Source: Thiovibrio frasassiensis
GTDB lineage: Bacteria; Desulfobacterota; Desulfobulbia; Desulfobulbales; Desulfurivibrionaceae
Direction: 5' to 3'
Assembly: GCF_029607905.1 (NCBI RefSeq)
Contig: NZ_JAPHEH010000001.1
Coordinates: 1,269,530-1,333,529 of the forward strand
Length of the DNA: 64,000 bases
Below the pieces are notes generated by a model. It made no database searches. It worked only from the letters and a program-made list of their open reading frames with translations, and was not told the DNA's origin. A program made the position numbers and the translations under genes. Below, one piece after another: positions 1-64,000 of this stretch; the first letter of the stretch is position 1, and each line of letters starts with the position of its first letter.

Positions 1-2652
1 TTTCTCAAGCCCATCATGTTCACCGCCGGCGTGGGGCAGATCGATGCCCGGCACACCGCCAAGGCCAAGGAGGAAAAGGGCATGCTCATCGTCCAGGTGG
101 GCGGCCCGGCCTATCGGGTGGGTTTTGGCGGCGGCGCCGCCTCCAGCATGCTCCAGGGCGAGAATGTCAGCGAGCTTGATTTCGATGCGGTCCAGCGCGG
201 CGACGCCGAGATGGAGCAGAAGATGAACCGGGTGATCCGGGCCTGCAACGAGATGGGCGACAAGACCCTGATCGACGTGATCCACGACCAGGGCGCGGGC
301 GGCCCGGCCAATGTCTTAAAAGAGCTGGTGGAGAAATCCGGCGGCCGCATCGAGATCCGCAACATCCGGGTGGGCGACCCCACCATGAGCGTGCTGGAGA
401 TCTACGTGGCCGAGTACCAGGAGCGCAACGGGTTTCTGATCCGGCCAGAAAATATCGCAAAGTTCCAGGCGATCTGCGCCCGGGAAAAGGTGGCCTGCGA
501 GGTGTTGGGCGAGGTGACCGGCGATCTCCGCTTTGTGGTGCATGACAATTTGGATGGCTCCACCCCGGTGGATATCGAGCTCAACGAGCTGCTGGGCAAT
601 GTGCCGATCAAGACCTTCAGCGACAACCGCCGCCAGCCGGGCCTCAAGCCTTTGGTGGTGCAGGATCTCAGCGTCAAAGACGCTCTGCACAATGTCCTGC
701 GTCTGGTGTCCGTGGGCTCCAAGCGTTTTCTCACCAATAAGGTGGACCGGGCCGTCACCGGCCTTATCGTGCGCCAGCAATGCTGCGGCCCCTTGCAGCT
801 GCCGGTGAGCGATGTGGCTGTCCTGGCCCAAAGCCATTTTGCCAAATCCGGGGTGGCCACGGCCATCGGCGAGCAGCCCATCAAGATGCTGGTGAGTCCT
901 GCCGCCGGGGCGCGGATGGCGGTGGGCGAGGCGTTGACCAATCTGGTCTGGGCCAAGGTGGTAGAGCTTGAGCAGGTGAAATGCTCGGCCAACTGGATGT
1001 GGGCCCCCAAGCTCGAAGGCGAGGGCGCGGCCATGTACGACGCGGCCCTGGCCATGCGCGAGGCCATGATCGGCGTGGGTATCGCCGTGGACGGCGGCAA
1101 GGACAGCCTCTCCATGGCCACCAAGGTGGGCAAGGAAACGGTCAAGTCGCCCCGGGAGCTGGTGATCTCGGTATACGGGGCGGTGGCGGATATCTCCAAG
1201 GTGGTGAGCCCGGACATCAAGCAGCCCGGCTCCACCCTACTGTTTATCGATCTGGGTAACGGCAAAAACCGGCTCGGCGGCACGGCCCTGGCCCAGATCT
1301 TGGGCCAGCTCGGTAACGACTCGCCGGACATGGACAACCCGGCCCAGGTGAAACAGGCATTTTGCGCGGTGCAGGAGCTGATCGAGAATGGCATGATTGC
1401 GGCAGGTCACGACCGCAGCGACGGCGGCCTGATCACCACCGTGCTGGAGATGGCCTTTAGCGGCAACTGCGGCCTGGAGCTGGCCCTGACCGGCACATCC
1501 ACCGCCATCGAAGCGCTCTTCAGCGAAGAACTGGGGCTGGCGCTGGAATGCGCGGCCGGGCAGGAAGCGGCGGTGCAGGCGACCCTGGCCAAGTACGGGG
1601 TTCCCTGTGTGCTGCTCGGCACAACCACCCCGGTAAAAGAGATCCGGATCAGCTATAACGGGGCAATGGTTCTCGGTGAGGATATGCGTCTTCTCCGCCA
1701 GTGGTGGGAGGAAACCAGCTACCAGTTGGAGCGGCTCCAGATCAAGCCCTCCTGCGCCGACGAGGAAAAGCGGAATATCTACGACCGCAAGGGGCCGACC
1801 TACCATTTGAGCTTCGCCCCGGAAAAAACCGGTGCCGAGGTGCTGGCGAAAACGAACAAGCCCAAGGTCGCCATCCTGCGGGACGAGGGCTCCAATTCCG
1901 ATCGGGAGATGAGCTCGGCCTTTTATGCCGCCGGTTTTGAGCCCTGGGACGTGACCATGACCGACCTTTTGGACGGGCGCATCACCCTGGACGGTTTCCG
2001 GGGTCTGGCTGCGGTGGGGGGATTTTCCTACGCCGACGTGCCCGAGTCCGCCAAGGGCTGGGCCGCCACCATTCTTTTCAACGAACGGCTCAAAGGGATG
2101 TTCCAATCCTTTTACGACCGGCCTGATACCTTCACCCTGGGGATCTGCAACGGCTGCCAGCTCTTCGGTTTGCTGGGTTTGGTCCCTTGGCAGGGGCGGC
2201 TCCCGGCTGAGCAGCAGCCCCGCTTCATCCATAACGTTTCAGGCAGGTTCGAGTCGCGCTGGGTCACGGTCAAGGTGCTCAAGAGCCCGGCCATGATGCT
2301 CAAGGGCATGGAGGATCTGACCTTCGGCATCCACGTGGACCACGGGGAAGGGTTCCTCCATTTCCCAGACCCGGCCATCAAGGAGCAGGTGCTGGCAGGG
2401 AACCTTGCCACTCTTGCCTATGTGGACGACGCGGGCCAGCCCAGCGAGGCGTATCCCTTCAACCCCAACGGTTCGCCCGGCGGCCTCACCGGCCTCTGTT
2501 CGCCCGATGGCCGCCATCTGGCCATGATGCCGCATCCGGAACGGGCCTTCCTGCCCTGGCAATGTCACTGGCTGCCCGAGGAGATGAAGCAGCTTGAGGT
2601 CTCGCCCTGGCTGCGGATGTTCCAGAATGCCTATGCGTGGTGTATGAAGTAG
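1..2652 (+). CDS. purL: Phosphoribosylformylglycinamidine synthase, large single-chain form (5' truncated by window edge)
   Basis: Catalyses the fourth step of purine synthesis, the ATP- and glutamine-dependent conversion of FGAR to FGAM. The frame is open from base 1 and the first ATG (16) lies inside a conserved stretch, so the gene begins upstream. About 883 residues are present against roughly 1,290 in the proteobacterial single-chain family. Visible are the first AIR-synthase-like half (GGPAYRVGFGGGAASSM; DQGAGGPANVLKELV), the second half (GIAVDGGKDSLSMATKV) and a C-terminal class I glutamine amidotransferase. The glutaminase nucleophile is the Cys in GICNGCQLFGLLGLVPW, and HPERAFLPW carries the partner His. 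No neighbouring purine gene is visible. Identity is secure; only the 5' end is missing. Confidence 0.97.
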   Translation, partial: FLKPIMFTAGVGQIDARHTAKAKEEKGMLIVQVGGPAYRVGFGGGAASSMLQGENVSELDFDAVQRGDAEMEQKMNRVIRACNEMGDKTLIDVIHDQGAGGPANVLKELVEKSGGRIEIRNIRVGDPTMSVLEIYVAEYQERNGFLIRPENIAKFQAICAREKVACEVLGEVTGDLRFVVHDNLDGSTPVDIELNELLGNVPIKTFSDNRRQPGLKPLVVQDLSVKDALHNVLRLVSVGSKRFLTNKVDRAVTGLIVRQQCCGPLQLPVSDVAVLAQSHFAKSGVATAIGEQPIKMLVSPAAGARMAVGEALTNLVWAKVVELEQVKCSANWMWAPKLEGEGAAMYDAALAMREAMIGVGIAVDGGKDSLSMATKVGKETVKSPRELVISVYGAVADISKVVSPDIKQPGSTLLFIDLGNGKNRLGGTALAQILGQLGNDSPDMDNPAQVKQAFCAVQELIENGMIAAGHDRSDGGLITTVLEMAFSGNCGLELALTGTSTAIEALFSEELGLALECAAGQEAAVQATLAKYGVPCVLLGTTTPVKEIRISYNGAMVLGEDMRLLRQWWEETSYQLERLQIKPSCADEEKRNIYDRKGPTYHLSFAPEKTGAEVLAKTNKPKVAILRDEGSNSDREMSSAFYAAGFEPWDVTMTDLLDGRITLDGFRGLAAVGGFSYADVPESAKGWAATILFNERLKGMFQSFYDRPDTFTLGICNGCQLFGLLGLVPWQGRLPAEQQPRFIHNVSGRFESRWVTVKVLKSPAMMLKGMEDLTFGIHVDHGEGFLHFPDPAIKEQVLAGNLATLAYVDDAGQPSEAYPFNPNGSPGGLTGLCSPDGRHLAMMPHPERAFLPWQCHWLPEEMKQLEVSPWLRMFQNAYAWCMK

Positions 2653-2762
2653 CGAAAATATGTACGGCTGCGCTGTGAAATGGTATATCAATGCGTGATT
2701 GAGTCCGCTTGCCGCCTGTTGGCGCAAGCGATTTCGTATAATCTTCTTGATGAGACCGAATT

Positions 2763-3083
2763 ATGATGAAGCGAGTGGGAATTTTGGCGTTTTGCGTGAT
2801 GATTTCCAGTATCTCCACCTCGGCGTTGGCCGAGGGCATCGATGGCAAGGCCGTTCTCGGCGGCGCCATCGGCGGCGCGGCTGGCGCCGCGGTTGGTTCC
2901 GTGGTTGGCGGGAAGACCGGCGCCATTGTGGGGGCCGGCTTAGGCGGTGCGACTGGTGCGGCCATTGCCGCCGATGACAAACCGGCCAAGAAAGTAGTGG
3001 TTATTCATGAAGATGGCCACCATGACAATGGCCGGCATCGTGGCCAGTACAAGCATCGTAAGGGTCATGGGCACGACGATTGA
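2763..3083 (+). CDS. Small exported glycine-zipper protein with His/Asp-rich tail
   Basis: A 106-residue protein with an N-terminal signal peptide (about residues 1-23, ending ALA-EG). It is followed by a Gly/Ala-rich double glycine zipper (about 30-70: GGAIGGAAGAAVGSVVGGK, then GAIVGAGLGGATGAA) of the type found in outer-membrane-associated or membrane-inserting proteins. The last 35 residues are rich in His, Asp, Lys and Arg (HEDGHHDNGRHRGQYKHRKGHGHDD), which could bind metal or nucleic acid; that is inference. An ATGATG pair allows a start at 2763 or 2766; the Shine-Dalgarno is weak (GATGAG). It is followed by a strong terminator, so it is probably monocistronic. No specific function can be assigned. 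Confidence 0.75.
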   Translation: MMKRVGILAFCVMISSISTSALAEGIDGKAVLGGAIGGAAGAAVGSVVGGKTGAIVGAGLGGATGAAIAADDKPAKKVVVIHEDGHHDNGRHRGQYKHRKGHGHDD

Positions 3084-3108
3084 TCGGGAATAATTGGGAA
3101 TTGTAGGC

Positions 3109-3149
3109 AAAAAAGGGGGGCATCTCGTTGAGATGCCCCCCTTTTTTGT
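3109..3149 (+). terminator. Strong intrinsic terminator, possibly bidirectional
   Basis: A perfect 12-bp stem, GGGGGGCATCTC / GAGATGCCCCCC (3115-3126 with 3130-3141), has a 3-nt loop. A T-run follows (3142-3147) and an A-run precedes (3109-3114), so it could act on both strands. It lies 25 nt after the glycine-zipper gene. Confidence 0.92.
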
Positions 3150-3154
3150 TGTGT

Positions 3155-3295
3155 GAGCCTCTTGCAAAACGACGAATGAAGCCCAATAATTGTCCTTCCC
3201 GCGTAGGCGGGAATTCATAACGCACTGAATTTACAAAAATAGATTCCCGATAAAAACATTCGGGAATGACATATTGGTTATTTTGGAAGAGGCTC
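3155..3295. mobile_element. MITE-like noncoding element with terminal inverted repeats
   Basis: A 141-bp AT-richer block is bounded by GAGCCTCTTGCAAAA (3155-3169) and its inverted copy TTTTGGAAGAGGCTC (3281-3295), 14 of 15 positions matching. Inside are two further palindromes: TTCCCGCG TA GGCGGGAA near 3196-3213, and ATTCCCGA ... TCGGGAAT at 3243-3267. No coding frame is credible. The TTCCCGCGNAGGCGGGAA core resembles dispersed palindromic repeats common in proteobacterial genomes. No target-site duplication was confirmed, and only one copy is visible here. Confidence 0.55.
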
Positions 3296-3342
3296 GTATG
3301 TCTGGATAGATTGTGAAAACAGATTGCTCGCCGTGTCTGCAA

Positions 3343-4386
3343 TTACAGACCGAAAAGCGTCCGTTGGCGCGGGTCCACCCCATTATCCTGCCCCTGATCG
3401 GCGGGCAAGCCATCTTCAGCCTGATGGCCTCGGACAAAGAGAAAACGCTCCAGGTTGCGCTGGAATTCCGTCCACTGATATCCTTCCCCTTTTACCTGGC
3501 CGGACAAGCGATCCAGGTAATTGATCTTGGCGTCAAGATCGTCCAAAAAATTCAAGGCAAACGCCTCTTGCATCATGGGCAGGGAGGGGGAGCCGAACTC
3601 ATGCCGACCGTGATGGCTCAGAATAAGGTGTTTGAGCCGGTCACCCAGATCTTCCGGAAAGCCGGAGATTGCATTGATTTTTTCCTGCATCATCTCGATG
3701 CCCAATACCATGTGCCCCACCAACCTCCCCCGGTCCGTGTAGTCGAAGGGAAAGGAATCGAAGCTGAATTCCCGGAGCTTGCCGATGTCGTGGAGAAGCG
3801 CCCCGGCGATAAGCAAGGAGCGGTCCAAGGTCGGATAGAGGGTGCTGATGCTCTCCGCCAGCCGGGCCACGGCGAGGGTGTGTTCCAGCAAGCCGCCCAC
3901 ATAGGCATGGTGCATCATCTTGGCGGCCGGCGCCTTTTTAAAGGATTGCATGAGTCTCCGTTCCCCGAACAGGGAGAGGAGCAGTTCCTTTAAAAAGGGG
4001 TTTTCCACGCTGTTCACCAGCTTGAGCAACTCCTTGGCCATGAGTCCAATGTTGCCCTTGGTGCTTGGGACAAAGAGGGCCAGGTCCACCTCACTCTCCT
4101 GCACCCGGCTGAGGGTGTCAATTCGGAGTTGGAGGATTCCTCTGTAACCCTGGGCCTGACCGGTAACGGAAACTATGGCTCCGGCCGGGCATTCGTCCAT
4201 GAGTTGCTCGGCATTCTCCCAGACCCGGCACGAGATCTCGCCGCTGGCGTCCATCAGGACCAGGCTTAGATAGGGCTTGCCGGCCTTGGTTTCGCCACGG
4301 CTCATCTCGCGGACCAGGAAAAGGTCGTGGATTGTTTGGCCGTCAATAATTTCTTGTATCTGGATCTTTTTGTTTACGGTTGTCAT
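3343..4386 (-). CDS. YhaM-type 3'-5' exoribonuclease (OB-fold plus HD domain)
   Basis: A 347-residue protein. The N-terminal part (about 10-110) is an OB-fold nucleic-acid-binding domain (REMSRGETKAGKPYLSLVL, ISCRVWENAEQL). The C-terminal part is an HD phosphohydrolase domain with the metal-ligand pattern HHAYVGGLLEHTLAVARLA, then LLHDIGKL, then LSHHGRHEFGSP. This OB-HD order is that of YhaM/CBF1-type RNA 3'-5' exonucleases; RNA trimming is inferred from the family. The frame stays open upstream to 4602, but that extension has no similarity to the family and runs into the next gene, so I chose the ATG at 4386 (MTTVNKKIQIQEI). The Shine-Dalgarno is weak. Confidence 0.85.
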   Translation of the reverse strand: MTTVNKKIQIQEIIDGQTIHDLFLVREMSRGETKAGKPYLSLVLMDASGEISCRVWENAEQLMDECPAGAIVSVTGQAQGYRGILQLRIDTLSRVQESEVDLALFVPSTKGNIGLMAKELLKLVNSVENPFLKELLLSLFGERRLMQSFKKAPAAKMMHHAYVGGLLEHTLAVARLAESISTLYPTLDRSLLIAGALLHDIGKLREFSFDSFPFDYTDRGRLVGHMVLGIEMMQEKINAISGFPEDLGDRLKHLILSHHGRHEFGSPSLPMMQEAFALNFLDDLDAKINYLDRLSGQVKGEGYQWTEFQRNLERFLFVRGHQAEDGLPADQGQDNGVDPRQRTLFGL

Positions 4387-4541
4387 GGGCTCGGGAATAG
4401 GGTGGAGGGCTTTTCGGAGTGTGCCTATCGTCGTGTACGAGGTCACTATACCAGAGGAAGAAGGGTTTGGAAACTGTGCGGCAGCGCAGCAGAGGAGAAA
4501 AGGGGGGAGCTGGTCCTGCAGGGCTGAGCTCGAGAGGTAGC

Positions 4542-5378
4542 TTATCGGTGGGAGACTTTTTTCTTGTCGACGCGCACAACGCCAAGATGGGGCGGTTGCC
4601 ATTCAAGGGTGAAAATTGGCCCAATATCGGGGATTGCGGGGAGATAATTCGGGACAAGGTCGCTTAAGGCGGCAGGGGGCGCCCCTGTCATTTTTTCGTG
4701 ACGCTGGATGGCCTCTAGAACCGTAACCGCTTTTTCAAACGCGGTAATTTCCTCGGCATACCGCTTTTTGACCTGCTCATCTTTTTCGTTAGCGTATAAT
4801 CCTCGTAACCCGATCAGGGCGGCATAAATATTCCCCCCCTCGGCCGAGAGGATGTTGGCAAGATGCTCGAGCATGATCGGGCCATTGGGTTTTTTTGCGG
4901 CAAGATGAAAGAGCTGTGCTGCCTCCAATGGTTCGTCAAGATAGTAAAAATGGTTGAAGCCGACAAAAAAAGGCAGGACAAAGTTATCCGGCAGGGCGGT
5001 CATCCCTTGGCTGATCACCCTGTTTGTATACCGAGCATATTCATCATTGATATGGGGCAGGGTTGCCTGGCAGAGAAAATAGGTGTCGATGAATTGCGGA
5101 TGTAACGCGGCTGCGGCGTTAAGGCGCCGTGAGAGGGGTTCGGCATACTCAAGGGGTTTGCTCGGTTTATAGCTCAGGCCGCCGAAGAAAACACTGGCCT
5201 TGATAAATTGTGCCTCCCCGCCGAGTTGGTGGAGATAACCGAGGGCGATTTTCTGGGCTGTCGGGTGCAAGGGGTGGGAGAGTTGCAGGCTCCCTTCGGA
5301 AAAACGACTCTCCTGGAGGGAAAATAATGCCCCGTAGAGGAACAGGAGCAGAAAAAAAAGAGGCAGCTTGGCGCTCAT
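4542..5378 (-). CDS. Membrane-anchored protein of unknown function, third gene of the pilHI-like operon
   Basis: A 278-residue protein with one N-terminal hydrophobic segment (about 4-20, LPLFFLLLFLYGALFSL), a signal anchor or uncleaved signal. The rest is a soluble, helix-rich region that looks TPR-like (for example AQLFHLAAKKPNGPIMLEHLANIL and the Lys/Glu-rich 190-215 stretch). Its ATG overlaps the stop of the ABC permease by 4 nt (ATGA), so it is translationally coupled to the transporter. In Myxococcus the PilH/PilI transporter has a third partner, PilG, also of no recognisable fold. This gene could be its functional counterpart, but that rests on position only. I do not recognise the family. 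Confidence 0.7.
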   Translation of the reverse strand: MSAKLPLFFLLLFLYGALFSLQESRFSEGSLQLSHPLHPTAQKIALGYLHQLGGEAQFIKASVFFGGLSYKPSKPLEYAEPLSRRLNAAAALHPQFIDTYFLCQATLPHINDEYARYTNRVISQGMTALPDNFVLPFFVGFNHFYYLDEPLEAAQLFHLAAKKPNGPIMLEHLANILSAEGGNIYAALIGLRGLYANEKDEQVKKRYAEEITAFEKAVTVLEAIQRHEKMTGAPPAALSDLVPNYLPAIPDIGPIFTLEWQPPHLGVVRVDKKKVSHR

Positions 5379-6199
5379 TGCAGATCCTTGCGCTGGTAGA
5401 CAAGGCAGGCAAGCCAGAGAAAAAGGCCAACATAGGAGATGGTCAGCCCGAAATTTATCAGCAGGAGCGAAAGATCCGGGAGCAGGGCCGACGAGGCGAT
5501 CATGTTCTTGAAATCCAACCGGTCAAAATCCGGGAAAACCGAGGTCAGCCAGCGCAAGGCAGCTTCCAGCCTTGGTTGCGGTTCGGTTTGCAAGACCTGA
5601 AGCCCTATGGCTTCCCGCACCACGGGCAAGCCGGAGCAGATGGCATAAAAGGAAAGGGAGATGAGCAGCACTGGAAAACTGCCGCGTACCAGGCCGGAAA
5701 ACAAAAGAATGACGGAAAGCAGCATCAGCTCCATGGAAAAAAGACCAAGCCAGGAGAGCAGATAGGGCAGGGTGTTGAACTGGCTGAAATAGGCCGGGGT
5801 CATCTGTTTGATGATCAGCAGGGCGCCGAAGCCCAGTCCGCACAGGAGCAGGTTTAAAAGGAGAAGAAGTCCGGCGAGACCGGAAAAGATGCCGAGGACA
5901 TATTCTCCCCGCGAGATCGGGCGCGCCAGCAAAGAATAAATGACCTTCCGTTCTTCATCCAGGGCAATAACCTGGACCCCGTGGAAAAAAAGAAAGATAA
6001 AGCCGGAAAGCCATGCCATGGAGAGGATGAAATCACTGGAAGCCCTGCCGATATCCCTGGGAATAAAGTCAAGGAACAGGAGGGCGCCTGCCTGGGCCGC
6101 CATGGAAAGGACGATGAGGCCCATGAGGGCATGACGGCGGAGGCCGTCGAGCAGGACGAGGCGCGCCAGAGCGCTTATGCGTTTGAGGGCGTCAGTCAT
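5375..6199 (-). CDS. ABC-2 type transporter permease, PilI-like
   Basis: A 274-residue polytopic membrane protein with about six hydrophobic segments (for example HALMGLIVLSMAAQAGALLFL, FILSMAWLSGFIFLFFHGV, LGIFSGLAGLLLLLNLLLCGL, LLLINFGLTISYVGLFLWLAC). The EERKVIYSLLARPISRGEYVLG stretch after the second segment is typical of ABC-2 permeases. I chose the start at 6199 (MTDALKR) because it overlaps the ATPase stop by 4 nt; a longer frame to 6250 would run deep into the ATPase gene. Lying behind pilA and an ATPase, it matches the pilA-pilH-pilI order known in Myxococcus and Geobacter relatives, where the transporter is needed for pilus assembly or pilin export. The substrate is not known from sequence. 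Confidence 0.85.
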   Translation of the reverse strand: MTDALKRISALARLVLLDGLRRHALMGLIVLSMAAQAGALLFLDFIPRDIGRASSDFILSMAWLSGFIFLFFHGVQVIALDEERKVIYSLLARPISRGEYVLGIFSGLAGLLLLLNLLLCGLGFGALLIIKQMTPAYFSQFNTLPYLLSWLGLFSMELMLLSVILLFSGLVRGSFPVLLISLSFYAICSGLPVVREAIGLQVLQTEPQPRLEAALRWLTSVFPDFDRLDFKNMIASSALLPDLSLLLINFGLTISYVGLFLWLACLVYQRKDLQ

Positions 6200-6954
6200 T
6201 GTTGCACCTGTTCCACAAGGCTGAGATACCCCTCCACAAAGCTGGAACACCCCTGCTGTTCGGCCAGGGCGTGGGGTTGGCCTTCAAAAAGCTTACGGCC
6301 TTTGTGCAGCACCAGAACCCGATCCACCAACCGGTCTACGTCTTCCAGGATATGCGAGCAGAAGAGGATGGATTTGCCCTGCCCTTTCAGATCGGTAATA
6401 AGCGCAAGGATATCCGCCCGGCCAATGGGGTCCAAGCCGCTCATGGGCTCGTCCAGGATCAACAGCTCCGGGTCATTGAGCAGGGCAATGGCAAAGTTGG
6501 CCCGTTGCTGCATGCCTTTGGAGTAGTTCCGCAGCGGTCGGTTGCGGGCCTCCCACAGTCCGAGGCGGCGGAGCCATTTCTCGGAACTGGTGCGGACCTC
6601 CTGTTGTGCCATGTTGCAGGAACTGCCGGTAAAACGCAGCATGTCCAAGACGGTGAGGTTCGCGGGAAAATTGGCGGTCTCCGGCAGGTAGCCGATCCGG
6701 GTTCTGACTGGGCGGTGTGTCGGATTTTTGCCGAGGATGGTAATGGCGCCGGCATCGGGCCGGATGAAATCCATGATCAACTTGATGGCCGTGGACTTGC
6801 CCGCGCCGTTGGCGCCGATCATGCCGAGGGTTTCCCCGGCCTGCATGGAGAAGGAAACCTCCGCAAGGGCGGCAAGGGCCTGGGTGCCAAGCTCCTTGGC
6901 ATAGGTTTTGGAAACGGAGCGGAATGCGACAATCGGATCTGCCAACGTCTGCAC
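6196..6954 (-). CDS. ABC transporter ATP-binding protein, PilH-like
   Basis: A 252-residue CcmA/NatA-type ATPase. It has Walker A GANGAGKST (about 49-57), signature YSKGMQQR in place of LSGGQ, Walker B LLILDEP with the D-loop MSGLDP, and the switch His in FCSHILEDVDRL. The start codon is GTG (6952-6954) with a poor Shine-Dalgarno. It pairs with the permease immediately downstream (ATGA overlap). A strong terminator separates it from pilA by about 50 nt, so it is either expressed by read-through or from its own promoter. The position behind pilA supports PilH over a general drug or sodium exporter. Confidence 0.9.
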   Translation of the reverse strand: MQTLADPIVAFRSVSKTYAKELGTQALAALAEVSFSMQAGETLGMIGANGAGKSTAIKLIMDFIRPDAGAITILGKNPTHRPVRTRIGYLPETANFPANLTVLDMLRFTGSSCNMAQQEVRTSSEKWLRRLGLWEARNRPLRNYSKGMQQRANFAIALLNDPELLILDEPMSGLDPIGRADILALITDLKGQGKSILFCSHILEDVDRLVDRVLVLHKGRKLFEGQPHALAEQQGCSSFVEGYLSLVEQVQQ

Positions 6955-7000
6955 CTGTCTGTCAAGGAAGGGGAAAAAGCAAAAAAAAAAGGAAACAGCA

Positions 7001-7038
7001 TAAAAAAATTCGGCGGCTCCAGAAAGGAGCCGCCGAAT
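7001..7038 (-). terminator. Intrinsic terminator after pilA
   Basis: On the minus strand a perfect 13-bp stem, ATTCGGCGGCTCC / GGAGCCGCCGAAT (7038-7026 with 7020-7008), has a 5-nt loop and is followed by a U-tract (A-run 7002-7008 on the plus strand). It lies 21 nt past the pilA stop and 47 nt before pilH. Confidence 0.92.
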
Positions 7039-7058
7039 GGCACGAAGATTCTCGTTGA

Positions 7059-7625
7059 TTACAGTGCGGTCCAGTTAGCGGCAGTGGTAAGAACGTTGAC
7101 CCCTGCGGCGCCAACGGCGGGAACATCACCGATTACAAGAGTATAGGGATCGAGGCCAAAGTTTCCAGTGGCGTTCCAGTATACTGCGGTAACATCACTG
7201 TCCACGCCAAAGGTCCGGGGGCCAGTGCGATGTTTTGCCACTGCGGTAAAGGCACTATATTGGAAGGGAGCAGCAGCGTTGCCAAGACCAACTACGCAGC
7301 CAATGTTCACACCATTGCTCACGCCGATGTTCAGGCCCGTGCCGCCATCGGTAATCCAGTGGTCGGCGGCGGTGGCCGGACCGGCCAGAACTACGTTGGC
7401 ACCAATTGCTGCATTCGATGTTGCGGCGGTATAGCCAAAACCACGCCAGTCAACAAAGTAAGCAGCCTGGGATTTCTGGAGATTGACCACATCGCTGGTG
7501 GCCGAGGAGTTGAAGGCCCGCTGGCGATAGGCGGCGAACTGCGGGATGGCGATGGCCGCCAGGATGCCGATGATCGCGACAACGATCATCAACTCTACGA
7601 GGGTGAAACCTTTTTGGTTCTTCAT
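7059..7625 (-). CDS. pilA: Type IV major pilin PilA
   Basis: A 188-residue prepilin. The leader MKNQKG is cleaved before F(+1), giving the classic FTLVELMIVVAIIGILAAIAIPQF helix with Glu5. The C-terminal globular part is Gly/Ala/Val/Asn-rich and carries one Cys (NIGCVVG), so the usual disulfide-bonded D-region is absent. This matches the disulfide-free pilins of many deltaproteobacteria, though the protein is longer than the truncated Geobacter PilA-N. The start at 7625 follows a good Shine-Dalgarno (AAAGGAG); the frame upstream to 7658 is leader. It is transcribed away from the adjacent PilS/PilR-like genes, with a sigma-54 type element about 80 nt upstream. It is the structural subunit of the pilus made by the genes that follow. 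Confidence 0.97.
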   Translation of the reverse strand: MKNQKGFTLVELMIVVAIIGILAAIAIPQFAAYRQRAFNSSATSDVVNLQKSQAAYFVDWRGFGYTAATSNAAIGANVVLAGPATAADHWITDGGTGLNIGVSNGVNIGCVVGLGNAAAPFQYSAFTAVAKHRTGPRTFGVDSDVTAVYWNATGNFGLDPYTLVIGDVPAVGAAGVNVLTTAANWTAL

Positions 7626-7703
7626 GATACGCTCCTTTGTGTGTGTGGTGCCTTGCAAAATTAAAAACTTACTCCGTTATATGGTCTAGCCATGGCTTGG
7701 GTC

Positions 7704-7751
7704 AATTCCAATTTTCATGCCAGCACGAGGATTATTTTGAAAATTGGAATT
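7704..7751. repeat. Perfect 14-bp inverted repeat over the pilA promoter
   Basis: AATTCCAATTTTCA (7704-7717) and its exact reverse complement TGAAAATTGGAATT (7738-7751) are separated by 20 nt. The proximal arm overlaps the -12 region and spacer of the sigma-54 type pilA promoter. The distal arm lies just upstream of -24 relative to pilA. It could be a regulator-binding site; protein and role are unknown. Confidence 0.75.
7707..7722 (-). promoter_or_regulatory. Candidate sigma-54 (-24/-12) promoter of pilA
   Basis: On the minus strand TGGCATGAAAATTGGA matches the consensus TGGCACGNNNNTTGCW with correct spacing. It deviates at TTGG instead of TTGC and at one T in the -24 box. It sits about 82 nt upstream of the pilA ATG, beside a PilS/PilR-like pair whose regulator has a GAFTGA sigma-54 contact loop. 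Confidence 0.7.
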
Positions 7752-8029
7752 TGTGGTTTGATTTTATGGTGTTGTCTCGAGAGACAAAAAAAACTAACTA
7801 GGTGCATGCAGCCGGTTGACATATTTTGTCAGTTATTGATGACGGTATGTGTCAGTCTGGGCAGGGGCAATGGATTTTTTGTTCTAAGAAAAGCGGATAC
7901 CGTGTATTCTGGACAGGTGTTGAGAATAGTTTTTCTTTTTTTTCTCAGTAGGTTAGCCTCGTGCATGGCCTGTTTGGAAAGCCCGATTGTATTTGTTGAT
8001 AATACCGTGATGAACCTTGGAGGCGATGC

Positions 8030-9586
8030 ATGCGGGTCTGGAATTTGAAGGCGCAGACGATTCTGGCCTTTTTTCTGGTTCTTGGAATCGGCATGTTGCT
8101 GCTCAATGCCGTGTCCATGCAGCTCTGGAAACGGCAGGCCCTGTCCGCCGATCTGGATCATGGCCGGAGCCTGCTTGCGGCCATGGCCAGGAACCTGCCT
8201 GCAGTTGGCGGCGCAGAACGGTTCAGCACAGAAGTCGAGCAGATAGTGCAGTCGGATGCGGCTGTTGTCTGCGTCGCTGCGGCAAACGCACAGGGAAAAA
8301 TCATCAACATCTCCGGGGGATGTGAACACTTCACAAAAGCCTTGGAGGGTGCCTTGGCCAATGCTGTGCACTCTGGGGCTGCGAACAGCCGGCTGCTTTC
8401 TCCTCCTCCTGGTAACGATTCAAACCTGCAAAACAATGTGCTCCTCGTTGCCCAGCCCTTCCGGTCGCCGGATGGGTCAAGGGGTGGTGTGGCCATGGTC
8501 CGCTCCACCGAACCGATCGATGGGCAGTTGTGGGAAAATGAAAAGATCATCTTGGTCTATATCCTTGCCAATGCGGTGGTCCTTGCGGTTGTGGGTTTTT
8601 TCCGCATGGTCAAGCTTGTGGTCCGTCCCCTGGAGCGACTTGCCGAACAGGCGGACACCTATTCGCTCCGCCATGATTTTTTGCCCTTTTCAGGGCGGGT
8701 GGGGAATGAGTTCGGTCGTCTTTCCTCAAGCTTGAACCGGATGATTGCGCAACTTGAAGAGGATCGGGGGGCGCTTATGCAAAAGGTGGACTCGTTGCGG
8801 CTTGCCAACGAGGAACTGGATCGAAACCGGCGCGAAATGGTCCGGGCGGAAAAGATGGCCTCCATCGGCAGGCTGGCTGCCGGTCTTGCCCATGAGATTG
8901 GCAATCCCCTTGGGGTGGTGCAGGGATATTTGGATCTTCTCGGGCAAGGGGAGGTGACCTCCGACGAACGGAAGGAGTTCGCAAGGCGTGCCGAACAGGA
9001 GGTGACGCGGGTGGGCAGACTGATCCGGCAGTTGCTTGATTATGCCCGACCGGTTGAAGGCGCCCCGGCGCCGTTGCGGGTGCGGGAGCTGTTGGCGGAT
9101 TGCCTGGAGCTGTTTCGCCAGGGGAAGGTAGATGGACACATAGAGTTTTCTTTTATTTCTGAGGCGGACGAAGATCTGGTGCTGGCCGATGGGGATGGTC
9201 TGCGTCAGATCTTTGTGAATTGTCTGATGAATGCGGTTGATGCCATTGGTCCGCTGCCAAAAGGAAGGATCCTCGCGCGGTGCTTCAACGAGCAGGAGGG
9301 GGATCGGCGATACGTCCGGGTTGTTATCGAGGACAACGGTCCGGGAATTGCACAAGAACATCTGGAGAGCGTGTTCGAGCCTTTTTTCACCACCAAGGAG
9401 CCGGGCAGTGGGACAGGCCTGGGGTTGGCCGTGTCCTGTTCGCTTGTCGAGAAATGGGGGGGGAGGATGTGGGCGGAAAGCGGGCGTGGTGAAGAGGGGA
9501 GGGGCGCGGCCATCTGGATTTCCTTGCCTCTGGCTCCTTCCGCGAGTGGGGGGGATTCTCCGTCGGACAATGGCATGGCGGCGTAA
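8030..9586 (+). CDS. pilS: PilS-like membrane sensor histidine kinase
   Basis: A 518-residue kinase. TM1 is at about 9-28, a periplasmic sensor domain at 30-170, TM2 at about 173-192 and a HAMP-like linker at 195-245. Next come HisKA with phospho-acceptor His288 (LAAGLAHEIGNPLGVVQGYL), the HATPase N-box NCLMNAVDAIG, G1 DNGPGIA and F/G2 FFTTKEPGSGTGLGLAV. It starts at ATG 8030 behind GGAGG at 8018-8022. The response regulator begins 12 nt after its stop, so the two are co-transcribed. Pseudomonas PilS has six TM helices; this protein has two, so the PilS label rests on its place between pilA and a PilR-like regulator. Confidence 0.82.
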   Translation: MRVWNLKAQTILAFFLVLGIGMLLLNAVSMQLWKRQALSADLDHGRSLLAAMARNLPAVGGAERFSTEVEQIVQSDAAVVCVAAANAQGKIINISGGCEHFTKALEGALANAVHSGAANSRLLSPPPGNDSNLQNNVLLVAQPFRSPDGSRGGVAMVRSTEPIDGQLWENEKIILVYILANAVVLAVVGFFRMVKLVVRPLERLAEQADTYSLRHDFLPFSGRVGNEFGRLSSSLNRMIAQLEEDRGALMQKVDSLRLANEELDRNRREMVRAEKMASIGRLAAGLAHEIGNPLGVVQGYLDLLGQGEVTSDERKEFARRAEQEVTRVGRLIRQLLDYARPVEGAPAPLRVRELLADCLELFRQGKVDGHIEFSFISEADEDLVLADGDGLRQIFVNCLMNAVDAIGPLPKGRILARCFNEQEGDRRYVRVVIEDNGPGIAQEHLESVFEPFFTTKEPGSGTGLGLAVSCSLVEKWGGRMWAESGRGEEGRGAAIWISLPLAPSASGGDSPSDNGMAA

Positions 9587-9598
9587 CAGGAGATAGGC

Positions 9599-10969
9599 AT
9601 GGGTGAGATTGGGCGGTTATTGATAATCGATGATGAGGAAACCATGCTGGAGATGCTTTCCATCGTCACCTCTAAAGCCGGATATGAGGTAACCCTCGCC
9701 AGAAACGGCGAGGAAGGGTTGGCCGCCATCGAGAAGGGGCTTTTTTCCCTGATTTTATGCGATTTGAAGATGCCCCGGTTGGATGGGATGGCGTTTCTGG
9801 GAAAAGCCAGGGAGCAGGGCGTTGATGCACCCATTATAATGATGTCCGCCTATGCGGCCATCGAGGATGCCGTGGCCGCGATAAAGGGTGGCGCCTATGA
9901 TTTCATCACCAAGCCTTTTAAGGCGGATGAAGTGCTCCTGACCCTGGGAAGGGCTGCGGAGCATATGCGGTTACGGCGGGAAAATCTCCTGCTGCGGCGG
10001 CAGATCGATGATTTGCAGGTTTCGCAGGGGCTTGGTGGGATTATCGCACAAAGCCCGGTCATGACGGCATTCCTCAAGACTGCCTCCAGAGTTGCACAGC
10101 ACGACATCACGGTTCTCATTACCGGAGAGAGCGGGACCGGCAAGGAGCTTTTGGCGCGGGGGATCCACGCCAAAAGCAACCGGGCGCAAAAACCATTCCT
10201 TGCCGTCAATTGCGGGGGGATGCCGGAAACCCTTCTGGAAAGCGAATTGTTCGGCTATGTGCGGGGTGCCTTTACCGGGGCGGAAAAAGACCGAAAGGGG
10301 ATTTTTCAGGAGGCTGAGGGCGGAACGCTGTTTCTCGACGAGATCGGCGAACTTCCGGCTGATGCCCAGGTGAAATTGCTGCGGGTCCTGCAGGAGCGGG
10401 AGGTACGGCCGGTGGGCGGGGCACGGACGGTGCCGGTCGATGTGCGGGTCCTGGCGGCGACAGCCCGGGATTTGCAGGAAGAGGTGAGATCCGGGACCTT
10501 TCGGGAGGATCTTTTCTTCCGCTTAAATGTGATTCCTTTGCATGTCCCGCCTCTTCGGGAGCGGAAGGATGATATCCCCCTTCTCTGTATGCATCTGCTC
10601 GCCAAGATCGGCAAAAAATTCGGGAAAAGCGTTCCGGAGTTATCCCCCGCCGCCTTGGCGTTGTTGTTGCGTCACCAATGGCCGGGAAATGTGCGGGAGT
10701 TGGAGAATGCCCTGGAGCGGGCGGTAGTGCTTGCGGATAAAATTATCCTGCCGGAGCATCTGCCTGAAAATCTGCTGGGGCAGGAATCAGAAAATTGCCT
10801 GGAAGGAGTGTTGGGAACATTTTCGTTGAAAAAGGGGCAGCGCGAGATGGAGCGGGTTTTGATCCGACGGGCCCTGGATGCAACCGGGGGCAACAAGAGC
10901 AAGGCTGGCCTCCTGCTCGAAATCAGCTATCCTTCCCTGCTCAGTAAAATGAAAGAATACGGTCTGTAG
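9599..10969 (+). CDS. pilR: PilR-like sigma-54-dependent response regulator
   Basis: A 456-residue NtrC-family activator. The REC domain (1-120) has acidic pocket DDEE at 11-14, phospho-Asp55 (LILCDLKMP) and the Lys in TKPF. The AAA+ domain has Walker A GESGTGKE (176-183), the GAFTGA sigma-54 contact loop (223-228) and Walker [17 protein letters not shown]-type helix-turn-helix lies at about 425-455. It is co-transcribed with the upstream kinase and divergent from pilA, which carries a sigma-54 type promoter. It is therefore the likely activator of pilA and possibly of the downstream minor pilin operon. The NtrC-family assignment is certain; the target genes are inferred. Confidence 0.9.
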
Positions 10970-11048
10970 TGGGATACCAGGAAAACTATTAAAAAAGTTT
11001 ATAATTGTTCCGTGCAAAGAGTGTGTGCTATAAAAAAAAATAACAAGC

Positions 11049-11064
11049 AGGCATGGTTTTTGGG
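11049..11064 (+). promoter_or_regulatory. Weak candidate sigma-54 element upstream of the minor pilin operon
   Basis: AGGCATGGTTTTTGGG keeps the GG and TTGG dinucleotides at -24/-12 spacing and deviates from consensus in the same way (TTGG) as the pilA element. It lies about 145 nt before the fimT-like ATG. The rest of 10970-11208 is AT-rich, with no gene seen. Confidence 0.3.
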
Positions 11065-11208
11065 GATCAAGCGAAAGCGGTCCAGGTTTATTGGTTATCG
11101 TAATATGTTGTAATACCGATACTTTTTGTGCTTGTTGGGGTGGGGGGTGTTTCCGGGCATGCTTTTTGTATATGTCAGGAAGCAAGTAGTTATTAGGAAA
11201 AATTAAAA

Positions 11209-11787
11209 ATGGTCGTCGATAACACAATGAATTCGCTCAAGAGACAACATAGGCGAGCCGGCTTTACTCTGGCTGAGCTGATGATGGTGATTGCCATTAT
11301 CGGTATCATGTCGATGATTGCCATCACCATGGGGCTTCGCTATTACCCGGATTATCAGGCCAGGGGAGCGGCTCGCAATCTGGTGGCCAATTTGCAGTTG
11401 GCCCGGATAGAGGCGATTCGGTCAAGTGCCAATGTGGTGGTCGAGATGACCCCCGGTGTGCTCACTGTTACTGGCCGGGTTGGGGGCTATCGGGCCTTCG
11501 TGGATGACGGCGCGGGAGGCGGTGTTTCCGCAAACAACATCCGTGATGGCGCGGAGCGCATCATTTATACAGAAATCATGCCCGACCGGGTCTCTCTTAT
11601 CGGGCTGGCCGGTTTCACGGCGGCGGCCGACCCTCTCGCCGCAGCGGGGACGAGGTTTACCCGCTACAATGCGCGGGGTATTTTGCCAAGCGTGGCCGAT
11701 GCGGGCACCATTACCCTGGGTAATGGTACGAGAACTTATACCGCAGCCCTTTCCACCGCCGGGTATATTCGTTTGGGAGTTTTCTGA
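11209..11787 (+). CDS. FimT/GspH-type minor pilin
   Basis: A 192-residue prepilin whose cleavage site is RRAG-FTLAELMMVIAIIGIMSMIAITMGL, with Glu5 retained. It is followed by the LVANLQLARIEAIRSSANVVVEM segment typical of FimT/FimU/GspH pseudopilins. It is the first gene of a tight operon with pilW, pilV and pilX (TGATG overlaps), the usual order for the priming complex at the pilus tip. The start at 11209 has AGGA about 12 nt upstream; the internal Met at 11227 is an alternative that gives a more normal leader length. FimT and FimU cannot be told apart from sequence alone. Confidence 0.88.
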   Translation: MVVDNTMNSLKRQHRRAGFTLAELMMVIAIIGIMSMIAITMGLRYYPDYQARGAARNLVANLQLARIEAIRSSANVVVEMTPGVLTVTGRVGGYRAFVDDGAGGGVSANNIRDGAERIIYTEIMPDRVSLIGLAGFTAAADPLAAAGTRFTRYNARGILPSVADAGTITLGNGTRTYTAALSTAGYIRLGVF

Positions 11788-12443
11788 TGCAAAATATTCA
11801 ACAGAAAAGGACTCTGGCTTTGCTCTCCAGAGAGGGTTTTACCATTGTGGAGTTGATGATCTCTCTGCTCATCGGCGGAGTGATCATGGCAGGTGTCGTC
11901 TCGGCCTTTCTTGCCCAGCATAAAAGCTATCTTGTGCAGGACGACAATGTGTTCATGCAGGAAAATCTGCGCTCTGCCGTGGAAATAATGACCCGGGATT
12001 TGCGCATGATCGGTTATGACCCGGACGGACTCGGCGCGGGCATCACCGCTGCCGCAGCCAACAGCCTCACGTTTACGAGAGAAGACGATGCCGCCGGCGC
12101 GCTTGAAACCATAACCTACTCGCTGTATGACGCTTATGGCGATAATGATAATGATTTGGGGCGAATTCTCAATGGGGGCGCACAGACACCGGTTGCCGAA
12201 AATATCGAAGTCCTTGATTTTGTCTATCTGAACGGCAGTGGCACAGTTACCGCCGCCCTCGGTGATATCCGCACCATACAATTTGCTTTAGTGGTGCGGG
12301 CGGAGACCCCGGATCAGAAATATGTGGACACCAACACCTATACCAATCTGCAAGGGACGACGATCTTGGGTCCTCCAGGCGATAATTTCCGTCGTCGTCT
12401 CTACCGGAGTTCCGTGTTGTGTCGGAACCTTCGGAATCTGTAA
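11787..12443 (+). CDS. pilW: Minor pilin PilW
   Basis: A 218-residue prepilin with cleavage site SREG-FTIVELMISLLIGGVIMAGVVSAFLAQHKSY, followed by NLRSAVEIMTRDLRMIGYDPDG, a hallmark of PilW/GspJ-like proteins. Its ATG overlaps the previous stop (TGATG at 11785-11789), indicating translational coupling. Two Cys near the C-terminus could form a disulfide. Together with FimT-, PilV- and PilX-like proteins it should form the tip-priming minor pilin complex that carries PilY1. Confidence 0.88.
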   Translation: MQNIQQKRTLALLSREGFTIVELMISLLIGGVIMAGVVSAFLAQHKSYLVQDDNVFMQENLRSAVEIMTRDLRMIGYDPDGLGAGITAAAANSLTFTREDDAAGALETITYSLYDAYGDNDNDLGRILNGGAQTPVAENIEVLDFVYLNGSGTVTAALGDIRTIQFALVVRAETPDQKYVDTNTYTNLQGTTILGPPGDNFRRRLYRSSVLCRNLRNL

Positions 12444-12452
12444 GGAGGCGCA

Positions 12453-12941
12453 ATGCGAAACGGAGAGCGTGGCTTTACCATTATCGAGGTCCTCATTGCC
12501 ATGTTGGTGCTGGCCACCGGCATTCTTGGCGCGGCTGTCTTGCAGATTACCTCGATCCGGGGAAACAGTTCCGCCTTTGAGATGAACGAAGCCGGAGCGC
12601 TTGATGCAGCTTCTTTGGAATCATTGCTGGCGGAGTCATACGCGGCAGGGGGGCTGACTTCGACTCAGCTGTCAACCATGATGGGGGTTCCCATGGGAAC
12701 CTTGGTGGACATGGATGGGGATGGTCAGGCGGGTTTGAACGACAATACCGTGGCAACTGCGGATTACAACGTTGCCCAGGGGCGTTATACGCTGTTTGTC
12801 AATGTTTGGAGCTATACTCCCCCAGCTCCGGCTGTGCCGAATGTTCGCCACCGGATCCGGGCCATTATGCAATGGCAGGGTATTCTCGGTATTCGGCGGC
12901 AGATTGTTTTGAACAGCGTACGTGGAACCAAGGTGCCCTGA
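12453..12941 (+). CDS. pilV: Minor pilin PilV
   Basis: A 162-residue prepilin with cleavage site GERG-FTIIEVLIAMLVLATGILGAAVLQ, the extended hydrophobic helix characteristic of PilV (GspI-like). A good Shine-Dalgarno (AAGGAGG) lies 6-7 nt before ATG 12453. The C-terminal part has the RHRIRAIMQWQGILG strand pattern common in PilV proteins. It is 9 nt after pilW and overlaps pilX, so it is part of one operon. Confidence 0.88.
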   Translation: MRNGERGFTIIEVLIAMLVLATGILGAAVLQITSIRGNSSAFEMNEAGALDAASLESLLAESYAAGGLTSTQLSTMMGVPMGTLVDMDGDGQAGLNDNTVATADYNVAQGRYTLFVNVWSYTPPAPAVPNVRHRIRAIMQWQGILGIRRQIVLNSVRGTKVP

Positions 12942-13555
12942 TGGATGCCTTTTCCCGAAAATTGGCATCCTGGTGCCGCCACAATGAACGATCGCAGCGT
13001 TTGCTCTATAATAAAAAGGCCGGAATTATGATCGGACAAAATGAAAAGGGCTTTGTGCTGGTTGCGGCCATGGTCATGCTTTTGATCGTGCTGGCAATAG
13101 GCATCTTCGCCTCCCGACAGAGTAACACGGAAACCATGATCTCCGGGGTTGAAAAAAACTATAAGGAAAACCTGTATCGGGCGGAGACCGCGGTTTTTGA
13201 TGGGGCGCAAGAGATCGAAGATGCCAACTACGATGCGCTGGCCGATAGAACGCTTCCCGGCTTGATCTACAAGGATCAACTGGCCATCCGCCCGGGGAAT
13301 GATACAGACGCGGACGGCATCGTGAGCCCTGCTGAGGTACGGACCAGCCCTGAATGGGACCCTGCCACCGCTGGAGCTGTTTCCCAGGTCTCCTGGGTTA
13401 CTCCGGCACGGTATATGTGTGTTGATCAAGGGGTTCCTCCCGGACAAAAACTCAGCGGCGATGTAATGGTAAGCTATATGTGCTATGGCAAATCTCAAGA
13501 AGACAGCGGCAATGTCACCATCCGGATTGAATTCAGAAAAATATTGAAACAATAA
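12941..13555 (+). CDS. pilX: PilX-like minor pilus assembly protein
   Basis: A 204-residue protein with an internal hydrophobic helix (KGFVLVAAMVMLLIVLAIGIFASRQSNTETMISG) in the form typical of PilX, where the pilin-like helix has V in place of E at +5. The conserved NTET...NYKENLYRAETAVFDG stretch follows. The ATG at 12941 overlaps the pilV stop (TGATG), so I prefer it, but it leaves a 37-residue leader. The ATG at 13028 (MIGQNEKG) would give a normal short prepilin leader. Two C-terminal Cys may be paired. Confidence 0.82.
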   Translation: MDAFSRKLASWCRHNERSQRLLYNKKAGIMIGQNEKGFVLVAAMVMLLIVLAIGIFASRQSNTETMISGVEKNYKENLYRAETAVFDGAQEIEDANYDALADRTLPGLIYKDQLAIRPGNDTDADGIVSPAEVRTSPEWDPATAGAVSQVSWVTPARYMCVDQGVPPGQKLSGDVMVSYMCYGKSQEDSGNVTIRIEFRKILKQ

Positions 13556-13608
13556 GTGAATCAAAGATCTGGCCAAACCGCAGGCAGAGAGCAAGGAAGG
13601 AGAGTCCC

Positions 13609-16600
13609 ATGAAAGCCTATGACCTTAAGATGGTTCGGATTGGCAAGCTGTTCGCTATTCTTGCCCTGGGAGTTTTTTCCCTGGTTGTGCCCACGGGCAA
13701 GGCGTGGGCTGCGCCGACCTATATTGATGAAACCAGTGCCCAGTTTTCTTCAACCGGTACCTGGACGACCATCTCCAGCCATTCGGAGGCCTACCCTACG
13801 CCGGGGAGCTTTAAGGAGTCGGGGATTGGTGCGGTAACCGCCACTTGGAGCATGCCGGCCACTCTGGCTACCGGCAACTATGAGGTCTGGGCAAACTGGC
13901 GAACCTTGAGTACCTACGGGACCTGTGTGCAGTTTGATGTCACCCATGCGGCGGGAACCACCTCGAAGAAGGTCAATCAGAGTACGCCGGATACTCCCCC
14001 GTATTTTGGCGCAGGCAACAGAAGTTCTGATAATTTTCTTGGCGTTTTCACCCTGAATTCCTCAAGCAGGGTAAAGCTGACCCATACAGCCAGCGCCGGG
14101 AATCTGGCCTCAGCCGATGCCATCATGCTGGTGCCGACCACCGAAACAGCGCCCGTAACGCTTGATATTTCCGATCTACCGCTGGCCAGTCAAATTCAAT
14201 CCGCCCCCCCCAACCTCATGTTTCTCCTTGACGACTCGGGGAGCATGGACTGGGAGTTTTTAACTCCTGAAGCTGATGGCATCTTTGCTTCTGAATATTA
14301 TGTGTTCGATAATCCCGGTGATAATGTTTACTCCAGTACCTATATTCTGACTGGTACGGATCGGGCCAAATTCAAGGCCCAATGGTCCGGGTACAACAGG
14401 CTGTACTATAATCCGAAAACAACCTATACCCCATGGCCAAGCTTGGGCAATGCCTCAACCACCACGCCCAGATCCCACCCCATGAGTGCGGCGTATACCA
14501 TCAATCTTGATGCAACCTACTATGCGATAAGTAGTGATATCGTTCTTGATAACAAGGATGCGGCGGCGTATGCCCAAAGCGGCACGGTCAAAGAATCCAG
14601 CGCTTCCTATGAATATCTGAGCAGTTCGTATTACCTGGATGTGACCGGGCAATGGGCGACTTGGACCACGCCGGCTAATCTGGCTGGAGATCATGAGGTG
14701 TGGGTGTGGTGGACCATCTCCGGAACCCGGGATAATAATGCCAAATATGAGATATTTGACGGCGCAGGGTTAAAAAATACCGTGTTCAAAAACCAGACGG
14801 TAAACGGAGGGCAATGGATATCGTTGGGGACATATACTTTCGCGGGCACCGCCAAGGGGTCGGTGAAGCTGACCAGATCCGGAAACGGGAGCAGTACCAG
14901 CGCCGATGCGGTCAAGTTTGTGCCTGCGGCCAGCGCATCGATAAATATCCTCAATGCCCACTATTATACCTGGGATGATGTGAACAGCAACGGGGTGCGC
15001 GATGCGGGCGAGAGCATCTGGTTGGTCAATCTCACCGACCCCATCGCCTACTACCGGTTTAACGATGCAAATGCCAACGACCGGGTTGAATCAGGCGAGT
15101 TGATCGTTACCGCCGCCGCATCAGTTCCGGCAACCGTTCGCACCACCGCCCTGCCAACCTCGGCCAGTGCCTATACGACGGAGAGGCAGAGTTTCGCCAA
15201 CTGGTATTCCTTTTATCGACGGCGGGAGTTGACCGCCACTGCCGCCATTTCCCGGGTAATCAGCGGCATTACCCAGATGCGGGTCGGGATCAAAAGTATC
15301 AACAACAAGATCCATCAGCCCGTAGTGGATGTGCATGTGGGGGCGAGCGACCAGACCGCCACCCTGTATAGCACCCTCTATGCCCTAAATATCACGGCGA
15401 TGGGTACCCCGTTGCGGTTGGGCCTGAAAAGCGTAGGCCAATACTATGACGTCGATGATGGGCAAGATGGGGGCATAGGCGCCTCGCCCATCGCCACTGA
15501 AATCAATGGCGGAGCCTGCCAGCAGAACTTTTGCATCATGATGACGGACGGCTATTACAATGGAAATAGTCCTGCTGTTGGTAACGTGGATGGCAATAAT
15601 GGCGCCCCCTTTGCCGATGGCTATTCGGATACCCTGTCGGATGTCGCCATGTATTATTATGAAAACGACTTGGCGAATAATCTGGTCAACAAGGTCAAGG
15701 AAATCAGTGCCTACGACAACGCAACCTGGCAACATATGTCGACCTATTCCGTTGCCTTTGGCGTTACCGGCACGCTCAACCCGGACTCCTATCCGGAAAG
15801 CAATAACTTTAAGAATGCTGCCGGGGCGTATCCGGTTTGGCCGAACCCGACTGCCGGGAGCTTGCAGAAGATCGACGACCTCTGGCATGCCTCGGTCAAT
15901 GGCCGCGGTTCCTTCCTGAGCGCCGGGGACCCGCAGGAGTTGGTCGATGCACTGACTGCCGTGGTGCAGAACATCTCTTCCAAGGCGGGCTCGGAGTCCT
16001 CACTGACCCTGAACAGCGATGGCTTGAGCGGGGATCTTCAGGTTGGCAGCCGCTTGTACGAAACAACCTACAACCCCGGGGACTGGTCCGGCGATGTGAA
16101 AGCCTACAGCGTTGATTATATTACCGGAGTTCCGCAGCTCCCTGCGCTGTGGTCTACCCGGCAGCTCCTGGAAGATTTTCTGGACAGTGCTTCGACGGCC
16201 CACACCACCCGGATTATTGCCACCTATGACGGTAGCCGTGCCCTTGGCAGCCGAGGGATTCCGTTTAAGTATGCATATCTTACCGCTACGCAGCAGGCAT
16301 TAATGCACAGTGATAGCACTGCGGTGGATTATCTCCGGGGCGATAGCTCGCTGGAAGTACAGAAAGGCGGCTCTTTTCGCGACCGGGTATGGCATCTGGG
16401 GGATATTGTTAATTCCATGGCAGTCTACAATGATGATGTGCTCTATGTCGGTGCCAACGATGGTATGTTGCACGCCTTCAGCGCTACATCCGGGGAGGAG
16501 TTGTTTGCCTATGTCCCCAATCTGGTGCTGGGGAATATGTATAATCTCACGCAGACCACGTATACCCATAACTTCTTTGTAAATGCCAGTCCCACTGTTA

Positions 16601-18657
16601 GGCGGGTTGGTACTTCGACAACCTATCTCTTCGGTGGTCTGGGAAAAGGGGGCAAGGGATACTATTGCCTGGATATCTCTCCGGCAAAAACAGCTACCTT
16701 TCAGGATCTGTCCGCCTCCCAGGTGGCAAAGGAAACGCAGCTCAACTCCATGGTGAAATGGGAATATTCCGGCGCATGTCCCACCCTGGATAATGACCTT
16801 GGCTATACATTCAGTGATGCCGACATGCTGCGATCAAATGCCACCTCTGTGAACAGCGGTCTGCCCGTCGCCGGATATGTGCTGTTTTTCGGTAACGGCT
16901 ACAGCAGCCCGAACGGCAGCGCGGTTTTGTACTGTCTCAATCCGGAAACGGGCGCGGTGATCAAAAAGATCGACACCCAGAGCGGTCCCGGCAACGGGCT
17001 TACCACTCCGGTAGTGTTTGATGGTAATGGTGATTTTAGAGTTGATTATGCGTACGCCGGGGATCTGAAGGGGAACCTCTGGAAATTCGATCTCTCCTCT
17101 GCCGACCCGGCAAACTGGGATGTTGCCTATAAGATTGGCGGTGTGCCCGAACCGGTGTTCAGAACGCAAAGCCCGGGGCAGCCCATAACCTCAAGACCGG
17201 AGGTTATGTATGCCCCCAACAATGAGAACACCGGGGAAGCCAATCCTGGATACATGGTAATTTTCGGGACGGGGAAATACTTGGGTGTGTCCGATATCTC
17301 CGATACCAGCCAGCAATCCGTTTACGGGATCTGGGATTATGGCGATGATGCCGATAACGCTGAATTTCTTGGCCGGTTTGCTCCGGGGGCAGCCCAAAAG
17401 CTGAGCAATCAGCCGGTTGGATATACCCTGCTTGAGCAGACCGATATCTATGAATCGGAGACCGTGGTCGCCAATTTTTCCGCTATTCCTCCCACCACAA
17501 CGGATGCGGCGACGGTCACTTTTGAGGACCATTCCTCGGGTACCATTACTTCCCGCCTGTGGGATTTCGGAGACACCACCACGAGTACGGCAACCAGCCC
17601 TGATCATACCTTCACCGTGCCCGGGATCTATGATGTCAGTCTTACCGTAACCAGAACAACACCCACGCCGGTGGTGTCGAGCGCCAAAGTGGCCACCATA
17701 ACCGTTAAGCACGACATGGTTGGCGTTATTGCCACGGATCTCCATGACAATCCCGAGCTTCCGGATGCCAGCACGGTATTGGCCTATTTCGAAAGTGCGG
17801 TCAGCACCGCGACAACCTCCGGGGTTACCGTGCAGTTCAGTAACCTCTCGCAAGGGCTTGTGACCAACCCTGCCTACTTGTGGGATTTCGGCGATGGCGA
17901 CACAAGCACTCTTGCTGCTCCGGCGCATACCTATACGGCAATTGGGGATTATACTGTTACCTTGATCGTCAGTTCGGATGAAGGGGGGGACACCAGAACG
18001 AATTCTAACTATATCAGCATCTCGCACCCATGGGTGGTCGCCATCGATCAGAACGAAGGAACTGGGGCCACGACCTGGAGCGATGTGAGGGTCTTTAGCA
18101 ACAATGTGGCTCATTACTGCACTGAAGCTGATGCGACCACCGGGCAGCATAAGAATCCCGGGCCGTGTCCAGATGATCCAGACACCGTCAGCATCAACGA
18201 AAATGACCCCGCAGTATATCCAGTGCATCTGGGCTGGTATTTCAATCTGCCCACCCCGAGGGAACGGGTGGTGGTTAATGCGGATATCGGGGGGGGAGTC
18301 GCCTGGATTATTTCCCATATCCCGCAGGAAACCATGTGCAGTGCCGAGGGTTATTCCTGGGTCATGGCTCTTGATGCCGCAAGCGGAGGACGCACCGATG
18401 CCTCCATCTTTGATATCAATTATGATCGGAGAATCAATTCGGAAGATTTAATCCAGATTGGGACAGAGTGGGTTTCCATAACCGGCTTTAAAGTTGATAA
18501 ACGGGTGTACATGCCGGGCCGGTTGTATGATGTGAAAACCAAAACGGAGAATATTTATTTTGAGGTGGGGACCGACGGAGGTGATGGAACAGGAACTCCG
18601 CCGATTGTTGGTAAAGCACCCCGGCAGGGGGTCGTCCTCTGGCAGGAAATGAATTAA
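13609..18657 (+). CDS. pilY1: Giant mosaic PilY1: VWA domain with golvesin-like inserts, PilC-type propeller with PKD inserts
   Basis: A 1,682-residue exported pilus tip adhesin/assembly factor; typical PilY1 has about 1,000-1,200. The signal peptide is cleaved near residue 35 (AWA). A golvesin-like module spans about 39-176 (G-x-W opening, GNYEVWANW, KVNQ, SADAIMLVP). The VWA domain opens at 203 with the MIDAS motif DDSGS (208-212) and resumes with FCIMMTDGYY at 641-650. Between these lie a second golvesin-like module (312-440) and Ca-type loops DVNSNGVRDAGE and DANANDRVESGE. The C-terminal propeller starts near 800 (VLYVGANDGMLHAFSA at 944-959) and has a Ca loop, DGNGDFRVD, at 1138-1146. 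Two PKD domains (about 1288-1367 and 1395-1473, each with WDFGD) interrupt it before the last blade (GWYFNLPTPRERVV). The gene starts behind GGAGAG and follows pilX. Confidence 0.92.
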   Translation: MKAYDLKMVRIGKLFAILALGVFSLVVPTGKAWAAPTYIDETSAQFSSTGTWTTISSHSEAYPTPGSFKESGIGAVTATWSMPATLATGNYEVWANWRTLSTYGTCVQFDVTHAAGTTSKKVNQSTPDTPPYFGAGNRSSDNFLGVFTLNSSSRVKLTHTASAGNLASADAIMLVPTTETAPVTLDISDLPLASQIQSAPPNLMFLLDDSGSMDWEFLTPEADGIFASEYYVFDNPGDNVYSSTYILTGTDRAKFKAQWSGYNRLYYNPKTTYTPWPSLGNASTTTPRSHPMSAAYTINLDATYYAISSDIVLDNKDAAAYAQSGTVKESSASYEYLSSSYYLDVTGQWATWTTPANLAGDHEVWVWWTISGTRDNNAKYEIFDGAGLKNTVFKNQTVNGGQWISLGTYTFAGTAKGSVKLTRSGNGSSTSADAVKFVPAASASINILNAHYYTWDDVNSNGVRDAGESIWLVNLTDPIAYYRFNDANANDRVESGELIVTAAASVPATVRTTALPTSASAYTTERQSFANWYSFYRRRELTATAAISRVISGITQMRVGIKSINNKIHQPVVDVHVGASDQTATLYSTLYALNITAMGTPLRLGLKSVGQYYDVDDGQDGGIGASPIATEINGGACQQNFCIMMTDGYYNGNSPAVGNVDGNNGAPFADGYSDTLSDVAMYYYENDLANNLVNKVKEISAYDNATWQHMSTYSVAFGVTGTLNPDSYPESNNFKNAAGAYPVWPNPTAGSLQKIDDLWHASVNGRGSFLSAGDPQELVDALTAVVQNISSKAGSESSLTLNSDGLSGDLQVGSRLYETTYNPGDWSGDVKAYSVDYITGVPQLPALWSTRQLLEDFLDSASTAHTTRIIATYDGSRALGSRGIPFKYAYLTATQQALMHSDSTAVDYLRGDSSLEVQKGGSFRDRVWHLGDIVNSMAVYNDDVLYVGANDGMLHAFSATSGEELFAYVPNLVLGNMYNLTQTTYTHNFFVNASPTVRRVGTSTTYLFGGLGKGGKGYYCLDISPAKTATFQDLSASQVAKETQLNSMVKWEYSGACPTLDNDLGYTFSDADMLRSNATSVNSGLPVAGYVLFFGNGYSSPNGSAVLYCLNPETGAVIKKIDTQSGPGNGLTTPVVFDGNGDFRVDYAYAGDLKGNLWKFDLSSADPANWDVAYKIGGVPEPVFRTQSPGQPITSRPEVMYAPNNENTGEANPGYMVIFGTGKYLGVSDISDTSQQSVYGIWDYGDDADNAEFLGRFAPGAAQKLSNQPVGYTLLEQTDIYESETVVANFSAIPPTTTDAATVTFEDHSSGTITSRLWDFGDTTTSTATSPDHTFTVPGIYDVSLTVTRTTPTPVVSSAKVATITVKHDMVGVIATDLHDNPELPDASTVLAYFESAVSTATTSGVTVQFSNLSQGLVTNPAYLWDFGDGDTSTLAAPAHTYTAIGDYTVTLIVSSDEGGDTRTNSNYISISHPWVVAIDQNEGTGATTWSDVRVFSNNVAHYCTEADATTGQHKNPGPCPDDPDTVSINENDPAVYPVHLGWYFNLPTPRERVVVNADIGGGVAWIISHIPQETMCSAEGYSWVMALDAASGGRTDASIFDINYDRRINSEDLIQIGTEWVSITGFKVDKRVYMPGRLYDVKTKTENIYFEVGTDGGDGTGTPPIVGKAPRQGVVLWQEMN

Positions 18658-18670
18658 GGGGAGAATTCTC

Positions 18671-18961
18671 ATGCGTACCCTAGCGATCATGGTATTATCG
18701 TGCGGTTTACTTTTCGGGATGGGGCTTCAGCCCGCATACGCGAATAAATTCTTCCATCAAGCAACCATCGACGAGATTAGGCAGGAAAGCATCGTCATTG
18801 ACGACCATGAACATAAACTTGGCCCAGCAGTACGGTTTTTCACTGCCAACAACCAAGAGATCGGCCGAGGGGCTTTTGCCAAGGGGCAGAAAGTCAATTT
18901 TGAAGTGAACGAAAAAAATGAACTGGTCTCAGTGTGGCAGTATGCGCCACCACGAGAGTAG
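18671..18961 (+). CDS. PilY2-like small exported protein
   Basis: A 96-residue protein with a signal peptide (1-24, cleaved after AYA). The mature part has the pattern ATIDEIRQESIVIDDHEHKL ... GAFAKGQKVNFEVN ... LVSVWQ, a short beta-rich fold similar in layout to PilY2 (G-x-I-x-x-I ... I-V-I-D ... L-x-x-G-x-x-V-x-F). It stands 13 nt after pilY1, exactly where PilY2 stands in Pseudomonas, with GGGGAG as Shine-Dalgarno. The family assignment is by pattern and position; PilY2 itself has no well-defined biochemical role. Confidence 0.65.
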   Translation: MRTLAIMVLSCGLLFGMGLQPAYANKFFHQATIDEIRQESIVIDDHEHKLGPAVRFFTANNQEIGRGAFAKGQKVNFEVNEKNELVSVWQYAPPRE

Positions 18962-18980
18962 GGAGGGGGTGTCTGGTCGC

Positions 18981-20786
18981 ATGGGATGTCTGAATGACGA
19001 GGGCTATCTCCTCGACCTCTTGCTGCAAAATCGGTTGATCAATGCCGAGCAACGCACCCTTGTCGAAAACCGCAAGGCCCAACAGCGTCAGCTTCTGCTC
19101 CGGCAGCACAGCGCCCGGCGCAAGAGTGATACGGGCAGGGAAAGGGATGATTCCCTGAGCTTTGTTGATATCATCGTCTCGTTGAATCTGGAACTGCCCG
19201 GGAAAAAAGGGCAGGCGCTCACCGAGGAGCTGATTTTTCGGGCCGTGGCCAAGGATCTGGGGCTGCCGTTTAAAAAGCTCGACCCCCTTGAGCTGGATCT
19301 GAAGACCGTTACCAAGACCATCCCCCGCACCTTTGCCTTCCGGCATCTGCTGTTGCCGTTTTCCATTGCCAATGGCGTGCTTGAGGTTGCCATCTGCAAC
19401 CCGGACAACAAAACGGTCCTGGCTGAGATCGAGCGGGCCAACCAGCTCACGGTCAAGCCGTATTTGGCCACCAAGAGCGACATCCGTAAGACCCTGGCCG
19501 AGTTCTTCGGTTTCCAGTCTTCCATCACCGCAGCGGAAACCCATCTGGCCCGGCCCTTGGTGGATCTGGGCAATCTCGAGCAGTATGTGCGCATCTCCTC
19601 CACCGAGGAGGCGGCCTCCTCGGACCAGCATGTGACCTCGGCGGTGGACCATATGTTCAACTATGCCTTTGAGCAGCGGGCCAGCGATATCCACATCGAG
19701 CCCAAGCGTGAGCAGGCGCAGGTCCGCTTGCGCATCGATGGGGTGCTGCATACCATCTATAAGCTGCCCAAGGTGGTTCATGCCGCAGTCATCTCCCGGA
19801 TCAAATCCCTTGCCCGGATGGACATTGCCGAGAAGCGGCGGCCCCAGGACGGGAGAATCAAGGTGGATCGCGGTGGTCAGGAGGCGGAGATCCGGGTCTC
19901 CACCGTGCCGGTGGCCTTTGGCGAAAAGGCGGTGCTGCGAATCCTGGATCCGGATATCCTTTTTCAGGATGTGGAAAATATCGGTTTCTCTGCGCGCGAT
20001 CTTGAAGTGTACCAAAGCTTCATGTCTGCGCCCCATGGGATTTTTCTCGTGACTGGGCCAACGGGCAGCGGCAAGTCCACCACCCTCTATTCGACCCTTA
20101 AGCAGATCGCCACCCCGGAGAAGAACGTGGTTACCGTGGAGGATCCGGTGGAGATGGTGCATGAGGAGTTCAACCAGATTCCGGTGCAGCCTTTGCTGGA
20201 TGTGACCTTTTCCACCATCCTCCGCAATATCCTGCGCCAGGACCCGGACATCATCATGATCGGCGAGATCCGCGATCTGGATACGGCGGTGAATGCCGTG
20301 CAGGCGGCGCTCACCGGCCATCTTGTTTTTTCCACCCTCCACACCAACGATGCCGTGGCCTCCATCAGTCGCTTGCTCGATCTGGGGGTGCAGCCGTTCA
20401 TGATCGGTTCGACCCTCCTTGGGGCCATGGCCCAGCGGCTGGTGCGGAAAATTTGCCCCCATTGCAGCGAGAGCTACCGTGTCTCGACCGACGAGTTGCG
20501 CGGTTTCGGCTTGCCGGTGACCGAGGAGGGTGAGATCGAGCTGCGGCGGGGCAAGGGGTGTCCGCAATGCCGGGCTACCGGCTACCTTGGCCGGAGCGGC
20601 ATTTTTGAGATCTTCGTGATGAGCGACAAGATCCGCAAGCAGATCAGCGGGGGGAACTCTGAAACAGAGATCCGGCAAACCGCCATGGAGGAGGGCATGA
20701 CCACCCTCAAGGCGGATGCCTGGTGCAAGGTGAAAAGCGGCATCACCACCCCGGAGGAGGCCTTGCGGGTAACCGGAGGGGATTAG
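18981..20786 (+). CDS. pilB: Type IV pilus extension ATPase PilB (GspE family)
   Basis: About 601 residues. The N-terminal GspE/MshE-like domain (about 55-165, LTEELIFRAVAKDLGLPFKKL) precedes the secretion ATPase. The ATPase carries the RASDIHIEP strand, Walker A GPTGSGKST, Asp box TVEDPVEM, Walker B IIMIGEIRDLDTA and the His box LVFSTLHTNDA. A CxxC...CxxC zinc site follows (CPHCSES, CPQCRATGYLGRSGIFEI). This is the cytoplasmic hexamer that powers pilus polymerisation. The frame is open to 18918, but that would overlap the pilY2-like gene. The ATG at 18981 follows GGGAGGGGG (18961-18969); ATG 18942 is another option. It closes the pilus operon. Confidence 0.93.
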   Translation: MGCLNDEGYLLDLLLQNRLINAEQRTLVENRKAQQRQLLLRQHSARRKSDTGRERDDSLSFVDIIVSLNLELPGKKGQALTEELIFRAVAKDLGLPFKKLDPLELDLKTVTKTIPRTFAFRHLLLPFSIANGVLEVAICNPDNKTVLAEIERANQLTVKPYLATKSDIRKTLAEFFGFQSSITAAETHLARPLVDLGNLEQYVRISSTEEAASSDQHVTSAVDHMFNYAFEQRASDIHIEPKREQAQVRLRIDGVLHTIYKLPKVVHAAVISRIKSLARMDIAEKRRPQDGRIKVDRGGQEAEIRVSTVPVAFGEKAVLRILDPDILFQDVENIGFSARDLEVYQSFMSAPHGIFLVTGPTGSGKSTTLYSTLKQIATPEKNVVTVEDPVEMVHEEFNQIPVQPLLDVTFSTILRNILRQDPDIIMIGEIRDLDTAVNAVQAALTGHLVFSTLHTNDAVASISRLLDLGVQPFMIGSTLLGAMAQRLVRKICPHCSESYRVSTDELRGFGLPVTEEGEIELRRGKGCPQCRATGYLGRSGIFEIFVMSDKIRKQISGGNSETEIRQTAMEEGMTTLKADAWCKVKSGITTPEEALRVTGGD

Positions 20787-20845
20787 CCGCGAGCGTGTGC
20801 CCCTCGCTTTTTCAGGCAGGATGTATTATAGTTAAAATAACAATT

Positions 20846-20876
20846 CCCCTTGTTCCTCTGGAGCAAGGGTTTTTTC
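20846..20876 (+). terminator. Intrinsic terminator after pilB
   Basis: CCCTTGTTCC / GGAGCAAGGG (20847-20856 with 20860-20869), with one internal T-G mismatch or wobble and a 3-nt loop, is followed by six T (20870-20875). It ends the pilus operon 60 nt after pilB and just before smpB. Confidence 0.8.
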
Positions 20877-20912
20877 TTGAAGTTTTGTGGGTAAGTCCCT
20901 GCGGGTGAACAT

Positions 20913-21368
20913 GTGGCTGTGAAGGTTGTCTGCACCAATAAAAAAGCCTATCACGATTTCACCATTGAGTCGGAGATCGAGGCAGGGCTCCAATTGTTGG
21001 GTTCGGAGGTGAAGTCGCTCCGGGCCGGTAAGGCCAATCTGCGTGATGGCTTTGCCAAGATCAAAAACGACGAGGTTTTTCTCCAGCGGGTGCATATCTC
21101 GCCATACAGCCACGCCACCTACGATGCGCCGGATCCCGTGCGGGAGCGCAAGGTGCTGCTCAAGAAGCGCGAGATTCTCAAGCTTGTTGGCAAGATCAAG
21201 GAAAAAGGGTACTCCTTGATCCCCCTGAAGATGTATTTTAATGAGCGGGGGCTGGCCAAGGTTGTGCTTGGCTTGGCCAAGGGCAAGAAGCTCTACGACA
21301 AGCGGGAATCGCTCAAGAAGAAAGATACGGACCGCGAGATTGACCGGGCCATGCTAAAATATAGATAG
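20913..21368 (+). CDS. smpB: SsrA-binding protein SmpB
   Basis: A 151-residue trans-translation factor that binds the tRNA-like domain of tmRNA and places it in the empty A site of stalled ribosomes. Family motifs include NKKAYHDFTIESEIEAGLQL, GSEVKSLRAGKANLRDGFA, HISPYSHATYD, LKMYFNERGLAKVVLGLAKGKKLYDKR and the basic C-terminal tail. The start is GTG 20913 (MAVKVV). The ATG at 20911 is in another frame. It lies directly upstream of ssrA, a common arrangement. Confidence 0.97.
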   Translation: MAVKVVCTNKKAYHDFTIESEIEAGLQLLGSEVKSLRAGKANLRDGFAKIKNDEVFLQRVHISPYSHATYDAPDPVRERKVLLKKREILKLVGKIKEKGYSLIPLKMYFNERGLAKVVLGLAKGKKLYDKRESLKKKDTDREIDRAMLKYR

Positions 21369-21420
21369 ATTTCGTTAACTTATAGTTTTTCTTGTAACTT
21401 TTAATCTTTAATTCAAACAT

Positions 21421-21774
21421 GGGGGCGAAACGGATTCGACGGGGATATGTAAGCTCAGGTTGCATGCCGAGGTTTCTACCCACCTCGTAAAATAGGTAGA
21501 GCAAAATATAGTCGCAGACGACTATTCTTACGCTGTAGCAGCTTAATGCTACCGGTCTTTCGGCTTATTCCTGCGCGGCCGAAAAGAACGTCGACTAGCG
21601 GGATAGCCTACGGTGCGCGCCTGCCGCGCCGATGGCGAAATTCAGTAGGATAGTGCCGAAAGCCTCTTGTTCTGGAGGGGCCAAGGCACGATAAGCAACC
21701 AAACAGAACTAAGCATGTAGATATCGGGAGGGGAGTATTTTCGGACGCGGGTTCAACTCCCGCCGCCTCCACCA
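21421..21774 (+). ncRNA. ssrA: tmRNA (SsrA)
   Basis: A 354-nt transfer-messenger RNA. The 5' end GGGGGCG (21421-21427) pairs with CGCCTCC (21764-21770, one G-U), followed by discriminator A and an encoded CCA (21772-21774). The T-arm GGTTCAACTCC is at about 21750-21760, and the conserved GAAACGGATTCGACGGGG follows the acceptor. The tag frame resumes at GCA 21514 and encodes ADDYSYAVAA with TAA at 21544-21546, ending in the hydrophobic VAA needed for ClpXP recognition. It sits 52 nt after smpB. Confidence 0.97.
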
Positions 21775-21790
21775 TTTTCGCGGATTAAAC

Positions 21791-21828
21791 AAAAAAGGGA
21801 CAGCCAGGGTATGGCTGTCCCTTTTTTG
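21791..21828 (+). terminator. Intrinsic terminator of ssrA, possibly bidirectional
   Basis: GGGACAGCCA / TGGCTGTCCC (21797-21806 with 21812-21821), loop GGGTA, is followed by six T and preceded by six A. It lies 16 nt past the tmRNA 3' end and also downstream of the convergent minus-strand gene. Confidence 0.95.
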
Positions 21829-21880
21829 TTTGCCCAAAAAAAACGGCGCGCATTTTCAGGGGATTCGGCGCGAGACCAGA

Positions 21881-22633
21881 TCAGCGTGAAGCCTTGCTTT
21901 CTTTCTGGGACAAGAGGTGGATCAATTCCGCGCCGTGATCCTCGTATGCCGTGCGAATAAGTTCCTTGAGGGGCGAGCGGATAGTTGCCAGTTGGGGCAA
22001 GGGCGGGATAACCGGCAGGTAATGCTCCGGCGGCATTGGCGGATCGATGCGCATTTTGCGCTCCAGGCTTCCGGCCATCCCCACTTCCATGCCGCCCTCC
22101 ATGCTGCCGGACTTGTTAGGATCTCCCAGGGTTTTGAGGAAGCCCATGATGGAGCCCAGATCGTTTTTTCGGTAGAAGGCTTCGATTTCTTCGGAGATTT
22201 CCGCTCGATATTTTTTGAGCTCGTCGAATTTCGTCCGGTATTCGGTCACATGCGCCTCCAACCGTTCGTAGCAGTCAAAAATCATATTTTTAAAACGACC
22301 ACTATGGGTGAGGCCGTGGATATGCACCCCGGAAAACACCCTTTGCCGAATGGTGTTGGATTCGGCGAGGTAAGGGTCGTAGAAAAGAGCCGCCGGCAAC
22401 CCGGTGAGTGCGAAGAATTGGTATATCAGCTCTTCGTTTTTAAGGATAATGTAGATACGGATCAGGTCAAAACTGATCCGTTTTTCCAGGATAAAGGAGT
22501 ATTGCCGTGTTTTTTCGGCAAAGTCGAGTTTGTCATCTTCAATGAGCTTGCGAAAGCCGAAATAACGGTCCGCTATCTCCTTTTTTATCTCATAGGCAAG
22601 CACTTCGTGGATGTCCGGGCTGTACGGGCTCAT
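21881..22633 (-). CDS. Hypothetical helical protein
   Basis: A 250-residue cytoplasmic protein without signal peptide or membrane segment. It starts at ATG 22633 behind GAGGAC. The first two thirds are charged and helical (EVLAYEIKKEIADRYFGFRKLIEDDKLDFAEKTRQYSF; LEAHVTEYRTKFDELKKYRAEISEEIEAFYRKND). The tail is Pro-rich (PPMPPEHYLPVIPPLPQ) and followed by a short amphipathic end. A Gly/Met-rich linker (SGSMEGGMEVGMAGS) lies at about 177-190. I do not recognise it; good coding signal and Shine-Dalgarno support a real gene. It is convergent with ssrA across the terminator. Confidence 0.7.
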   Translation of the reverse strand: MSPYSPDIHEVLAYEIKKEIADRYFGFRKLIEDDKLDFAEKTRQYSFILEKRISFDLIRIYIILKNEELIYQFFALTGLPAALFYDPYLAESNTIRQRVFSGVHIHGLTHSGRFKNMIFDCYERLEAHVTEYRTKFDELKKYRAEISEEIEAFYRKNDLGSIMGFLKTLGDPNKSGSMEGGMEVGMAGSLERKMRIDPPMPPEHYLPVIPPLPQLATIRSPLKELIRTAYEDHGAELIHLLSQKESKASR

Positions 22634-22732
22634 CGCCGTCCTCTTTTATCTTTCTCGTCAATGGAGCAGGTCTGCTTGTTGTCCTGCCATCAAGTGTAGC
22701 ATAGAAGAGACAATGGCCAGGCCACAATTGTT

Positions 22733-23356
22733 TCAGCCCAGAATCAGCCCCTGGGCAAAGGAGATCAGCGGGCGCATGATCTTTGGGATGATGCCGGTGT
22801 AGAACAGAGCCAGGAGAATGAAAAAGCCCAGGGGTTCCAGTTTATTGTAGATCCGGGCCATTTCCCGGGGCAGAAGATTGCTGAGCACCTGACTGCCGTC
22901 CAGGGGCGGGATGGGAATCAGGTTGAAGACGGCGAGCATCACGTTGATCCAGACGCTGGCGGCGATCATCTGGATGAGCGGCCAGAAGAGCGCCATGGGC
23001 AGCAAGTTGGCGAGGGGAATCAACAGTCGGGCCGCAAGGCCGCTGGCCACGGCGAGCAACAGATTGGCGGAAACCCCGGCCAGCGAGACCCAGATCATGT
23101 CCCTCCGCGGATTTTTAAAATAGCGGGCATCCACCGGTACCGGTTTGGCCCAGCCGATCTTCATGATCAGGAAGGCCAAAACCCCAAGGGGATCAAGGTG
23201 GCGCAGCGGATTCAGGCTGAGCCGGCCAAGGCGCTGGGCGGTGGGGTCGCCAAGCTTGTAGGCGATGAAGCCGTGGGCAAATTCGTGCACCGTGAGCGCC
23301 AGAAGAAACGGGGGGGCAAGGATGGCGATTTCTTGGATGAGCTTGGGGATATTCAT
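22733..23356 (-). CDS. Site-2-protease-like M50 membrane metalloprotease
   Basis: A 207-residue intramembrane zinc protease of the compact YwhC/SpoIVFB-like class. Zinc motif HEFAHG (about 24-29) lies in the first TM helix, and the third ligand is in NLIPIPPLDGSQ near 145. About five to six hydrophobic segments are present (ILAPPFLLALTVH, MIWVSLAGVSANLLLAVASGLAARLL, FFILLALFYTGIIP). It lacks the PDZ domain of RseP. No good Shine-Dalgarno precedes ATG 23356; the upstream gene stops 6 nt earlier, so coupling is likely. The substrate cannot be named. Confidence 0.88.
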   Translation of the reverse strand: MNIPKLIQEIAILAPPFLLALTVHEFAHGFIAYKLGDPTAQRLGRLSLNPLRHLDPLGVLAFLIMKIGWAKPVPVDARYFKNPRRDMIWVSLAGVSANLLLAVASGLAARLLIPLANLLPMALFWPLIQMIAASVWINVMLAVFNLIPIPPLDGSQVLSNLLPREMARIYNKLEPLGFFILLALFYTGIIPKIMRPLISFAQGLILG

Positions 23357-23362
23357 GGGGAG

Positions 23363-26002
23363 TTATTGGTCCGGGAGAGAAAAATGTTCCTTGATGAAGG
23401 CGGTTTCCGAGGCCCGGTCATGGACCAGGCCATCCAGCCGTGCGTCGAGCAGGCAGCGCAGGATGGTACCATAGAGCGGCCCTGTCCGGTAGCCCATTTC
23501 TGCCAGGTCGTTGCCGTCGGTTTCCGGTTTCAGCTGGCGCCAATCCGTAACATAGAGGGAAATGGCTTTTTTGCAACCCTTCTTCTTCAGGAGCCCCATG
23601 AGGTGCAGGAGCCCTTCCGGGGAAAGATCCTTGAGCAGGTGATACATCCCGCTGGGGGTTTCCGGCATGGCGCGTTTCATGATTGCGGCAATTCGGGTGA
23701 CCGCGAGTTTTTCCCGGCCAAGAAATTGCCGGTGGCGTAATGGCACCTCGAAGCGTTCGCAAAAGACCACCACCTCACGCACCGGCAGGCTGCTCATCAG
23801 GGCCAGCAGATAGACCAGCCATTGGCGGCATGGTTCGTCAAGATAGAGAAGCCGGTGCCAGGCCAGAGCTTGCCGGGTTTCTTCCAGAATCGTGGCGAGT
23901 TTCGGCTCGATGCGGAGGGTGGGATGGAGGAAGCGGAGCAGGCCGAGGTCGGCCATGCGGTGTATGGCCGGGATGGGATTCTCTTCGGAGAGGATGCTGA
24001 TGAGTTCGTTGAAAAATCGGTGGCCGAAGAAGCGGTCGAAAAGCTCCATCTTTACCGCGTTTTTAATGAGTTTTTCCGTGTGCCTGCCGATCTTGAAGCC
24101 CATGCGCTGCTCAAAGCGGATGGCCCGGAAGATCCGGGTCGGGTCTTCGACAAAGCTGAGGTTGTGCAGGATTCGGATCTGTCGGTCCTTCAGGTCGTTT
24201 TGGCAGTTGAAGAAATCAACCAGGGTGCCGAAGGTGTCCGGGTTGAGGTGGATGGCCATGGCATTGATGGTGAAATCGCGGCGGTAGAGATCGAGTTTGA
24301 TGGAGCTCAGCTCCACCGTGGGCATGGCCGCCGGATATTCGTAGTATTCCAAGCGGGCGGTGGCGATATCGATTTTGAACCCATCTGGCAGTTTTACCAC
24401 GGCGGTGCCGAACTTTTCATGGGTCCGCACCTTGCCGCCCAGCTTCTTGCCCAGTTTTTTTGCATAGGCCAAAGCATCGCCCTCGATGACCACATCGAGA
24501 TCGAGGTTCTTGATATGCAGCAGCAGGTCGCGGACAAAGCCGCCCACCGCATAGGCGTGGCAGCCGGTTTCCTGCGCCACCTCGCCCAGGGTTTGCAGGA
24601 GGCAGATGATCTCGCGGTTCAAGACCTCCGCCATCAGGCCGCTCAGGTTGCGGTTGCGGGCGGTGGAGGGTTGATCGGTGTCGGCCAGCAGCCTCCGCGG
24701 GATGTGGGCCGGATCGTTGACCAGCAGGTGGAGCAGGTCGGTGCGGGTAATAACCCCCTGGACCACCCCTTCTGCCACCACCGGGATGAAGCGCTGGCGG
24801 TTGCCGATGATGAGTTCCTGGATGTCGGCCAGGGTGGCGGTTGGCGGCAGGGTGGCGAAATCGGTGGTCATGTAGTCGCTCACCGGGGAGTCGCCCAACC
24901 CCAGGTGGATGGATTTGCCCACCACCAGACGGGAGATGAGGCCGATAGGCTCGTGCCGGTCATTGACGATCAACAGGACCGTGATGTTGTAGCGGTTGAG
25001 CAACTCATCCGCGCCGTTGATTGTCAGGGTGGGCGGGCCGGAGATCACCGGAGAGGACATGAGTTCCCGGGCCATCCGCTGGGGGTGGACATGCTTGTGC
25101 AGGAGCTGGATCAGCCTTTCTTCCGCCTCGATCAGGGTGAGATCCTTGATGGTGGCCGAGGCGGCCGAGGCATGGCCGCCACCCCCGAAATCGCGGGCAA
25201 TGGCGCCGACGTTCACCTCCGGGATCCGGCTGCGGGCAATGAGATGGGTGCGCCCCCCCATGTGGGTCAGGGCAAAGAGGGTGTTCAGGTTCTCCATCAC
25301 CATGAAACGGCGGACAATAACGGAGAATTCATCAATATATTCGGGGGATTCCACCTTGGCCACCACCAGGTCCAGGCCGTGGATGGTATAGGTGGTGGCG
25401 GATTTGATCAGGGCATGGAGCAGGGTGACTTCCTGGCTGGTGAGTTCCTGGGCAATGAACTGGGAGATGGCGTTGAGGTTTGCCCCCTGACCAAGCAGCC
25501 AGGCGGCGGCCTGCAGATCTTCGGGCGTGGTGGTGTCGAAGGCGAAGTTGCCGGTGTCCTCATAGATGGCCATGGCCATGACGGTGGCCTCTTCCGGGGT
25601 GAGGTGGAGGTCTTTTTCCCGAAAAAGCTGGACGAAGATGGTGGTGGTGGAGCCCACCGGCAGGACATGTTCCACCGAGCCGTGGAGATCTTCCGGGGTA
25701 TCGGGATGGTGGTCGTACAGGTGGATGTCCAGCCCCGGGTTATGCAGGCATTGGGCAAAATCGCCGATTCGGGAAGCCTGGCGGGTGTCCACCACGATGA
25801 GGCGGTGGATCTGCTCCTGGGGGATGTTTTTCAGCCGCTGGAAGGTGTAGTGGTATTGCACCGATTGGGCGAGGAAGTCCCGGAGGTTTTTTTCCTGGGA
25901 GCCGGAAAAAGCCAACACCGCTTCGGGGTAGAGCTTCTGTGCCGCGATCATGGAGGCCAGCCCGTCAAAGTCGGCGTTTACATGGGTGGTGATCACTTCC
26001 AT
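23363..26002 (-). CDS. DHH-CBS-tRNA nucleotidyltransferase/poly(A) polymerase fusion (A-adding type likely)
   Basis: An 879-residue protein of three parts. An N-terminal DHH/DHHA1 phosphoesterase-like domain (about 1-300) has HVNADFDG, VVDTRQ, YDHHPD and GGGGHASAAS. Two CBS domains (about 315-440) include SSPVISGPP and MTTDFATLPPTATLADIQ. A class II nucleotidyltransferase (about 475-879) has AVGGFVRDLLL, the catalytic NLDLDVVIEGD, RRDFTINAMAI, EDPTRIFRAIRFEQR and a C-terminal RNA-binding helical region. This architecture is known in deltaproteobacteria, where split enzymes add CC and A to tRNA 3' ends separately; which nucleotide this one adds cannot be read directly. It is the upstream partner of the M50 protease. 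A TATAAT-type promoter about 140 nt upstream precedes a hairpin leader. Confidence 0.9.
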   Translation of the reverse strand: MEVITTHVNADFDGLASMIAAQKLYPEAVLAFSGSQEKNLRDFLAQSVQYHYTFQRLKNIPQEQIHRLIVVDTRQASRIGDFAQCLHNPGLDIHLYDHHPDTPEDLHGSVEHVLPVGSTTTIFVQLFREKDLHLTPEEATVMAMAIYEDTGNFAFDTTTPEDLQAAAWLLGQGANLNAISQFIAQELTSQEVTLLHALIKSATTYTIHGLDLVVAKVESPEYIDEFSVIVRRFMVMENLNTLFALTHMGGRTHLIARSRIPEVNVGAIARDFGGGGHASAASATIKDLTLIEAEERLIQLLHKHVHPQRMARELMSSPVISGPPTLTINGADELLNRYNITVLLIVNDRHEPIGLISRLVVGKSIHLGLGDSPVSDYMTTDFATLPPTATLADIQELIIGNRQRFIPVVAEGVVQGVITRTDLLHLLVNDPAHIPRRLLADTDQPSTARNRNLSGLMAEVLNREIICLLQTLGEVAQETGCHAYAVGGFVRDLLLHIKNLDLDVVIEGDALAYAKKLGKKLGGKVRTHEKFGTAVVKLPDGFKIDIATARLEYYEYPAAMPTVELSSIKLDLYRRDFTINAMAIHLNPDTFGTLVDFFNCQNDLKDRQIRILHNLSFVEDPTRIFRAIRFEQRMGFKIGRHTEKLIKNAVKMELFDRFFGHRFFNELISILSEENPIPAIHRMADLGLLRFLHPTLRIEPKLATILEETRQALAWHRLLYLDEPCRQWLVYLLALMSSLPVREVVVFCERFEVPLRHRQFLGREKLAVTRIAAIMKRAMPETPSGMYHLLKDLSPEGLLHLMGLLKKKGCKKAISLYVTDWRQLKPETDGNDLAEMGYRTGPLYGTILRCLLDARLDGLVHDRASETAFIKEHFSLPDQ

Positions 26003-26059
26003 AGTGTGTGCGGCCTCTGTCCTTAGGAGGGGGCTCTGTCCGGAAGGCGGGAGGGAAGT

Positions 26060-26095
26060 GCAACACGAAAAATGATTTCTTCGGCTTCGTGTTGC
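26060..26095. repeat. 10-bp inverted repeat in the leader of the nucleotidyltransferase gene
   Basis: GCAACACGAA (26060-26069) and TTCGTGTTGC (26086-26095) form a perfect stem with a 16-nt loop. It lies inside the probable 5' leader of the minus-strand gene starting at 26002. No T-run follows on either strand, so it is not a standard terminator. The remainder of 26003-26301 holds the promoter described separately and no gene. Confidence 0.5.
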
Positions 26096-26142
26096 AAAAG
26101 ACCCGGGGAGATGGTGCGCCGCAAGGACAAGCTCTTGGAATG

Positions 26143-26170
26143 ATTATAGACCATCATCCCCCGCGAGCAA
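26143..26170 (-). promoter_or_regulatory. Candidate sigma-70 promoter for the nucleotidyltransferase-protease pair
   Basis: On the minus strand TTGCTC, 16 nt, then a perfect TATAAT (26148-26143). Transcription would begin near 26135, giving a leader of about 130 nt that contains the 26060-26095 hairpin. Confidence 0.5.
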
Positions 26171-26301
26171 TGAGATTTAGGAGCCGTTACGAAATTATGA
26201 TTCAAGAGACCATTTCGTCGCGTTAACAGCAGCCTTAGCGGTCTACGGTTCTTTATGGCGATTACGGCCGCGTTTTAGGGTGATACATTTTGCACGACGG
26301 C

Positions 26302-27294
26302 TCAGCCCCGGGGGTGGAATTTCTGGTGGGCGTTCTTGAGGCGGTTGCTGTCCACATGGGTGTAAATCTGGGTGGTGGCGATGTCGGCATGACCGAGCAT
26401 CATCTGGACGGAGCGGAGATCGGCGCCATGTTCCAGCAGGTGGGTGGCAAAGGAGTGGCGGAGCATGTGGGGGCTGATTTTCTTGCTGATTCCGGCCAAC
26501 CGTGCGCTCTGCTGGACGATCTGCCAGAAACGCAACCGGGTCATGGACTTGCCGTGACCGGTGACAAAAAGGAGATCGCTGGCCTTTTTTTTGAGGATGC
26601 GGGGCCGGGCGTCCGTGGTGTAGAGCTTAAGGTATTCACGGGCAGCCTCGCCAAAGGGGATGAGGCGTTCCTTGGAACCTTTGCCGAAAACCCGGACATA
26701 GCCGCCCATGAGATTGACCCCGGCCAGGGGCAGGTTGACCAGCTCCGAGACCCGCATGCCGGTGGCATACAGCAGGTGCAGCATGGCGTTATTGCGCAGG
26801 GCCAGGGAATTCTCATCGGCTGGGGGGGCAAGGAGCAGATTCACCTCGGGGATGGTGAGCACCTTTGGCAGCGGCCGGCCCGGTTTGGGCAGATCCAGGA
26901 TACCGCTGGGATCGGTGTCGATGCATTTTTCCGCCAGGAGAAACTTGAAAAAAGCGCGCAACGAGGAGATCCGGCGGGCATTGCTGCGGTTCGAGATGCC
27001 GAGGTCGTGGCAATGGGCCAAATAAGCGCGGAGATGGTCGGCTTCAATTTCGTTCAGCTGGCTGAGGCGTTTCGGACGAAGAAAATCAAGAAAAGAGACA
27101 AGGTCAGCCTGGTAGGCCAGAATGGTGTTGGTCGCCAGACGGCGTTCCAGGGTAAGATACTGGAGGAATTGGTCGAGAAAAGGCTCGGAAAAAAAAGACG
27201 CTCCGCCGGATGGAGAGGAAGAAGACGGCGATTGAGGCCGTACCCGGTCGGAGCGTGGGTGATTATCAGCAGGTTTTCCTCGTTTGCTGTTCAT
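26302..27294 (-). CDS. xerD: Tyrosine recombinase XerD
   Basis: A 330-residue site-specific recombinase. A core-binding SAM-like N-domain (about 40-125, FLDQFLQYLTLERRLATNTILAYQADL) is followed by the catalytic domain. The catalytic residues are Arg in ATGMRVSELVNL, His-x-x-Arg in SPHMLRHSFATHLLEHGAD, His in LGHADIATTQIYTHV, and the nucleophilic Tyr in that last motif. Full family length plus a Ser/Pro-rich 35-residue N-terminal extension. It most resembles chromosome-dimer-resolving XerD rather than a phage integrase, and no mobile element surrounds it. XerC is not in the window. Confidence 0.9.
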   Translation of the reverse strand: MNSKRGKPADNHPRSDRVRPQSPSSSSPSGGASFFSEPFLDQFLQYLTLERRLATNTILAYQADLVSFLDFLRPKRLSQLNEIEADHLRAYLAHCHDLGISNRSNARRISSLRAFFKFLLAEKCIDTDPSGILDLPKPGRPLPKVLTIPEVNLLLAPPADENSLALRNNAMLHLLYATGMRVSELVNLPLAGVNLMGGYVRVFGKGSKERLIPFGEAAREYLKLYTTDARPRILKKKASDLLFVTGHGKSMTRLRFWQIVQQSARLAGISKKISPHMLRHSFATHLLEHGADLRSVQMMLGHADIATTQIYTHVDSNRLKNAHQKFHPRG

Positions 27295-27327
27295 CTATTC
27301 AATGAGCCAACAAGGAAGAGCGGCAAA

Positions 27328-27522
27328 TTAATCGCGCTCGGTGCGCATCATGAGCTTGCGGATTTTCCGTTTGGACTCGGCTTGTTTGCGGCGACGCTTG
27401 TCGCTGGGTTTTTCGTAGTACTCGCGGCGTTTGAGCTCTTTTTTCATCCCATCAAGCTGCATTTTCTTCTTGAGCAGCCGAATCGCCTGTTCGATATCCC
27501 CTCTTACCTCTATTTCAATCAT
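27328..27522 (-). CDS. rpsU: 30S ribosomal protein S21
   Basis: A 64-residue basic protein (MIEIEVRGD..IEQAIRLLKKKMQLDGMKKELKRREYYEKPSDKRRRK), the full typical length of S21. ATG 27522 follows GGAGAG; an open frame to 27573 is spurious. It acts in translation initiation on the 30S platform. It lies 33 nt upstream of xerD on the same strand, probably co-transcribed. Confidence 0.96.
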   Translation of the reverse strand: MIEIEVRGDIEQAIRLLKKKMQLDGMKKELKRREYYEKPSDKRRRKQAESKRKIRKLMMRTERD

Positions 27523-27651
27523 GATCTCTCCAGTATGCGGGTTGCAACTTAACGTTTCAGAACCTTTGGCCAACGCCTGTTCCAGAAGAAGCTGAAAAGG
27601 CGCAGATTTTTAAAAAGAAACCGTTTATATAGCCGATCATTGCGCTGATTG

Positions 27652-29052
27652 TCAAATATTTTTTTCTCCTGCCTCCTGGAGAGGAAAGATCTTGCCGGGA
27701 TTGAGAATGTCCTGGGGATCAAACAGTTTTTTGATCTGGCGCATGAGGGTCAGGGTCGGCTGGTCAAGCTCCATGGACAAATACGGGGCCTTGGTAAGGC
27801 CAATGCCATGTTCGCCGGACAGGGTGCCGCCCAAGCGCAGCACCTCCTCAAAAAGCAGCTGCTTGGCGGTATTGGCCTGCCGCACCTCCTGCGGAACATT
27901 CCGGTCAAGCATGATATTGACATGGATATTGCCGTCTCCGGCGTGGCCGAAGGTGAAGATGACGACCCCGAGCTCGCGGCTCAATGCCTCTGTGCAGGAG
28001 ACCAATTCCGGCAATCGGGAGCGGGGAACCACCACATCTTCGCTCATCTTATGGGGTTTGAGGCTGAAGGCTGCTGGAGAGATGGCGCGCCGTGCTGCCC
28101 AGAGCTGCCGGGCCTCGGCGGCGCTTTCGGCGGTGCGGCTCTGGATGATCCCCGGTTGGCTTTGTAAAAACTCGCTCAGCTGGCGGGTGGCGAGGGGCAC
28201 GGTATCTGCCCGGCCGTCAAGCTCTATCAGGAGAAGCGCTTCGGCCTCCTCGGGGCAGGGGAAGGGCAGTTGCTCCCGAACAATGGCCAGGGCGGTCCGG
28301 TCCATATATTCCAGGGTGCAGGGGGTATGGTGGGCGAGAATGGCTGCCACCAGACTGGTCGCTTCACCCATGCTGCGACAGAGGACCAGCAATGTGGTGC
28401 GGGTCTCTGGGGCGGGGAGGAGCTTGACCGTGATCTTGGTGATGATGGCCAGGGTGCCTTCCGAGCCCACCAGTAAGCGGGTAAGGTCGTAGCCCACCAC
28501 CCCCTTGGCGGTGCGGACTCCGGTGTGGATGATGCTGCCATCGGGCAGCACCGCTTCCAGGCCGAGGACATAGTCGCGGGTCACCCCATATTTCACGGCG
28601 CTCGGGCCGCCGGCGCACTCGGCGACATTGCCGCCCATGGTGCAGAACTGCAGGCTGGCCGGGTCCGGCGGATAAAAGAGGCCGTGCTGGGCCGCCTCTT
28701 TGCGCAGATCTCCGGTGATGACGCCCGGTTCGACCACGGCGATCTGATTGGCCCGGTCGATCTCCAGGATTCGGTTCAGGCGGCTCATGACCATGACCAC
28801 CCCCCCGTTTACCGGCAAGGCGCCGCCGCTCATGCCGGTGCCAGCCCCCCGGGGCACCACGGGAAACGGGGTGGCGGAGGCGAGTTCCATGATGCGGCAG
28901 ATTTCCGCGGTGGAGGAGGGAAAGACCACGGCTCCCGGGGGATATTCCCGGCCGGTGCCGTCATAGGAATAGCAGGCCAGCTCTTCCGCTACGGTGCTCA
29001 CCTGATCCTTGCCGACAATTTCCCCCAGTCTGTCGATGGTGTTCTGGTTCAT
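27652..29052 (-). CDS. glcD: FAD-linked oxidase, GlcD / D-lactate dehydrogenase-like
   Basis: A 466-residue FAD enzyme of the GlcD/Dld family, oxidising a 2-hydroxy acid such as glycolate or D-lactate. The FAD-binding type 4 domain is at about 35-215 (FPVVPRGAGTGMSGGALP, PPDPASLQFCTMGGNVAECAGGPSAVKYGVT). The C-terminal cap ends with FTFGHAGDGNIHVNIMLD and GEHGIGLTKAPYL, which carry the flavin-proximal and substrate residues. No GlcE or GlcF (Fe-S subunit) is adjacent, so the electron acceptor is unclear. The substrate is not decidable from the sequence. Confidence 0.87.
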   Translation of the reverse strand: MNQNTIDRLGEIVGKDQVSTVAEELACYSYDGTGREYPPGAVVFPSSTAEICRIMELASATPFPVVPRGAGTGMSGGALPVNGGVVMVMSRLNRILEIDRANQIAVVEPGVITGDLRKEAAQHGLFYPPDPASLQFCTMGGNVAECAGGPSAVKYGVTRDYVLGLEAVLPDGSIIHTGVRTAKGVVGYDLTRLLVGSEGTLAIITKITVKLLPAPETRTTLLVLCRSMGEATSLVAAILAHHTPCTLEYMDRTALAIVREQLPFPCPEEAEALLLIELDGRADTVPLATRQLSEFLQSQPGIIQSRTAESAAEARQLWAARRAISPAAFSLKPHKMSEDVVVPRSRLPELVSCTEALSRELGVVIFTFGHAGDGNIHVNIMLDRNVPQEVRQANTAKQLLFEEVLRLGGTLSGEHGIGLTKAPYLSMELDQPTLTLMRQIKKLFDPQDILNPGKIFPLQEAGEKNI

Positions 29053-29235
29053 GGCGTGTTTTTCCGATGGGCTGTAGAAATCCCTACAAAATACACAGGG
29101 AAGTTATTATAAGAATACGTGTTCGGTTGGCATCGTCATTTTTGCCGAACGGCCAGCGGTGTTGTTGTTTCAGCGTTGCTCCATGTGGGCGCAGGATTCC
29201 TTACAAATCAGTACGCAACTATTTGGAAAAAAGCT

Positions 29236-30171
29236 ATGGAAAAGAAGATTCGTTTGGCCCTTATCGCCGGGGGCAAATCCGGCGAGCGCGAGGTTTCGCT
29301 GGCCGGGGCCAAAGAGGTGGAAAAGGCGCTCAGCCGGGAAAAATATGAGGTCCGCCGCTATGATCCGGCCACGGATCTGGCCCGGCTGGCTGCGGATGCC
29401 GGAACGATCGAGATGGCCTTTATCCTGCTGCATGGCCCCCTGGGGGAGGACGGCACCATGCAGGGTTTCCTCGATCTGCTGGGGGTTCCCTATCAGGGCG
29501 CCGGGGTCTTGGGCTCCGCCCTGGCCATGGACAAGAATCTGGCCAAGATCCTCTACAAGCAGGCCGGGCTTACCGTGGCGGACTGGGAGATGGCGCAGCC
29601 GGAAGATCAAACAAATCCCCGCCGTCTGCTGGCGTGCCTTTCCCTGCCGCTGGTCATCAAGCCCATCCGCCAAGGCTCCAGTCTGGGGATGAGCCTGGCC
29701 AAAAGCGAGGCGGAGCTGAGCGAGGGGCTGATCAAGGCGTTCACCTATGACAGCGAGGTCATGGTTGAAGAGTATGTGCGGGGCAGGGAGATCACCGGCG
29801 GGGTGCTTGGCAACAAGGAACTCACCGCCCTGCCCATTGTCGAGATTATTCCCGGCGAGGGGTACGCATTTTTTGATTATCAGGCCAAATACCAGCCGGG
29901 AGCCTCCCGGGAGGTATGCCCGGCGGAGTTGGCGCCGGAGGTAACCGCCAAGGCGCAGGCGATTGCGCTCACCGCGCATCGGGCCTTGCAGCTTAAGGGA
30001 TACAGCCGGACAGACATGATTGTTGCCGGTGATTCCATCTATGTCCTTGAGACCAACACCATCCCCGGCATGACCCCGACCAGCCTGTTGCCTCAGGCGG
30101 CGGCCGCCCATGGCTTGCCCTTTCCGGCCTTGCTCGACCGGTTGATCGAACTGGCCTTGGCGGAGAGATAA
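29236..30171 (+). CDS. ddl: D-alanine--D-alanine ligase
   Basis: A 311-residue ATP-grasp enzyme making the D-Ala-D-Ala dipeptide for peptidoglycan. The N-lobe has ALIAGGKSGEREVSLAG and LHGPLGEDGTMQGFLDLLGVPYQGAGVLGSALAMDK. The ATP-grasp core has LVIKPIRQGSSLGMSLAK and MVEEYVRGREITGGVLG. The Mg site and C-lobe have TDMIVAGDSIYVLETNTIPGMTPTSLLPQAA, with two Glu/Asn ligands. I chose ATG 29236 (MEKKIRLAL) at the family start. The frame open to 29119 lies in noncoding leader. The gene is divergent from glcD. Confidence 0.95.
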   Translation: MEKKIRLALIAGGKSGEREVSLAGAKEVEKALSREKYEVRRYDPATDLARLAADAGTIEMAFILLHGPLGEDGTMQGFLDLLGVPYQGAGVLGSALAMDKNLAKILYKQAGLTVADWEMAQPEDQTNPRRLLACLSLPLVIKPIRQGSSLGMSLAKSEAELSEGLIKAFTYDSEVMVEEYVRGREITGGVLGNKELTALPIVEIIPGEGYAFFDYQAKYQPGASREVCPAELAPEVTAKAQAIALTAHRALQLKGYSRTDMIVAGDSIYVLETNTIPGMTPTSLLPQAAAAHGLPFPALLDRLIELALAER

Positions 30172-30188
30172 GCCAAGCGCTAGATTTT

Positions 30189-30218
30189 TTGAAACAAAGC
30201 GGACAGGTTTGCTATACT
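30189..30218 (+). promoter_or_regulatory. Sigma-70 type promoter for the GGDEF gene
   Basis: TTGAAA (30189-30194), 18-nt spacer, TATACT (30213-30218), 17 nt after the ddl stop. Because the transcript would start near 30225, the initiator TTG at 30209 is unlikely and the start must lie downstream. Confidence 0.65.
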
Positions 30219-30283
30219 TTGGAAAGAAGCAGGATAAGACCCCGGCGGCATGCAGCCGGAACATCCAGAACGGAGTAGCTGTC

Positions 30284-31696
30284 TTGACAGAGTCTGTGCC
30301 GGGAAAAGCAGGGCGTACCGCCCTGATTGTCGAGGATGACCATGCTGTCTGCGATCTTTTGCAAAGGATTGTGGAAAGCCAGGGCTACAGCACGGTTGTC
30401 TGCGCCACCGGCGCCTCGGCCCAGGCATCCTTTACCGCGAGTTTTCCGCATCTTGTCCTGATGGATTGGATGCTGCCGGACATGGACGGCCTGGAACTCT
30501 CCAAGACCTTCCGTGCCTCCGAACGGGGAAAATACCTCACCATCCTGATGATCTCCGGCAAAGACAGCCCCGAGGATATTGCCACGGCCATTGCCGCCGG
30601 GGTCAATTATTTCATGGCCAAACCCGTGGAAAGGAAGGTGCTGAATATCTGGCTCTCCGCCGCCGCGCAACAGGTGGAGGATTATCGGCAACGGGAAGAG
30701 GACGATCTGGCCCTGGCCAAAATTCAGGAAGAGCTGGAAGAGAACAACCTCCAGCTGGAAGAGGCGCTGGGCCGGGCCAATGCCATGGCCATGGAAGCGG
30801 AGCAGGCCTATATCGAGATCAACCAGATATTCAAGACCGTTGCCGGGGGCATTCTCCTGGTGGACACGCACAGCAATCTCCTGCGTTGCAACGAGTCATT
30901 TCTGCAGATGGCCGGAATGACTCGGGAGAAGGTGCATGATCAGAAGTGTTACGAAATTTTTCACTCCTGCCTCTGCAATACCGAGGCTTGTCCTCTGGCG
31001 CGGATCAGGAAGGGGGAGAAACGCATTGAGAGTGAGATAGAAAAGGTCGGGCCGGACGGGAGAACCTTCTATTACAGTATCATTTCCACGCCTTTCAAGG
31101 GGCCGTCCGGGGATCTGCTCGGGGTTGTCGAGCATATTACCGATGTCACCGAACGGGTGAAAGCGGAAAAGGCCCTGGCCGAAAGCGAACATTGCTACAA
31201 GGAACTCAGCTTGGTTGATGAGTTGACCAAGCTTTTTAACAAGCGCTACTTTAACACGCAACTGCAGCTCGAGGTGGAGCGGGCCAACCGGCATGGTCAT
31301 CCGCTCTCGCTTTTATTGATGGATATCGATAATTTCAAGCACCACAATGACACTTACGGGCATGCGGATGGTGACCGGGTTCTCGCCCGGCTGGGCCAGG
31401 TGGTTACGGAATCGCTTCGGGTCAATGATGTGCCCTGTCGCTACGGCGGGGAGGAGTTCACCATCATCCTGCCGGAGACCAGCGGTGAACAGGCGACTGT
31501 GGTTGCGGAGCGGATCAGGGCCCGTTTTGCCGGGGAGATTTTTCAGCCAACCCCCCAGGAAACGGTGCACAAAACCATAAGCATCGGCGTAACCCAGTAC
31601 CGCATGGGGGAAAGCGGGCAAAACCTGCTGGAGCGGGCCGATCAGAATATGTACGAGGCCAAGCAGGGCGGTAAGAATCGGTATGTTTTGAAGTAA
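30284..31696 (+). CDS. Response regulator diguanylate cyclase (REC-PAS-GGDEF)
   Basis: About 470 residues. The REC domain has the acidic pair in IVEDDHAVCDLL, phospho-Asp in LVLMDWMLPDMDG and Lys in MAKPVERK. A coiled-coil linker follows (REEDDLALAKIQEELEENNLQLEEALGRAN). The PAS domain has a Cys-rich core (CYEIFHSCLCNTEACPLARI), and the GGDEF domain carries the intact active site RYGGEEFTIILPE. It should make cyclic-di-GMP in response to phosphorylation. The CxxCxxxxC pattern in PAS recurs in redox- or metal-binding PAS domains; that is inference. I chose TTG 30284 because GGAG lies 8 nt upstream and because the promoter overlaps the upstream start (30209). GTG 30296 is a further option. Confidence 0.9.
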   Translation: MTESVPGKAGRTALIVEDDHAVCDLLQRIVESQGYSTVVCATGASAQASFTASFPHLVLMDWMLPDMDGLELSKTFRASERGKYLTILMISGKDSPEDIATAIAAGVNYFMAKPVERKVLNIWLSAAAQQVEDYRQREEDDLALAKIQEELEENNLQLEEALGRANAMAMEAEQAYIEINQIFKTVAGGILLVDTHSNLLRCNESFLQMAGMTREKVHDQKCYEIFHSCLCNTEACPLARIRKGEKRIESEIEKVGPDGRTFYYSIISTPFKGPSGDLLGVVEHITDVTERVKAEKALAESEHCYKELSLVDELTKLFNKRYFNTQLQLEVERANRHGHPLSLLLMDIDNFKHHNDTYGHADGDRVLARLGQVVTESLRVNDVPCRYGGEEFTIILPETSGEQATVVAERIRARFAGEIFQPTPQETVHKTISIGVTQYRMGESGQNLLERADQNMYEAKQGGKNRYVLK

Positions 31697-31714
31697 GCAC
31701 TTCCCCTCAAAGCG

Positions 31715-31733
31715 GGGTCGGTTATGCCGGCCC
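31715..31733. terminator. Possible bidirectional terminator between convergent genes
   Basis: GGGTCGG / CCGGCCC (31715-31721 with 31727-31733, one T-G), loop TTATG, lies in the 51-nt gap between the GGDEF gene and serS. A T-rich stretch follows on the plus strand. Short stem, moderate support. Confidence 0.4.
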
Positions 31734-31747
31734 GTCCTTTCTTTGCA

Positions 31748-33013
31748 TCAAAATCTTTTTTCAAAATAGGGGGCAAGCACCTTGGGCAGGGCGATGGTGC
31801 CATCCGCCTGCTGGTAGTTTTCAAAGATCGCGGCCAAGGTCCGTCCCACCGCGAGGCCGCTGCCGTTTAAGGTATGGACCAGTGCGCTTTTGTTCTGGCC
31901 CTTCGGCCGGTAACGGATTCCTCCCCGCCTCGCCTGAAACTCCCCGAAATTACTGCATGAGGAGATCTCCCGGTAGGTGTCCTGAGCGGGCATCCATACC
32001 TCGATGTCGTAGGTCTTGTTGGCGGAAAAGCCAAGATCCCCGCTGCAGAGCTGGACCACCCGATAGGGCAACTCCAGCAGCTGCAGAACCTCTTCCGCAT
32101 CGGCGAGCAGGCTTTCCAGCTCAGCACTGGAGGTTTCCGGGGTGGTAAATTTCACCAGCTCCACCTTGTCGAATTGGTGTTGGCGGATAAGCCCCTTGGT
32201 ATCCCGGCCATAGGAGCCGGCCTCGGATCGGAAACAGGGGGTGTACGCCGTGTATTTAATGGGGAGTTCGTGCTCGGCCAGGGTTTCGTCCCGGTGCAGA
32301 TTGGTCACCGGCACCTCGGCGGTGGGAATCAGCCAAAGATCCCAGTCCTTGATGCCAAAGAGATCCGCCGCGAATTTCGGCAGCTGGCCGGTGGCGGTCA
32401 TGGTCTGGGAATTGACCAGAAACGGGGGGAGGATCTCGGTGTAGCCGTGCCTCTGGGTGTGGAGATCGAGCATGAAATTGATCAGCGCCCGCTCCAACCG
32501 GGAGGCAAACCCCTTGAGCACGGCAAAGCGGGCGCCGGAAAGCTTGGCCGCCCGTTCAAAATCCATGACTCCGGCCGTTTCCCCCAGCTCATGGTGGGGT
32601 TTGGCGGCAAAGTCGAATTGCGGCACTGTGCCCCAGCGCTTGAGTTCCAGATTGTCCTTCTCGTCGCTGCCGCGCGGCACGGAATCGTCGCAGAGGTTTG
32701 GCAGGGTCAGGACGATGGACTGGAGATCCTCCTCCAATCCGACAAGCTCGCCCTCGATTTTCGTGATTCGCTCTCCCACTTGGCGCATTTCGGCCATGGG
32801 TCCTTCGGCGTCAACCCCCGCCTTTTTCAGTTGGCCGATTTCCTGGGAAGCAATCTTGCGTTTATTGCGGAGTGATTCCACCTCGGCGAGCAGGGTGCGG
32901 CGGTTCAGGTCGATGGCGGCAAAATCGTCAATGCGGGAATCGGTGACCCCCCGGAAGGCGAGTTTTTCTTTGACGAGATCCAGGTTTTCTCTGATGAATC
33001 GTAACTCAAGCAT
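31748..33013 (-). CDS. serS: Seryl-tRNA synthetase
   Basis: A 421-residue class II synthetase charging tRNA-Ser. The N-terminal antiparallel coiled-coil arm (about 1-105) binds the long variable arm of tRNA-Ser. The catalytic core has motif 1 near [33 protein letters not shown], motif 2 [26 protein letters not shown] and motif 3 [19 protein letters not shown]. Length and motifs are standard, and ATG 33013 is the family start. The 160 nt upstream (33014-33173) contain no gene. Confidence 0.97.
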
Positions 33014-33173
33014 GGATATCCCCTTCAGTCTGCTGAACGGTTGCTGTTTTGGACGGTTGAATTTTTTTACTCCCTTGAGAACGAAGACGGGCGTCTTGTC
33101 TCAGAAGGATCTCTCAGAGGGGGTTGTATCATGGCGCAGGGCAGAAATCAAGAGGGCGGCGGTCTGGACAGCG

Positions 33174-34376
33174 TTAGAGGAATGCGGGGTTGCAGAACCG
33201 CAGGGAGACATCCTCCCCGCTCAGCAGATGCTTCCGGTTTGGCGGCAGATGGATGATGGCGTTGGCCGCTTCATTTTTGCGGCAGGGGCGGACAGAGAGA
33301 TGCTTGCCGCTTAAAGAGGCAACCGCGCCTTTCAGGTTGAGGATCCCGGTTTTTTTCAGCAGGATTGGGGTGGCGAGGGTGGCGCGCACAAGTGGGGGCA
33401 AGGGGCGGTGTTGTCTCTGCATCGTGCGCAGGGCCGGGAGGACAAGCTCGTGGAAGAGCAGGAAAACAGCAGGCGGCGGGCCTGGCAGGGCGAAGATCGG
33501 CTTGCCTCGGTAGAGACCGAACATGGTTGAGCGGCCGGGACGAACCGCCAAGGCGGTGTAGAGAGGACGAATCCCGAGTGTGGCAAAGGCCTGGGGCAAG
33601 AGATCGTAGTTGCCGGGCCCCATGCCCCCGGTGGTAATCACCCCCTGGGATGGACCGTCCAGGGCCTCTCGCAGCAGGGCGACAATCCTGTCGCAGTCAT
33701 CGGCCACCAGACCAAAATCGCGGGAAGTAGCCCCGCCAGCCCGGAGAAGGGCAGCGAGCAGGAAACGGTTGCCGCCGATGATCTGGCCGGTCTCCGGGGT
33801 GTCCAGCGTATCGAGCAATTCGCTGCCCGTGCAGATGATGGCCAGTTCCGGCCTGGCAACAACGGAGACCTGGGCCAGACCGCTTTCGGCAAGGAGCGGC
33901 AGATGTTGGGGTTCGATCTTCGCTCCAGCCCGGACAATGGTTTGCTTGGCGGCGAGGTCCGTGCCTCTGGCGCGGATGAAGGCGCCGGGTCGGGGCGGGC
34001 TGTGCACCAGCACCAGGGATCCTTTTCTTTCGCAGCGTTCAAAGGGGACCACCTGATTTGCCCCGGGCGGCAGGGCGCCGCCGGTCATGATCGCGATGGC
34101 GCTTTTTCGGGTAAGTCTCGGCAGATCGGTGGTCCCCGCGGCAATCTCGCCGGTTATCTTGAGAGAGACCGGCTCTGCTCCCCCGGTCAGGTCGCGGCTG
34201 TTGACGGCATAGCCGTCCATGGCGGAGCGGGCAAAGGCGGGCACCGCATGGATGGCCTTGATGGCTTGTCCGGCGATGCGGTCACAGGCCTCGGGCAGGG
34301 AGACGGTTTCTGTGCTCAGGGCGGAGCACTGGCTGACAATCAGTTGTTGGGCATCTTTAAGCGAGAGGATCGGCAC
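33174..34376 (-). CDS. moeA: Molybdopterin molybdenumtransferase MoeA
   Basis: A 400-residue enzyme inserting molybdate into adenylated molybdopterin. The N-terminal domain has VPAFARSAMDGYAV (the conserved MDGYA motif) and IMTGGALPPGANQVVPFE. The MoaB/Mog-like core has IICTGSELLD, ITTGGMGPGNYDLL (a GGxSxGxxD-like site) and the C-terminal ALPGPPPAVFLLF, matching GLPGNPVA with PPP in place of GNP. The start is GTG 34374-34376, 3 nt after the mobA stop. It is the last gene of the HIT-mobB-mobA-moeA operon. The cofactor it finishes would serve enzymes such as formate dehydrogenase, which are not in this window. Confidence 0.93.
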   Translation of the reverse strand: MPILSLKDAQQLIVSQCSALSTETVSLPEACDRIAGQAIKAIHAVPAFARSAMDGYAVNSRDLTGGAEPVSLKITGEIAAGTTDLPRLTRKSAIAIMTGGALPPGANQVVPFERCERKGSLVLVHSPPRPGAFIRARGTDLAAKQTIVRAGAKIEPQHLPLLAESGLAQVSVVARPELAIICTGSELLDTLDTPETGQIIGGNRFLLAALLRAGGATSRDFGLVADDCDRIVALLREALDGPSQGVITTGGMGPGNYDLLPQAFATLGIRPLYTALAVRPGRSTMFGLYRGKPIFALPGPPPAVFLLFHELVLPALRTMQRQHRPLPPLVRATLATPILLKKTGILNLKGAVASLSGKHLSVRPCRKNEAANAIIHLPPNRKHLLSGEDVSLRFCNPAFL

Positions 34377-34379
34377 GGC

Positions 34380-34970
34380 TCAGTGTCCCATGCCGGCAAG
34401 ACGGGCAAGGTCATGCTGGTGGTTGATGTTCTGAAAGGTGGTCAGGTCCGGAATGATCTGCAAAATCTCTTCGGCCGTGACCTTACGGATCCGCAGCTTT
34501 TCATACAACATCCCGATCTTGTATTGGTTTTTGGCAAGATGATCCTCAATAATCGGCAGAATCTTTTTGCTGTAGACCGCGTACAATGGTTCCGGCCCTT
34601 CGGGCAGCCAGGGCAGCACCACCTCATGCTCGCCGGGCAGTTCGCAGAGGAAACGGATCAGCTCCGGGTTGAGCAGGGGCATGTCGCAGCCGCAGACAAA
34701 GGCGCGGGGCTGGGAGATGGTTTGCAGGGCGGCATGGATTCCGGCCAAGGGTCCGCAGCCGCGGTATCGATCTGCCGCCATGGGCCAACCGAGAAAATCG
34801 TAGGCCTCGGGACTATTGGTAATGAGCAGGATCTCCGGGAAAAGCCCGGCAAGTCTGCGGGTGATGGTCTGGATCAAGGCGGTGCCCTGATGGAGGGCCA
34901 GGGCCTTGTTGCTCCCGAAGCGCGAACTTTTCCCCCCCGCCAGAACCACCCCGGCAACCTGGGCTATCAT
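34380..34970 (-). CDS. mobA: Molybdenum cofactor guanylyltransferase MobA
   Basis: A 196-residue nucleotidyltransferase converting Mo-molybdopterin to the guanine dinucleotide form. It has the GT-A-like signature VAGVVLAGGKSSRFGSNKAL, the metal-binding region FVCGCDMPLLNPELIRFL and the acceptor region PLYAVYSKKILPII. ATG 34970 overlaps the mobB stop by 4 nt (ATGA). The longer frame to 35021 would overlap mobB heavily and is rejected. The C-terminal LTTFQNINHQHDLARL matches the family end. Confidence 0.92.
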   Translation of the reverse strand: MIAQVAGVVLAGGKSSRFGSNKALALHQGTALIQTITRRLAGLFPEILLITNSPEAYDFLGWPMAADRYRGCGPLAGIHAALQTISQPRAFVCGCDMPLLNPELIRFLCELPGEHEVVLPWLPEGPEPLYAVYSKKILPIIEDHLAKNQYKIGMLYEKLRIRKVTAEEILQIIPDLTTFQNINHQHDLARLAGMGH

Positions 34971-35626
34971 TCCGACGGGGCCTGACGGATGGTGATGATA
35001 ATCTCCTGGGGATCCTCGCACCCCTTGAGGGAACAGGTCATGCCGGTGATGGCCTGACGGAGAAAGCTTTCCACGAAGGAATTGAGGTAGACCGGTTGGC
35101 CGTTGACCAGCAGGCTGGTTTTTTGCCTGGGAAAGGACTTGATGAACCGGGTCTCCAAAAAATCAGCCAGGTCGACGACATCGTCCAGTCCGAAGCAGGG
35201 GAGGTCGCCGGGGGGGGTGGTATCGCTGACCATGGCAACCCAGGTGTCGTCCCGGTTCGGCAAGGGCTCAGCATGCAAGGCGGAGCGAAAAACCTCGATT
35301 TTGGGGAGTCCCAGCCGCTTGTAGCCTTCGGTGATCACCAGGTCGGTATCGCCGTAATAGCGGCCCACCAATTCGTCGATGCTCAGATCCTTGTCCACAT
35401 CGCGGATAATGCCCAGGCCGGTGGGAGAAGAAAGGGCCACGGTGCTGGCTCCGGCCTGCTTGTGGCGCCAGGTGTCCTTGCCGGGCTTGTCCATTTCAAA
35501 GGCGTGGACATGGTGCTTGATGGTGCCGATGTGGTAGCCGCGGCGGTGCAGTTCCGGAAGGAGCTTTTCCAGAAGCGTGGTCTTGCCGGAGTCGGGTTTG
35601 CCGATGAGTGCGATAACAGGAGGCAT
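34967..35626 (-). CDS. mobB: Molybdopterin-guanine dinucleotide biosynthesis GTPase MobB
   Basis: A 219-residue protein. P-loop ALIGKPDSGKTTLLEKLLPEL is at the N-terminus, followed by GTIKHHVHAFEMDKPGKDTWRHKQAG (the MobB His/Asp region) and DLVITEGYKRLGLPKIEVFR. The C-terminal extension of about 60 residues has two Cys (MTCSLKGCEDPQEI), beyond the minimal MobB. ATG 35626 follows an AGGAGG. The frame open to 35743 is leader. It binds GTP and helps MobA. It is co-transcribed with the HIT gene upstream. Confidence 0.92.
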   Translation of the reverse strand: MPPVIALIGKPDSGKTTLLEKLLPELHRRGYHIGTIKHHVHAFEMDKPGKDTWRHKQAGASTVALSSPTGLGIIRDVDKDLSIDELVGRYYGDTDLVITEGYKRLGLPKIEVFRSALHAEPLPNRDDTWVAMVSDTTPPGDLPCFGLDDVVDLADFLETRFIKSFPRQKTSLLVNGQPVYLNSFVESFLRQAITGMTCSLKGCEDPQEIIITIRQAPSE

Positions 35627-35663
35627 GGTTTGAGCTGTTTTGATGAAAGAGGAAGAGTTCCGG

Positions 35664-36005
35664 TCAGCCGGGCGGCCAGGACAAGGTCCGGCCACCGAGA
35701 ACGTGGAGGTGTAGATGGAAGACGGTCTGGCCTGCCTCGGCACCGTTATTCATAACCAGGCGGCATTGCTCCGCCCCGTTTTCCTTGGCGAGTTGGGCGC
35801 CGATGCGGATAAGCTTGCCGATGAGCGCCTCGTCTTCGCCGGCAATTGCGCCCGGACCGCTGAGGTGTTTTTTCGGGATGACCAGAAAGTGGGTGGGTGC
35901 CTGGGGGGAGATATCCCAGAAGGCGAAGACCTCGTCATCTTCGTACAATTTTTTTGCAGGTATTTCACCGTTGATGATCCTGCAAAAAAGACAGGGGCTG
36001 CTCAT
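35664..36005 (-). CDS. HIT-family nucleotide-binding hydrolase (HinT-like)
   Basis: A 113-residue protein. It has CLFCRIINGEIPAKKLYEDDEVFAFWDISPQAPTHFLVIPKKH and the histidine triad HLHLHVLGG with the catalytic central His. The CxxC at positions 5 and 8 is typical of HinT orthologues with a zinc-ligand pair. HinT enzymes hydrolyse purine nucleoside phosphoramidates; the physiological role is not well fixed. ATG 36005 follows AAGGAGAAGCGG. The gene leads the molybdenum-cofactor operon, though a functional link is only positional. The 233 nt upstream show no gene. Confidence 0.93.
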   Translation of the reverse strand: MSSPCLFCRIINGEIPAKKLYEDDEVFAFWDISPQAPTHFLVIPKKHLSGPGAIAGEDEALIGKLIRIGAQLAKENGAEQCRLVMNNGAEAGQTVFHLHLHVLGGRTLSWPPG

Positions 36006-36238
36006 CCGCTTCTCCTTGATCTTCTTGTCCCGTATGGTAATGGCTTGAAGCAGGATACTGTCCGGGCCGGATTCTGTCAAATGTAAAGCGGCTGGGCGTG
36101 GTATGGGGAGCGCCGTCGCGTTGATGACAGTTTGCGCCTATTCTGGTATTGTTACATCGTGCTGTATGGTTGGCACGGTCATATGGAAAATTGAGTCTGG
36201 ATATACGGATTTACTGGAACACCCTCAGAGGATAAGCG

Positions 36239-36571
36239 ATGCGTCAGTTTGTTGTTGATGAGTTGAGTCAAGAAGAGCAGGATAATTTGGATTCATATCT
36301 GAAACGGAGCTTGAAGGCAGGCCCCATGGAGGGCATGTTTTGGCTGCCGGTCCCGGAGGATCTGCTGGGGGAAGCCCAACAGGGGCACGAGCAATGCGGG
36401 CCGTTTTTTTTCGGGATCGAGTTGGGGCGGAGCCGGTTGATCGCAGAATTTCTGGTTCGCAGTCAGTCCAACCTGCATTGTTCGTGTATCAGTTATTCCA
36501 CTCCGGCCCAGCGCCAGTTTCTCCTCGGGTTTCTCGATCGGATGCTTGCGGATGAACATATCAAGGCTTAG
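36239..36571 (+). CDS. Hypothetical small cytoplasmic protein
   Basis: A 110-residue acidic protein without signal or TM segments (MRQFVVDELSQEEQDNLDSY start, GMFWLPVPEDLL and CGPFFFGIELGRSRLIAEFLVRSQ core, three Cys at CG and CSC). ATG 36239 is preceded by GAGGATAAGCG. It ends 9 nt before the L,D-transpeptidase gene, so the two form a short operon. The family is not recognised. The alternating hydrophobic beta pattern in the middle suggests a small folded domain. Confidence 0.7.
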   Translation: MRQFVVDELSQEEQDNLDSYLKRSLKAGPMEGMFWLPVPEDLLGEAQQGHEQCGPFFFGIELGRSRLIAEFLVRSQSNLHCSCISYSTPAQRQFLLGFLDRMLADEHIKA

Positions 36572-36580
36572 GGGCTGAGC

Positions 36581-37642
36581 ATGCGCAGAGGTGTTTTTCT
36601 CTGGCTCTGCCTGGGGCTGGTTTTCGCTTTCCGGGTCGAGCTCTGCCTGGCCGGAGCCGGAGATGATCTCACGGAAAAACAGTTTGTCTGTCCGTTTCCG
36701 GATATGACCACCGATGTTTTGCCCCTGACCTATGCCCAGATCAGGGAGGATGCGGTCTCCGTCTATGCTCAGGCGCAGGATGAGGCTGCCGGGGTTCCCC
36801 CTGTTCGGGTAACGAGAAAGGGTTTTATGTGGGTCAGCCTCAGCGATCCTCAGCCGGTCATGGTGAACGGGCAGGAGTGGTACAGGGTCAATGAAAGGGA
36901 ATACATTAGAGCGGACAAACTCAAGCTGGCCAAACCCTCGGGTTTTCAAGGGGTCATGGTGCCCCGGGATTTTGACAAGCAATTTGCCTGGATGATTTTT
37001 CATACCCGCGTTTCCCCTGCCCCTGGAGTACTTCCCCTAGAAGAGGAGGACCCGGCCGTGTTGCCGGCGCGGTCCTTGGTCATTGTCCACGAGATCCGGG
37101 AAGTCGAGCAGCGCAAGTGGTGCAGGATCGGCACCGGAGTCTGGGTGCCGTATCGCCGTCTCGCCATGGTGATCCCGAGGCTCCGCCCGGAGGAGGTTGG
37201 AGAGTCGGAGCGGTGGATCGAGGTGAATCTTACCGAGCAGACCTTATCCGCCTATGAGGGGGATCGCTTGATTTTTGCCACCCTGATCTCTTCCGGGGAT
37301 GAACGGTTTCCAACGATCAAGGGGTTGTTTCGCATCTGGGCCAAGGTCAGAATCGGCAAGATGAGCGGCGGGGAAGATGATTCGGATCGCTATTTTGTGG
37401 AAGATGTGCCGTGGCATATGTATTTTTATCAATCCTACGGATTGCACACCTCGTACTGGCATGATTTTTTCGGACTGCCCAATTCCCACGGTTGCGTGAA
37501 TCTGGCGCCGAAGGATGCTCTCTGGCTCTTTGAGTGGACGAGTCCGAAAGCCGGCAAGGGGAATTGGCAGGAGGCGACCCGGAGCGATCCGGGAACTTGG
37601 GTCTGGGTGCATGAAACTCCTCCCGTGGTTACGGGGGAGTGA
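36581..37642 (+). CDS. Exported L,D-transpeptidase (YkuD domain)
   Basis: A 353-residue protein with a signal peptide (1-24, LCLGLVFAFRVELCLAGA). An N-terminal region of about 190 residues contains SH3-like strands (VRVTRKGFMWVSL, WYRVNEREYIRADKLKL). The YkuD catalytic domain starts at WIEVNLTEQTLSAYEGDRLIFATLISSG and ends with the active site SHGCVNLAPKDALWLFEW, with the Cys nucleophile intact. It would make 3-3 peptidoglycan cross-links or anchor proteins in the periplasm. It is convergent, with a 6-nt gap, with a second and different YkuD protein. Confidence 0.9.
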   Translation: MRRGVFLWLCLGLVFAFRVELCLAGAGDDLTEKQFVCPFPDMTTDVLPLTYAQIREDAVSVYAQAQDEAAGVPPVRVTRKGFMWVSLSDPQPVMVNGQEWYRVNEREYIRADKLKLAKPSGFQGVMVPRDFDKQFAWMIFHTRVSPAPGVLPLEEEDPAVLPARSLVIVHEIREVEQRKWCRIGTGVWVPYRRLAMVIPRLRPEEVGESERWIEVNLTEQTLSAYEGDRLIFATLISSGDERFPTIKGLFRIWAKVRIGKMSGGEDDSDRYFVEDVPWHMYFYQSYGLHTSYWHDFFGLPNSHGCVNLAPKDALWLFEWTSPKAGKGNWQEATRSDPGTWVWVHETPPVVTGE

Positions 37643-37648
37643 AACGGC

Positions 37649-38320
37649 TTATTGCTGGATGACAACCTCGGTGCCCAGGGCGATGACCTTGAATAATTCC
37701 TCAATGTCCTTGTTGCACAGGGCAACGCAGCCGTATGTCCAGCTCCATTTTTCGGCTTCGCCATGGATGAAGATCTCGCCGCCCAGGGGGGTGTCCCAGG
37801 GGGGGATGGATTTGCGGGAGATCCTTTCAATGATCCGGTTGTAGTCTCCTTGACTGATGAGCTTTTGTTCAAGCCCCCGCTCGGCGTCTTGAATACTCGG
37901 ATAGCTTAAGCCCAGCGACAGATAGTATTTGCTGCGGGGGTTTTTCATGCAGATATAATAGCTTCCTTCGGGGGTGCGTTTGTCTCCCTGGCGGATCTTG
38001 TCGCCAACCGGGTTGAACCCAAGGATGACCGGATAGGCGCGCAACAGCTTTTCCTCGGAATAGAGGAGGAGCTTTTTTTTTGCCTTTTTGATCACTATTT
38101 TGGGATCCTTGAGGGGTGCAGTGACTGGCAGGCCAGGGTCGCGATCCTCATCATCCTGATGGTCGTCTTTGGTCTCCGTCGACGGGAGCTGGGCTGTTTG
38201 GGAGGGAGGGTTTGTCGCGCAACCGTTGAGCAGGAAGGTGAAAAGCAGGAGGAGTAGTGCGAAGAGAAAGGCCGGTGGGGCTGAGGACTCCATAACGGAG
38301 TGTCGCGAGATTCTGATCAT
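37649..38320 (-). CDS. YafK-like L,D-transpeptidase lipoprotein
   Basis: About 223 residues. The N-terminal hydrophobic stretch ends in the lipobox LLNGC (cleavage before Cys at about 34), indicating an outer- or inner-membrane lipoprotein. A charged linker (ETKDDHQDDEDRD) leads to the YkuD domain: KAKKKLLLYSEEKLLRAYPVILGFNPVGDKIRQGDKRTPEG, IFIHGEAEKWSWTYGCVAL. The active-site motif is YGCVAL instead of HGCVN, a variant seen in the YafK/ErfK-like branch. I chose ATG 38320; 38293 is possible and a longer frame to 38422 is unlikely. No good Shine-Dalgarno is seen. Confidence 0.85.
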   Translation of the reverse strand: MIRISRHSVMESSAPPAFLFALLLLLFTFLLNGCATNPPSQTAQLPSTETKDDHQDDEDRDPGLPVTAPLKDPKIVIKKAKKKLLLYSEEKLLRAYPVILGFNPVGDKIRQGDKRTPEGSYYICMKNPRSKYYLSLGLSYPSIQDAERGLEQKLISQGDYNRIIERISRKSIPPWDTPLGGEIFIHGEAEKWSWTYGCVALCNKDIEELFKVIALGTEVVIQQ

Positions 38321-38485
38321 AATGCGATATCCATCATTAGGTTCAGTTGCAGCGCTGTCTGTGGGCCGCCATAGGGTCGAAAATTTGAGGTGAGGCAAGG
38401 AGCTTAGGGCGTTTCTCTGCAACGAGTCAGTAAAATCATACGATATCGAAAGCGAAATTGCACAGAAAAACGTGGTGTTCGCTGC

Positions 38486-38519
38486 AAAAAAAAATCCCCG
38501 GCCAATAATGGCCAGGGAT
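38486..38519 (-). terminator. Intrinsic terminator of the sulfur-relay operon
   Basis: On the minus strand ATCCCTGGCC / GGCCGGGGAT (38519-38510 with 38503-38494, one G-U), loop of 6, is followed by a long U-tract (A-run 38486-38494). It lies 34 nt past the last gene of the tusA-dsrE cluster. Confidence 0.9.
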
Positions 38520-38553
38520 TTGCTTCAGTCGCGATCGGCTGAAAAAGTCTTGC

Positions 38554-38727
38554 TTACCACCAGCAGATGGTCTGGTCTACAGAGAAAACCTTATCAAGCA
38601 ATGCACTGTAGTCCGGGCTCTCAACATTGAGGTCAAAAGACTCGCAGTCACGACCCTCGGAGACGATCTCCACCAATTTCTTGGTGTCGTCATTGGGCTC
38701 AGAACGGTATACATTCAAGAGTTTCAT
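38554..38727 (-). CDS. 57-residue protein of the sulfur-relay operon, TusB/DsrH-like C-terminus
   Basis: A 57-residue acidic protein (MKLLNVYRSEPNDDTKKLV start, ending SVDQTICWW). ATG 38727 follows AAGGAG; the longer frame to 38811 overlaps the neighbour and is rejected. The ending DYSALLDKVFSVDQTICWW resembles the C-terminal DY...F/L...W of TusB/DsrH, whereas the N-terminus resembles the opening of small DsrE-like folds. At little over half the length of TusB (about 95), it looks like a compact relative. Two Cys are present (RDCESF and TICWW). It is the last gene before the terminator. The function is inferred from context only. Confidence 0.75.
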   Translation of the reverse strand: MKLLNVYRSEPNDDTKKLVEIVSEGRDCESFDLNVESPDYSALLDKVFSVDQTICWW

Positions 38728-38764
38728 CGGAACACTCCTTCTTGTTGATTGGTCAATAATTAAC

Positions 38765-39079
38765 TTAGCTCTTGTCGGAACGCAGGATGCCGTAGGGGAT
38801 AATGATCTCAAGGTCGCGCAGCTGCTTGCCGATCTCTTCGAGGGAGATCTTCACCATGCCGTGTTTTTCGACATTGGCGTCCACGGTGGTGTACACCTCG
38901 CCTTCCATGTCACGAACCCACTCGATGTTCTCCTTGTGGTAGTCGCTCAGGTCGGTAAGCTCGTTGTTCATAACATAGGCATACGAGTACATGTTCTCGA
39001 CGGCCAACCCCAGGGTGGAGCGGATGCCGTCCAGGGTGTACTCCTTGTTTACTAACAGAAAACCTACTTTCTTGGACAT
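38765..39079 (-). CDS. DsrE/DsrF (TusC)-like sulfur-relay protein
   Basis: A 104-residue protein. The start KKVGFLLVNKEYTLDGIRSTLGLAVENMYSYAYVMNNEL has the TusC/DsrF layout (beta strand, Arg/Thr helix, GLAxEN). The middle has DYHKENIEWVRDMEGEVYTTVDANVEKHG. There is no Cys at all, so unlike DsrE it cannot carry persulfide and is probably structural. ATG 39079 follows AAGGAGAG. It lies 10 nt after dsrE-like and 37 nt before the 57-residue gene on the same transcript. Confidence 0.82.
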   Translation of the reverse strand: MSKKVGFLLVNKEYTLDGIRSTLGLAVENMYSYAYVMNNELTDLSDYHKENIEWVRDMEGEVYTTVDANVEKHGMVKISLEEIGKQLRDLEIIIPYGILRSDKS

Positions 39080-39089
39080 GGTTCTCTCC

Positions 39090-39404
39090 TTATAAGGTCA
39101 GGTAGCATTCGTAGTCTTCGATGATTTCGCCATGCTGGGACTGGGTGGCCATTTTCTTGGCCTCAAGACCCTTGGGAATATCGGCGGGATCATAGCCTGC
39201 GTTCTTGTAGCTGTCCACGCAGATGGACACGTCGTCCGCCAGTTCGCAAAGCTCCGGGAACTCCTTGCACTTGGTCAGATGCACACCGAACCAGCTGAAG
39301 AAAACCTTTACTTTGGAGCCCTTGGCCTTGGCGGCCTTGGTGATCCCCATAACATGGCGCATGTTTTGGGGAGAGGTAACAAAAATACCTAAACTTTTAG
39401 CCAT
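39090..39404 (-). CDS. DsrE-like sulfur-relay protein
   Basis: A 104-residue DsrE/peroxiredoxin-like fold protein. SLGIFVTSPQNMRHVMGITKAAKAKGSKVKVFFSWFGVHLTKC opens the fold, and Cys62 in DDVSICVDSYKNAGYD is at the position of the persulfide-carrying Cys of DsrE/TusD. Further Cys are at 46, 53 and near the end (ECYLTL). ATG 39404 follows AGGAGACAGG. It lies between tusA and the DsrF-like gene and should pass sulfane sulfur with TusA. Confidence 0.85.
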   Translation of the reverse strand: MAKSLGIFVTSPQNMRHVMGITKAAKAKGSKVKVFFSWFGVHLTKCKEFPELCELADDVSICVDSYKNAGYDPADIPKGLEAKKMATQSQHGEIIEDYECYLTL

Positions 39405-39474
39405 TTCCTGTCTCCTGATGCAAAATTAGAGGTACAGGCTTTTGCCCGCACCGCGTCGTATGGAGTAAAAAAGC

Positions 39475-39735
39475 CTACTTTTTCTGGAGGTAGAAGCGGA
39501 TGAACCCGGAATCTTCTTTCTCGCCAAGATAGATATGGCCGGAACGGGTGCACCAGCCGGGCAGATCGTTACGCGAGCCAGGATCGGTGCCGAGGATCTC
39601 AAGGATCTCGCCGGCGTTGATCTTGTCCATTTCTTTCTTGGTGCGCAGCAGGGGCATGGGGCAGCTCAGGCCTTTAGCATCCAGGGTGCGTGTCGGGGTG
39701 ATACCATCCGGGGCTACTTTGATATCGTCGCTCAT
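39475..39735 (-). CDS. tusA: TusA-family sulfur carrier
   Basis: An 86-residue protein with the TusA signature TRTLDAKGLSCPMPLLRTKKEMDKINAGEILEIL, where Cys25 of CPMP carries the persulfide. The family fold end GHIYLGEKEDSGFIRFYLQKK is present, and two further Cys are absent except WCTRSG. ATG 39735 follows TAAGGAGGAAACC, a strong Shine-Dalgarno. It is the first gene of the minus-strand relay operon and is divergent from the YeeE/YedE transporter, a well-known partner of TusA. Confidence 0.93.
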   Translation of the reverse strand: MSDDIKVAPDGITPTRTLDAKGLSCPMPLLRTKKEMDKINAGEILEILGTDPGSRNDLPGWCTRSGHIYLGEKEDSGFIRFYLQKK

Positions 39736-40194
39736 GGTTTCCTCCTTAAAAAGGGTATAGGGGTAATTTAGGAAAACTAAAAAATAAGCGGCAGCAGATA
39801 GTGCGCTGCGCTGAACTCAAATCCCTCTCCGCAATGGGGAGGATTTTTTACGCAAAAAACAACCAGAGATCTCATGTAACATTGGGTCTCTACCAATATT
39901 CATGGGGCATGTCAAGGGAATTTATGAATGGCGGTTCATGCTCGCCCAGGGAGGAAAAGAGACCGTTTTTCAAGAGGATTAGTGGATCTTTGCCTGCCGG
40001 ATTGGGAGGAAGTTCGGGGGGTGGATGGTGGGAAAATGGTATGGCAAACTTGACAAAATTTTATGGCGCGGGTAAAGGGGGTAACGGTACATTTTCATGA
40101 TGCGTGGGAAGTTTTAACAGGGATTTTCTGTTTTTTTGTTGAAAGGCTTATCGGTCTGTAATCATTTGCAAAAAATGGGAAGAGGAGGTTTGGG

Positions 40195-41457
40195 ATGGGC
40201 GAAGAAAGCGTTATGGGGAGCAAGGTCAAGGAGCTGTATAAGAAGTTGTGCAAGGATGAGTGGAATGCCGTCACCGCCGGGATCATCGTCGCCTTTTTGA
40301 GCGTGCTGATTCTGGTCTGGGCTCGGCCTTGGGGCGCGGTCGGCGCGATGCGCAACTGGGGTGAGTGGCTCATTTACGGAGCCGGCATGTGGGATACCCT
40401 TGGTCTGTGGGAAAAGGCGATCCCCAAGAGCCCCCTGCTGGACACCGGTTCGGTCATCGGTATCGGCTTTATTGCCGGGGCTTTTGTCTCCGCCAATCTG
40501 GGTGACAACTTCGACATCCGCATCCCTCCGGTTTTGGAGATGGTTAAAGGCATGATCGCCGGTATCCTCATGGGTATCGGATCAACCCTGGCCGGTGGTT
40601 GTAACGTCGGCGGCATGTATAACGCCATCGGCAACCTCGCGGCCAATGGCTTTGCCATGTGGCTTGGGTTGGTCCTGGGTGTAGTGCTTGGCCTCAAGTA
40701 TATCTACTGGGAGATGGAGCATATTTCCTGGGGTTCCGGTGGTGCCAAGACCATCGAGGTTCCGGTGGTCATGCGTCGGTTGCTGGCAGTGGCCGGTTTG
40801 GTTGGTTTGATCTGGGGCGCCTATGCCTACGGGGATAAGGTGATCAGTGTGGCTGATTACGACAACCTCGGCGCAGAAGACTATCTCGGCATTGCCGGTG
40901 GTTTGAGCGGTCTGTTGCTGATTGCCGCCGGTCTTGGCTATACCATGCAGCGCGGTCGCTGGTGTATGGTGCAGGGCTTCCGTGAGCCGCACATGACCGG
41001 GGATTGGAGCTTGGCCAAGGGCGTCATGGTAAGCATCCTGATGCTCGCCGTCGGTATTGCGGTGGTCAAGGCCACCGGGCTGCGTGAGCCGGTGCATTAT
41101 GTGCGCGGCACCTTCGGGATCGGCGGCGTGCTCGGCGGCTTCATCTTCGGCCTGGGCGCCATGCTGGCCGGCGGCTGCGGTTCCGGCACCCTCTGGCGGG
41201 TAGGTGAGGGTCAGATCAAGCTGTGGCTGGTGGTCCCTTTCTTTGGGGTAACCAATGCCATCATGAATCCTCTCTTCGACCGGTGGGGTTTGACCGAGGG
41301 CACTGCCGAGGCAAGCGGTCCGCTGGGCAAGTGGGTCTATATGCCTGATGCCCTGGGCTACGGCGGCACCCTGGCCATCATTGCGCTGGCCATGTGTCTC
41401 TGGTACCTGATTGCCAGCTGGAATGAGGATACCGGCAAGCTCATGGTTGAGATGTAA
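40195..41457 (+). CDS. YeeE/YedE (TsuA-like) sulfur-compound transporter
   Basis: A 420-residue polytopic membrane protein with about 10-12 hydrophobic segments. It has the two YeeE/YedE repeats: TLAGGCNVGGMYNAIGNLAANG (Cys136) and MLAGGCGSGTLWRVGEGQ. A third conserved Cys lies in MQRGRWCMVQGFREPHMTGDW. In TsuA these Cys relay thiosulfate across the membrane; the substrate here may be thiosulfate or another sulfane-sulfur compound. It starts at ATG 40195 behind AGAGGAGG. The 459-nt intergenic region to tusA (39736-40194) is AT-rich; I see a possible TTGACA at 40049 without a clear -10, and no gene. It ends in a strong terminator. Confidence 0.92.
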   Translation: MGEESVMGSKVKELYKKLCKDEWNAVTAGIIVAFLSVLILVWARPWGAVGAMRNWGEWLIYGAGMWDTLGLWEKAIPKSPLLDTGSVIGIGFIAGAFVSANLGDNFDIRIPPVLEMVKGMIAGILMGIGSTLAGGCNVGGMYNAIGNLAANGFAMWLGLVLGVVLGLKYIYWEMEHISWGSGGAKTIEVPVVMRRLLAVAGLVGLIWGAYAYGDKVISVADYDNLGAEDYLGIAGGLSGLLLIAAGLGYTMQRGRWCMVQGFREPHMTGDWSLAKGVMVSILMLAVGIAVVKATGLREPVHYVRGTFGIGGVLGGFIFGLGAMLAGGCGSGTLWRVGEGQIKLWLVVPFFGVTNAIMNPLFDRWGLTEGTAEASGPLGKWVYMPDALGYGGTLAIIALAMCLWYLIASWNEDTGKLMVEM

Positions 41458-41494
41458 GTTCGCAGTCGTGTCGCTGGTCGGCATGGGTGATATT

Positions 41495-41535
41495 GATCGC
41501 ATTCCCCGGTGTTCCGGGGGGTGCGATTTTTTTTG
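41495..41535 (+). terminator. Intrinsic terminator after the YeeE/YedE gene
   Basis: Nested stem ATCGCA...TGCGAT (41496-41501 with 41522-41527) enclosing CCCCGG / CCGGGG (41504-41509 with 41514-41519), loop TGTT, is followed by eight T (41527-41534). Confidence 0.93.
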
Positions 41536-41578
41536 TCTGCCACCCCCGTAGCCTGGCGGGGAAAGGTTATTTCCCTTG

Positions 41579-41775
41579 ACAGTGCTTTGCCTGTCGTCCT
41601 AGCATTGTGGTAGGCGGTTGTGCAAGCCTCAGACATTGAAAGCTTGTGCCGGCACAAGGGGCCGTAGCAAAGCTGTGGAGCTGTCAAGCGGCGATGTTCT
41701 GAAATGTAGAGGGTTTTCCGCGGCCCCTAAGCCTCATGCCGAGGCGCGCCATTTTTGTGTCCGCAGGGTGGTTTT
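41579..41775 (+). promoter_or_regulatory. Candidate promoter and structured leader upstream of the REC-GAF-kinase
   Basis: TTGACA near 41578 with a weak TAGCAT 18 nt later precedes about 170 nt of hairpin-rich leader. It contains the perfect 16-nt palindrome CTTGTGCCGGCACAAG (41643-41658), GTAGCAAAGCTGTGGAGCTG, and GCCTC / GAGGC near 41731-41745 shortly before a T-run. I cannot place it in a known riboswitch class. Confidence 0.4.
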
Positions 41776-43710
41776 ATGGTCGAGGCGGTTTCCGGGCTAC
41801 ACCAACATGTCTCCATTTCCTTGGGGCAACTGCTGCAAAACGGCGAGATTGTCGCCATTGTTGATGATGATGCGGCAATCCGCGAGCCGCTCAGGGTCTA
41901 TTTTGAAGAGCATGGGTTGGCCGTGGCTGAATGCGCCTCGGCGACAGAGCTTATGCAGGTGCTGGCCTCCCGGAATGTGGCCCTGGTTCTTCTTGACATC
42001 GGTCTTCCTGATACCGATGGCCTTTCTCTCCTCCCCCAGATTGTAGGGCAATACCCCGATGCCGCAGTGGTGATGCTCACCGGCGTTTCCGAGCTGCGGG
42101 TGGTTCTGGACTGCATGCGCAAGGGCGCCACCGATTACCTGTCCAAGCCGGTGCAGTTTGAAGAAATATTCCATGTGGCGCGCAAGGCCCTGGAGAAGCG
42201 GCGGCTGGTTTTTGAAAACCGTAAATATCAGGAGGAGTTGGAGGAGGCGCATTTCAGGATCCAGCTGCTGCATCAGTTGTCGGTGAAGATGAATAGCGTC
42301 TATTTGAGCACCGTGGAGCTTGATCAGATTTTACGGGCGGTTCTGGTGGGGATCACCTCTCGGGAGGGGTTGGGCTTTAACCGGGCGTTTCTGGCCATGT
42401 TCGATGGGGATGGACGGTTTTTGCGGGGGAAGATGGCCATTGGTCCAGGTTCTCGGGAAGAGGCCGGACGTGTTTGGGAGGAGATCGAAGAACGGGACCT
42501 TAATTTTTTAGAAATCGTTGATAATTTGAAGGAAACCACCACAAGCCATGACGCAGCGGTCAATGCCATTGTTAAGAATTTGGTGATTTCGGTCGAAGAG
42601 ACGGGGAATATTTTGATCAATTCCGTGCTGAGCCGCAGGAGTTTCAGGGTTTCGCCGGAAAACGGCTGGGTGCCGAACCCCATTGAGCGGCGGATCGGCA
42701 ATGGCAACAGGCGGTACAACGGGGCTGCGCTGCATGAGCGTCGGGAAAATGCGGAGGTGGGGGCGCTTGCTGTTCTTGGGGTGCCCAGGGATCTCATCAA
42801 CATCCTTGATGAGGATTCCTTTGTCGTGGTGCCGCTCTATTCCCCTGGCCGCGCCTTCGGGGTGATTATTGCCGATAATTATGTGACCCGGCGGTTCATT
42901 GAGGACGGTCATGTCGGAGCCCTGGAGCTTTTTGCCAGTCAGGCCAGCCTGGCCATCGAACAGAGTCATCTGTACAACGAGATGCAGCAGAAGGTTGCCG
43001 AGCTTGAGGCGGTGAACCAAGAGCTTGATCGGAACAAGGATCTGCTGGTCGAAGCGGAGCGTTATTCCGCCTTGGGTCATATGGCGGCCCAGTTGGTCCA
43101 TATCGTCAGGAACCCCATTACCTCCATTGGCGGGGTCTCCCGGATCCTGAAGAAAAAAAATGTCGATGCCGAGTGGGAAAAATATCTGAATGTAATTATC
43201 CACGAAACCGAGCGGGTGGAGTCCACCCTGGAGGATCTTTTTGATTTTGTGGGGCAAGGCGAGATCCACCAGGAGGAACTCCCGCTCTGCGCGCTGATTA
43301 GGAAAACGGCCCTCTTGCTTCAGTCGAGCATGGCGAAGCATGGCGTGACCTGGGAGATGGAATGTCCCTCGCCGGAACCGGTTGTCCAAGGAGATCTGCA
43401 TCAGATCCGCCTGGTGTTTCTCCATCTGTTCAAGAATGCGGTGGAGGCCATGGGTGATGGGGGGAGGTTGACCATTGTCGTGGCTACCCAGGAAGGGCAG
43501 GTCATTGTCTCGGTCATCGATACCGGCCCCGGAATCCCTGAATCCTATCTGGATAAGGCCAAGGATCCGTTTTTTACCACCAAGACATATGGCACCGGTA
43601 TGGGGTTGACCCTGGTGGAACGGATTGTCCGTGCCCATGGCGGCAGTTTTTCTCTCAAGCCCCACCTGGGCGGCGGTCTGGAAGTCAGGGTGGTTCTGCC
43701 TCTCCCCTAA
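41776..43710 (+). CDS. Hybrid REC-GAF-histidine kinase
   Basis: A soluble protein of about 644 residues without TM segments. The REC domain has acidic pair VDDDAAIREPL, phospho-Asp in LVLLDIGLPDTDG and Lys in LSKPVQFEE. A coiled linker leads to a GAF domain (about 160-395, GFNRAFLAMFDGDGRFLRG ... VVPLYSPGRAFGVIIADN). HisKA has a phospho-acceptor His in GHMAAQLVHIVRNPITSIGG. HATPase has LFKNAVEAMGDGG, DTGPGIPESYLDKAKDPFFTTKTYGTGMGLTL. The REC-first order suggests it is itself an output target of another kinase. I chose ATG 41776 (MVEAVSG); the frame opens at a TTG at 41755. A possible structured leader precedes it. Confidence 0.9.
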   Translation: MVEAVSGLHQHVSISLGQLLQNGEIVAIVDDDAAIREPLRVYFEEHGLAVAECASATELMQVLASRNVALVLLDIGLPDTDGLSLLPQIVGQYPDAAVVMLTGVSELRVVLDCMRKGATDYLSKPVQFEEIFHVARKALEKRRLVFENRKYQEELEEAHFRIQLLHQLSVKMNSVYLSTVELDQILRAVLVGITSREGLGFNRAFLAMFDGDGRFLRGKMAIGPGSREEAGRVWEEIEERDLNFLEIVDNLKETTTSHDAAVNAIVKNLVISVEETGNILINSVLSRRSFRVSPENGWVPNPIERRIGNGNRRYNGAALHERRENAEVGALAVLGVPRDLINILDEDSFVVVPLYSPGRAFGVIIADNYVTRRFIEDGHVGALELFASQASLAIEQSHLYNEMQQKVAELEAVNQELDRNKDLLVEAERYSALGHMAAQLVHIVRNPITSIGGVSRILKKKNVDAEWEKYLNVIIHETERVESTLEDLFDFVGQGEIHQEELPLCALIRKTALLLQSSMAKHGVTWEMECPSPEPVVQGDLHQIRLVFLHLFKNAVEAMGDGGRLTIVVATQEGQVIVSVIDTGPGIPESYLDKAKDPFFTTKTYGTGMGLTLVERIVRAHGGSFSLKPHLGGGLEVRVVLPLP

Positions 43711-43906
43711 CTGTCACTGTTGTTTTCCAGAGGTTTTCGCCCGCCCGTGTTGTTCAGGGAAGGAGCCGCAGGGGTACAGGCAAAAATGGGTGGTTCTCTA
43801 CCCCGCGTCCCGCAGTGTAAGCGGCGCGGCACCAGTTTGGGCATCCTGTTCACGGTATTTTTTGTTGATAACGGTTTACGACGTCGAGCGAGCAAGGTGA
43901 GTAGGG

Positions 43907-44992
43907 ATGAAAATCGGAGGAACACCCCCTGTTTTGCAGGGGATACAGCTCCCGGCTTCCGGCCAGAGTGATGGCGGGCCTAAACCGGCTTTGCCGGCAA
44001 CGCTGCTCTTTGGTCAGGGACAACTGGTCAAGGGGGAGGTGACCGGCTTTACCGCCGAGGGGAAGGTCCTGTTGGATATCGGCGGTCAGGTCATTGAAGC
44101 GAGGAGCGAGGTGCCGCTTAAGGTGGGCAGCACCCTCTGGCTTGAGGTGCAGCAGAGCGAGCCTCTCTGGCTGCGGGTGGCCGACAAAAAAGGGGCGGCT
44201 CAGGAATTTTTGCGTCAGTACTATGGTGATCCTGCTGCCATGGGCAAAGGGTTGCGGGGGTTGCTTGGTCTTGCCTTTCTCGCGGATGCGGAAAAAATGC
44301 TCGCCGATCAGGCCGGGATGCTGCAGAATTTTGCCAATACCGCCATGGGGCCGGAGGGTGACCCCGACCGGATCATCCGCCTATTGACCATGCTGGGCAG
44401 CGGCAGCGCAACCGAGAAGAGCGGCACGGCACAGTCGGGGGTGGGCCAGGAAAAACTCCACCAACTGGTTGCCCTTTTGGCCGAGGATCGGGGTGGGGTC
44501 CTAGGGAAGGCAAACAGCTCCGCCATGCAGAAGCTTGGGTTGCTCCTGGAGTTGCAGGGCGAACTCAATGCCCGGCCTGCGTCGGCACAGCAGGCGCAGT
44601 TTCTCTTGTTTCCCTGTGTTTTTGCCATGGGCGCTGGAGTGGGGCAGTGGCTCTTTACCCTGGACCGCGGGGATGAGCAGGCAAATCAGAGTGAGGAACG
44701 GGGGTATGCGCTTTCTTTTTTCCTGGAGATGAGCCGCCTGGGAGAGATACAGATCCAACTTCGGGTCAAGGGCCAGAGCTTGCAAGGGGAATGTGTCGTG
44801 AGCGGGGAGGCGGTGCAGGAGCATCTGGCCCCGCAGCTTGCCGAGCTGGAGGAACTGCTGGGCAACCTCGGCTATGAGCCGGTCCATTTTTCCTGCCGGG
44901 TTGCCAAGACCAGCATGTTGGAATCACTGAAAAGCGGCATTGAGGCGGCGGCGCAACTGGATAAGGTCAGGATTGTTGATGTGAAGGCCTGA
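43907..44992 (+). CDS. Orphan FliK-like hook-length-control domain protein
   Basis: A 361-residue protein without signal peptide. The Gln/Gly-rich N-terminal half contains a beta-rich segment (GQLVKGEVTGFTAEGKVLLDIGGQVIEARSEVPLKVGSTLWLEV). The C-terminal 90 residues have the FliK C-domain pattern FLEMSRLGEIQIQLRVKGQSLQGECVVSGEAVQEHLAPQLAELEELLGNLGY. ATG 43907 follows AAGGTGAG. No other flagellar gene is present. Its last 26 nt overlap the end of the convergent MFS gene. FliK controls hook length in flagella; here an orphan or a different export-related role is possible. The 196 nt before it hold no recognisable gene. Confidence 0.72.
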   Translation: MKIGGTPPVLQGIQLPASGQSDGGPKPALPATLLFGQGQLVKGEVTGFTAEGKVLLDIGGQVIEARSEVPLKVGSTLWLEVQQSEPLWLRVADKKGAAQEFLRQYYGDPAAMGKGLRGLLGLAFLADAEKMLADQAGMLQNFANTAMGPEGDPDRIIRLLTMLGSGSATEKSGTAQSGVGQEKLHQLVALLAEDRGGVLGKANSSAMQKLGLLLELQGELNARPASAQQAQFLLFPCVFAMGAGVGQWLFTLDRGDEQANQSEERGYALSFFLEMSRLGEIQIQLRVKGQSLQGECVVSGEAVQEHLAPQLAELEELLGNLGYEPVHFSCRVAKTSMLESLKSGIEAAAQLDKVRIVDVKA

Positions 44993-46508
44993 CGGCAGGA
45001 TCAGGGTCTTCGGGGCGGTGGGGTGCGGAATTGCCTCGAAGCCACGAGGCGGCCATGCCGAGCAAGCCGCTCAAACCTGCGCCCAACAAGGCGTAGTGCA
45101 GGGCAGTCAGGAAGGATGGCGTATGCTCCGGCCTGAAATCCCGGAGATCAAGACCGTTGGTAACCCCTCGAAACGACAAGGAGAAGAGCAGGGCGGCCTG
45201 GGCGATGCCCAGGAGCATGCCCAGGTTTCGTGCCGTGGCCAAAAGGGCCGCGGCTGCTCCAGCCTTACTGGTCTCCACGTGGCTTAAGACCGAGGCGCTG
45301 TTTGGCGAAAGAAACAGGGCCTGGCCCAGGCCGAGCAGGCTCAATTGTCCGGCAATGATCAATGGCGTGGTGGAAGCCTCAATGGTGGTGAGCAAGAATA
45401 CCCCCAGGGTGGAGATGCCGAGCCCGAGAGTGCTGATGAGCCGGGCGCCGACCGAATCGGAAAGCCAGCCGGCCAGGGGAGAGATCACCAGGATCGAGGA
45501 GGGGATGGCCAGCATGACCAAGCCTATTCTCGAAGGCGGCAGGCCGAGAACCCGGTCAAGATGAAACGGGATGAGCAGAATCACGGCAAAGAGGACCATG
45601 AAGGAAAGGACGGCGCTGAGGATGGCCAGGCTGAAGAGCCGGTTGCGGAAAAGCGACATTGTCAGAAGCGGGTGCGGCAGCCGGGTTTCAATAATGATAA
45701 AACAACAGAGGGCTGCCGCCCCGGTACCAGCGGAAAGGAGCAAGCGGCTGACGGACCAGCTGGCCGAGGAGGCATGGGTCAGGGTCAGGGAGAGCAGGAC
45801 AAGGGCGCAAGACCAGAAGAGACTTCCCAGCCAGTCCAGCGGTCCGGTATAATGGTGCGTTGGTCCGGGTAGGATTCGGATGGCAAGAAAGGCGAAGAGC
45901 AACCCCAGCGGGACGGTGATCAAAAAAAGAAGGTGCCAGGAGGCGAGTTCGAGCAGGAACCCCCCCAGGCTCGGGCCGCTCATCAGGCCGAGGGAAACGG
46001 CCATGCCGATCAACCCCAGGCCGCGGCCCAGCTGTTCTTTGGGGAAGGTTTCCTTGATGATTGCCGGTCCGGTGGCCATCATCATTGCAGCGCCCAGGGC
46101 TTGCAAAAATCTGGCGGAAACGAGGATGGAGAGGGTCGGGGCGTAGGCGCAGGCCAGGGAGCCCAGGCCGAAGATCGACATGCCTGTGGTATAGATCCTG
46201 CCCCGGCCAAGCCGGTCGGAAAGATGGCCCCAGAAGAGCAGGGAGGCCGTGATGGTGAGCAGGTAAACCATCACCACCCATTGGGTGTCGGCCAGTGAGG
46301 TGTGGAAGTCCTTCATGATAAAGGGGAGGGCGATATTCACCATGCTGCTGTCCAGGGTGGACATGAAAACGCCGGTGGCCACGATGAAGAAGGTCGGCCA
46401 TTTATTTGCAGGGGAAGACACGGAAGGGATCTGTTGCCTCGGGGGAAAAGAGCGGGTTTTCGCGCCGGAGACAATGTCGCCGGCTGATTTTTTTGTACTG
46501 TATCGCAA
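44967..46508 (-). CDS. DHA2-family (14-TM) MFS drug exporter
   Basis: A 513-residue EmrB/QacA-type antiporter with about 14 TM segments. Motif A follows TM2 (GHLSDRLGRGRIYTTGM), and antiporter motif C is in the TM5 region (GLMSGPSLGGFLLE). The TM1 motif is TGVFMSTLDSSMVNIALPFIM. The substrate cannot be predicted. The first in-frame start is TTG 46508 with AGGATC 9 nt upstream. GTG 46421 is an alternative that would remove a Lys/Ser-rich leader. The gene is divergent from the inositol phosphatase and convergent with the FliK-like gene. Confidence 0.88.
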   Translation of the reverse strand: MRYSTKKSAGDIVSGAKTRSFPPRQQIPSVSSPANKWPTFFIVATGVFMSTLDSSMVNIALPFIMKDFHTSLADTQWVVMVYLLTITASLLFWGHLSDRLGRGRIYTTGMSIFGLGSLACAYAPTLSILVSARFLQALGAAMMMATGPAIIKETFPKEQLGRGLGLIGMAVSLGLMSGPSLGGFLLELASWHLLFLITVPLGLLFAFLAIRILPGPTHHYTGPLDWLGSLFWSCALVLLSLTLTHASSASWSVSRLLLSAGTGAAALCCFIIIETRLPHPLLTMSLFRNRLFSLAILSAVLSFMVLFAVILLIPFHLDRVLGLPPSRIGLVMLAIPSSILVISPLAGWLSDSVGARLISTLGLGISTLGVFLLTTIEASTTPLIIAGQLSLLGLGQALFLSPNSASVLSHVETSKAGAAAALLATARNLGMLLGIAQAALLFSLSFRGVTNGLDLRDFRPEHTPSFLTALHYALLGAGLSGLLGMAASWLRGNSAPHRPEDPDPAVRPSHQQS

Positions 46509-46585
46509 GTCGGCTGATCCTGCAAAGGGGATTGCGGGAAGGATGATATTTTACGAAGTGAAGCATATTGATTGTGAGGGATACA

Positions 46586-47452
46586 ATGGCTGGTATTTCA
46601 AGAGAAGGTGATGAGGAAAGGATTGGACCGTGTCTCGCGGGTTGCAAGGATCCCGCGCTGAAAGAGATTCTGCGCACCGCGGTGCAGGCGGCCCTTGCCG
46701 GAGGGGAGGTTTTGCGTGGTTTGTATGATCAGCCCCACCGGATTACCCACAAGGGGGCCATTGATCTGGTCACCGAGGCGGATGTGGCTTCGGAACAGAT
46801 TGTCCTTGAAATGTTGCGGCAGGCGGGCGGCGGTATCGGTTTTCTCGCGGAAGAATCACACTCCTCCTATGAAAATATCCCCCCAGGTCCGGTCTGGGTT
46901 ATCGACCCGCTGGACGGAACCACCAATTTCGCCCATAACTTTCCTTTTTTTGCCGTCTCCATCGCCTATTGTGAGGGAACAGTCAGCAAGGTAGGCGTGG
47001 TGTACGCCCCCATGCAGGATGAGCTTTTTTGCGCCTGTCAGGGCAGTGGCGCCTGGCTCAATGGTCGCCGGATACATGTTTCCGATGCTTCTACCCTGCA
47101 GGATTCTCTTCTGGCCACCGGTTTTCCCTATGCCATCGAGCAGGAGATCGAGGGGGTGATGGCGGTCCTCAAACGCATGCTGCTGCGAAGCCGGGGTGTG
47201 CGGCGGATCGGGGCTGCAGCCATCGATCTCGCCTATCTTGCCAGCGGCAGGACCGATGGTTTTTGGGAGATCAATCTCAAGCCTTGGGATACTGCCGCTG
47301 GGATGTTGTTGGTGAGCGAGGCCGGAGGCAGGCTGACAACTTATGATGGCAAAGAATATACCCCCTACATTCCGGAGGTGGTGGCGAGCAACGGGAAGAT
47401 CCATGGGGAATTGGTCGGACAGCTCCTCGATTTCACGCGAGAAAGCGCTTAA
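46586..47452 (+). CDS. suhB: Inositol-1-monophosphatase (SuhB-like)
   Basis: A 288-residue Mg-dependent phosphatase. The motifs are AIDLVTEADVASEQIV, the metal site FLAEESH, WVIDPLDGTTNFAHNFPFFAVSIA and WEINLKPWDTAAGMLLVSEAGG, all intact. It would dephosphorylate inositol-1-phosphate or a related sugar phosphate. ATG 46586 (MAGISREG) follows GAGGG by 5 nt; the TTG at 46568 is rejected. The stop overlaps the convergent marR gene by 4 nt. Confidence 0.92.
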   Translation: MAGISREGDEERIGPCLAGCKDPALKEILRTAVQAALAGGEVLRGLYDQPHRITHKGAIDLVTEADVASEQIVLEMLRQAGGGIGFLAEESHSSYENIPPGPVWVIDPLDGTTNFAHNFPFFAVSIAYCEGTVSKVGVVYAPMQDELFCACQGSGAWLNGRRIHVSDASTLQDSLLATGFPYAIEQEIEGVMAVLKRMLLRSRGVRRIGAAAIDLAYLASGRTDGFWEINLKPWDTAAGMLLVSEAGGRLTTYDGKEYTPYIPEVVASNGKIHGELVGQLLDFTRESA

Positions 47453-47877
47453 ATCCGGCCGATGATTTTTGCAAGAACGACGCTGAGCAGCATTTGTTCC
47501 TTTTGGGAAAGGGTGGCGGTAATCTCTTCGGTGAGGCGCAGGTGGTGCTGGTGGTGTTCGGCAAAAAGCTCCTGTCCTTTTGGCGTTAGGGCAATCAAGT
47601 AGGAACGGCGGTCCGTCTCGTGGGGTGCTCTGTGCAGCAACCCCTGCTGCTCCAGCCGGTCGATCATAACGGTGAGGGTGCCGGTGGTCACCCCCATCTT
47701 CTTGGCCAGCTCCTTCATGCGCAACGACCCGGAATGTCCGACAATCTCGATGGTGTGCATCTGGGGGGTGGAAAGACCGGAGTTCTTCACCACATCCTGT
47801 TCCCAGGAGGAAAGCTTTTCGTAGAATTCAACGAGCTGGTGGGAGAGTTTTTCTCTTTCGCTTCTGGGGCCGGTCAT
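47449..47877 (-). CDS. MarR-family transcriptional regulator
   Basis: A 142-residue winged-helix repressor. The helical dimerisation ends flank the wHTH (SLRMKELAKKMGVTTGTLTVMIDRLEQQGLLHRAPHETDRRSYLIALTPKGQEL). ATG 47877 overlaps the stop of the cation-efflux gene by 4 nt, so the two are co-transcribed. It therefore probably controls that transporter in response to a metal or another small ligand. No Cys or His cluster that would bind metal is evident. Confidence 0.9.
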   Translation of the reverse strand: MTGPRSEREKLSHQLVEFYEKLSSWEQDVVKNSGLSTPQMHTIEIVGHSGSLRMKELAKKMGVTTGTLTVMIDRLEQQGLLHRAPHETDRRSYLIALTPKGQELFAEHHQHHLRLTEEITATLSQKEQMLLSVVLAKIIGRI

Positions 47878-48800
47878 GGCTTGCCCGCGCAGGTGTGTAT
47901 TTCAACGGTGAGATGGGAAAGATTGGTGAAATCGCGCAGCAGTTCCTTGTAGTACTCAATCTGTTGCGGGTAATGGGTGACAATGGAGATGATGGCCGCA
48001 TAATGGGCCGGGCCAACCTTCCAGACATGCATGTCCGCAATGCGGTTATCCAATGTGCCCTCGATTTTTTCCTTTATGGCGGCAAGTTCCTCGGTGCTGA
48101 TGCTGCCGTCGAGCAGAATGGCGCCGGTTTCCCTTAACAAACCATAGGCCCAGCGACAGATGACCATTGCGCCGACGATGCCAATCAGGGGGTCAAGCCA
48201 GTTCCAGCCGAGATATTTGCCGAAAAGCAGGGCGCCAATGGCAAGAACCGAAGTCAGGGCGTCGGCCAGGACGTGCAGGTAGGCCGATTTGAGGTTGTGG
48301 TCATGGTGATGATGGTCATCATCTTCCTGGCCCTGGGTGTGATCATGGTGGCCTTGCAGGAGAAAGGCGCAGGCGATATTGACCAGCAACCCGAGGACTG
48401 CCACGCCGATGGCCTCATTGAAATGGATCGGCTGCGGGGCCAGGATGCGCTGCCCTGACTCGACGAGCATGATCAGGGCAACGAGGATCAGGACGATGGC
48501 ACTGGCAAAGCCGCCCAAGACGCTGACCTTGCCGGTGCCAAAGGCAAAAGCCGTGTTCTGGGCATGTTTTCTGGCAAACCGGTAGGCGAAGATCGTTATC
48601 AGGAAGGCGGCGACATGGGTGCCCATGTGCCAGCCGTCGGCCAGCAAGGCCATGGAGCCAAAGGCCATGCCGGCAGCAATCTCAAAAAGCATGGTGATGG
48701 CGGTGATGATCAATACCTGTCGGGTCCGTTTCTCGCCGTGCTCCTGGATGACGGCAAAATCATGGGGGTGTTGCCAGGGGTCAAGGGAATGGGTGTGCAT
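47874..48800 (-). CDS. DmeF-like CDF cation efflux protein (Co/Ni/Zn/Cd)
   Basis: A 308-residue cation-diffusion facilitator with six TM helices. The HxxxD-type ion sites are MALLADGWHMGTHVAAFL (TM2) and LKSAYLHVLADALTSVLAIG (TM5). Between them is a His/Asp-rich cytosolic loop (GHHDHTQGQEDDDHHHHDH), and a cytosolic domain follows. The N-terminal HTHSLDPWQHPHDF and the loop are typical of the DmeF cobalt/nickel branch. It exports divalent cations. ATG 48800 is the only good start. The partner marR follows at a 4-nt overlap. Confidence 0.9.
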   Translation of the reverse strand: MHTHSLDPWQHPHDFAVIQEHGEKRTRQVLIITAITMLFEIAAGMAFGSMALLADGWHMGTHVAAFLITIFAYRFARKHAQNTAFAFGTGKVSVLGGFASAIVLILVALIMLVESGQRILAPQPIHFNEAIGVAVLGLLVNIACAFLLQGHHDHTQGQEDDDHHHHDHNLKSAYLHVLADALTSVLAIGALLFGKYLGWNWLDPLIGIVGAMVICRWAYGLLRETGAILLDGSISTEELAAIKEKIEGTLDNRIADMHVWKVGPAHYAAIISIVTHYPQQIEYYKELLRDFTNLSHLTVEIHTCAGKP

Positions 48801-48955
48801 ATGAGTTCTCTCTGGTGAAAAAATGTCTGTGCCGTTTCGGGCGTACGGCGGATGGGCGGCAAAACAAAGGAACGATACAGATGCATTGCTTGAGTGTCAA
48901 GATGTTTGAAGGTCAAGCAATGTCGGGGCGGGAAAAGAGTCTGGCGGATGCTTCT

Positions 48956-48996
48956 ATAAAAAAAACGGCCTGCGCAGGAAGATATCCTGTGCAGGC
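48956..48996 (-). terminator. Intrinsic terminator of the cyd operon
   Basis: On the minus strand GGCCTGCACAGGA / TCCTGCGCAGGCC (48996-48984 with 48978-48966, 13 bp with one G-U or A-C), 5-nt loop, is followed by a U-tract (A-run 48958-48964). Confidence 0.92.
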
Positions 48997-49020
48997 CTGG
49001 GCTAACGTGTTTCGCTGTGA

Positions 49021-49113
49021 TTACAGCAGATCGGTTTTTTTGAGGGCAATGATGGCGCCCTGGTATGAGAGAACCAGGACCAACAGCCAGCTTATGAGCA
49101 GAATTGCATTCAT
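49021..49113 (-). CDS. CydX-like 30-residue membrane micro-protein of cytochrome bd
   Basis: Thirty residues (MNAILLISWLLVLVLSYQGA start, ending KKTDLL) with one TM helix spanning nearly the whole chain. ATG 49113 follows AAGGAG by 7 nt. It is the last gene of the operon DUF4492-cydA-cydB, 29 nt after cydB and just before the terminator. Its size, topology and place match CydX/CbdX small subunits, which stabilise the heme b595/d site. Sequence identity to E. coli CydX is weak, so this is based on position and shape. Confidence 0.72.
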   Translation of the reverse strand: MNAILLISWLLVLVLSYQGAIIALKKTDLL

Positions 49114-49142
49114 GATCTTACTCCTTGTCAGATTCAAACGAC

Positions 49143-50279
49143 TTAATACATTTCCTTGACGTCTTCGCCGGTAATCTCGGCCACGGTCAGCTTTTTTGCA
49201 TCCATCAGCTTCCAGACGTAGGCGATATAAGCGAGAACAACCGGTACGGCCAGGGCCACATAGCTCATGACCGTGAGGGTGTACTTGCTGCTGGAAGCGT
49301 TGTAAATGGTGAGGCTCGATTGCAGGTCGGTGAGCGACGGGTAAAAGGCGGTGTTATGGTAGCCGGCCAGGGAAAAGATGGCCAGCCCCACCAGGACGGT
49401 GCCGATTCCGCCAAACCAGATGCCGCTGTTCTTGCCGAGAAACCCGGTGGCGGCAACGCCGTAGATCACCGAACCCAACCCTCCCAGCAGCAGAACCAGG
49501 ACTACGGGCATCCCCAGTAAGTTGTTGAGGTATTTGCCCTTCTCCATGAAGACCAGGCCTGTAGCCGGATCAACGGCAAACCCTTCCATGGTCACCAGAC
49601 TGATCAGGATGAAGAGCAAAAAGGGGAGCGCCCAGAGGAGGTTGATCCAGCTCGCCTTGCGCGCTCGTTTGACTAAGTTCTCATGCTCAACGTGGTTGAC
49701 GATGTACATGGCTCCCAAGATGCGGGCCAGGAAGACCAGGAACAGCCCGAAGGCAAGGTTGAAGGGGTTGAGTGCGGCTTCCAGTCCGTGGTAAGGCGTT
49801 GCCCAGGTTACGGAGTTGTAGAGGTTCAGGCTGAAGCGGGAACCGGTGAAAAAGGTGCCCACTGCGGCGCCGATCAGGAGGATGCCGACACTGCCGTTGA
49901 TGCACATGAATATCTCATAGGTCCGGGCGCCGAGCACGTTGTCCGGTTTCTTGCGGTATTCGTAGCTCACCGCCTGGATGATAAAGGTGAAGAGGATGAG
50001 CATCCAGACCCAGTACGCTCCGCCGAAGCTGGTGGCGTAAAAGAGCGGAAAGGCCGCGAACAGGGCGCCGCCGAAAAGAACCAGGGTGGTGAAGGTCAGT
50101 TCCCACTTGCGGCCCATGGCGTTGATAATCAAGGATTTTTCCTCTTCGCTGCTGGCCGTGGTAAAGATCAGGGTCTGCCCGCCTTGCACAAAGGTCAGGA
50201 AGAGAAAGAGCGAGCCGACCACGGAGGCGATCAGCCACCAGAGCTGCTGTAAAACTGAGTGATCCAGGTTTCCTATCAT
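49143..50279 (-). CDS. cydB: Cytochrome bd oxidase subunit II
   Basis: A 378-residue membrane subunit of the cytochrome bd quinol oxidase with about eight to nine TM segments. CydB features include WWLIASVVGSLFLFLTFVQGGQTLI, LTFTTLVLFGGALFAAFPLFYATSFGGAYWVW and AYWVWMLILFTFIIQAVSYEYRKKPDN. ATG 50279 is 4 nt after the cydA stop. The longer frame to 50300 would overlap cydA. This CydB helps the bd oxidase reduce O2 with high affinity, here most likely for oxygen protection in an anaerobe. Confidence 0.94.
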   Translation of the reverse strand: MIGNLDHSVLQQLWWLIASVVGSLFLFLTFVQGGQTLIFTTASSEEEKSLIINAMGRKWELTFTTLVLFGGALFAAFPLFYATSFGGAYWVWMLILFTFIIQAVSYEYRKKPDNVLGARTYEIFMCINGSVGILLIGAAVGTFFTGSRFSLNLYNSVTWATPYHGLEAALNPFNLAFGLFLVFLARILGAMYIVNHVEHENLVKRARKASWINLLWALPFLLFILISLVTMEGFAVDPATGLVFMEKGKYLNNLLGMPVVLVLLLGGLGSVIYGVAATGFLGKNSGIWFGGIGTVLVGLAIFSLAGYHNTAFYPSLTDLQSSLTIYNASSSKYTLTVMSYVALAVPVVLAYIAYVWKLMDAKKLTVAEITGEDVKEMY

Positions 50280-50283
50280 TGTC

Positions 50284-51813
50284 TTATGCCTCCGGTCCAA
50301 TCTTGATTTGCTTCATCATGATGCGAATCTCTGCGAGTAATAATGCGGTAAACAGGGTCAGGAACATGAAAAAGGTGATCTGCACATTGCTTGCGGCAAT
50401 GTTGGTGCTTGCCACGCCCACCGGCAGCAGTCCATAGATGGCCCAGGGTTGCCGACCCACCTCGGCCACGATCCAGCCGGCCTGTTGGGCCACATAGCCC
50501 AGGAAGATGGAAAAGAAGCAGAGCAGGTTGAGCCAGCGCTGGTACTCCAGGGTGCCCTTGAAGGCGAAGTAAAGAACCGCCAGGAAGATCACCGGAAACA
50601 GGGTGCCCAGGACCACCATGATGTGAAAGCTGTAGAAGGTCGTGGCCACCGGGGGTGCGGCCTCGATCGGATTGTTGAGGTAGCCGTAGCCAAGATCTCC
50701 TTTGTGCTGGTCAAAGAGGGCCAAGGCCGCTGCGGCTTCCTCGGCATCCCCTTTATCCTTGGCATATTTGTAGCGGGCCAGTTCGGCCAGGGCGATCTTG
50801 CCGGTGACCATGCGTTGTTCGGCGCCGACAACATTGCGCTCGGGGTTACCGAAAACCAGATCGTTGATCCCGGGGACAAAGCTGTTGGGGTCGCGGTTGG
50901 CCAAAAGTGAGAGCAGGCCGGGGATTTTTACCTCTTGGTAGAAGGCGGGCAGGTCATCCCCTGGTTTTTTCTTGGAGTTGATGATGCCCATGGCAACGAT
51001 GGGGGCTTTCTCCTGCCCCACGTACAAGCCCTCCATGGCCGCCAGTTTCATGGGCTGACGTTGGGCCACGTTGAAGGCAGCCTCGTCGCCGGTAAAGCCG
51101 ACAAAGACGGAGGCGATGAAGCCGAAGACCGCGGCAACCACCATGCTGCGCTTGGCCATTTTCTGGTGCCGTTCCTGCAGGAGAAAGAGGGCGGAGATGC
51201 CCACGACAAAGAGGGAGGCGAGCAGGAAGGCGGAGCTGGTGGTATGGGTGAACTTATGGACCGCCACCGGGGAAAGGGCGACATCCCAGAAATTCTGCAT
51301 TTCAAAACGGGCCTTGTCCGGGTTAAAGGCCATGCCGGTGGGAAACTGCATCCAGCCGTTGGCTACGAGAATCCAGACCGCCGAGAGGTTGGAGCCAATG
51401 GCGACCATCCAGGTGGAAAAGAGGTGAAAACCCTTGGAAACCCGATGCCAGCCGAAGAACATCACGGCAAAGAAGGTGGCCTCGAGAAAGAAGGCGAAGA
51501 TCCCCTCAATGGCCAGGGGGGCGCCAAAAATGTCCCCCACCATCCAGGAGTAGTTGGACCAGTTGGTGCCGAACTGGAATTCCAGAATGATTCCGGTGGC
51601 GACCCCGATGGCGAAGTTGATGCCGAAAAGGGTCGTCCAGAATTTGGTCAGTTTCTTCCACTCCTCATTGCCGGTCTTGACATAGATGGATTCAAAAAAT
51701 GCGATGAGAAAGGAGAGCCCCAGAGTTAAGGGTACAAAAATCCAGTGATACATCGCGGTCAGAGCAAATTGCGCCCTGGCCCAATCCACAGTGGTCAGAA
51801 TTGGATCTCCCAC
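50284..51813 (-). CDS. cydA: Cytochrome bd oxidase subunit I
   Basis: A 509-residue quinol oxidase subunit carrying hemes b558, b595 and d. The N-terminus DWARAQFALTAMYHWIFVPLTLGLSFLIAFFE holds the b595 ligand His. AVHKFTHTTSSAFLLASLFVVG holds the b558 His and GWIVAEVGRQPWAIYGLLP the conserved GRQPW. The quinol-binding Q-loop segment, KKKPGDDLPAFYQEVKIPGLLSLLANRD to PERNVVGAEQRM, resembles the short type. The start is GTG 51811-51813 behind AAGGAGG. It is the second gene of the DUF4492-cydA-cydB-cydX-like operon. Confidence 0.95.
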   Translation of the reverse strand: MGDPILTTVDWARAQFALTAMYHWIFVPLTLGLSFLIAFFESIYVKTGNEEWKKLTKFWTTLFGINFAIGVATGIILEFQFGTNWSNYSWMVGDIFGAPLAIEGIFAFFLEATFFAVMFFGWHRVSKGFHLFSTWMVAIGSNLSAVWILVANGWMQFPTGMAFNPDKARFEMQNFWDVALSPVAVHKFTHTTSSAFLLASLFVVGISALFLLQERHQKMAKRSMVVAAVFGFIASVFVGFTGDEAAFNVAQRQPMKLAAMEGLYVGQEKAPIVAMGIINSKKKPGDDLPAFYQEVKIPGLLSLLANRDPNSFVPGINDLVFGNPERNVVGAEQRMVTGKIALAELARYKYAKDKGDAEEAAAALALFDQHKGDLGYGYLNNPIEAAPPVATTFYSFHIMVVLGTLFPVIFLAVLYFAFKGTLEYQRWLNLLCFFSIFLGYVAQQAGWIVAEVGRQPWAIYGLLPVGVASTNIAASNVQITFFMFLTLFTALLLAEIRIMMKQIKIGPEA

Positions 51814-51901
51814 AATAACCTCCTTGTGTGTGCTGGTGGCAAGAGTATGTGCCTGCCATGATTAAGTTATGCTGTAAAAAAAACGAAGTCGAATGCTTGA
51901 A

Positions 51902-52126
51902 TCAACGAGTAGGCAATGTTTGGGTAAGATTTTCCAGAACATGGCCGGCCCGGTCACTCTCGGTGGTGAAATTGGTATTGAGGTAATTGGGAAAGAAAAA
52001 AAGTTTGAGAACGGCAAACAAAATGAACAGTTTTATGGCGATGATCTTCCACAAGGTTTTGCCCACCACCATGGAGCGGAAGCCGTCTCGATAAAAAAAA
52101 TATACTTGTTTTGGCAGTGCGGTCAT
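51902..52126 (-). CDS. DUF4492 family small protein linked to cytochrome bd
   Basis: A 74-residue protein matching DUF4492 (VYFFYRDGFRSMVVGKTLWKIIAIKLFILFAVLKLFFFPNYL). It has one central TM helix, with the YRDGFRSM..GKTLW-x-I signature at the membrane entry. The family is frequently found immediately upstream of cydAB in Bacteroidetes and Epsilonproteobacteria, and its role is unknown. ATG 52126 is preceded by GGGAG. It leads the cyd operon in this order; 88 nt separate it from cydA. Confidence 0.85.
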   Translation of the reverse strand: MTALPKQVYFFYRDGFRSMVVGKTLWKIIAIKLFILFAVLKLFFFPNYLNTNFTTESDRAGHVLENLTQTLPTR

Positions 52127-52192
52127 GCGCGATTTCTCCCGGCGGACATAAACGATCTTCTTCTTTGTTGTATATGGAGGACATTTGCCCGG

Positions 52193-52663
52193 TCAAATTA
52201 TTTTTTTTGCATCGGTGCGGTTATGGTCGTCAATCCCGGGAAAAGGTGTCAGGCAGCAGGTCTCTTCCGCAGCCAGGGTGGCAAAGTTCGCCTCCTGCAG
52301 AGTGGCCCGGAGCTGCCGGTTGGCTTTGGCCCAGACCTGGTGCACGGTGCAGAACGGGCTTTTATGACAGGATTCGGGCCGGCCCACGCAATCGTTCAGC
52401 GATATTTCGCCGATGATCGCCTCGATGACCGCCAGCAAAGTGATCTCTGATGGCTCGGCCAGCAGACGGTAGCCGCCGTTCGCCCCTTGCAGGATTTCAA
52501 TGATTCCGGCTCTGGCCAGCTGTTGGGCGATCTTGGCGAGAAAGTGCGGCGGCACATCGGTGCGCACGGCGATCTCCTTTCTGCTGACCAGCGTTCCTTT
52601 GCCATGTCTGGCAAGGTGCTGCACACAGCGTATGCCATATTCACCCGCGCGGGTAAGTCTCAT
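52193..52663 (-). CDS. Rrf2-family [Fe-S] transcriptional regulator
   Basis: A 156-residue winged-helix regulator. The N-terminal wHTH is MRLTRAGEYGIRCVQHLARHGKG ... VPPHFLAKIAQQLARAGII ... GANGGYRL. The Cys cluster DCVGRPESCHKSPFC (about 110-124) matches the three-Cys [2Fe-2S] site of IscR/NsrR-type proteins. It is transcribed toward the cyd operon and ends 67 nt upstream of DUF4492. A perfect 8-9-8 inverted repeat 26 nt before its ATG is a likely autoregulatory site. It probably senses O2, NO or Fe-S status and controls cyd. Confidence 0.9.
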   Translation of the reverse strand: MRLTRAGEYGIRCVQHLARHGKGTLVSRKEIAVRTDVPPHFLAKIAQQLARAGIIEILQGANGGYRLLAEPSEITLLAVIEAIIGEISLNDCVGRPESCHKSPFCTVHQVWAKANRQLRATLQEANFATLAAEETCCLTPFPGIDDHNRTDAKKII

Positions 52664-52688
52664 GGTGCGATCCGAGGTTAATGTGGAT

Positions 52689-52713
52689 ATATAAGATATT
52701 TTTAGTCTTATAT
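52689..52713. promoter_or_regulatory. Inverted repeat in front of the Rrf2 gene (candidate operator)
   Basis: ATATAAGA / TCTTATAT (52689-52696 with 52706-52713), separated by 9 nt, lies 26-50 nt upstream of the Rrf2 ATG. On the minus strand it reads ATATAAGACTAAAAATATCT..., sharing GACTAAA with the IscR type 1 half-site. Confidence 0.6.
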
Positions 52714-52791
52714 CGAACTTGAGATATGGTTGTCAAGAAAAAATGCGAGAAGATGTCCGGTGAAATTGGCGGAGCGCGTGTGGGCCTGTCT

Positions 52792-53754
52792 TTATGCGGC
52801 GCTCGAGGCTGCAGGGGGTTTTTTCTCGTACCTATGTGTGGTGGCGATACATTTGCTCCGGAACTTGAGCTTGGTGAGGCCGTAGCGGATAACACCGGAA
52901 ACGTTGCCCACCGCATCGGCCACGGAGAGGCACGTTTCCAAGACAGGGATCATTTTGAGGGGAAAGAGATTTTTAAACCGGCGGGCCATGATATGGGGTG
53001 GCTTTTTATCGCAAATATCCCGGATAAACTGGTTGGAGAAAACAGCAAGATTTTGCAGGATCGGCAGTGGTTCAACCAGGGATTCTGCTTCGGGTGGGTT
53101 GGAATCCATGCAGGCGATGATGGTCTCGGAAAAATTTCAGAAACGGGCAATTTCCTGGCCGATTTCATGGAAGGTGAGTTGTTTGAACATCAACCGACAC
53201 ATGGCATCTTCAGAACTGCCGCTTGTTGTCCCCGCCTCAATGCGCCGATATACATCCGGAAAATAGATGGTCATGATTATGCGGCCTAGATCGTGTAGAA
53301 GCGCACAGACATAGGCTTCTTCCGGAGAGACTGGCATTTTGTATTGCTGGACCAGGTGCTTGCTGAGATTGGCGCTGAGCAAGGAGATGGCCATCTGCTT
53401 GCTCAACCCTTCCTTTTCGCCACCGGAACTGAGAAATTCTTCGATAAGGCTGATGGAGATAGCAAGTTCGCGGACAATATCGAGGCCAAGAGCCGATACG
53501 GCCCGTTCAATGGTGGTGACGCGTGTCCCGCGAAGATAATAGGCCGAGTTGGCAACCTGAAGAACCTTGTTGGTGAGGGAATAATCTTTGAGGATAACAG
53601 CGGAAACGCAGTGTACCGAAGCGCGTTTGTTGAGGGTTATCTTGAGGACCTCATTCACGTGTCCGGAAATGGCTGGAAGTTCGCTCAAATTCATCTTGGC
53701 GAAAATCTCAGTGAGTTTCTGATTTTTTACAACCGAACTGGTGTCTTGCTCCAC
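52792..53754 (-). pseudogene. HDOD domain signalling protein interrupted by an in-frame TGA
   Basis: A 320-codon HDOD gene. The GTG start (53752-53754) follows AAGGGAG. The first 205 codons encode LPAISGHVNEVLKITLNKRAS, the HDOD core ILKDYSLTNKVLQVANSAYYL, EEAYVCALLHDLGRIIMTIYFPDVY and FHEIGQEIARF. A TGA at 53137-53139 follows in frame. The same frame then continues NFSETIIACMDSNPPEAESLVEPLPILQNLAVFSNQFIRD to 52792. Family members have Trp just at this position (ARxWNxx), so TGG to TGA is the simplest reading. The second half of the consensus HH is absent. Either the gene is broken or the truncated 205-residue protein is used. Confidence 0.75.
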
Positions 53755-53910
53755 AAGCTCCCTTCTTTAGTTAAAACCGGCTAACGCGCTGAGCGTAAAA
53801 TACGCAGAATCAATCAGATAAAGTAAAATTTTATAAAATATACCACTTCGTCACAGAGAGCGCAATGGGCAAGGGCAAAGGGCAAGAGAATGGAGAGAGA
53901 AAGGGCACGG

Positions 53911-54606
53911 TTATCCAGAAGCAGTCGCGAGAGCGGCAAGGGCTTCGCGGATGAGCTGACCCGAAGTGACGGTGGTTAAGCGGTGCTCTGCATAGAGAGG
54001 GAATGCAACGGTTGCTTGGGGGCAGTGTTTGATCTTTTCTGCCGCCGCAACAACCCGGAGCAGACCGAGGGCTCGGGCGGCCAGGGAACAGACGATGGGG
54101 TCTGCGGATTCGAGGTAGGGGAGAAGATAACGGGGTGCTTGCCAGGAGTGGAGAAGCTCCGGGCTGACCTGAGCCAGGCGAGCGATTCCCCACATAAGGC
54201 CGCGCTGAAGCGCCGGGAGTTCGAGATAAAAGCCGTCCTCCCGCATGAAGGAAACCAGGATTTTGGTGTATTCCGCGGCAAGGGCGGGGTGGGAGGCGAG
54301 GCATTCGGCCATGGCTTCGGGAGCGCCCCAGCCGATACCGCCGGATTCGTCGTTGAGGCTCCACATAAAGCGGCGTATCACGATTCGGGCTGCTTCCAGG
54401 TCCTGGTCGGCAAGCCGGGCCGCGGTAACACCCATGGCGGTGATTGCGTGCCAGCGGGTCAACTGGTCTGCGTGGCAGATTCCGGAGAACAGGGCGTTGA
54501 GCAGACTTTGGGGCGGGTGGCGTGCCAGTTCGGAAAGAATCTCGGCGGGCACCGATCCGGAAAGCAGGCTGAGAACGGATTTTTTGAGGCTTCTCTGGCT
54601 GGGCAT
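53911..54606 (-). CDS. HEAT-repeat-like conserved protein, DVU0298-type
   Basis: A 231-residue soluble, helix-rich protein built of HEAT-like hairpins (LARHPPQSLLNALFSGICHADQLTRWHAITAMGVTAARLADQD; LLPYLESADPIVCSLAARALGLLRVVAAAEKI). A conserved-looking core is ARIVIRRFMWSLNDESGGIGWGAPEAMAECLA. This resembles a DVU0298-like family found in sulfate reducers, by pattern recognition only. ATG 54606. It is followed by about 160 nt of noncoding sequence toward the HDOD gene. HEAT domains usually mediate protein contacts; no partner is evident. Confidence 0.75.
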   Translation of the reverse strand: MPSQRSLKKSVLSLLSGSVPAEILSELARHPPQSLLNALFSGICHADQLTRWHAITAMGVTAARLADQDLEAARIVIRRFMWSLNDESGGIGWGAPEAMAECLASHPALAAEYTKILVSFMREDGFYLELPALQRGLMWGIARLAQVSPELLHSWQAPRYLLPYLESADPIVCSLAARALGLLRVVAAAEKIKHCPQATVAFPLYAEHRLTTVTSGQLIREALAALATASG

Positions 54607-54673
54607 GGGGTGGCGTTATTGTCCGGCAAGGCGTTCCCTGCCGCTAAGGATCGGCAGGGAACTGGAGGAGTCC

Positions 54674-55867
54674 CTATTTGTTCATTGCTTCGGCCACAGC
54701 ACTGCCCAGTTCGGAGCAGGCCTTAAGTGCTGCGTGGGTGGGGACGTTCTTGATCTTGATCCCCTCACCGATGATCTCAAAACCCATCTCTGTCATGTGG
54801 CCGGTGAGATGCTTGACCGCCTCGCCGCTCCAGCCAAACGAACCGAAGGCAGCGCCGATCTTGTCTTTCGGGCGCAACCCTTTCATGTAGGTGATGATGT
54901 CGGCCATGGCCGGCATGATGTTGTTGTTCAGGGTTGGCGAGCCGAGAATGACCGCCTTGGCATCGAGCACCTCGGTGATGATGTCGCTACGATGATTTTT
55001 GCGGACATGCAGCATTTTTACATTGGTGATCCCTGCCTGGAGCAGGCTGTTCATCACGGCCTTGGCCATCTTTTCGGTGCTGTGCCACATGGTGTCGTAG
55101 ATGATGACCGCCTTATTTATTGTGGCGCCGCGGCTCCAGCGGTCGTAGGCTTCAAGGATGGTCTGCGGCGAGGTGCGCCAGATCACGCCATGGTCCGGGG
55201 CGATCATATCGATTTGCAAACCCATCTCCGTGACCTGGGCAAGCAGTTTCTGGACGATGGGCGAGAAGATCATCAGGATGTTGGCATAATACTTGGAAGC
55301 GTGCACCATGAGCTCGTGGGGGTCCACCTCGTCGTCAAAACGCTCCGAGGTGGCCCAGTGGTGTCCGAAGGCATCGCTGGAGATGAGCAGCTTGTCCTCG
55401 GGAATATAGGAGAACATGCTGTCCGGCCAGTGGAGCATCTTGGTTTCGAGAAACTGCACGGTCCTTTTGCCGAGGGTGATCGAATCCCCGGTGGCCACGA
55501 CCTCGAAAGGCCAGTCTTCCCGGTGGAAATGCTCGATCAGGGCTTTCTTGCCCATGGGCGAGCAAAAGATCTTTTCCGGTTTGATGAGGTCGATCATCTC
55601 CGGCAGGGAGCCGGAGTGGTCCATCTCCACATGGTTGACGATGATATAGTCAATCTTGCTGGGGTCTCCCAAAACCTGATAGAGATGGTGGATCAGGTCG
55701 CCCTTCACCTCTTTTTTCACGGTGTCGAACAGAGCGATCTTCTCGTCCTTGACCAGATAGGCGTTGTAGCTTGTCCCTTTTTCCGTGGAATAGCCGTGGA
55801 AGTCGCGGATGTTCCAGTCCACGGCGCCAACCCAGTATATATCTTTCTTGATTTCTATTGCAGCCAT
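54674..55867 (-). CDS. roo: Flavodiiron protein (rubredoxin:oxygen oxidoreductase)
   Basis: A 397-residue O2/NO reductase. The N-terminal metallo-beta-lactamase-like diiron domain has ligands His79, Glu81, Asp83 and His84 in NHVEMDHSG, then DAFGHH and APDHGVIWR. The C-terminal flavodoxin domain has the FMN P-loop region IIYDTMWHSTEKMAKA and GSPTLNNN / GSFGWSG. ATG 55867 follows GTGAGGA; the frame open to 55999 is promoter and leader. In Desulfovibrio this protein reduces O2 to water with electrons from rubredoxin. It is downstream of the perR-rbr-dfx-ftn operon on the same strand but has its own promoter. Confidence 0.95.
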   Translation of the reverse strand: MAAIEIKKDIYWVGAVDWNIRDFHGYSTEKGTSYNAYLVKDEKIALFDTVKKEVKGDLIHHLYQVLGDPSKIDYIIVNHVEMDHSGSLPEMIDLIKPEKIFCSPMGKKALIEHFHREDWPFEVVATGDSITLGKRTVQFLETKMLHWPDSMFSYIPEDKLLISSDAFGHHWATSERFDDEVDPHELMVHASKYYANILMIFSPIVQKLLAQVTEMGLQIDMIAPDHGVIWRTSPQTILEAYDRWSRGATINKAVIIYDTMWHSTEKMAKAVMNSLLQAGITNVKMLHVRKNHRSDIITEVLDAKAVILGSPTLNNNIMPAMADIITYMKGLRPKDKIGAAFGSFGWSGEAVKHLTGHMTEMGFEIIGEGIKIKNVPTHAALKACSELGSAVAEAMNK

Positions 55868-55944
55868 GGTGTCCTCACTTGTGAGCCGTTGTCCAAAAAA
55901 AACTGTAACCGCAGTGTTGCCGGCGGGGAAATGACGTGCAAGGT

Positions 55945-55973
55945 ATAATAAGGAGGCGTTTCGAAATAAGCAA
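55945..55973 (-). promoter_or_regulatory. Sigma-70 type promoter of the flavodiiron gene
   Basis: On the minus strand TTGCTT, 17 nt, TATTAT (55973-55968 and 55950-55945), about 78 nt upstream of the ATG. The rest of 55868-56029 shows no gene. Confidence 0.5.
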
Positions 55974-56033
55974 GAAGATAGCAACGTTGTGTACGTCACT
56001 GGCCATGGCTATGATTATTTTGAAACAGTACCT

Positions 56034-56065
56034 AAAAAAAACTGCCGACCGTTTCCGGTCGGCAG
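56034..56065 (-). terminator. Intrinsic terminator of the perR-rbr-dfx-ftn operon
   Basis: On the minus strand CTGCCGACCG / CGGTCGGCAG (56065-56056 with 56051-56042), loop GAAA, is followed by a U-tract (A-run 56034-56041). Confidence 0.93.
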
Positions 56066-56117
56066 GGTCTTGTTTTTTCGCTCGGATTGGACTTCTCCCC
56101 GGGAGGAGAAAAGAGCG

Positions 56118-56633
56118 TTACTCTCCCTTTGGTGGAGGCGGGGTGAAGACCCGTTGTCCCAGCGTTGCGTCCAGGGTGAAGAGGGCGGTGGCGTCCTTGC
56201 CGATGAGTTTGAGCTTGTCAAGGACCGCACCGACATTGGCCTCCTCCTCCACCTGCTCGGAGACAAACCACTGCAGGAAGATGTTGGTGGCATGATCCCG
56301 TTCGTCCAGGGCCAGGTTGACCAGATTGTTGATCAACCCGGTTACCTTTTGCTCATGGCTGAGCACTTCCTGAAAGACGTGCAGAGTCGATTTCCAGTCG
56401 GTGGGCGGCTGCTTGATCGCCTTTAAGGCCACCCGGCCACCCCGCTCATTGACATAACGAAAGAATTTCATGCCATGGAACCATTCCTCCTGGGTCTGGG
56501 CCTGCATCCACTGCGCCGCGCCGGGCAAGCCGACGGAGTCGAAATAGGTGGACATGGACAGGTACATGTAGGAGGAGTAAAATTCCGCATTTATCTGCTC
56601 GTTGAGAGCCTTTTCCATGGTTTTGCTCAGCAT
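56118..56633 (-). CDS. ftnA: Ferritin
   Basis: A 171-residue non-heme ferritin. The start MLSKTMEKALNEQINAEFYSSYMYLSMSTYFDSVGLPGAAQWM and the diiron ligand pattern EEWFHGMKFFRYVNERGG are present, followed by the four-helix bundle and HVFQEVLSHEQKVTGLINNLV. ATG 56633 lies 1 nt from the dfx stop and has GGAAGG as Shine-Dalgarno. It stores iron and limits Fenton chemistry; the C-terminal tail VFTPPPPKGE is Pro-rich. It is the last gene of the operon, followed by a terminator. Confidence 0.95.
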   Translation of the reverse strand: MLSKTMEKALNEQINAEFYSSYMYLSMSTYFDSVGLPGAAQWMQAQTQEEWFHGMKFFRYVNERGGRVALKAIKQPPTDWKSTLHVFQEVLSHEQKVTGLINNLVNLALDERDHATNIFLQWFVSEQVEEEANVGAVLDKLKLIGKDATALFTLDATLGQRVFTPPPPKGE

Positions 56634-56634
56634 T

Positions 56635-57009
56635 TTAAGCCTTCCAGAGTCCGTGGAGATTGCAGAATTCGCGGGCGCTGACCTGGGGTGCGTCCACGGC
56701 GAAAAAAGCCTCCGGAGCATCGCCTGGTTTGAGGAATTGGCGGTAGGCCTTGTCCCCGGCGATAAGCTCGATCCACTCAATATGGTGCTTTTCTTCCATG
56801 GGATGGGCAACCGCTCCGACCTTCACCTTGTAGCCGCCCGCCACCTTTTCGATCACCGGCACGTGTTTTTCCTTGGCGGCATCCACGGTGTTTTCGGTGA
56901 GCAGGGTCATGGGCTGGCCGCAGCAGACCAACTCGCCGACTCCGCCGTGCAGAACTTCAACAATATTGCCGCATAACTCACATTTGTACACTTGCAGTTT
57001 TTCAGCCAT
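56635..57009 (-). CDS. dfx: Desulfoferrodoxin (superoxide reductase)
   Basis: A 124-residue 2Fe superoxide reductase. The N-terminal desulforedoxin-like centre is ligated by Cys10, Cys13, Cys29 and Cys30. The C-terminal SOR centre has [17 protein letters not shown] and CNLHGLW (the Cys and His ligands). It reduces superoxide to peroxide without making O2. ATG 57009 is preceded by AAGGAGAA, and the frame open to 57060 is not needed. It lies between rbr and ftn, the classical superoxide-peroxide detoxification pair. Confidence 0.96.
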
Positions 57010-57025
57010 AGCAGTTCTCCTTAAT

Positions 57026-57601
57026 TTACCAATTTTCGCCAAGTAGTTCGAAATGATCACGGGGATGTGCGCAGGCCAGGCATTTCTCCGGGGCTTCCGC
57101 GCCCGTGTGGAGATAGCCGCAGTTGCGGCACCGCCAGGTCACCTTGTCTTCTCTTTTGAAAACCCGACCCTTCTCGATGTTGGCCATCAGATCCAGGTAG
57201 CGCTTTTCATGCTGTTTTTCAGCCACAGCAATGGCCAAGAATACTCCGGCAAGATCCGGGAAGCCTTCCTCCCGGGCAATTGCGGCAAACTCGGGGTACA
57301 TGACCAGGTGTTCGTGGTTTTCTCCGGCCGCAGCTTCCTTGAGGTTTTCCAGGGTGGTGCCGACAACCCCGGCTGGAAAGGTGGCGGTTATCTGGACCTC
57401 TCCGCCTTCCAGCATCTTGAACAGCCGTTTGGCGTGTTCCTTCTCTTGGTTGGCCGTTTCGGTGAAGATCTCGGAAATCTGGACATATCCTTCCTTCTTG
57501 GCCTGGGAGGCAAAAAAGGTGTATCGGTTGCGGGCTTGAGATTCACCGGCAAAGGCGGTGAGGATATTTTTTTCAGTGCGGGTGCCTTTCAAGGAGCCCA
57601 T
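57026..57601 (-). CDS. rbr: Rubrerythrin
   Basis: A 191-residue peroxidase. The diiron four-helix domain has the ligands in [49 protein letters not shown]. The C-terminal rubredoxin domain has [24 protein letters not shown] (two CxxC). It reduces hydrogen peroxide, receiving electrons from rubredoxin or desulfoferrodoxin. ATG 57601 follows GGAGG. It is the second gene of the perR operon, 112 nt after perR. Confidence 0.96.
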
Positions 57602-57713
57602 GGGAAACCTCCTGCGTGGAACGCGATGATTGTAAGGGGAAAGCGGTTGGTTTTTTTGTATTGTACATGGTTCTCCGTGGTCTGTGTGGGAAAAAAAACA
57701 GGCCAGGCGGAAA

Positions 57714-58112
57714 TCAGGATTGGCATTCCGGACAGGTGCCGGTGAATTCCAACCGATGCCGAAGAATTTTAAAGGAGGTCAGCTTGCCGGCCGCTTTTTC
57801 CACATTGAAATCCGGCGGGAGATCCAGGTCGTCAACCCGGCCGCATTGGTTGCAGCGGACATGATAATGGACATGGGCCGAACCGTCAAAACGCTTTTGG
57901 GTGCCACCAATATCAAGTTTTTGAATGATCCCGCATTCGGACATGATCTCAAGATTGCGGTAGACCGTGCCCAGGCTGATTTTCGGCAATCGCTTGCGTA
58001 CCATCTGGTAGAGCACATCCGCCGTGGGGTGCGAGGTGACGCTGCACAGTTCATCGAGGATAATCTGGCGTTGTTTGGTGATCCGCAGGCTGTGATTGTT
58101 GAGTTCCGACAT
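57714..58112 (-). CDS. perR: PerR-like Fur-family peroxide regulator
   Basis: A 132-residue Fur-family regulator. The wHTH is LRITKQRQIILDELCSVTSHPTADVLYQMVRKRLPKISLGTVYRNLEIMSECGIIQKL. The metal-binding DGSAHVHYHVRCNQCGRVDDLDLPP and the second CPEC complete the structural zinc Cys4 site. The presence of Asp in the DGS region and the gene neighbours (rbr, dfx, ftn) favour PerR over Fur. ATG 58112 follows GGGAGGAAG; the frame to 58349 is intergenic. A palindromic AT-rich box 18-35 nt upstream is a probable operator. Confidence 0.92.
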   Translation of the reverse strand: MSELNNHSLRITKQRQIILDELCSVTSHPTADVLYQMVRKRLPKISLGTVYRNLEIMSECGIIQKLDIGGTQKRFDGSAHVHYHVRCNQCGRVDDLDLPPDFNVEKAAGKLTSFKILRHRLEFTGTCPECQS

Positions 58113-58131
58113 GACTTCCTCCCGAGTTTGA

Positions 58132-58146
58132 TAATAATTCTTATTA
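58132..58146. promoter_or_regulatory. Candidate PerR/Fur box in front of perR
   Basis: TAATAATTCTTATTA, a perfect 6-3-6 inverted repeat with the AT-rich pattern of PerR boxes (TTATAATNATTATAA), lies 20-34 nt upstream of the perR ATG. Autoregulation is inferred. Confidence 0.6.
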
Positions 58147-58356
58147 CAAGAAGATTCAGTCAATCGCAAGATTTTTTTGGAAATTATTGACTGTGGGTCA
58201 GATTCAAATAACAATAATTTGCTACAATTGAAAAGCAAGGGCTGTTCGTATCGCCACCGCAGTTTTTGGCGGCATTGCACAGGCAGGTCCGTTTCTTTGT
58301 CGCCAGTCCTCTTTCCCTGTGCTTGCGCCCCGCCAAGCTTGAGAGTCAATTCTGAT

Positions 58357-59304
58357 ATGGGATTTCTGCCAAGCTATCATGCCCTCCACGCCAGCGGCGA
58401 GCTCAAGCGGCGGAAAGATGCGGCCCTGGAGCGGCTCTCTTCCTGCCAGCTCTGTCCCCGCCGCTGCAAGGTGAATCGATTGGCCGGCGAGCAAGGCGCC
58501 TGCCGCACCGGTCGGCTGGCTGTGGTTTCGGCCCATCATCCCCATTTTGGGGAGGAAGCCCCTCTGGTCGGGTGGGGCGGTTCCGGGGCCATTTTTTTTG
58601 CCAACTGCAACCTCGGGTGCGTTTTCTGTCAGAACTACGAGATAAGCCATTTGGGGGAAGGGGAGGAGGTCTCGGCCCCGGAGCTGGCCGCGATGATGGT
58701 GCGTCTTGGTCAGCTGGGGTGCCACAACATCAATCTGGTGACACCCAGCCATGTGGTTGCGCAGATCCTGGAGGCCTTACCCCTTGCCGTCGAGGGAGGG
58801 CTCTCCGTGCCCTTGGTGTACAATACCAGCGGCTACGACGAGGTGGAGACCCTGCGGCTGCTGGAGGGGATCGTCGACATCTACATGCCGGATTTCAAGT
58901 TTTGGGCAAGCGAAAGCTCCCGCCGCTTTGCCAAGGCGGGCGATTACCCGGAGAAGGGTCGGCAGGCTATCCGCGAGATGCATCGGCAAGTGGGGGACTT
59001 GGTGATCAATGGGGAGGGGCTGGCCGAGCACGGGCTCTTGGTGCGTCATCTGGTCATGCCGGAGGGACTGGGTGAGATCCGGGAGATCTTGGGCTTTCTG
59101 GCCAGGGATATCTCGTCCCGGACCTATGTCAATGTCATGGATCAATACCGGCCCTGCGGCCGGGCCATGGATTTTCCGCCCCTTGACCGTATGCTGAGGC
59201 CGGAGGAGTATCGGCAAGCGCTGGCGTTGGCGAGTCAGGCGGGGTTGAGCCGGCTTGAGCAGCGCGATTTTGCCGCCATACTGCGGGCTTTGGGCATTGT
59301 CTGA
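58357..59304 (+). CDS. Radical SAM protein, PflA/PflX-like
   Basis: A 315-residue radical SAM enzyme. An N-terminal Cys-rich region (CQLCPRRCKVNRLAGEQGACRTG) precedes the [4Fe-4S] SAM motif CNLGCVFCQNYEIS. The barrel continues with LVTPSHVVAQILEAL, VYNTSGYD and IYMPDFKFWASESSRRF. This matches the PflA-like PflX branch (activating-enzyme homologues of unknown target), not a dedicated formate-lyase activator, since no pyruvate formate-lyase is adjacent. I chose ATG 58357 (MGFLPSYH) where conservation starts. The upstream frame runs through the intergenic region. Confidence 0.85.
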   Translation: MGFLPSYHALHASGELKRRKDAALERLSSCQLCPRRCKVNRLAGEQGACRTGRLAVVSAHHPHFGEEAPLVGWGGSGAIFFANCNLGCVFCQNYEISHLGEGEEVSAPELAAMMVRLGQLGCHNINLVTPSHVVAQILEALPLAVEGGLSVPLVYNTSGYDEVETLRLLEGIVDIYMPDFKFWASESSRRFAKAGDYPEKGRQAIREMHRQVGDLVINGEGLAEHGLLVRHLVMPEGLGEIREILGFLARDISSRTYVNVMDQYRPCGRAMDFPPLDRMLRPEEYRQALALASQAGLSRLEQRDFAAILRALGIV

Positions 59305-59350
59305 GCCGACCTTGTTGCTGTGTTGGCTTCCCGATGGGCGCAGGGAGGTC

Positions 59351-59764
59351 TCAGGGGAGTGTGGATATCCCCTTTTTCTTGAAGAATTCCACATAGCGAT
59401 AATCCGTGGTCTGGAGGTGTTCCACGAACCAGCTGTTTAAAAACTGCATCAGATCCACGCCGATCAACTCCCCGTTTGTAAAGTCTCTTTGGAAGGCCAT
59501 AACCTTCTTGAGCATGGCGTCGTGCTCCGCCTTGTGCGCTTTTTCCTCGGGGTAGCTGTATTTCTTGAAGAGCAGTTCCTCGGTGGCAAAATGGGTTTTG
59601 GTGTACTGGAGCACTTTTTCCAGGGTGGTTTCAACCAACTCGCTTCCCTTGGCCTTGAGCATGGCGTAGTACAGCGCATCGAGGATCTCTATCAGGTCCT
59701 TGTGCTGGTCGTCGATTTCCTTGATTCCCACGGAGAATTTTTCGTGCCATTCGATGATTTTCAT
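59351..59764 (-). CDS. Bacteriohemerythrin
   Basis: A 137-residue diiron O2-binding protein with the full hemerythrin ligand set: His in WHEKFSVGIKEIDDQHKDLIEIL (H and D-Q-H), HFATEELLFKKYSYPEEKAHKAEHDAML (H..E.....H...H) and WFVEHLQTTDYRYVEFF. It binds oxygen reversibly and may deliver it to, or keep it from, cellular enzymes. No fused signalling domain is present. It lies next to, and is transcribed in the same direction as, the large hybrid kinase, and is near the oxygen-defence genes. Confidence 0.95.
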   Translation of the reverse strand: MKIIEWHEKFSVGIKEIDDQHKDLIEILDALYYAMLKAKGSELVETTLEKVLQYTKTHFATEELLFKKYSYPEEKAHKAEHDAMLKKVMAFQRDFTNGELIGVDLMQFLNSWFVEHLQTTDYRYVEFFKKKGISTLP

Positions 59765-59849
59765 TTCTTTCTCCTTGTGGCGACCTTCCCTTAGCCCTGA
59801 GCCGGAAACTTGCAGGGCGGGCGGTACTCAGTGTCTTGTCGATGCCGGC

Positions 59850-62800
59850 CTATCCCTGTTCAAGGGCGTTTTTGATGGCAGTAAGAATTGTCTGTATAGT
59901 GAAGGGCTTGTTCAGGTAGTCGGTAATCCCCATGGCCAAGGCTTTTTCCCGGTTGATCAGATCGCTTTGACCGGTGCAGAGAATGATCGGCATTTCCGGC
60001 TTGAGGGCGAGGATTTCTCGGGCGAGTTCCGCCCCGGTCATGGCAGGCATGGTCATGTCCGTGATCAGCAGCTGGAAGCGATCCGGTTGTTTTTTGAATT
60101 CCGCCAGTGCCTCCACGCCATTGGTTCGAGTGGTTATCTGGTAGCCATGCTTGGAGAGTATGGTTGCGGTAACCCCGCGGATCTGCTCTTCGTCGTCAAC
60201 AAAAAGGATCTGTTCGCCTTTGCCACTCTGTTGTGTCGGCGGGACAGGTGTTTGTATTTCGTCCGGACTCTGTGCGGTCAGCGGGAGATACACCTGGATG
60301 CTGGTGCCTTTGCCCTCCTCGCTGTCCACCGTAATATGGCCATGGTGGCTTTTGACGATGCCATGGACCACGGCAAGGCCCATGCCGGTTCCTTCCCCCT
60401 GTTTCTTGGTCGTGAAGTAGGGTTCGAAAATCTTTTCCTTTATTTTCGGAGCCATGCCGCAGCCGGTGTCGCTTACTTCAAGCTTGAGGTATTTCCCCGG
60501 GGGGAGTTCGGCATCAACAAATTCCTCTCCATCGAGTTCCACTTCGTTCAGGGAGACGAAGAGGGTTCCCCCGGTTTCCCGCATGGCGTGGTAGGCATTG
60601 GTGCAGAGATTCATCATGATCTGATGGATCTGGGTGGGGTCGGCGAGAACGGTGGCGTCGGAGATAATGTTTTGTTTCAAGGCGATGGTGGTCGGGATGG
60701 AGGCGCGCAACATCTTCAGGGCTTCCTTGACAACCAGCGAGACCTGTAGGGGCAGTTTTTGTTGGTCCACCTTGCGGCTGAAGGTCAGGATCTGCCGGAC
60801 CAGCTCTGTTGCTCGTTCCGCTCCTTTTTTGACCTCTTCAAGATGGCTGCGGCAACTTTGTGGGTCCGTCGCCTCCATGGCCAATTCGCTGTAGCCGAAG
60901 ATAATGGAAAGGATATTGTTGAAGTCGTGGGCAATGCCGCCGGCCAGGGTGCCGATGGCCTCCATCTTCTGTGCCTGCCGCAGCTGTTTTTCCAGGGTTA
61001 ACTTCTCCTCCATTTCTTTTCTGGCGCTGCTGAGGTCATGGAGGGTCATGAGAATGCTGACGGGACGCTCATCATGATCGCGGACTATTTTCACCGTGAT
61101 TTCCAGCGGGCGCGCAACAGGATTGTCCGGATTATCCGCCTCCATGATCAGTTGCAGATCGCTTTTCTCCTCCTGCGCCCGGCAAACGGGGCAGGGAACG
61201 GGTTCGCCCTGTGGGTGGATGATCTCAAGAATATGGCGGCCGATGGCGGTTTCCGGGCTGGTGGAGGTGGCCAGATAAAAGGCCTTGTTGGCCCGGACGA
61301 TTTCTCGCTTGAGGTTCAGCAGGTAGATAATGTCATCGGAAGCGTCCATGGCGGCGGACCATTCCCTGGCCGATTGTTCCAAGGCCTGCGCCACCCCCAT
61401 GCGCTCGGTGATGTCCTCGAAGACCCCGAGAACACCGTAGACGGTTCCCTCCCCGTCCCGGAGTGGGACTTTGGTGGTGTCGATCCAGATTCGCTTGCCA
61501 TCCGCTTGTTGCAGCGGTTCCACGATATGCATTTTTATTTGTTTGCCGCCGATGACCTTCCGGTCATCGGCCCGATAGGCTTCGCCCTCTTCCTTCGGCC
61601 AGGGCAAGTCGAAATCGGTTTTACCCGTGATCTGTCCCGGTTCGTCCAAACCGGCGGCTTGGGCAAAAACGCGGTTGCAGCCCAGGTAGGCAAGCGCCTT
61701 GTCCTTCCAGAAGATCGATTGGGGAACGGTGTCCAGGATTTGCTGAAGCATGGCGCGGTTCTCCCGCAACGCCTCCTCGGCACGTTTGCGTTCCACCAGC
61801 TTCCAGACCGCATCCATCAGCAGGGTGAGCTGGCCGACATCCCCTTGCTGGTAGTCACTCTCCCTGTTCGCTACGCCCAGGACGGCGATAATTTTTTCTC
61901 CATGAAACACCGGGATGGTCAGATAGTTGTGGAGGGCTGCATGCCCTTGGGGGCAACCCTTTTTGAATGGGCTATCGGCATGATAGTTATTGACGAGGAT
62001 GGGCCGGCGCTGGCGGACCGCTTCGCCCCACAGGCCGCAGCTGTCAAGGTGATAACGGGTCTTCGGCTCCACAATGCTGCATACCTGCATGACCTCTCGG
62101 GACCAGCTGTTGAGGGAAAATTCGCGGGTTTCCTCATCGTAGTAATAGATGTAACCGATCCTGCTGTCGCTGAGCTGAAGCGCCTGTTCCAGGGCATAGT
62201 CCAGGAGCTCCTGCTGGTTTGCGGCTTGAAACTGGAAGATATTGGCGAGACTTTCCAGTCGTTGCTGGTTGAGGAGGATGAGGTTCTCGTTGGCAATGAT
62301 CGCATCGAGCATCGTGTTGAGCCCCTCGCCCAGAAGACCGATTTCGTCATGGCGGGAGATCTCCATCCGCAGGTCCCGGCGGCCCTCCTTGATCTGCCGG
62401 CATACGCCGAGCAACCGGTTGAGGCTCGAGGTCAAGCGGTTGCCGAGGAGTACGGCGAGGAGCGAGCCGGCAACAATGGCCAGCAGGGTGTAGAGGAGGC
62501 CGTTGCGGGAAATAAGCACCAGATTGCTCGCGATCTGCTCCTGGCCTTGGGCGATGCGCGCCCAGCCGATAAGGTGTCCGGTGTTGGTCAGGATCGGCGC
62601 GGCAATGTCGAGGATTCTCCGATCAGCATAAAGAATCTGGATGGTCGGTTCAGAGCTGAGGAGGGCGCGGCTTTTTTCGTCGCTGAGTTTCTGGCCGATG
62701 CGCGCTTCTTCGGTGTGCGCCAAGACCTTGCCGTCGGTGGTGATGACCATCGCAAAATGCAGGCCGGGATACTGGCCGACGGCCAGGACGATCTCCTGGA

Positions 62801-63044
62801 GCCCTGCCACGTCATTGGCCAGAACCCAGGAACTGCTGTTGATGGCCAGGGTATCGGCGAGGCTTTTGGTCTGCTCCAGGCTCTGTTGGCTCAAAAAATC
62901 CCGTTGCCGGGCAACCAGATCAAAAACAAAAAAGGACATCAACAGCAGATGGACCAGGGCCACCCCCAAGATCAGCTGAGAACGGATCTTGGTGGGCCAG
63001 AACCCGGTTATAATTGTGTGCAGTGTTGCCATTTGGCTCTTCAT
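59850..63044 (-). CDS. Hybrid sensor histidine kinase (cache-like sensor, HAMP, GAF, two PAS, HisKA, HATPase, REC)
   Basis: A 1,064-residue membrane kinase. TM1 is at about 23-43, a periplasmic cache-like sensor at 45-175 and TM2 at about 180-200, then HAMP to about 255. GAF (about 265-425) has a Cys-rich segment (CSIVEPKTRYHLDSCGLW). Two PAS domains span about 440-685, including LPWPKEEGEAYRADDRKVI. HisKA has the phospho-His in GTLAGGIAHDFNNILSIIFGYS. HATPase has MNLCTNAYHAMRETGG, DTGCGMAPKIKEKIFEPYFTTKKQGEGTGMGLAVV. REC has FVDDEEQIRGV and phospho-Asp in LLITDMTMPAMTG. ATG 63044 follows the lipoprotein stop by 1 nt. The HDFNN motif is the type found in phosphorelay hybrid kinases. Confidence 0.93.
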   Translation of the reverse strand: MKSQMATLHTIITGFWPTKIRSQLILGVALVHLLLMSFFVFDLVARQRDFLSQQSLEQTKSLADTLAINSSSWVLANDVAGLQEIVLAVGQYPGLHFAMVITTDGKVLAHTEEARIGQKLSDEKSRALLSSEPTIQILYADRRILDIAAPILTNTGHLIGWARIAQGQEQIASNLVLISRNGLLYTLLAIVAGSLLAVLLGNRLTSSLNRLLGVCRQIKEGRRDLRMEISRHDEIGLLGEGLNTMLDAIIANENLILLNQQRLESLANIFQFQAANQQELLDYALEQALQLSDSRIGYIYYYDEETREFSLNSWSREVMQVCSIVEPKTRYHLDSCGLWGEAVRQRRPILVNNYHADSPFKKGCPQGHAALHNYLTIPVFHGEKIIAVLGVANRESDYQQGDVGQLTLLMDAVWKLVERKRAEEALRENRAMLQQILDTVPQSIFWKDKALAYLGCNRVFAQAAGLDEPGQITGKTDFDLPWPKEEGEAYRADDRKVIGGKQIKMHIVEPLQQADGKRIWIDTTKVPLRDGEGTVYGVLGVFEDITERMGVAQALEQSAREWSAAMDASDDIIYLLNLKREIVRANKAFYLATSTSPETAIGRHILEIIHPQGEPVPCPVCRAQEEKSDLQLIMEADNPDNPVARPLEITVKIVRDHDERPVSILMTLHDLSSARKEMEEKLTLEKQLRQAQKMEAIGTLAGGIAHDFNNILSIIFGYSELAMEATDPQSCRSHLEEVKKGAERATELVRQILTFSRKVDQQKLPLQVSLVVKEALKMLRASIPTTIALKQNIISDATVLADPTQIHQIMMNLCTNAYHAMRETGGTLFVSLNEVELDGEEFVDAELPPGKYLKLEVSDTGCGMAPKIKEKIFEPYFTTKKQGEGTGMGLAVVHGIVKSHHGHITVDSEEGKGTSIQVYLPLTAQSPDEIQTPVPPTQQSGKGEQILFVDDEEQIRGVTATILSKHGYQITTRTNGVEALAEFKKQPDRFQLLITDMTMPAMTGAELAREILALKPEMPIILCTGQSDLINREKALAMGITDYLNKPFTIQTILTAIKNALEQG

Positions 63045-63045
63045 C

Positions 63046-63990
63046 TTAATGGACAGATGCGGAATAGATTTTCAGGAAATCGCGCACCGGCTGGTAGGTC
63101 GCTTCCGTCGCATTCTCGAAACGGGCCAGCGGCAATGTTGCGAGAAGGCTGCGGCCTTCTTCGTGGGTGTGCAGGCTAATCAGGAGCGATCGCATCTTGG
63201 CCACCACCTCGGGCGGGACATCATCCCTGGCCACCAGACCGTTGTTGGGCAGGGGGGAGGATTCCCATTTTACCTCAAGTTCGGCCGCCATTTTTGGGTT
63301 GCGCTCCTGAAAAGCCTGCCAGGGCGGCGGCCAGGTAGCACCGGCGGCGCTTTTCCCCAGATAGACATTCATGATCGATGATTCCTGTGAGCCGGAGAAG
63401 AGGCGTTTGATCTCCTTGTTCACATCCAGACCGTGGGTATGCAGAAAATAGAGAGGCATCATGGTGGCCGCCAGGGCGGTGGGGGCGGGGAAGCTGACGG
63501 TTTTGCCCTTCAGGTCGGCCACCCGGGTGATACCGCTGTCCTTTCTGGCAATGATGATGCCGCGGAACTTGTCATCCTCGCCCATCTTGGCAAAGATGCG
63601 GTAGCCATGTTGCAGGGAGTTGAGGGTTTGGTAGGGATTGGGCAGGGCGAAGTGGAAGTGGCGACTGTAAAGTTTTTTGTCAAACTCTGCATAGGAGCGC
63701 GAGGCCTCCAGCTGGATGGTGATGTCGGGAAAGTTCCGGTTCAGGTATTCGACCAGGGGGCCGTAGGTTTCGAAAAGGCGCTGGGGGTTGTGGAGCGGGT
63801 GCACCCCGAAGATCAGGACGGTTTGCTGGGCGGTCGGGGTGCTGGTGTAGCTAGGGGTATAGTGTTCTTTTTTTGGGGAATCACAGGCGAGCAGCAGAAG
63901 TGGGAGCATCAATGCGGTCAGGAGAGCGGCAAGGCGATTCCGCGGCGGGGAGTGTGCAGTGACCGATCTGCCGGGGTGGACATCTCGCAT
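63046..63990 (-). CDS. PhnD-type periplasmic substrate-binding lipoprotein
   Basis: A 314-residue protein with a hydrophobic leader (RLAALLTALMLPLLLLAC) and a lipobox ending LLLLAC (Cys at about 36). The phosphate/phosphonate-binding fold PF12974 follows: FGVHPLHNPQRLFETYGPLVEYLNRNF, FHFALPNPYQTL, KGKTVSFPAPTALAATMMPLYFL. ATG 63990 with GGAGATTACC upstream is at the window edge. No ABC permease follows. The hybrid kinase starts 1 nt downstream, so it most likely works as a ligand-sensing subunit of that kinase rather than in transport. Confidence 0.88.
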   Translation of the reverse strand: MRDVHPGRSVTAHSPPRNRLAALLTALMLPLLLLACDSPKKEHYTPSYTSTPTAQQTVLIFGVHPLHNPQRLFETYGPLVEYLNRNFPDITIQLEASRSYAEFDKKLYSRHFHFALPNPYQTLNSLQHGYRIFAKMGEDDKFRGIIIARKDSGITRVADLKGKTVSFPAPTALAATMMPLYFLHTHGLDVNKEIKRLFSGSQESSIMNVYLGKSAAGATWPPPWQAFQERNPKMAAELEVKWESSPLPNNGLVARDDVPPEVVAKMRSLLISLHTHEEGRSLLATLPLARFENATEATYQPVRDFLKIYSASVH

Positions 63991-64000
63991 GGTAATCTCC

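Follow-up and report, generated by a model that had tools for sequence, protein, structure and literature searches.

A pilY1 gene within a minor pilin cassette

We analysed a window of 64,000 nucleotides from Thiovibrio frasassiensis, in which pilY1 lies at positions 13609–18657 on the plus strand (the strand of all features below unless stated otherwise). The gene starts with ATG and encodes a protein of 1,682 amino acids, whose translation begins with a signal-peptide-like N-terminus. A genome-wide profile search (2.84 Mb, three contigs) returned it as the only PilY1, and Pfam matched T4P_PilY1 (PF05567) at residues 944–1247 (E = 3.8e-41). As the NCBIfam equivalog NF040838 (T4_PilC_Neiss) scored 106.9 bits, below its curated cut-off of 350 bits, the protein is, judged by its sequence, a member of the PilC superfamily and not the Neisseria equivalog.

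The gene belongs to a cassette bounded by conserved flanks. On the 5′ side lie a PilS/PilR-like histidine kinase and sigma-54 response regulator (8030–10969), followed by the first cassette gene, which encodes a FimT/GspH-type minor pilin (11209–11787; Pfam GspH and N_methyl). Next come PilW (11787–12443), a PilV-like minor pilin (12453–12941; N_methyl, named from its position) and PilX (13028–13555; PilX_N match slightly under the Pfam cut-off). Directly 3′ of pilY1, a 96-amino-acid protein with a signal-peptide-like start (18671–18961) gave no Pfam match; it is a positional analogue of P. aeruginosa PilY2 and finds a 28% match adjoining pilY1 at locus L043 of another genome. The 3′ flank consists of a PilB-type ATPase (18918–20786; start uncertain, homology from about 18990) with an SmpB gene downstream. 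Upstream of fimT, no match to a sigma-54 site was found near 11000–11209, and the 16 sigma-54 matches in the window were no more than chance (19.8 expected). A separate pilin (N_methyl) gene lies opposite the pilSR genes at 7059–7722 on the minus strand. Some 200 bases of this region (7525–7722) show 83% identity in a genus mate, and a sigma-54-like TGGCATGAAAATTGGA at 7722–7707 (minus strand) has two mismatches and is not above chance in the window.

Structure alignment and conservation delineated a VWA domain in two parts. The first (14164–14523) carries the MIDAS residues D208-x-S210-x-S212 (14230–14244), and the remainder (14929–16011) contains helix 1 (ERQSFANWYSFYRRR) and the MIDAS residues T600 and D647 (TDGYY). 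This N-terminal VWA with a MIDAS is of the P. aeruginosa type and matched VWA structures with a Z of about 16. The beta-propeller is also split, into a first part at 16417–17463 (Pfam, 3HX6 structure and profile alignment) and a last part at 18223–18624, 3′ of a PKD insert (model and 3HX6 alignment). A calcium-loop-like DxNxDxxxD motif (residues 1138–1146; 17020–17046) aligned, in the profile alignment, with DNNSDGVAD, the calcium site of 3HX6. Among 32 aligned homologues, D208, S210, S212, T600 and D647 were invariant or nearly so and the loop D1138-x-N1140-x-D1142-xxx-D1146 was kept, with T600, D647, D1142 and D1146 invariant. The protein thus has in common with P. aeruginosa PilY1 (3HX6) the propeller (Z 28.3), the DxNxDxxxD loop, a MIDAS VWA and the pilWVX-pilY1 operon. 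However, it adds two golvesins and two PKDs, whereas 3HX6 has no insert at the PKD site.

Golvesin and PKD modules inserted into the PilY1 core

The first Golvesin_C domain is N-terminal (residues about 38–176; 13720–14136; 47.1 bits, E = 4.6e-12, hmmsearch), and the second lies inside the VWA, in what we call the V1 slot (residues about 309–440; 14533–14928; Pfam E = 9.3e-22). Pfam likewise assigned Golvesin_C (PF25275) to two stretches of the protein, the best at 311–438 (E = 1.3e-31), and hmmsearch gave spans of 38–175 and 311–438. Both are full-length profile matches whose scores, 77.4 and 47.1 bits, exceed the cut-off of 31.6, and a search of the entire genome (2.84 Mb, three contigs) returned no further Golvesin_C; chance is excluded. 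The two PKD domains (17500–17718 and 17791–18033) were assigned by Pfam (PKD_4, two stretches, E = 2.5e-25; PKD family PF18911/PF00801), and both copies contain the WDFGD motif. GC content along pilY1 did not mark the modules as foreign. A golvesin-domain tree by slot (129 columns), its forks mostly without resolution, neither shows nor excludes golvesin duplication between slots.

To place the modules in the fold, we used AlphaFold2 models of two pieces, residues 34–860 and 796–1682, built from alignments of 39 and 37 homologues. In the N-terminal piece, the VWA and golvesin 2 were mostly above pLDDT 85–90. Golvesin 1 is missing from the model fold because the alignment had no homologues in that region, so this domain is assigned by Pfam only. 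VWA structures, among them the VWA of S. sanguinis PilB (7BA2; Z 16.0) and the tip protein Mfa5 (6TNJ; Z 15.5), matched model residues 164–768 (actual 197–801) in VIA-align. Model residues 275–408 (actual 308–441) matched another structure, 6F2P, on their own (133 residues, Z 20.3, rmsd 1.9). As this match falls inside the range of the VWA match, golvesin 2 interrupts the VWA, and its position is between the MIDAS strand (model 169–174) and the first VWA helix (model 486–502). In the C-terminal piece, 3HX6 aligned over model residues 142–877 (actual 937–1672; 421 residues, Z 28.3, rmsd 2.4), a range that includes the PKD block (model 494–693, at low model confidence). A profile of the protein also covered 3HX6 on both sides of the PKDs (E = 6.7e-129). 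As 3HX6 aligns on both sides, the PKDs interrupt the propeller, and the segment after them (from about residue 1539) belongs to the propeller domain.

An alternative would be that these segments belong to the regular VWA and propeller folds and are not inserted. We reject this reading, which is now highly improbable: golvesin 2 has its own strong structural match within that of the VWA, the 3HX6 alignment flanks the PKDs, and homologues without inserts align through. Thus the propeller and VWA core is intact despite the golvesin and PKD modules. An earlier note, made from the letters of this DNA, had proposed two golvesin modules before and inside the VWA, two PKDs inside the propeller and an undisturbed core, and all of this was borne out by the Pfam and structure matches and by the conserved MIDAS and calcium-loop residues; the counter-possibility it named, normal VWA or propeller folds, is contradicted by structure prediction and alignment. 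Its placement of the PKDs before the last blade holds in so far as a segment of the propeller domain follows them.

Distribution of the modules and divergence of the tip cassette

To examine how widespread this architecture is, we collected homologues from a class-wide search of 258 genomes and from a scan of named genomes giving 80 loci, with an alignment as query. Two sites in the VWA were scored, V1 between the MIDAS and the NAHYYTW motif, and V2 after helix 1. Of the 93 homologues that could be scored, 39, mostly from Desulfobacterota, had a golvesin in V1; this fraction over-represents relatives of the window PilY1, which had served as the query for collecting them. Inserts of another kind occupied V1 in nine of the 93 and were weakly PPC-like in those tested, and 45, including the sampled Gamma- and Betaproteobacteria, had no recognisable insert there. 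The PPC-like beta module in the VWA slot (weak Pfam PPC) was seen in L106, L107, L108, L100, L103, L044, L140, L141 and L149. Golvesin is therefore not essential to PilY1: in some relatives the slot is empty or filled by a PPC-like module. Nine homologues carried a V2 golvesin and two (L150, L153) tandem V1 golvesins; 53 of the 54 golvesin segments matched Pfam Golvesin_C at E 0.01 or better. On a quick tree of the core with open forks, the minimum number of changes was 13 for the V1 state and three for V2. Golvesin was rare in an even draw of 395 genomes of the phylum: 20 had it besides the window genome, and in eight of these (seven families) it separated the two halves of the VWA in a PilY1.

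The complete set of N-terminal golvesin, VWA golvesin and two PKDs was found only in the window genome, G035 and G065, which represent three families of one order. The PilY1s of the latter two (L043 and L095) have a domain order identical to that in the window, ending in the propeller, and are 41–46% identical to the window PilY1 over the full length. Golvesin is also present in PilY1s from named MAG loci of Desulfobacterota such as L136 and L153. Other relatives lack the N-terminal golvesin and PKDs, or have Calx-beta extensions or a V2 golvesin. The VWA golvesin insert is a recurrent feature of the clade, and the complete combination is that of a small subgroup. The possibility that the arrangement is standard for the clade, which the earlier note had raised against itself, applies in part to the VWA golvesin, as this is common in Desulfobacterota PilY1s, but not to the full set. 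A universal architecture was rejected, as most PilY1s of the same genus and family are of a different, divergent type. Among the genus and family mates searched, golvesin occurred only in G012 (same genus; L058:2903–9349) and G017 (same family; L059:9865–16947). In both it is N-terminal and followed by Big_9/cadherin domains; the two proteins are 66% identical to each other across genera, and their N-terminal golvesin is apparently an independent recruitment.

Comparison of the locus with genus mates showed that the tip cassette, from fimT to the 96-amino-acid gene, differs wholesale between conserved flanks. In the regulator flank, DNA identity to G010 was 84% as far as about 11059, and from about 18990 onward genus mates were 84–92% identical, but the 7.9 kb in between (11059–18990) were almost without DNA match. 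Whereas PilB and SmpB of genus mates are 84–95% and 90–98% identical to those of the window, their PilY1s reach only 23–33%, over fragments of 60–371 amino acids. The PilY1 of G035, from another family, is 45% identical over the whole length. In a propeller tree, the window PilY1 fell among other Desulfobacterota, closer to Gammaproteobacteria than to the PilY1s of its own genus, and joined G035 and G065 with weak support (70/90); monophyly with the genus mates was rejected at a cost of 284 log-likelihood units (p-AU 1.6e-29). The genus mates themselves have several unrelated PilY1 types at the same locus position. At the cassette edges we found no repeats of note pointing to a mobile element.

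The tip cassette either came in by exchange at a fixed site or reflects the differential loss of two ancient cassettes. Deep paralogy of the latter kind is compatible with single-copy genomes, such as the window genome with its one PilY1. Nonetheless, we regard it as unlikely, as the cassettes sit at the same place, within the same flanks and with sharp edges, and as G012 and a member of another genus share 66% identity in PilY1 against 61% in the PilB segment. Under horizontal exchange, recombination in the conserved flanks would swap the cassette, and a species could change its tip specificity at once. A wider reading, which we advance tentatively and at a little under even odds, is that in this order the operon for the pilus tip serves as a hypervariable exchange locus. 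Whole cassettes would be swapped between families at a single fixed site flanked by pilSR and pilB-smpB, and a plug-in slot behind the MIDAS strand of PilY1 would repeatedly gain, lose or replace CBM-type modules (golvesin, PPC-like), so that recombination might change specificity at two levels. Swapped cassettes between near-identical flanks would supply naturally occurring series of tips in a shared genetic background.

Putative glycan binding at the pilus tip

To characterize the golvesin module itself, we searched structures with a profile of the 54 golvesin segments, which retrieved 6F2P first (E = 6.7e-32) and then the CBM35 of an exo-glucosaminidase (2VZP, E = 0.0015). Foldseek matches of golvesin 2 included CBM6, CBM35 and CBM36 structures; of the two golvesins, a CBM6/35-type beta-sandwich fold was recovered for golvesin 2 only. 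The 6F2P match is to the C-terminal module, of carbohydrate-binding type, of a Paenibacillus xanthan lyase (902–1040), which shares the golvesin fold at 28% identity but sits at the end of an enzyme and not in a PilY1. Bacteroides Cbeg4 and Cbeg5, which contain the same domain type (CBM6-CBM35-CBM36_like_2), bind glycans and are lectins (PMC9166713). Membership in this domain type does not guarantee lectin activity, as the Dictyostelium golvesin after which it is named has been described as a Golgi trafficking protein (PMC9166713). By analogy, we infer that the window golvesins are carbohydrate-binding modules, and an adhesive role of the inserts is plausible given this type of fold and the lectin activity of Cbeg4 and Cbeg5 (PMC9166713).

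We therefore favour, with a probability of roughly 0.6, a model where the window PilY1 is a type IV pilus tip adhesin that presents glycan-binding modules and where cassette exchange changes the specificity of the tip. The target gripped by a type IV pilus is set by its PilY1, few of whose ligands are known. Docking of the propeller onto the tip complex of minor pilins is established for PilY1, and in the window this would be the FimT-PilW-PilV-PilX complex. The VWA–golvesin face would then point outward, and golvesin 2, inserted in the segment leading away from the MIDAS, would be presented beside the metal-dependent binding face, like the arms of S. sanguinis PilB. The golvesins might give the tip affinity for polysaccharide, be it foreign or own exopolysaccharide (EPS), cell walls or substrate, and the PKDs might widen or space the propeller. 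A CBM-type module beside the MIDAS would provide a testable ligand class for pili in sulfate reducers that have not been cultured and in their relatives with a syntrophic lifestyle.

Two other roles of the modules have to be weighed. PKD domains are commonly linkers, and golvesin and PKD could both be passive spacers that widen the tip, with adhesion to a protein ligand left to the MIDAS-bearing VWA. The intact MIDAS fits this view, as does the absence of golvesin, or its replacement by unrelated PPC-like modules, in relatives. We nevertheless doubt it: a CBM-type fold recurs in the same slot (39/93) and stands in tandem in L150 and L153, which suggests selection on the module, and A. baumannii ComC loses function when its VWA insert is deleted (PMC10374093). 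It is also conceivable, though improbable, that the modules recognise the cell's own exopolysaccharide and that the tip acts in twitching or self-aggregation rather than in adhesion to foreign surfaces. In Myxococcus, contact of type IV pili with EPS triggers retraction. EPS dependence differs among Myxococcus PilY1 variants (PMC9109919), and the golvesin matches the C-terminal module of xanthan lyase, an enzyme whose substrate is a bacterial exopolysaccharide. However, no polysaccharide locus was linked to the cassette, and the present data do not distinguish own from foreign glycan.

Comparable features occur in A. baumannii ComC, a PilY1 whose variants show lineage-specific VWA insertions and tip-cassette exchange, but the ComC insert is a finger with a Tyr-rich motif, whereas the window insert is a known CBM-type module (PMC10374093). 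In S. sanguinis PilB (7BA2, Z 16.0) and RrgA, inserted arms flank the MIDAS of a pilus VWA, as in the window; PilB is a pilin and not a propeller protein, and its arms are not golvesin domains (PMC8179133). The same paper reports 68 modular PilC/PilY1 architectures. Modular PilY1s and cassette exchange are thus already published in other bacteria. What is new lies above all in finding, within Desulfobacterota, a plug-in slot for a recognisable CBM-type module together with the exchange of entire tip cassettes. We found no mention of PilY1 together with golvesin in the open-access papers searched, and the full combination appears undescribed. The earlier note nevertheless overstated the novelty, as the VWA golvesin is common in PilY1s of Desulfobacterota and two more families of the order have the full combination.

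Work on syntrophic sulfate reducers has highlighted PilY1 as one of their adhesins (PMC10553843), and one secretome paper contains both PilY1 and PKD. No PilY1 core was detected in a 3,027-amino-acid protein of G034 (L071:5572–14652), which combines about 26 tandem PKD repeats with a golvesin. PilY1s of 2,743–3,793 amino acids from the same order (L096, L106, L104) carry Calx-beta arrays before the VWA.
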